A stretch of 15,319 nt of DNA from Mycobacterium sp. (GTDB lineage: Bacteria > Actinomycetota > Actinomycetes > Mycobacteriales > Mycobacteriaceae): positions 12,236-27,554 of the forward strand of contig JAHFVB010000005.1 of NCBI GenBank assembly GCA_023264755.1, given 5' to 3'. Every line of letters starts with the position of its first letter. Within the stretch, counting starts at the first letter, position 1. The notes under the pieces are model-generated. The model saw only the letters and a list, made by a program, of their open reading frames with translations. It did no database searches and was not told the DNA's origin. Shown piece by piece: positions 1-15,319 of the stretch. A program made the translations under genes and the position numbers.

Positions 1-172
1 GGTTGTCGGTGCGGTAGAAGCCACTGCCCTTGAAGACCACTCCGACCTTGCCGAAGAGCTTGCGCAGTCTGCCATTGCACTTCGGGCACTCGGTCAGCGC
101 GTCATCGGTGAACGCCTGCACGGCGTCGAATCGGTTGTCGCACTCGGTACACGCGTACGAATAGGTCGGCAC
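1..172 (-). CDS. ruc: FmdB-type zinc-ribbon protein, Ruc-like chaperone (3' part outside window)
   Basis: The first 57 residues are visible, from a GTG at 172 preceded by a good GGAGG ribosome site about 6 nt upstream. The protein opens PTYSYACTECDNRFD and carries two CxxC pairs (C8/C11 and C29/C32), the zinc ribbon of the FmdB family, followed by a segment rich in Gly, Lys and Phe. In M. tuberculosis the gene next to the folate cyclo-ligase and galU is Rv0991c, described as Ruc, a redox-regulated chaperone whose cysteines bind zinc when reduced and whose C-terminal tail is disordered; that tail would lie beyond position 1. The CIRCE element just upstream supports a heat-shock role. Family membership is clear; the Ruc assignment rests on position, cysteines and the CIRCE. 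Confidence 0.85.
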   Translation of the reverse strand, partial: MPTYSYACTECDNRFDAVQAFTDDALTECPKCNGRLRKLFGKVGVVFKGSGFYRTDN

Positions 173-200
173 AAAAACCTCCGCAGATTGGTAAAACCTG

Positions 201-227
201 TTAGCACTCTACTTGCTCAAGTGCTAG
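201..227 (-). promoter_or_regulatory. CIRCE element (HrcA operator) of the ruc-like gene
   Basis: The inverted repeat TTAGCACTC, nine bases, AAGTGCTAG matches the CIRCE consensus TTAGCACTC-N9-GAGTGCTAA in 9 of 9 bases of the left arm and 7 of 9 of the right, with exactly the canonical spacing. It sits in the 60-bp gap between the cyclo-ligase stop and the ruc-like start, 28 nt upstream of that start. HrcA is the heat-shock repressor that binds CIRCE. Rv0991c has been reported among HrcA-controlled genes in M. tuberculosis, which agrees with this site. I could not place a convincing -35/-10 pair for the minus-strand promoter. Confidence 0.85.
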
Positions 228-232
228 AACCG

Positions 233-853
233 CTACGTGAGTCGGGTCATTCCGCCCACCAGGTCGACCCAGCCGCGGGTCGGCGTCAGAGCGTGCGTCA
301 TCGGGACGTCGTGTTCCTCGGCGGGCACGTGGTCGACGAGCTCCTCGTCGCGCACGACCGCGACGAGGCGTGCTGCGGGGTCGGCCAGCCCCAGCGTCCG
401 GTCGTAGAAGCCGGCACCACGGCCCAGCCGGATGCCGGTGACGTCCACGGCCAGCGCGGGGACCACCACGATCGAGGCCGACGCGATCGCCTCGGCGGGC
501 AACCAGGGGGCAGCCGGCTCACGCAGCCCGAACGGCGCCTCGACCAGGGCTCCGGCGCGGTACACGCCCCACGACAGCGGGCGCGGCTGGCCCGATTCCT
601 CGCGGGCGACGGGCAGCAGCACCCGGACGCCGGCGGCGGCGAACGCGTCGAGCGCGGCCAGTGAGCCGGGTTCGGAACCGACGGGCACGTAGGCGCACAC
701 CGTCGCACCGGCAGGCACCGCCGCCAGCAGGTGACGGGCCAGGGCTTCGGCGTCGGCGCGACGCGTTTCGGCTGGTATCGCGCGGCGCCTGGCCAGGATC
801 GCGGCGCGCAGGGCGGCCTTCGTCAGCGGCTCGCGGTTCACGTCCACCACCAT
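233..853 (-). CDS. 5-formyltetrahydrofolate cyclo-ligase (MTHFS)
   Basis: This enzyme uses ATP to convert 5-formyl-THF (folinate) to 5,10-methenyl-THF, recovering a storage or inhibitory folate in the cytoplasm. The 206 residues match the family length (about 190-205). Recognisable elements are an N-terminal Lys/Arg-rich helix (KAALRAAILARRRAIP), the segment VCAYVPVGSEPGS, and the signature LGRGAGFYDR at about residues 145-154, followed by the C-terminal EEHDVPMTHALTPTRG block that ends the family fold. The ATG at 853 is used because it is the first in frame; a GTG a few codons in (VNREPLTKAAL) is possible, and neither has a strong ribosome site. It lies divergent to galU with a 65-bp gap and upstream of ruc on the same strand, as Rv0992c does in M. 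tuberculosis. Confidence 0.93.
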   Translation of the reverse strand: MVVDVNREPLTKAALRAAILARRRAIPAETRRADAEALARHLLAAVPAGATVCAYVPVGSEPGSLAALDAFAAAGVRVLLPVAREESGQPRPLSWGVYRAGALVEAPFGLREPAAPWLPAEAIASASIVVVPALAVDVTGIRLGRGAGFYDRTLGLADPAARLVAVVRDEELVDHVPAEEHDVPMTHALTPTRGWVDLVGGMTRLT

Positions 854-884
854 GTCAGCTCGGCCAAATGCGCACCTTGCGGGG

Positions 885-911
885 TTGCGCCGAAGTGAAT
901 GACGTTATGGT
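885..911 (+). promoter_or_regulatory. Putative galU promoter giving a leaderless transcript
   Basis: A TANNNT-type -10 box, TATGGT (906-911), ends exactly seven bases before the galU ATG at 919, so transcription would be expected to begin on or next to the A of the start codon. A weak -35 candidate, TTGCGC (885-890), lies at a short 15-bp spacing. There is no Shine-Dalgarno sequence before 919, as expected of a leaderless mRNA, which is common in mycobacteria. The promoter is an inference from spacing and motif only. Confidence 0.5.
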
Positions 912-918
912 GTGAGCG

Positions 919-1833
919 ATGACGACCCGGGCACTGGTACCGATTCCGCGCACCGCGATCGTTCCGGCGGCAGGCTTGGGAACGCGCTTTCTGCCTGCCA
1001 CGAAGACGGTGCCCAAGGAATTGCTGCCCGTCGTCGATACTCCGGGGATCGAACTGGTCGCAGCCGAGGCCGCCGAGGCGGGCGCCGAGCGGCTGATCAT
1101 CGTCACCTCCGAGGGCAAGGACGGCGTCGTCGCGCACTTCGTCAAGGACCTCGTCCTCGAGGGCACGCTGGAGGCTCGCGGCAAACACGTCATGCTCGAG
1201 AAGGTGCGCCGCGCGCCGGCCTTGATCAAGGTCGAATCCGTGGTGCAACACGAGCCGCTGGGCCTGGGCCACGCCGTGAGTTGTGTCGAGCCGAGCCTGC
1301 TGCCCGACGAGGACGCCGTCGCGGTGCTGTTGCCCGACGATCTGGTGCTACCCACCGGCGTGCTCGAGACCATGTCGAAGGTGCGGGCCAAGCGCGGCGG
1401 ATCGGTGTTGTGCGCCATCGAGGTGCCGCGTGACGAGATCAGCGCCTACGGCGTGTTCGACGTCGAGGTGGTCCCCGACGCCGCGAACCCGAACGTCATG
1501 CGCGTCAGAGGCATGGTCGAGAAGCCCAAGGCCGAGGATGCCCCGTCGCTCTATGCGGCGGCCGGACGCTACGTGTTGGACCGGGCGATCTTCGACGCGC
1601 TGCGGCGGGTCCAGAAGGGCGTCGGCGGCGAGATCCAGCTGACCGATGCCATCGCACTGCTGATCGCCGAGGGACACCCCGTGCACGTGGTGGTGCACCG
1701 AGGTTCCCGACACGACCTGGGAAATCCCGGCGGCTACCTCAAGGCTGCGGTTGACTTTGCGTTGGAACGCGACGACTACGGCCCGGAGCTGCGGCGCTGG
1801 TTGGTCGAGCGATTGGGGCTGGCCGCGACGTGA
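919..1833 (+). CDS. galU: UTP-glucose-1-phosphate uridylyltransferase GalU
   Basis: GalU makes UDP-glucose from UTP and glucose-1-phosphate, feeding cell-wall polysaccharides, trehalose and glycolipids. The 304-residue protein has the nucleotidyltransferase signature VPAAGLGTRFLPATKTVPKE near residues 14-33, including the GxGTR loop and the substrate-binding Lys of PKE. Further family blocks are EPLGLGHAVSCVEP, LLPDDLVL with the metal-binding Asp pair, VEKPKAEDAPS and GEIQLTDAIALL, all in the expected order, and the length is normal. The ATG at 919 is chosen because the family motif begins soon after and a -10 box lies seven bases upstream. It heads a run galU, moeA1, rimJ with gaps of 37 and 33 nt, probably one transcript; the order equals Rv0993-Rv0995. 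Confidence 0.97.
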   Translation: MTTRALVPIPRTAIVPAAGLGTRFLPATKTVPKELLPVVDTPGIELVAAEAAEAGAERLIIVTSEGKDGVVAHFVKDLVLEGTLEARGKHVMLEKVRRAPALIKVESVVQHEPLGLGHAVSCVEPSLLPDEDAVAVLLPDDLVLPTGVLETMSKVRAKRGGSVLCAIEVPRDEISAYGVFDVEVVPDAANPNVMRVRGMVEKPKAEDAPSLYAAAGRYVLDRAIFDALRRVQKGVGGEIQLTDAIALLIAEGHPVHVVVHRGSRHDLGNPGGYLKAAVDFALERDDYGPELRRWLVERLGLAAT

Positions 1834-1870
1834 CGACCCTGCGGGCCCCGGGACTGGAGGAAGGCGCACT

Positions 1871-3133
1871 GTGCGTTCGGTGGAGGAGCAGCAGGCTCGG
1901 GTAGCCGCTGCCGCGGTGGCCCCGAGGCCCGTGCGGGTGGCCATTGCGGAGGCGCAGGGCCTGATGTGTGCAGAAGAGGTCGTGACGGAACGGCCGCTGC
2001 CCGGATTCGATCAGGCCGCGATCGACGGTTACGCGGTGCGCAGCGTCGACGTGTTGGGAGTGGGCACTCCCAGCGGCGACTCCGACGAGGGCGATGGCGT
2101 GGACCTCAGCCTGCCCGTGATGGGAACCGTCGAAGCCGGCGCGCGCACGCCGAGTCGATTGCAGCCCAAGCAGGCCGCCCGGGTGCAGACCGGTGCGCCG
2201 ATGCCGACGTTGGCCGACGCGGTGCTCCCGCTGCGCTGGACCGACGGTGGCGAGTCGCGGGTGCGGGTGCTGCGCAGCGTGCGGTCGGGAGCATATGTCC
2301 GGCGCACGGGCGACGACGTGCAACCCGGCGACGTCGCGGTGCGCTCGGGCACCATCATCGGTGCGGCGCAGGTCGGTCTGCTGGCGGCGGTGGGGCGCGA
2401 GCGGGTGCTGGTGCATCCGAGGCCGCGGCTGACGGTGATGTCCGTCGGCGGCGAGTTGGTCGACATCTCCAGGACGCCGGGCAACGGACAGGTGTACGAC
2501 GTCAACTCCTATGCCTTGGCCGCAGCGGGCCGGGACGCCGGGGCCGAGGTCAACCGCGTCGGCATCGTCGACACCGACCCCAAGGAACTGCGCGACGTCG
2601 TCGAAGGACAGGTGAATCGCGCCGAGGTGATCGTCATCGCGGGAGCGGTCGGCGGCGCGGCGGCCGAGCGCGTGCGCACGGTGTTGTCGGAGCTCGGCGA
2701 CATGGAGGTGGCCCGCATCGCGATGCACCCCGGCTCGGTTCAGGGGTTCGGGCAGTTGGGCCGGGAGGGCGTCCCGGTGTTCCTGCTGCCCGCCAATCCG
2801 GTCAGCGCGTTGGTGGTGTTCGAGGTGATGGTGCGGCCGCTGATCCGGCTGTCCCTTGGCAAGCGGCAGCCGATGCGGCGTGTCGTGCAGGCCCGCACGC
2901 TGTCGCCGATCGATTCGGTGGCGGGGCGCAAGGGGTACCTGCGCGGACAGCTGATGCGCGATCAAGACTCGGGTGAATATTTGGTGCAGGCGCTCGGAGG
3001 GGCTCCTGGTGCGTCGTCGCACCTGCTGGCCACGCTGGCCGAGGCAAACTGCCTGGTGATCGTTCCCAGCGAAGCCGAACAGGTCCGCACGGGCGAGATC
3101 GTCGACGTCGCCTTCCTTGCCCAGCGCGGCTGA
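1871..3133 (+). CDS. moeA1: MoeA/gephyrin-like protein, Glp type (MoeA1)
   Basis: The 420-residue protein has the MoeA layout: an N-terminal part with PGFDQAAIDGYAVRS (residues 44-58), a beta-barrel linker domain, a MogA-like domain (about 180-330) and a C-terminal domain IV. The GTG at 1871 is preferred over an in-frame start at 1751 because GGAGGAAGG lies about 8 nt upstream and the earlier start would overlap galU. MoeA inserts molybdate into molybdopterin, but two conserved blocks are altered: the TGDEL motif reads VGGEL (192-196, Asp replaced by Gly) and the Gly/Ser/Asp-rich SGGVSVGD block reads AGAVGGAA. In Corynebacterium a MoeA-like protein of this type, Glp, binds FtsZ and a membrane receptor, GlpR, and acts in cell division. 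The neighbouring membrane gene makes that role more likely here than cofactor synthesis; this is inference. Confidence 0.9.
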   Translation: MRSVEEQQARVAAAAVAPRPVRVAIAEAQGLMCAEEVVTERPLPGFDQAAIDGYAVRSVDVLGVGTPSGDSDEGDGVDLSLPVMGTVEAGARTPSRLQPKQAARVQTGAPMPTLADAVLPLRWTDGGESRVRVLRSVRSGAYVRRTGDDVQPGDVAVRSGTIIGAAQVGLLAAVGRERVLVHPRPRLTVMSVGGELVDISRTPGNGQVYDVNSYALAAAGRDAGAEVNRVGIVDTDPKELRDVVEGQVNRAEVIVIAGAVGGAAAERVRTVLSELGDMEVARIAMHPGSVQGFGQLGREGVPVFLLPANPVSALVVFEVMVRPLIRLSLGKRQPMRRVVQARTLSPIDSVAGRKGYLRGQLMRDQDSGEYLVQALGGAPGASSHLLATLAEANCLVIVPSEAEQVRTGEIVDVAFLAQRG

Positions 3134-3166
3134 GCCCGACGTGTCCGACGACCGAAACGCTTCGAC

Positions 3167-3820
3167 GTGAATCTCTGGCGTTCGCCCTCCGCGCATCCGG
3201 GCTGGCCCAAGGCGGTCGGACCGATCCGGGTGCCCGCCGGGCTGGTTCGGCTGCGCCCGGTACGGATGCGCGACGGAGTGCAATGGAGCCGCATCCGGCT
3301 GGCCGACCGGGCTCATCTCGAGCCGTGGGAGCCCGTCGCGGAATTGGGTTGGGAAGTGCGCCATTCGGTTTCGGCGTGGCCGTCGATGTGTTCGGGCTTG
3401 CGCGCGGAGGCCAGACGCGGGCGGATGCTGCCCTATGCGATCGAGCTCGACGGCGAATTCTGCGGTCAGTTGACCATCGGGAACGTGACCCATGGGGCGC
3501 TTCGGTCGGCGTGGATCGGCTACTGGGTCGCGAAGGCGGTCAACGGGGGTGGGGTGGCCACCGCGGCCCTGTCCCTGGGGCTCGACCACGGTTTCGCGGC
3601 GGTGATGTTGCACCGCATCGAGGCCACGGTGCGTCCGGAGAATGCGGCCAGCCGCGCGGTCCTGGCTAAGGCCGGGTTTCGCGAGGAGGGGCTACTCAAG
3701 CGCTACTTGGAGGTCGACGGCGCGTGGCGGGATCACCTTCTGGTCGCGGTCACGGTCGAGGAGTTAGCCGTCTCGGCAACCGCCGCGCTGGTCCGCGACG
3801 GCCGGGCAACTTGGTCGTAA
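3167..3820 (+). CDS. rimJ: GNAT N-acetyltransferase, RimJ/RimL family
   Basis: This 217-residue protein is a GCN5-related acetyltransferase that would move an acetyl group from acetyl-CoA to a protein or small-molecule amine. The acetyl-CoA-binding motif A is visible in YWVAKAVNGGGVATAALSLG (about residues 123-142; the GGGVAT loop) and the RimJ-type motif B in HRIEATVRPENAASRAVLAKAGF, where ENAAS and the following GF are diagnostic of the RimJ/RimL/AAC(6')-like branch. The GTG at 3167 follows the moeA1 stop by 33 nt; the ribosome site is poor, so a downstream start cannot be excluded, although VNLWRS resembles the start of mycobacterial homologues. The name rimJ follows Rv0995; whether ribosomal protein S5 is really the substrate is unknown. 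Confidence 0.9.
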   Translation: MNLWRSPSAHPGWPKAVGPIRVPAGLVRLRPVRMRDGVQWSRIRLADRAHLEPWEPVAELGWEVRHSVSAWPSMCSGLRAEARRGRMLPYAIELDGEFCGQLTIGNVTHGALRSAWIGYWVAKAVNGGGVATAALSLGLDHGFAAVMLHRIEATVRPENAASRAVLAKAGFREEGLLKRYLEVDGAWRDHLLVAVTVEELAVSATAALVRDGRATWS

Positions 3821-3828
3821 ACCTGTTG

Positions 3829-3843
3829 CAGATGTGACATCTG
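3829..3843. promoter_or_regulatory. Perfect palindrome CAGATGT-G-ACATCTG upstream of the membrane gene
   Basis: Seven-base arms mirror exactly around a single central G, immediately after the rimJ stop. It lies 41 bp (centre to centre) from a second perfect palindrome. The position in the leader of the division-related membrane gene suggests an operator, but I do not recognise the regulator. Confidence 0.45.
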
Positions 3844-3867
3844 TGGCTGATGTGCTTGTGATTGGTG

Positions 3868-3885
3868 AATTACAGGTGTGTAATT
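3868..3885. promoter_or_regulatory. Perfect palindrome AATTACA-GGTG-TGTAATT
   Basis: Seven-base arms with a 4-bp spacer form an AT-rich island in otherwise GC-rich DNA. It lies 41-58 bp upstream of a TANNNT -10 candidate, TAGCCT (3926-3931), a position suited to an activator or an upstream repressor site for the gene starting at 3954. The binding protein is unknown. Confidence 0.5.
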
Positions 3886-3925
3886 GACCTCGGCGCGTCG
3901 CCCCCGGATGCGCTGGTCACAGACC

Positions 3926-3931
3926 TAGCCT
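3926..3931 (+). promoter_or_regulatory. -10 box of the GlpR-like gene
   Basis: TAGCCT fits the mycobacterial TANNNT -10 pattern and would start transcription near 3938, just ahead of the ribosome site AAAGGAG and the ATG at 3954. No good -35 hexamer stands 17 bp upstream, which fits a promoter that depends on an activator. This would let the membrane gene be transcribed separately from the galU-moeA1-rimJ run. Confidence 0.4.
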
Positions 3932-3953
3932 TACGGGGAAAGGAGCCGGCGAC

Positions 3954-5084
3954 ATGCCAAGCATCCCCCAATCTTTACTCTGGATTTCCCTCGTCGTGCT
4001 CTGGCTGTTCGTGCTCGTTCCGATGTTGATCAGCAAGCGCGACACCGTGCGGCGAACCAGCGACGTCGCCCTGGCCGCCCGCGTGGTCAACACCAAGGGC
4101 GGCGCACGTTTGCTGCGCCGCCGCGGTCCGGCCGCCGGTCACTACAGCGATCCGCATTGGGCACCCCCCGAGCACCCGAGCGACCTCGAATACGAGGACG
4201 ACGAGGACGCGCCCGCAACGCGCAAGACCGTCGTACGGACCGCCGCCACCGTCGAAGGGGAACCCGACTACCTCGACGTCGACGTCGTCGAACTGGACTC
4301 CGGCGCGCTGCCGGTCGGCGGAATCGCCGCCCAGCAACCCGAACTGCCGCTCGACCTCGGACTGGACGACCAACAGGACGACCTCGACGAGGTGGCCCCG
4401 GCCGCCGCGGCCTACGACGACTCGACGGCAGCCATCCGCACGGTCAACGAACTCGACTTCGAGGACGAATACGCCGAGCCCGGCCAAGACTTCGCAGACT
4501 CCGGGGCCTTCGAGGGCGCTGAGGCCTTCGAGGACAGCGAGGGCGCTGAGCCCGCTGACCCCGATGGCACCGAACACGACTACGAATACGTCGACGACAC
4601 GTCGGGACTGGAAACCTCCGCCGAGGCCGAAGAGCAAGCCCCGGAATCGATGTCCCAGACCCGGCGCCGACGCTACGAGTCCGCCACCGCCGCGGCGGTC
4701 AGCGCCCGCAAGTACAAGTTCCGCAAGCGCATGCTGCTGGCAATGGGCACCGCAATGCTCGCCTCGGCGCTCGTCGCGTTCGTGCTCACCTCGACCATGT
4801 GGTGGGTGTGCGGCACCATCGTCGCCACCACGGTGCTGTACCTGGGCTACCTGCGTCGCCAGACCCGCATCGAGGAGCGCGTGCGCCGCCGCCGCGCCCA
4901 GCGCATGGCCAGGTCGCGGCTGGGCGTGGAGAACACCCGGGACAGTGAGTTCGACGTCGTCCCCTCGCGGCTGCGCCGACCAGGATCCGTCGTGCTCGAG
5001 ATCGACGACGAAGACCCGATCTTCGAGCACCTCGACTACGCGACGTCCGAGGAATACCACTTGGCGCGTGCCTCGGGGCAGTAG
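3954..5084 (+). CDS. glpR: Three-helix membrane protein with acidic segment (Rv0996/GlpR type)
   Basis: The 376-residue protein starts at an ATG with a strong AAAGGAG site. It begins with one membrane helix (about residues 7-26, LLWISLVVLWLFVLVPMLI) followed by positive residues, then a long Asp/Glu-rich, probably disordered stretch (about 70-235), a basic patch (TRRRRYESATAAAVSARKYKFRKR), and a helical hairpin (about 260-300) of two helices with almost no loop, then an Arg-rich tail. Positive charge flanks the helices, placing the acidic segment and tail in the cytoplasm. It matches Rv0996 in order and N-terminus. In Corynebacterium the partner of the MoeA-like Glp is a membrane receptor, GlpR, tied to FtsZ and polar growth; assigning this protein to that role rests on neighbourhood and topology. 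The symbol should not be confused with the glycerol repressor. Confidence 0.85.
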   Translation: MPSIPQSLLWISLVVLWLFVLVPMLISKRDTVRRTSDVALAARVVNTKGGARLLRRRGPAAGHYSDPHWAPPEHPSDLEYEDDEDAPATRKTVVRTAATVEGEPDYLDVDVVELDSGALPVGGIAAQQPELPLDLGLDDQQDDLDEVAPAAAAYDDSTAAIRTVNELDFEDEYAEPGQDFADSGAFEGAEAFEDSEGAEPADPDGTEHDYEYVDDTSGLETSAEAEEQAPESMSQTRRRRYESATAAAVSARKYKFRKRMLLAMGTAMLASALVAFVLTSTMWWVCGTIVATTVLYLGYLRRQTRIEERVRRRRAQRMARSRLGVENTRDSEFDVVPSRLRRPGSVVLEIDDEDPIFEHLDYATSEEYHLARASGQ

Positions 5085-5110
5085 CGCGAACCCGGTAGCG
5101 CCAACTCGGT

Positions 5111-5140
5111 TTCGGTCAGCGCCGAGTCGACTGGTAGCCT
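5111..5140 (+). promoter_or_regulatory. Probable tRNA-Ala promoter
   Basis: TAGCCT (5135-5140) fits the TANNNT -10 pattern and is preceded by TGG, giving a start near 5147, six bases before the mature tRNA end. A weak -35, TTCGGT (5111-5116), lies 18 bp upstream. The membrane gene stops at 5084, so the tRNA needs its own promoter or read-through. Confidence 0.5.
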
Positions 5141-5152
5141 GTGCTACCGCAA

Positions 5153-5228
5153 GGGGCTATGGCGCAGTTGGTAGCGCGTCTCGTTCGCATCGAGAAGGTC
5201 GGGGGTTCGAATCCCCTTAGCTCCACCA
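5153..5228 (+). tRNA. tRNA-Ala, anticodon CGC
   Basis: The 76-nt sequence folds as a full cloverleaf. The acceptor stem GGGGCTA pairs with TAGCTCC and contains the G3:U70 wobble that identifies alanine tRNAs. The anticodon stem TCTCG/CGAGA (5179-5183, 5191-5195) holds the loop TTCGCAT with anticodon CGC (5186-5188), reading GCG. The T arm is GGGGG-TTCGAAT-CCCCT. The discriminator is A (5225) and CCA is encoded (5226-5228). A strong terminator follows 50 nt downstream. Beyond it, gene content leaves the order known for M. tuberculosis, so this tRNA marks the edge of an accessory region. Confidence 0.96.
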
Positions 5229-5277
5229 GTGTGATGAGTCGGGACATGGGTTACCCCCGAGTCGCGTCATCGGTTAC

Positions 5278-5310
5278 AGAAAGACCCCGGCCATCGGCCG
5301 GGGTCTTTCT
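5278..5310 (+). terminator. Strong intrinsic terminator after tRNA-Ala
   Basis: The 15-nt arm AGAAAGACCCCGGCC pairs perfectly with GGCCGGGGTCTTTCT around a 3-nt loop ATC. The upper stem is almost all G-C, and the arm ends in TCTTTCT in either direction, so it may end transcription from both strands. Its position 50 nt after the tRNA fits a tRNA terminator. Confidence 0.9.
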
Positions 5311-5473
5311 GCTGGTTGGGCCAGTAGTCGGGGTTGGGGTCGACGGTGTGGTTGGCGATGAGTTGGTGGGTGGTCTTGCTCAGGACGGTCACGGTGGTGG
5401 TGGTGACGACGACGAGCGCTGGGGTGTGGGCGTGCTTTGAGCCAGCGTTTGAGGGTTTGGTGGCGACTGTCAC
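5309..5473 (-). pseudogene. Possible C-terminal remnant of an IS481-like transposase
   Basis: Read on the minus strand from about 5431, the frame gives HTPALVVVTTTTVTVL, then THQLIANHTVDPNPDYWPNQ. The pattern of a hydrophobic strand, a beta turn with a variable loop, and a closing D-P-x-x-x-Y segment resembles the tail of IS481-family transposases, which commonly end with a similar DPTRDYQP motif. No catalytic DDE part is present, the reading shifts frame upstream (the other frame gives HQTLKRWLKARPH), and the 3' end runs into the tRNA terminator. The gene would therefore be long dead. This is pattern recall without alignment and could be chance in a GC-rich frame. Confidence 0.35.
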
Positions 5474-5704
5474 CTATGACGTGACTCATCGAGCGTCGTT
5501 CCAGGTGTCGCGCGTGACGGGACCCACGTGTCACCCATGTCGTGAACTCGTACACCACTAGGCGTCTGGCCATTTTGTGAGTTGCTTGGAGCCATCCGGC
5601 ATCGGTCTGATGCCAGTGTTTCCGTCGATGTTTGCGTAGTACCCCTGGTTTACCATTGCACGAGCAATAATTAATTGGGGACCTGCGAGCGGAGAACGAA
5701 GCTG

Positions 5705-6223
5705 ATGGACGGCGCGGATCCGGCAATTGCAGGGGACGTGACGCCGCGATTACTCCCAGGGCACGCTGCGGCCTGCTTTGGCTGCGGCCACGAGAACGCG
5801 TCGGGGTTTCAATTAGAGGTGTGGCGCCGTGGTGACGAGATCTATACCGACGCTGCCTTTGACGATCGCCACATTGGAGGTCCTGGTCTAGCGCATGGCG
5901 GTGCTATCGCAGCGGTCTGTGACGAGCTGTTGGGCTTCACGGTGTGGCTGATCGGTGCGCCTGCGGTGACGCGTGCACTCACGATCGACTACCTCGCGCC
6001 CGTGCGACTGCATGAAAAATACCGCATCACAGCCAAGGTCGACCAAGAGAAGGGCCGTGCCATTCTTGTCTCCGCCAGGGGTATCGGTAGCAGTGAACAG
6101 GTGTCGTTCACAGCCAATGGCGTGTACGTACGCGTCCCGTTCGAGCACTTTGACGGGTTCGGGACGATGGTGACTCCAGTGGACGAGCTACAGGCAAAGC
6201 TTAGGAGCGAAAGTGGCCGGTAG
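5705..6223 (+). CDS. PaaI-like hotdog-fold acyl-CoA thioesterase
   Basis: The 172-residue protein is a single hotdog domain of the PaaI/THEM4-like group, which hydrolyses acyl- or aryl-CoA to the free acid and CoA. The family N-terminal block CFGCGHENASGFQLEVW (about 24-40) and the core helix GGPGLAHGGAIAAVCDELLG with the HGG turn and the acidic residues of the active-site helix are clear. The later TIDYLAPVRL strand is the typical continuation. The ATG at 5705 has GGAGAA about 8 nt upstream and is preferred to an in-frame TTG at 5675. It is the first intact gene after the tRNA boundary and converges on the SDR gene 150 bp away. A link to the CAR cluster (release of a free acid that CAR can use) is attractive but unproven, since no copy of the cluster operator was found before it. 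Confidence 0.85.
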   Translation: MDGADPAIAGDVTPRLLPGHAAACFGCGHENASGFQLEVWRRGDEIYTDAAFDDRHIGGPGLAHGGAIAAVCDELLGFTVWLIGAPAVTRALTIDYLAPVRLHEKYRITAKVDQEKGRAILVSARGIGSSEQVSFTANGVYVRVPFEHFDGFGTMVTPVDELQAKLRSESGR

Positions 6224-6373
6224 CGCGCAGCTCTCGCCGTACGCGCGGCAGAGTAGCCTCACGCCTTCTGAATTGTTAACGGGTGCAGGAAGATTCATGA
6301 CAAAGCAGCGGACGCGCGGCCGTTCTCGCACGAGACACGAGGATCAGTCCCCACTGTCGATCGTTGTGCCCAA

Positions 6374-7297
6374 TCAAGCACCCAATGCGTGTGCCAGCTC
6401 ATCGAAGATGTTCTGCGGAACCAGAAGCTGGTCGGTATTCATGATCTCGTCGAGGTGCGCTTCGACGTCCTCGGCGATGAGCCGCCGAATCGGCTCCGAC
6501 CATCCGCGGGTCACCCCAATCTGCAGCGCCGCCACCCGCCCTGCGAACGCGCTCAACACCGTATGAGTGATGGTGCACTGTTCGCTTGCCAGGTACGCGA
6601 CGACCGGCGCCACCTGATCCACCCTCAGGGTCTCCAGGAATTCACGCGCCTCCGGCGAGTCGGCTGCCGGGCCTAGAAGGGCTGAGGCCATCCGGGTATC
6701 GGCCATCGGCATGATCGAATTGGCGATGATCCCAAACTCTGCGCCCTCGATCGCGGCGACGTTCATCAGCCCCAACATCCCGGTCTTGGCCGTGGCGTAA
6801 CCGGTCAGGCCGGGTTGGCCAAAGACTCCGGCTGCCGATGACACGAAGACCAGCCGGCCGTAGCCCGCTGCCTTCATGACGCAAAATGCAGGCCGAACGA
6901 CGTGGAATGCCGCGAGAAGGTGATGGCGAAGCTGAGCTTCGAATCGTTCGGTGGACCAATCGTCGAGAGGGTCGGAATCGACGATGCCTGCATTGGCGAC
7001 GACGATGTCCAAGCGTCCAAACGCACTGTTAGCCAGATCAATTGCGGCCTGCCCGCCCTCCGGGGTACTGGCATCAGTGGTACACGCTTGGGCCCGCCCG
7101 CCGGATCTGACGATATCGGCGGCGACTTCGAGTGCCGGCGCGGTGTCGGATCCGGAGCCGTCGGGTGCGGCGCCGTTGTCGTGGACGACCACGGCAGCAC
7201 CCCGCCGGGCCAACTCTCGCGCGTAGGCAGCGCCAAGTCCACGGCCGCCGCCCGTCACGATTGCGACGCGGTCTGAGAATGAGATGTTCCCCGTCAC
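6374..7297 (-). CDS. SDR oxidoreductase, hydroxyacyl-CoA-dehydrogenase-like
   Basis: The 307-residue protein is a classical short-chain dehydrogenase. Its cofactor loop is TGGGRGLG (15-22), the structural NAG is at 102-104, and the catalytic set is S154, Y167 and K171 (YATAK). The N-terminal half, FSDRVAIVTGGGRGLG then AVVVHDNG and DGSGSD, closely follows the (3R)-hydroxyacyl-CoA dehydrogenase domain of peroxisomal multifunctional enzyme 2 and its bacterial relatives. An acyl-CoA or steroid-side-chain substrate with NAD(H) is therefore likely. The GTG at 7297 is chosen because it sits four bases after the stop of the 73-aa gene, giving translational coupling; the frame stays open upstream to about 7468 but reads low-complexity Ser/Gly there. 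The pair is driven by the operator-containing divergent promoter at 7582-7610. Confidence 0.9.
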   Translation of the reverse strand: MTGNISFSDRVAIVTGGGRGLGAAYARELARRGAAVVVHDNGAAPDGSGSDTAPALEVAADIVRSGGRAQACTTDASTPEGGQAAIDLANSAFGRLDIVVANAGIVDSDPLDDWSTERFEAQLRHHLLAAFHVVRPAFCVMKAAGYGRLVFVSSAAGVFGQPGLTGYATAKTGMLGLMNVAAIEGAEFGIIANSIMPMADTRMASALLGPAADSPEAREFLETLRVDQVAPVVAYLASEQCTITHTVLSAFAGRVAALQIGVTRGWSEPIRRLIAEDVEAHLDEIMNTDQLLVPQNIFDELAHALGA

Positions 7298-7301
7298 GGC
7301 G

Positions 7302-7523
7302 TCAGGCCTCCGTGGCTGCGGCCACGGGGTTGACCCCGAGTCGCCGGAGGGTTGCGACCCGAATGTCGAGCTCGCCCCCGTCATCGACGCGCCCGAGATC
7401 GCTTCGACGAAGCGCCGACTGGAGCTCGCGATTGTCGAGCCCAGCGACTTCGACGTGCGGGCGCCCAAGGACGCTTGCTCCTTCGGGCGAAACAGTCTGA
7501 TCGATCGCTATCCGTACGAACAT
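7302..7523 (-). CDS. Small protein of unknown function (73 aa)
   Basis: I do not recognise this protein. It begins MFVRIAIDQTVSPEG from an ATG at 7523 with a good GAGGAG site about 8 nt upstream, and its stop lies four bases before the GTG of the SDR, so it looks like the first gene of a coupled two-gene operon. The N-terminus could be a short beta strand; the middle (LDNRELQSALRRSDLGRVDDGGELDIRVATLRRLG) is charged and probably helical. There are no cysteines, so it is not a ferredoxin, and there is no membrane segment. Start, ribosome site, spacing and the operator-bearing promoter about 60 nt upstream favour a real gene over a chance frame. Confidence 0.6.
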   Translation of the reverse strand: MFVRIAIDQTVSPEGASVLGRPHVEVAGLDNRELQSALRRSDLGRVDDGGELDIRVATLRRLGVNPVAAATEA

Positions 7524-7581
7524 CGCTTCGCTCCTCGACGGTCCATGTCAGATCTCCGCGTTCGCGGACCTGGCGCGCCCT

Positions 7582-7610
7582 AGGTTATTAAGCTGCTAAA
7601 CAAAAAGCAA
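7582..7610 (-). promoter_or_regulatory. Promoter of the small gene-SDR operon, operator inside spacer
   Basis: On the minus strand TTGCTT (7610-7605) and TAACCT (7587-7582) stand 17 bp apart and fit a -35 and a TANNNT -10. The palindromic operator (7585-7603) fills the spacer. Transcription would start near 7575, about 50 nt before the ATG at 7523. The promoter is inferred from motif and spacing. Confidence 0.5.
7585..7603. promoter_or_regulatory. Cluster operator, copy 1
   Basis: TTATTAAGCTGCTAAACAA is one of three 19-bp copies of the form TTATTAAG-N3-CTWAACAA. The arms are imperfect mirror images; as half-sites they read TTATTAAG and TTGTTTAG. It covers the minus-strand promoter of the 73-aa gene and SDR, 86 bp (centre to centre) from copy 2. 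Confidence 0.8.
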
Positions 7611-7639
7611 TAGCGGACCGGGTAGGGCCGAGTGGCTCG

Positions 7640-7668
7640 TTGACACCTCCACCGACACCCGTTACCTT
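7640..7668 (+). promoter_or_regulatory. Promoter of the carboxylic acid reductase gene
   Basis: A perfect TTGACA (7640-7645), a 17-bp spacer and TACCTT (7663-7668, TANNNT) form a near-ideal housekeeping promoter. The expected start, near 7675, lies inside operator copy 2. Confidence 0.75.
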
Positions 7669-7670
7669 CC

Positions 7671-7689
7671 TTATTAAGGTACTTAACAA
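7671..7689. promoter_or_regulatory. Cluster operator, copy 2
   Basis: TTATTAAGGTACTTAACAA is the most symmetrical of the three copies: TTAAG and CTTAA mirror perfectly around GTA, and the outer bases TTAT/ACAA extend the symmetry apart from one position. It begins three bases after the -10 box of the CAR promoter, so a bound repressor would block initiation. Confidence 0.85.
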
Positions 7690-7782
7690 GGGAGGATGAT
7701 CAGCGTCTGCTTAGGCCGAGACGCGCACCCAGTGCGGCGTGAACAACGCCGTTTCCGCACCTACCCGCTGTCGAGGTATGCA

Positions 7783-10700
7783 ATGCCCGATGAAGACTTC
7801 ATGGAACGGATGCTCCGCCGCGTCGTGGATTTGTTGACCACCGACACCGAGTTCGCTGCGACCATGCCGGATGCTGCGGTGAATGCCGCCCTCGATGTGC
7901 CGGGGTTACGCCTGCCACATCTTGTTCGGACGGTCTTGGAGGGTTATGCCGGGCGCCCGGCATTGGGGCAGCGGGCGGTGGAGTTGGTGACCGATGCGAC
8001 GGGGCGCACCACTGCGGATCTGTTGCCGCGATTCGAGACCATCACATACGGCGAACTAGGGGATCGGGTCACCGCGACGGCTGCCGCATTCGCCAGTGAA
8101 CGGCATGCGGCCGTGCGTCCGGGGGACCGGGTATGCATTCTGGGATTCGCGAGCATCGACTACACGACGATCGACATGTCCTTGGTTCAAATCGGCGCGG
8201 TGGCCGTCTCGCTGCCTACCAGCGCTCCTGTGGCACAGCTCCTCCCGATCGTCGGCGAGACCGAGCCGGTGCTCATTGCGTCAGCGATCGACTATCTTTC
8301 CGACGCCGTTGAACTCTCGTTGAACGGGCATGTGCCAGCAGGAATCGTCGTGTTCGACTACCGCGAGCACGTCGACGACGATCGTGAGGTCTTGCAGTCC
8401 GCCCGCGCCCGACTCGCCGAAGCGGGCTGCGCCATAGCCGTGCAGACCATGAGCGAGGCCCTCGAGCTTGGCCGCGCCCTACCGCCGATGTCTCCCTACA
8501 TCTCTGATGATCCCGACCCACTGACACTTCTCGTCTATACCTCGGGCAGCACCGGATCGCCCAAGGGGGCAATGCATACCGAGCACATCGTGGCCGCCTC
8601 CTGGCTCTCACCGACATTGAACGGTGAGCACAGCCCACTGGCGTTGATCTCGTTGATCTTCGCGCCGATGAGCCACGTAATGGGCCGTAGCTTGCTGTAT
8701 TCGGCGCTTGGTGCCGGAGGAATAGCCTATTTCGCCCCCAGGAGTGATCTGTCGACGCTGTTCGACGACCTTGCCCTGGTCCGACCGACGTTGTTGACGT
8801 TCGTCCCTCGCATCTGGGACCTCCTGTTCGAAGAGGTCAACAACGAGGTAGATCGTCGCGCAGTCGCAGGCGCCGATCGTGCGGCGATCGAAGCCGATGT
8901 GCTAGCGGAGTACAGGCAGAACGTGCTGGGCGGCCGCTACATCGGGGTCTCATCGGGCTCGGCGGCCATCTCCCCGGAGATGAAGGCATGGGCTGAGAAG
9001 CTGATCGACCAGCCGCTCTTGGAAGGCTATGGCGCGACGGAGACCGGTCCGGTGTTTGCCGACGGAACGGTGCGTCGACCGCCCGTGATCGACTACAAGT
9101 TGGTCGACGTACCCGAGCTCGGCTACTTCCTCACAGATCGGCCTCACCCAAGGGGCGAGCTATTGGTGAAGACCGCTGGGCTGTTCCCCGGCTACTACAA
9201 GCGCCCTGAACTGACCGCTGAAGTGTTCGATGCCGACGGCTTCTACCGCACCGGCGACATCGTTGCCGAGATTGGGACTGATCAGCTGCAGTACCTGGAT
9301 CGTCGCAACACGGTCCTCAAGCTGTCCCAAGGCGAATTCGTTGCCGTCTCCAAGCTCGAGGCGGCGTTCAGCAATAGCACACTGGTACAACAGGTGTACA
9401 TCTACGGCAACAGCGCACGGTCCTACCTGCTCGCGGTGATCGTGCCGACAGAAAGCGCATTGTCCGATGCAGGCGGCGATGCCGTATCGCTCAAGGCGGC
9501 AATCAGCGAGTCGCTGCGGAACGTGGCGCGCGCCGCGGGCCTGCAGTCGTATGAGATTCCGCGCGACTTCATCCTCGAGACAACACCATTCACTCTGGAG
9601 AACGGATTCCTCACCGGTATCCGCAAGCTCTCCCGACCGAAACTGAAGGAGCACTACGGTCCCCAGTTGGAACAGCTTTACGTCGAGCTCGCCGAGGGGC
9701 AGAGCAGTGAGCTGCGGGCACTTCGTCAGGGTGGCGCCGACCGACCAGTGATCGAGACCGTCGGTCGCGCCGCCAGCGCTCTGCTCGGTACCGCGGCCGC
9801 TGACCCGGCGCCCGGCGCCCCGTTCACCGATCTGGGCGGAGATTCCCTCTCTGCGCTGACCTTTGCCAAGCTGCTCCACGACATATTCGGCATCGAGGTA
9901 CCGGTCGGTTTCATCGTCAGCCCGGCCACCGACCTGCGTGCCATCGCCGACTACATCGAAGCGGAGCGAGCGACGGGCTCGACGCGACCGACATTCGCCA
10001 CCGTGCACGGTAGCGACGCCACCGAGGTACACGCTCATGACCTCACGCTGGAGAAGTTCATCGACGCACCGACGTTGGCGGCCGCGCCGGCACTGCCTGG
10101 ACCGAGCGACATGGTCCGCACGGTGTTGTTGACCGGTGCCAGCGGCTTTCTGGGCCGCTACCTCGCCCTGGAATGGCTCGAGCGAATGCGCCTCGTCGGC
10201 GGCACGGTGATCTGCCTCGTGCGTGGAAAGGACGATGCTTCGGCCCGCGCGAGGCTGGATGCCGTCTTCGACAGCGGTGATCCAGAATTGCTCCATCACT
10301 ATCGCGAACTGGCGGCCGACCACCTGCAGGTCATCGCAGGGGACAAGTCCGAGGCCAATCTCGGTCTCGACGAAGCGACCTGGAAGGTGTTGGCCGATAC
10401 CGTCGATCTCATCGTTGACCCAGCTGCGTTGGTCAACCACCTGCTGCCGTACCGCGAGTTGTTCGGACCCAATGTCGTCGGCACGGCCGAACTGATCCGA
10501 ATTGGCATCACCACCAAGCTCAAACAGTTTGCCTACGTCTCGACGATCGGTGTCATCGTGGGACTCGACCCCGCGGAGTTCACCGAAGACGCCGACATGC
10601 GGTCCATGAGTCCATCCAGAAATGTCGACGACAATTACACCAACGGCTACGGCAACAGCAAGTGGGCAGGCGAGGTGCTACTGCGCGAGGCACATGATCT

Positions 10701-11307
10701 GTGCGGATTGCCCGTGTCGGTATTCCGATGCGGAATGATACTGGCAGACCACAGATATCATGGTCAGATCAACGTGCCCGACACGTTCACTCGGCTGATG
10801 CTGAGCTTGATCGCAACGGGAATCGCTCCCGGTTCGTTCTATCAACTGGACGGCAACGGAGAGCGTCAGCGCGCCCACTACGACGGTCTTCCCGTCGACT
10901 TCGTCGCCGAAGCCATCTCTACGCTGGGCGAGCAGCAGGTCGTTGGGTTTCAGACCTACCACGTGATGAATCCGTACGACGATGGCATCGGACTCGACGA
11001 ATACGTCGACTGGTTGGCCGAGGCCGGCTATCCGCTCCACCGAGTCGCTGATTACGACGAGTGGTTCCAGCGATTTGAAACCTCCATCCGCGGACTACCA
11101 GACCGCCAGCGCCAGGCGTCAGTACTGCCGTTGATGAACACGTACCGACATCCCAGCCCGCCGTCGAACGGCGCGATCGCACCCACCGACCGCTTCCAGG
11201 AAGCGGTTCGGATCGCAAGGATTGGCCCCGACAAGGACATTCCGCACATCACGGCACCGATCATCGTCAAGTACGCCACGTCCCTGACACTGCTTGGTCT
11301 GTTGTGA
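7783..11307 (+). CDS. car: Carboxylic acid reductase (CAR), ATP/NADPH-dependent
   Basis: CAR activates a carboxylic acid as acyl-AMP, loads it on a phosphopantetheine arm and reduces it with NADPH to the aldehyde. All parts are present. The adenylation domain has TSGSTGSPKG (about 252-261), YGATETGP (about 415) and YRTGD (about 488). The carrier has LGGDSLS with the phosphopantetheine Ser near 688. The reductase domain has TGASGFLG (about 784-791) and a YGNSK catalytic pair (Y956, K960). The ATG at 7783 gives 1174 aa, the usual CAR length, with GAGG 6 nt upstream. An in-frame ATG at 7696 would add 29 unrelated residues and its GGGAGG touches the start codon, but cannot be ruled out. A phosphopantetheinyl transferase encoded elsewhere is needed. 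Substrate range cannot be read; known CARs take aromatic and aliphatic acids. Confidence 0.95.
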   Translation: MPDEDFMERMLRRVVDLLTTDTEFAATMPDAAVNAALDVPGLRLPHLVRTVLEGYAGRPALGQRAVELVTDATGRTTADLLPRFETITYGELGDRVTATAAAFASERHAAVRPGDRVCILGFASIDYTTIDMSLVQIGAVAVSLPTSAPVAQLLPIVGETEPVLIASAIDYLSDAVELSLNGHVPAGIVVFDYREHVDDDREVLQSARARLAEAGCAIAVQTMSEALELGRALPPMSPYISDDPDPLTLLVYTSGSTGSPKGAMHTEHIVAASWLSPTLNGEHSPLALISLIFAPMSHVMGRSLLYSALGAGGIAYFAPRSDLSTLFDDLALVRPTLLTFVPRIWDLLFEEVNNEVDRRAVAGADRAAIEADVLAEYRQNVLGGRYIGVSSGSAAISPEMKAWAEKLIDQPLLEGYGATETGPVFADGTVRRPPVIDYKLVDVPELGYFLTDRPHPRGELLVKTAGLFPGYYKRPELTAEVFDADGFYRTGDIVAEIGTDQLQYLDRRNTVLKLSQGEFVAVSKLEAAFSNSTLVQQVYIYGNSARSYLLAVIVPTESALSDAGGDAVSLKAAISESLRNVARAAGLQSYEIPRDFILETTPFTLENGFLTGIRKLSRPKLKEHYGPQLEQLYVELAEGQSSELRALRQGGADRPVIETVGRAASALLGTAAADPAPGAPFTDLGGDSLSALTFAKLLHDIFGIEVPVGFIVSPATDLRAIADYIEAERATGSTRPTFATVHGSDATEVHAHDLTLEKFIDAPTLAAAPALPGPSDMVRTVLLTGASGFLGRYLALEWLERMRLVGGTVICLVRGKDDASARARLDAVFDSGDPELLHHYRELAADHLQVIAGDKSEANLGLDEATWKVLADTVDLIVDPAALVNHLLPYRELFGPNVVGTAELIRIGITTKLKQFAYVSTIGVIVGLDPAEFTEDADMRSMSPSRNVDDNYTNGYGNSKWAGEVLLREAHDLCGLPVSVFRCGMILADHRYHGQINVPDTFTRLMLSLIATGIAPGSFYQLDGNGERQRAHYDGLPVDFVAEAISTLGEQQVVGFQTYHVMNPYDDGIGLDEYVDWLAEAGYPLHRVADYDEWFQRFETSIRGLPDRQRQASVLPLMNTYRHPSPPSNGAIAPTDRFQEAVRIARIGPDKDIPHITAPIIVKYATSLTLLGLL

Positions 11308-11327
11308 CACTCGGGTTCGTTTCGTCG

Positions 11328-11357
11328 TTGACAGCGCAGCAATGGACCGGATAGCGT
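11328..11357 (+). promoter_or_regulatory. Promoter of the dehydrogenase-monooxygenase-SDR operon
   Basis: A perfect TTGACA (11328-11333), an 18-bp spacer and TAGCGT (11352-11357, TANNNT) predict a start near 11364, inside operator copy 3 and about 60 nt before the ATG at 11425. The layout copies that of the CAR promoter. Confidence 0.7.
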
Positions 11358-11359
11358 CG

Positions 11360-11378
11360 TTATTAAGTAACTAAACAA
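11360..11378. promoter_or_regulatory. Cluster operator, copy 3
   Basis: TTATTAAGTAACTAAACAA shares the left arm with copies 1 and 2 and the right arm CTAAACAA with copy 1; only the 3-bp centre differs. It begins two bases after the -10 box of the downstream operon promoter. Confidence 0.85.
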
Positions 11379-11424
11379 ATATCTGCGTTGATGGTGAATA
11401 GCGTCCTACTACAGGGGACTTGGA

Positions 11425-12513
11425 ATGGTTTACAAGGTCGTACAGTGGGCCACCGGGAACGTCGGCGTGCAATCGCTCCGTGCCCTTCTCGCCGACCCGC
11501 GATTCGCCGTTGTCGGCGGGTACGTCTATGACCCCGGCAAGGCAGGCCGGGACCTCGGCGAACTGGCCGGCGCCGAACCGTTGGGTGTCACTGCGACCGA
11601 CAGTGCCGCCGACATCCGCTGCGTTGACGCCGACTGCGTCGTCTACAACGCTCTCGGGGACAGTGGTGACGCCGCCCAGTGCCTGGAAGACGTCTGCGGG
11701 TTGCTGGAGTCGGGCAAGAACGTGGTCTCCACGGCGATCAGCACGCACATCCATCCTGCGGCGATCAACCCCGAGGATCGCGAGCGCCTCGAGACGGCAT
11801 GCGCGACCGGCGACACGACGTTTTTGAGCACCGGCGTCAATCCCGGCTTCGCCTTCGACGCATTCCCCATCGCGCTGACGTCGGTGGCGCGGAGGATCGA
11901 CCGCTTACACGTGCTCGAACTCGTGGACATGTCCGACTACACCTCGAAGTCGATCGTCTCCGAGCTGATCGGCATGGGCATGAGCCCGGACACCATGGCG
12001 CCGATGGAGTATCTGACCGATATTCAATGGAGCCCGTATTTTCCGTGCGTGCAACTGCTGACTGACGCGCTCGGCGTGACATACGACGAGTTCGTCATCC
12101 GCCACACCAAGGCGGTGACCGACGTGCCGATCGACCTGCCGTGGGGACGTATCGACACAGGCGCCGTGGCGGTGCGCCGCATCGTCATCGAGGCGCGCAC
12201 CGCCGGGTCGACGACGGTGGAGTACGAGCTGATCTGGCGGGTATCCAACGACGCCGCGCCCGAATGGCCATCCGGCAAAGCGCATTACGCAGTCACCATC
12301 AGCGGCGACCCGACGCTTACCTGTCGATTGGACATCGAAAGCGACACCGGCCGTGGCACGTCGATCGCCACGGCGATGGCCGCGGTGAACGCCATCCCAG
12401 CGGTGTGCGCCGCATCGCCTGGCATCAAGACCCGCCTGGATCTCGGAAAATTCGGGGGCGGCTACTTTCCCGCGGCCACGCGTCGCCAACCAGAAACGAG
12501 TGGAGCACCATGA
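11425..12513 (+). CDS. Dihydrodipicolinate-reductase-like NAD(P)-dependent dehydrogenase (amine-dehydrogenase type)
   Basis: The 362-residue protein opens with a Rossmann strand and loop, VVQWATGNVG (5-14), and continues with VVGGYVYDPGKAGRDLG, the pattern of the N-terminal domain of dihydrodipicolinate reductase. It is far longer than true DapB (about 250 aa) and lacks its lysine-pathway neighbours. Proteins of this longer mycobacterial group are related to 2,4-diaminopentanoate dehydrogenase and to native amine dehydrogenases, which interconvert ketones or aldehydes and amines with NAD(P)H and ammonia; that reaction is a family-level suggestion. AGGGGA lies 6 nt before the ATG. The stop overlaps the next start (ATGA, 12510-12513). 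Expression should follow the operator-bearing promoter at 11328. Confidence 0.8.
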   Translation: MVYKVVQWATGNVGVQSLRALLADPRFAVVGGYVYDPGKAGRDLGELAGAEPLGVTATDSAADIRCVDADCVVYNALGDSGDAAQCLEDVCGLLESGKNVVSTAISTHIHPAAINPEDRERLETACATGDTTFLSTGVNPGFAFDAFPIALTSVARRIDRLHVLELVDMSDYTSKSIVSELIGMGMSPDTMAPMEYLTDIQWSPYFPCVQLLTDALGVTYDEFVIRHTKAVTDVPIDLPWGRIDTGAVAVRRIVIEARTAGSTTVEYELIWRVSNDAAPEWPSGKAHYAVTISGDPTLTCRLDIESDTGRGTSIATAMAAVNAIPAVCAASPGIKTRLDLGKFGGGYFPAATRRQPETSGAP

Positions 12514-13604
12514 AATTCGGGATCTTCTACGAGATGTTCGTATCGCCACACGAATTGGACGCCGAGGCGCACATCATCCGCCAGACGGTCGACCAAATCG
12601 TGCAGGCGGACAAGAGCGGCTTCGATCACGTCTGGATGACCGAGCATCACTTTCTGCGGGGCTTCTCACACATGTCGGCGCCCGAGGTGCTTTTCGGGGC
12701 GGCCGCGTATCAGACCCAAAACATCCGGTTCGGCTTCGGATTGGCGCTGACCCCGCCGTCCTACAACCACCCGGTCCGCGTCGCCGAGCGGGTGGCGATG
12801 CTGGACTGCCTGTCCAACGGCCGGGTAGACGTGGGCTCGGGACGCTCGACGACGCCGGCCGAACTCTACGGCTTCGGCATCGATCCGGAACAGTCTCGGG
12901 CCCAGTGGCGGGAGGGGCTCGACGCCGTCACCCGACTGCTGGCCGAGGAGAACGTCTCACTCGACGGCGAGTTCGTGAAAATGCCTGCGCGCACGGTGGT
13001 TCCGCGCGCGGTGCAGAAGCCGCACCCGCCGATGTGGGTGGGCGGCGTGGGCCCCGGAAACGCGGAGCGTGCCGCCAAGAAGGGACTGGGGATGCTCTTC
13101 TTCGCGCACAAGACCGATTACGACGGGTTGACCGAGGCCACGGAGGCGTATCACGCCAACATCGACAAGGCCGAGCCGATCTGCGGGATGGTCAACAGGC
13201 AGACGGCGGGCTTCGTCAACGGCTTGTGTAGCTACGACCGTGACGAGGTCCGTAAACTGGCTGCACACAACACCGTTCAGCACACTCTGCACGGCTTCGA
13301 CTGGATGTCCAACGGTTGGCCGGGCGACGAGCCGCCGCCGAGCTACGCGCACCTCGGTGGAGGAGACATCGCGATGCTCCGCGAGGCGGCGAAGGCGGAC
13401 CCGGAGGCCATCGAGGAGTTCATGATCAACGAAGGTTTCGTGATGGCGGGCAACCCCGACGACTGCGCCAAGGTCCTCGACGGATTCAAGGCCAGTGGCG
13501 TCGACGAGGTCATCATCCACATGCAGATGGGCGGGATGCCACATGACCGCATCATGGAGTCCATCGAGCTGATCGGCAAAGAGCTGATCCCGAGCTACCG
13601 ATGA
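12510..13604 (+). CDS. LLM-class (luciferase-like) flavin-dependent monooxygenase
   Basis: The 364-residue protein is a TIM-barrel flavin enzyme of the bacterial luciferase family, using reduced FMN (or F420 in some relatives) and usually O2. Like LuxA it has EHHF (45-48), where LuxA has the active-site His44/His45, and later HPVRVAERVAMLDCLSNGR (87-105), the second family signature, then the GSGRS phosphate-binding turn. PPMWVGGVGPGNAERAAKKG is the late phosphate-site segment. The ATG at 12510 is fixed by the 4-bp overlap with the previous stop; the frame is open back to 12141, but that part is antisense-like Arg-rich noise. Its own stop overlaps the SDR start, so three proteins are made from one coupled message. 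An aldehyde from CAR is a plausible but untested substrate. Confidence 0.9.
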   Translation: MKFGIFYEMFVSPHELDAEAHIIRQTVDQIVQADKSGFDHVWMTEHHFLRGFSHMSAPEVLFGAAAYQTQNIRFGFGLALTPPSYNHPVRVAERVAMLDCLSNGRVDVGSGRSTTPAELYGFGIDPEQSRAQWREGLDAVTRLLAEENVSLDGEFVKMPARTVVPRAVQKPHPPMWVGGVGPGNAERAAKKGLGMLFFAHKTDYDGLTEATEAYHANIDKAEPICGMVNRQTAGFVNGLCSYDRDEVRKLAAHNTVQHTLHGFDWMSNGWPGDEPPPSYAHLGGGDIAMLREAAKADPEAIEEFMINEGFVMAGNPDDCAKVLDGFKASGVDEVIIHMQMGGMPHDRIMESIELIGKELIPSYR

Positions 13605-14404
13605 CCGGCGTCGCCGTCGTCACCGGTGGTGCCAGCGGAATTGGCCTTGCCTTCGCCCGCGCGTACGCCGCGAGAGGCGTGCGCGTGGTGATCGCCGACA
13701 TCGACGAATCTGCGATGGAGCGAGCTCGCGCTCAGCTCTGGGAGCAGGGCGCCAAGGTCGAGTGCGTGCGGGTCGACCTTCAAGATGCAGGATCGGTCGC
13801 CGAGCTCGGCGAGGTCGCCGCAGGGTTTGGAACGCTCGGCGCAGTCTGCCTGAACGCCGGAGTCACGTCGGCGGGAACGGCAGTGTGGGAAACAGCTGAC
13901 GCCACTTACAATTTCGTAGTGGGAGTGAATCTACGAGGTCTGTTCCACGGCATCAAGGCATTTGTTCCGAGGCTCGTGGAGCAGGGGAGTGCCGCCGACC
14001 TAGTGATCACCGCGTCGATGGCAGGAATGGTGGCGTCGCCCTACAGCGGTGTGTATGCCGCTAGCAAGGCGGGGGCGATAGCGCTGGCGAAGGCGTTGCG
14101 TGCCGAACTTGCGATGGTGGCGCCGTCGGTCCGGGTGGTACTGCTGAACCCGGGAATGGTGAAGACCAATCTCATCCGGACCTCTGCTGCGCAACTGCTC
14201 ATCGACGGGTCGATATCCGACGATCTCGTGGGCGGAATGCACGACGTGCTCAATCAATCGGGAGTGGAACCGGACGTGGCCGTGGCGTGGGCCTTACACG
14301 CATTGGAGGAGAGGACGTTCTGGGCGTTGCCCGCAGCGGGCGATCCCTTTGTGGCGATGCTGGATGCCGAACTCACCGAACTGCGCAACGTGAGTGCCGG
14401 GTGA
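13601..14404 (+). CDS. SDR-family oxidoreductase
   Basis: The 267-residue classical short-chain dehydrogenase has TGGASGIG (8-15), an Asp after the second strand (IADIDE) that favours NAD(H) over NADP(H), NAG at 85-87, and the catalytic set N110, S139, Y152 and K156 (YAASK). It would oxidise an alcohol or reduce a carbonyl; in this operon an aldehyde or alcohol linked to the CAR product is a reasonable candidate. The ATG overlaps the monooxygenase stop by four bases (13601-13604), making it the third coupled gene. It ends four bases from the convergent TetR gene, with no terminator between them. Confidence 0.92.
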   Translation: MTGVAVVTGGASGIGLAFARAYAARGVRVVIADIDESAMERARAQLWEQGAKVECVRVDLQDAGSVAELGEVAAGFGTLGAVCLNAGVTSAGTAVWETADATYNFVVGVNLRGLFHGIKAFVPRLVEQGSAADLVITASMAGMVASPYSGVYAASKAGAIALAKALRAELAMVAPSVRVVLLNPGMVKTNLIRTSAAQLLIDGSISDDLVGGMHDVLNQSGVEPDVAVAWALHALEERTFWALPAAGDPFVAMLDAELTELRNVSAG

Positions 14405-14408
14405 CGTG

Positions 14409-15101
14409 TCAGCGACTAGGCCGCCGAGTCTTCGCCTTCGCCTTCGCCTTGGTCTTGGTCTTCGACGATCGCTCGCGCTGACTGGCATCGAGGTGGTCAC
14501 CGATGAGCGCGGCCATCGCCTTTTGCTCGGACATCGTGGGAAGCGGATCGCTCATGACCATCTGCGCGACCATCATGCCCACCGGGCTGGACCACAGCAG
14601 GTTGGCGATCGCCGCCGAGTGGTGTGTGCTGCCGCTAAGAACCTCACCGATTCGGCCGATGGCACTGAGGATTCCGGCCAGCTGGTCGGCGGTCAGCGTT
14701 CCCTTCATGGCACGGGTGGCGATGAGGATCTCCAGGGCCGTCATGGACGTGGGGCTGAAGAACACATCCCAGGCAGCCGCAGTCAGCGTATCGGCTTGCT
14801 CCTTGGGATCGCTCACTTGGGCAGCAGCGTCGGCGATCTGTTCCAGCGACGCGGTCAGGGTGGCGTTGGCATGCTCAATGACGGCGGTGAGCAGTCCTTC
14901 GCGATCACCGAAGTAGTACTGGATGACTCCCCAGCTCACACCAGCACGGTCGATGATGTGTCGGGTGCTTGCCGCCGCGAAGCCCTCTTCCCGGATGCAG
15001 CGGATCGTCTCGTCGATCACCAGCGCCCGTGTTCGTTCCCCCCGTTCCTGGGCGCGCGCGTTCTGGTGCCGTACCGGGCGGGATCCAGCTTTGGCCGTCA
15101 T
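14409..15101 (-). CDS. TetR-family transcriptional regulator with Lys-rich tail
   Basis: The 230-residue protein has a TetR N-terminal DNA-binding domain: helix RTRALVIDETIRCIREEGF, then the helix-turn-helix STRHIIDRAGVSWGVIQYYFGD (about 45-66), the family signature. The remaining all-helical part is the ligand-binding and dimer domain, with no recognisable ligand. The C-terminus is an unusual Lys/Ala/Thr tail (KTKTKAKAKAKTRR, about 214-227). The ATG at 15101 lacks a clear ribosome site; the frame before it is closed. As the only regulator in the cluster it is the leading candidate for the protein that binds the three operators, although no copy of the operator was found in its own upstream region, so self-regulation through that motif is not seen. 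Confidence 0.9.
   Translation of the reverse strand: MTAKAGSRPVRHQNARAQERGERTRALVIDETIRCIREEGFAAASTRHIIDRAGVSWGVIQYYFGDREGLLTAVIEHANATLTASLEQIADAAAQVSDPKEQADTLTAAAWDVFFSPTSMTALEILIATRAMKGTLTADQLAGILSAIGRIGEVLSGSTHHSAAIANLLWSSPVGMMVAQMVMSDPLPTMSEQKAMAALIGDHLDASQRERSSKTKTKAKAKAKTRRPSR
14429..14463. repeat. CTTCGC/CTTGGT hexamer repeat coding the TetR Lys-rich tail
   Basis: Near-identical hexamers (TTCGCC three times, then TTGGTC-type units) lie at the 3' end of the regulator gene and encode the alternating Lys-Ala and Lys-Thr tail. Such a tract can vary in length by slippage, and a change of whole units would keep the frame. Confidence 0.6.
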
Positions 15102-15297
15102 GGTTACTACATCACCACACCTGGTGCCAGAGCTGCCAGCGTGACGGCGGCGGAGTCGCGCATGAACCGTGGCCGTGTCACGCCGTCGGTCGCCATGGGC
15201 CCGCTTAGCATGAGTTCACGGCGCGAGTAGTCAGCCCGTGCGACACGTCGGCCGGCAGGCTGGTGGGCCAACGCGACCAGGAATGAGGAGGGATGCC
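15102..15297. other. Divergent intergenic region between TetR and the next gene
   Basis: This 196-bp stretch should hold the promoters of the regulator (minus) and the gene starting at 15298 (plus). A minus-strand frame crosses it but ends just before the TetR start and looks like chance. I see no copy of the 19-bp operator and no clear TTGACA-type promoter. Confidence 0.4.
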
Positions 15298-15319
15298 ATG
15301 GCTGCTCCGGCATCTAAAC
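15298..15319 (+). CDS. Start of an unidentified gene (cut by window end)
   Basis: An ATG at 15298 follows GAGGAG (15285-15290) at a 7-nt spacing and begins MAAPASK before the window ends. Another ATG at 15293 lies too close to the ribosome site. Seven residues are too few to assign a function. Confidence 0.55.

Follow-up and report, generated by a model that had tools for sequence, protein, structure and literature searches.

A three-copy palindrome in a mycobacterial carboxylic acid reductase cluster and its predicted MarR-family regulator

The window analysed here, a stretch of 15,319 nucleotides from a Mycobacterium sp. assembly, carries a carboxylic acid reductase (CAR) gene in a cluster of accessory genes, and a 19-bp palindrome recurs in the promoter regions of this cluster. 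The locus raises the question of which protein reads the palindrome and which genes it joins.

The palindrome and the genes around it

A pattern search of the window gave exact matches to the palindrome TTATTAAG-N3-CTWAACAA at 7585-7603, 7671-7689 and 11360-11378, and no fourth place was found in the window even when up to three mismatches were allowed. In shuffled windows the average was 0.01 matches. Judged from its sequence, the palindrome looks like an operator. The features of the window are the following; no strand is assigned to the candidate operators.

5153-5228: tRNA-Ala (CGC) gene, before the cluster
5675-6223: thioesterase-like protein, part of the cluster
6374-7297, minus strand: short-chain dehydrogenase (SDR), start GTG 7297 picked by eye
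7302-7523, minus strand: 73-codon ORF without Pfam match, just upstream of the SDR
7585-7603: candidate operator copy 1, TTATTAAG-CTG-CTAAACAA, upstream of the small ORF and SDR that run leftward
7640-7668, plus strand: predicted CAR promoter, TTGACA-N17-TACCTT
7671-7689: candidate operator copy 2, TTATTAAG-GTA-CTTAACAA, 2 bp past the predicted -10 of the CAR promoter
7696-11307, plus strand: CAR, matching NF041592 from residue 41 onwards; ATG 7783 is a possible true start
11328-11357, plus strand: predicted promoter of the three-gene operon, TTGACA-N18-TAGCGT
11360-11378: candidate operator copy 3, TTATTAAG-TAA-CTAAACAA, 2 bp past the -10 predicted for the promoter of the three-gene operon
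11425-12513, plus strand: DapB/2,4-diaminopentanoate-dehydrogenase-like oxidoreductase, first gene of the three-gene operon
12525-13604, plus strand: luciferase-like monooxygenase, second gene of the operon
13601-14404, plus strand: short-chain dehydrogenase, third gene of the operon
14409-15101, minus strand: TetR regulator, the earlier candidate, judged not to read this operator
15298-15319, plus strand: start of the proposed MarR gene, which diverges from TetR; the contig ends after seven codons (MAAPASK)

The original prediction had assigned one copy to each of three promoter regions, joining an SDR pair, CAR and the three-gene operon. The copies do lie in promoter regions of the CAR cluster, but copies 1 and 2 lie 86 bp from each other in the same intergenic region, and the three sites thus fall into two such regions. 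The supposed SDR pair is in fact the 73-codon ORF plus a single SDR.

The GC content was 67-71% before the tRNA-Ala gene and 61-65% after it (5229-15319). For the DapB-like gene, the best match in 147 other sampled genomes of the genus was 44%, without genus-wide conservation of the operon; a scan of genome contigs gave 34% at best and plasmids 35%, and no match was found in viral contigs. Because of the tRNA-Ala border, the drop in GC content and the lack of a close genus homologue of the DapB-like gene, the cluster looks like an acquired island, with the tRNA-Ala border as a possible insertion point.

The whole assembly of this strain (4.75 Mb, 70% complete) was scanned with the symmetric form TTRTTWAG-N3-CTWAAYAA. 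The three window copies were the only exact matches, no place had one mismatch and a single place had two, in agreement with the earlier claim of three copies and no others, and with a motif that is not scattered. The 13-bp core TTWAG-N3-CTWAA also occurred only at the three places of the window, compared with four places for a backwards control pattern. Allowing up to one mismatch, the 19-mer was present in 2 of 148 genomes of the genus, namely this strain and G074 (one place, in a genome that gave no MarR match in the genus search), versus 15 of 148 for the backwards control. With up to three mismatches, genomes G290, G591 and G708 had 3, 2 and 3 places for the motif and 35, 27 and 26 for the backwards controls. 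The motif is thus rare relative to the control across the genus, and therefore marks a single cluster, without genome-wide enrichment, rather than a genus-wide regulon.

A MarR-family protein as the predicted reader of the palindrome

Past the TetR gene, a purine-rich ribosome-binding stretch is followed by an ORF that starts at 15298 and reads MAAPASK up to the contig end. The MarR protein P0249 from an unclassified Mycobacterium has the N-terminus MATPASKPG, and its contig is equal in size to that of a 77% homologue of TetR. The reader of the operator is most probably a MarR-family repressor encoded from 15298, divergent from TetR. Only seven codons of the predicted MarR gene lie in the window, which kept it out of view of the original prediction, and the remainder was absent from the 70%-complete assembly. 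No site was found in the TetR/MarR intergenic region of the window (best matrix score -14.9), and therefore MarR would not autoregulate through it there. The site, its position at predicted promoters for copies 2 and 3 and the association with MarR genes elsewhere can be read from the sequences themselves.

At the cut-offs used, the MarR search found homologues in 2 of 396 genus genomes (G042 and G386) and in 6 of 401 family genomes (G398, G468, G591, G648, G708 and G746). When all eight MarR loci were read, the exact core was present in six, beside MarR or in a cluster promoter, and the core with up to one mismatch in seven; the eighth (G468) had a doubtful diverged form. Since G591/G708 and G648/G746 are same-genus pairs, the independent cases number six, not eight. 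No exact core appeared in 200 dinucleotide shuffles of each of the eight loci, nor in 54 further loci (334 kb in 49 loci once nested ones are set aside). A matrix built from seven foreign sites ranked the three window sites first, with 30.3, 27.8 and 27.8 bits, and the next place scored 1.2. With leave-group-out matrices, the listed site was ranked at the top in seven of seven loci.

The position of the site differed among these genomes. The CAR of G042 is 71% identical to that of the window and has a MarR gene directly downstream; its site, with one core mismatch, lies between promoter and CAR start. The order in G386 is MarR, site, and then a protein 66% identical to the product of the gene divergent from the operon of the Gordonia-like genomes described below. 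In both G648 and G746 an mce-like (MlaE/MlaD) operon diverges from MarR, with the site between the two; the mce-like label rests on MlaE and MlaD matches beside the MarR genes of L096 and L097. In G398 the site is upstream of MarR. These last three positions are as would be expected for MarR autoregulation. The MarR of G468 is the most distant (32%) and no core was found in its locus; the best matrix match there, TAGTTAACTTCATTAATCA, has two core mismatches and lies 46 bp before MarR, but its score of 13.9 hardly exceeds an off-target score of 12.8 in the G386 locus, which makes this diverged site doubtful.

All five of these MarR homologues given to Pfam matched MarR_2. For the presumed recognition helix, most rows give G/AVTRSATSQ and P0245 gives GVTPSATSQ, with the variants GVTRSAMSQ in G648/G746 and GVSRSAVSQ in G398; in G468, where the site has diverged, it reads GVSRPAVSQ. 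An ORF of another kind, encoding a green fluorescent protein (MVSKGEELFTGV...), was seen in G398 (L098 14926-15645), so that an engineered strain seems to represent a species among the genomes used.

Contig sizes were compared among the matches listed (120 DapB-like, 119 TetR and 52 MarR), the same contig being judged from equal size. Among these, at least six sizes (9,168 to 56,972) were common to DapB-like and MarR homologues and at least ten to TetR and MarR homologues, although the equal sizes 2,881, 4,041 and 4,925 of the TetR/MarR set may be due to chance. No MarR was found on an equal-size contig for 114 of the 120 DapB-like matches listed, including P0002 (104,324 bases) and P0014 (118,218). 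No MarR homologue was found on plasmids.

The operon itself was present in 2 of 400 other family genomes (G591 and G708), which belong to a single Gordonia-like genus (2 of the 59 genomes there); the label Gordonia-like was inferred from P0021 and P0242 (Gordonia), as the label mycobacterial was from named relatives. Identities to the window were 58-59% for the DapB-like protein, 72% for the monooxygenase and 57-58% for the SDR. No CAR match was seen in these loci, where the operon carries a LuxC-family acyl-CoA reductase in place of CAR. The first gene of this operon (L054:10393-11727) encodes a 444-residue protein that appears adenylation-like ('LuxE-like') by eye only, with an SGTSGK stretch, and that had no Pfam, NCBIfam or PDB match; L054:12095-13009 is a membrane gene by eye. 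In each of the two genomes the core matched exactly once, in the region of the operon's promoter; the arms there are unchanged and the 3-bp centre is another one. The MarR gene adjoins the operon. Matches to TetR in G591 and G708 were weak (E 1e-8 or worse) and located elsewhere. The proposal that an operator-like dyad unites CAR, SDR and the three-gene operon thus gained support from its conservation at homologous clusters, the site being kept at the same operon in another genus.

Two further observations were made in these loci. The LuxC gene (L054 7852-9509) is split by a frameshift in G591 and whole in G708, and a second, weaker palindrome-like element, TTGTTAAGAACTATACAAA, lies upstream of the gene that diverges from the operon, identical at L054 11994 and L055 11884. 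In G290, an apparent decayed relative of the cluster was found, with a MarR fragment divergent from a TetR (51%) and an SDR fragment (73%) at L047 11712-13104, and, at L047 1185-2090, a 65% match to the gene that diverges from the operon of the Gordonia-like genomes; this locus contained no operator.

Promoter position, predicted mode of control and alternative readings

Copies 2 and 3 start 2 bp past matches to the pattern TTGACA-spacer-TANNNT, which occurs just twice in the window and 0.03 times on average in shuffles. At seven of ten sites the palindrome overlaps the predicted promoter, starting 2-3 bp past TTGACA/C-N17/18-TANNNT as read by eye (the window matches came from the pattern search). 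This layout was found at window copies 2 and 3, in G591, G708 and G042, and on the mce sides of G648, with TTGACC instead of TTGACA, and G746. It was missing at window copy 1, which has no clear promoter hexamers, and in G386 and G398. A generic promoter scan, which demands a closer fit to TATAAT, gave no match. The sites overlie the expected start point, and a dimer bound there would hide +1; repression is therefore favoured and likely, while an activator could likewise act from a site that overlaps a promoter.

In the predicted mechanism, MarR would act as a homodimer, with one winged-helix dimer on each palindrome. By hiding the transcription starts of CAR and the three-gene operon, the dimer would block RNA polymerase. 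From copy 1 it would repress the leftward SDR genes likewise, or would assist copy 2 from 86 bp away. More speculatively, a substrate-linked acid, or its acyl-CoA or acyl-ACP form, might alter the hold of the dimer on DNA, and the reduction of acid to aldehyde by CAR and the accessory oxidoreductases might then be provided on demand only. The predicted targets are CAR here, LuxC-type genes in the Gordonia-like genomes and mce-like operons elsewhere.

Among other readings, one in which both regulators act, MarR on the palindrome and TetR on another element or on the divergent TetR/MarR promoters jointly with MarR, is possible but rather unlikely; it is compatible with the MarR explanation, and the chances of the two overlap. 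TetR and MarR homologues share ten equal-size contigs among the matches listed, and the TetR of G290 is divergent from a MarR fragment. However, the site persists without TetR in seven loci.

The first proposal, repression of the cluster by TetR (14409-15101) bound to the palindrome, is improbable, and TetR was rejected as the reader on co-occurrence. It does lie in the window, adjoining the operon, and TetR and DapB-like homologues on equal-size contigs (17,939 and 12,434) indicate that it travels with the cluster in close relatives, although two further equal sizes, 1,309 and 2,195, are short and may be due to chance. Against this, no TetR homologue (E 1e-3) was present in any of the eight MarR loci, and TetR homologues (E 1e-15) occurred in 239 of 396 genus genomes whereas the motif with up to one mismatch was limited to 2 of 148. 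The core was absent from all 19 of the TetR-homologue loci covered, which were the best among many matches; in five of them (L047-L051), read with 19-20 kb, matrix scores did not exceed 3.3. Nor was there a site before the TetR gene itself. At its C-terminus (window 14409-14480) TetR has a lysine-rich repeat, KTKTKAKAKAKAKT; in the near-identical homologue P0121 this repeat is of another length.

A near-perfect inverted repeat close to predicted start points could also be an RNA hairpin near the transcript 5' end, or a relic repeat, and not a protein site, but this is very improbable: the palindrome would span the predicted start and leave half of itself untranscribed, its arms are constant across sites while the 3-bp centre varies freely, and the exact or one-mismatch core accompanies MarR genes or clusters in four genera (g1, g4, g9 and g23).

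Known systems and meaning of the MarR-operator pair

FabT is a MarR-family repressor of fatty acid synthesis in streptococci and enterococci, and was the nearest solved relative by both sequence and fold. In a sequence search with the MarR profile, the top PDB match was 6jbx (FabT with DNA; E 4e-11); this structure was also the best fold match (E 2.6e-8) of a model of the MarR homologue P0257 (mean pLDDT 84.6). Among NCBIfam models FabT ranked first for the G591 MarR, but with 33 bits against a cut-off of 200 it stayed below the curated threshold, and the arm sequence of the operator differs as well. The FabT operator ANTTTGACTGTNAAATT, as given in PMC8406281, has by our reading the same 5 + 3 + 5 core as TTWAG-N3-CTWAA. 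Whereas FabT controls fatty acid synthesis, the predicted targets here are acid reduction and lipid import. FabT is described in PMC9083066 as a dimer whose DNA binding is strengthened by acyl-ACP. Because FabT responds to acyl-ACP, our guess for the ligand of MarR is an acyl or acid compound, whose effect could run in either direction.

According to PMC5487221, MarR dimers bind palindromic DNA, and repressors make up most of the characterized members of the family. The HucR-type arrangement described there, a single palindrome between the regulator and the regulated gene, is also the layout of G648 and G746. In contrast, related loci have the site at promoters away from marR, as do the three copies of the window, where none lies before the predicted marR itself. 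The mycobacterial TetR-family regulators KstR and KstR2 are similar in having palindromic sites that overlap promoters of lipid catabolism, but the regulator family is TetR rather than MarR, and the KstR core given in PMC1995591, TnnAACnnGTTnnA, is missing from these sites. The sites were therefore excluded as KstR operators; AAC-NN-GTT occurred in none of the three, as the original prediction of a motif distinct from that of KstR had held.

The pair described here is, as far as the sequences indicate, a new regulator-operator pair of an already known kind, that of MarR repressor and operator. We tentatively suggest that MarR and the TTAAG-N3-CTTAA operator may form a portable control module of the Mycobacteriaceae, found beside an mce-like import operon in one genus and attached to non-homologous acid-to-aldehyde enzymes in others (LuxC with an adenylation-like partner in the Gordonia type, CAR in mycobacteria), the enzymes being swapped and the switch kept. 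If so, one would expect a lipid acid, or the CoA ester of one, as the ligand of MarR. The point that deserves testing is the tie of a single switch both to lipid import and to two unrelated enzymes that reduce acids; from the mce link, one type of switch may govern import as well as reduction of related lipids. Carboxylic acid reductases serve in biocatalysis; the pair predicts partner genes of CAR and, via the ligand of MarR, gives a clue to its physiological acid. It could also be used as a sensor.

Judged from the listings of a literature search, no paper was found on MarR control of a CAR gene. The exact form of the motif gave no match and looser strings none relevant by title among those listed; by title, none of those listed on MarR with an mce operon concerned this arrangement. 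A related palindrome, TCGTTCAGTATCTGAACAA, was seen at L089 6441-6459, at the start of another ORF (5912-6439, minus strand) that is MarR-like by eye and perhaps encodes a sister regulator, the arm differing by one base.
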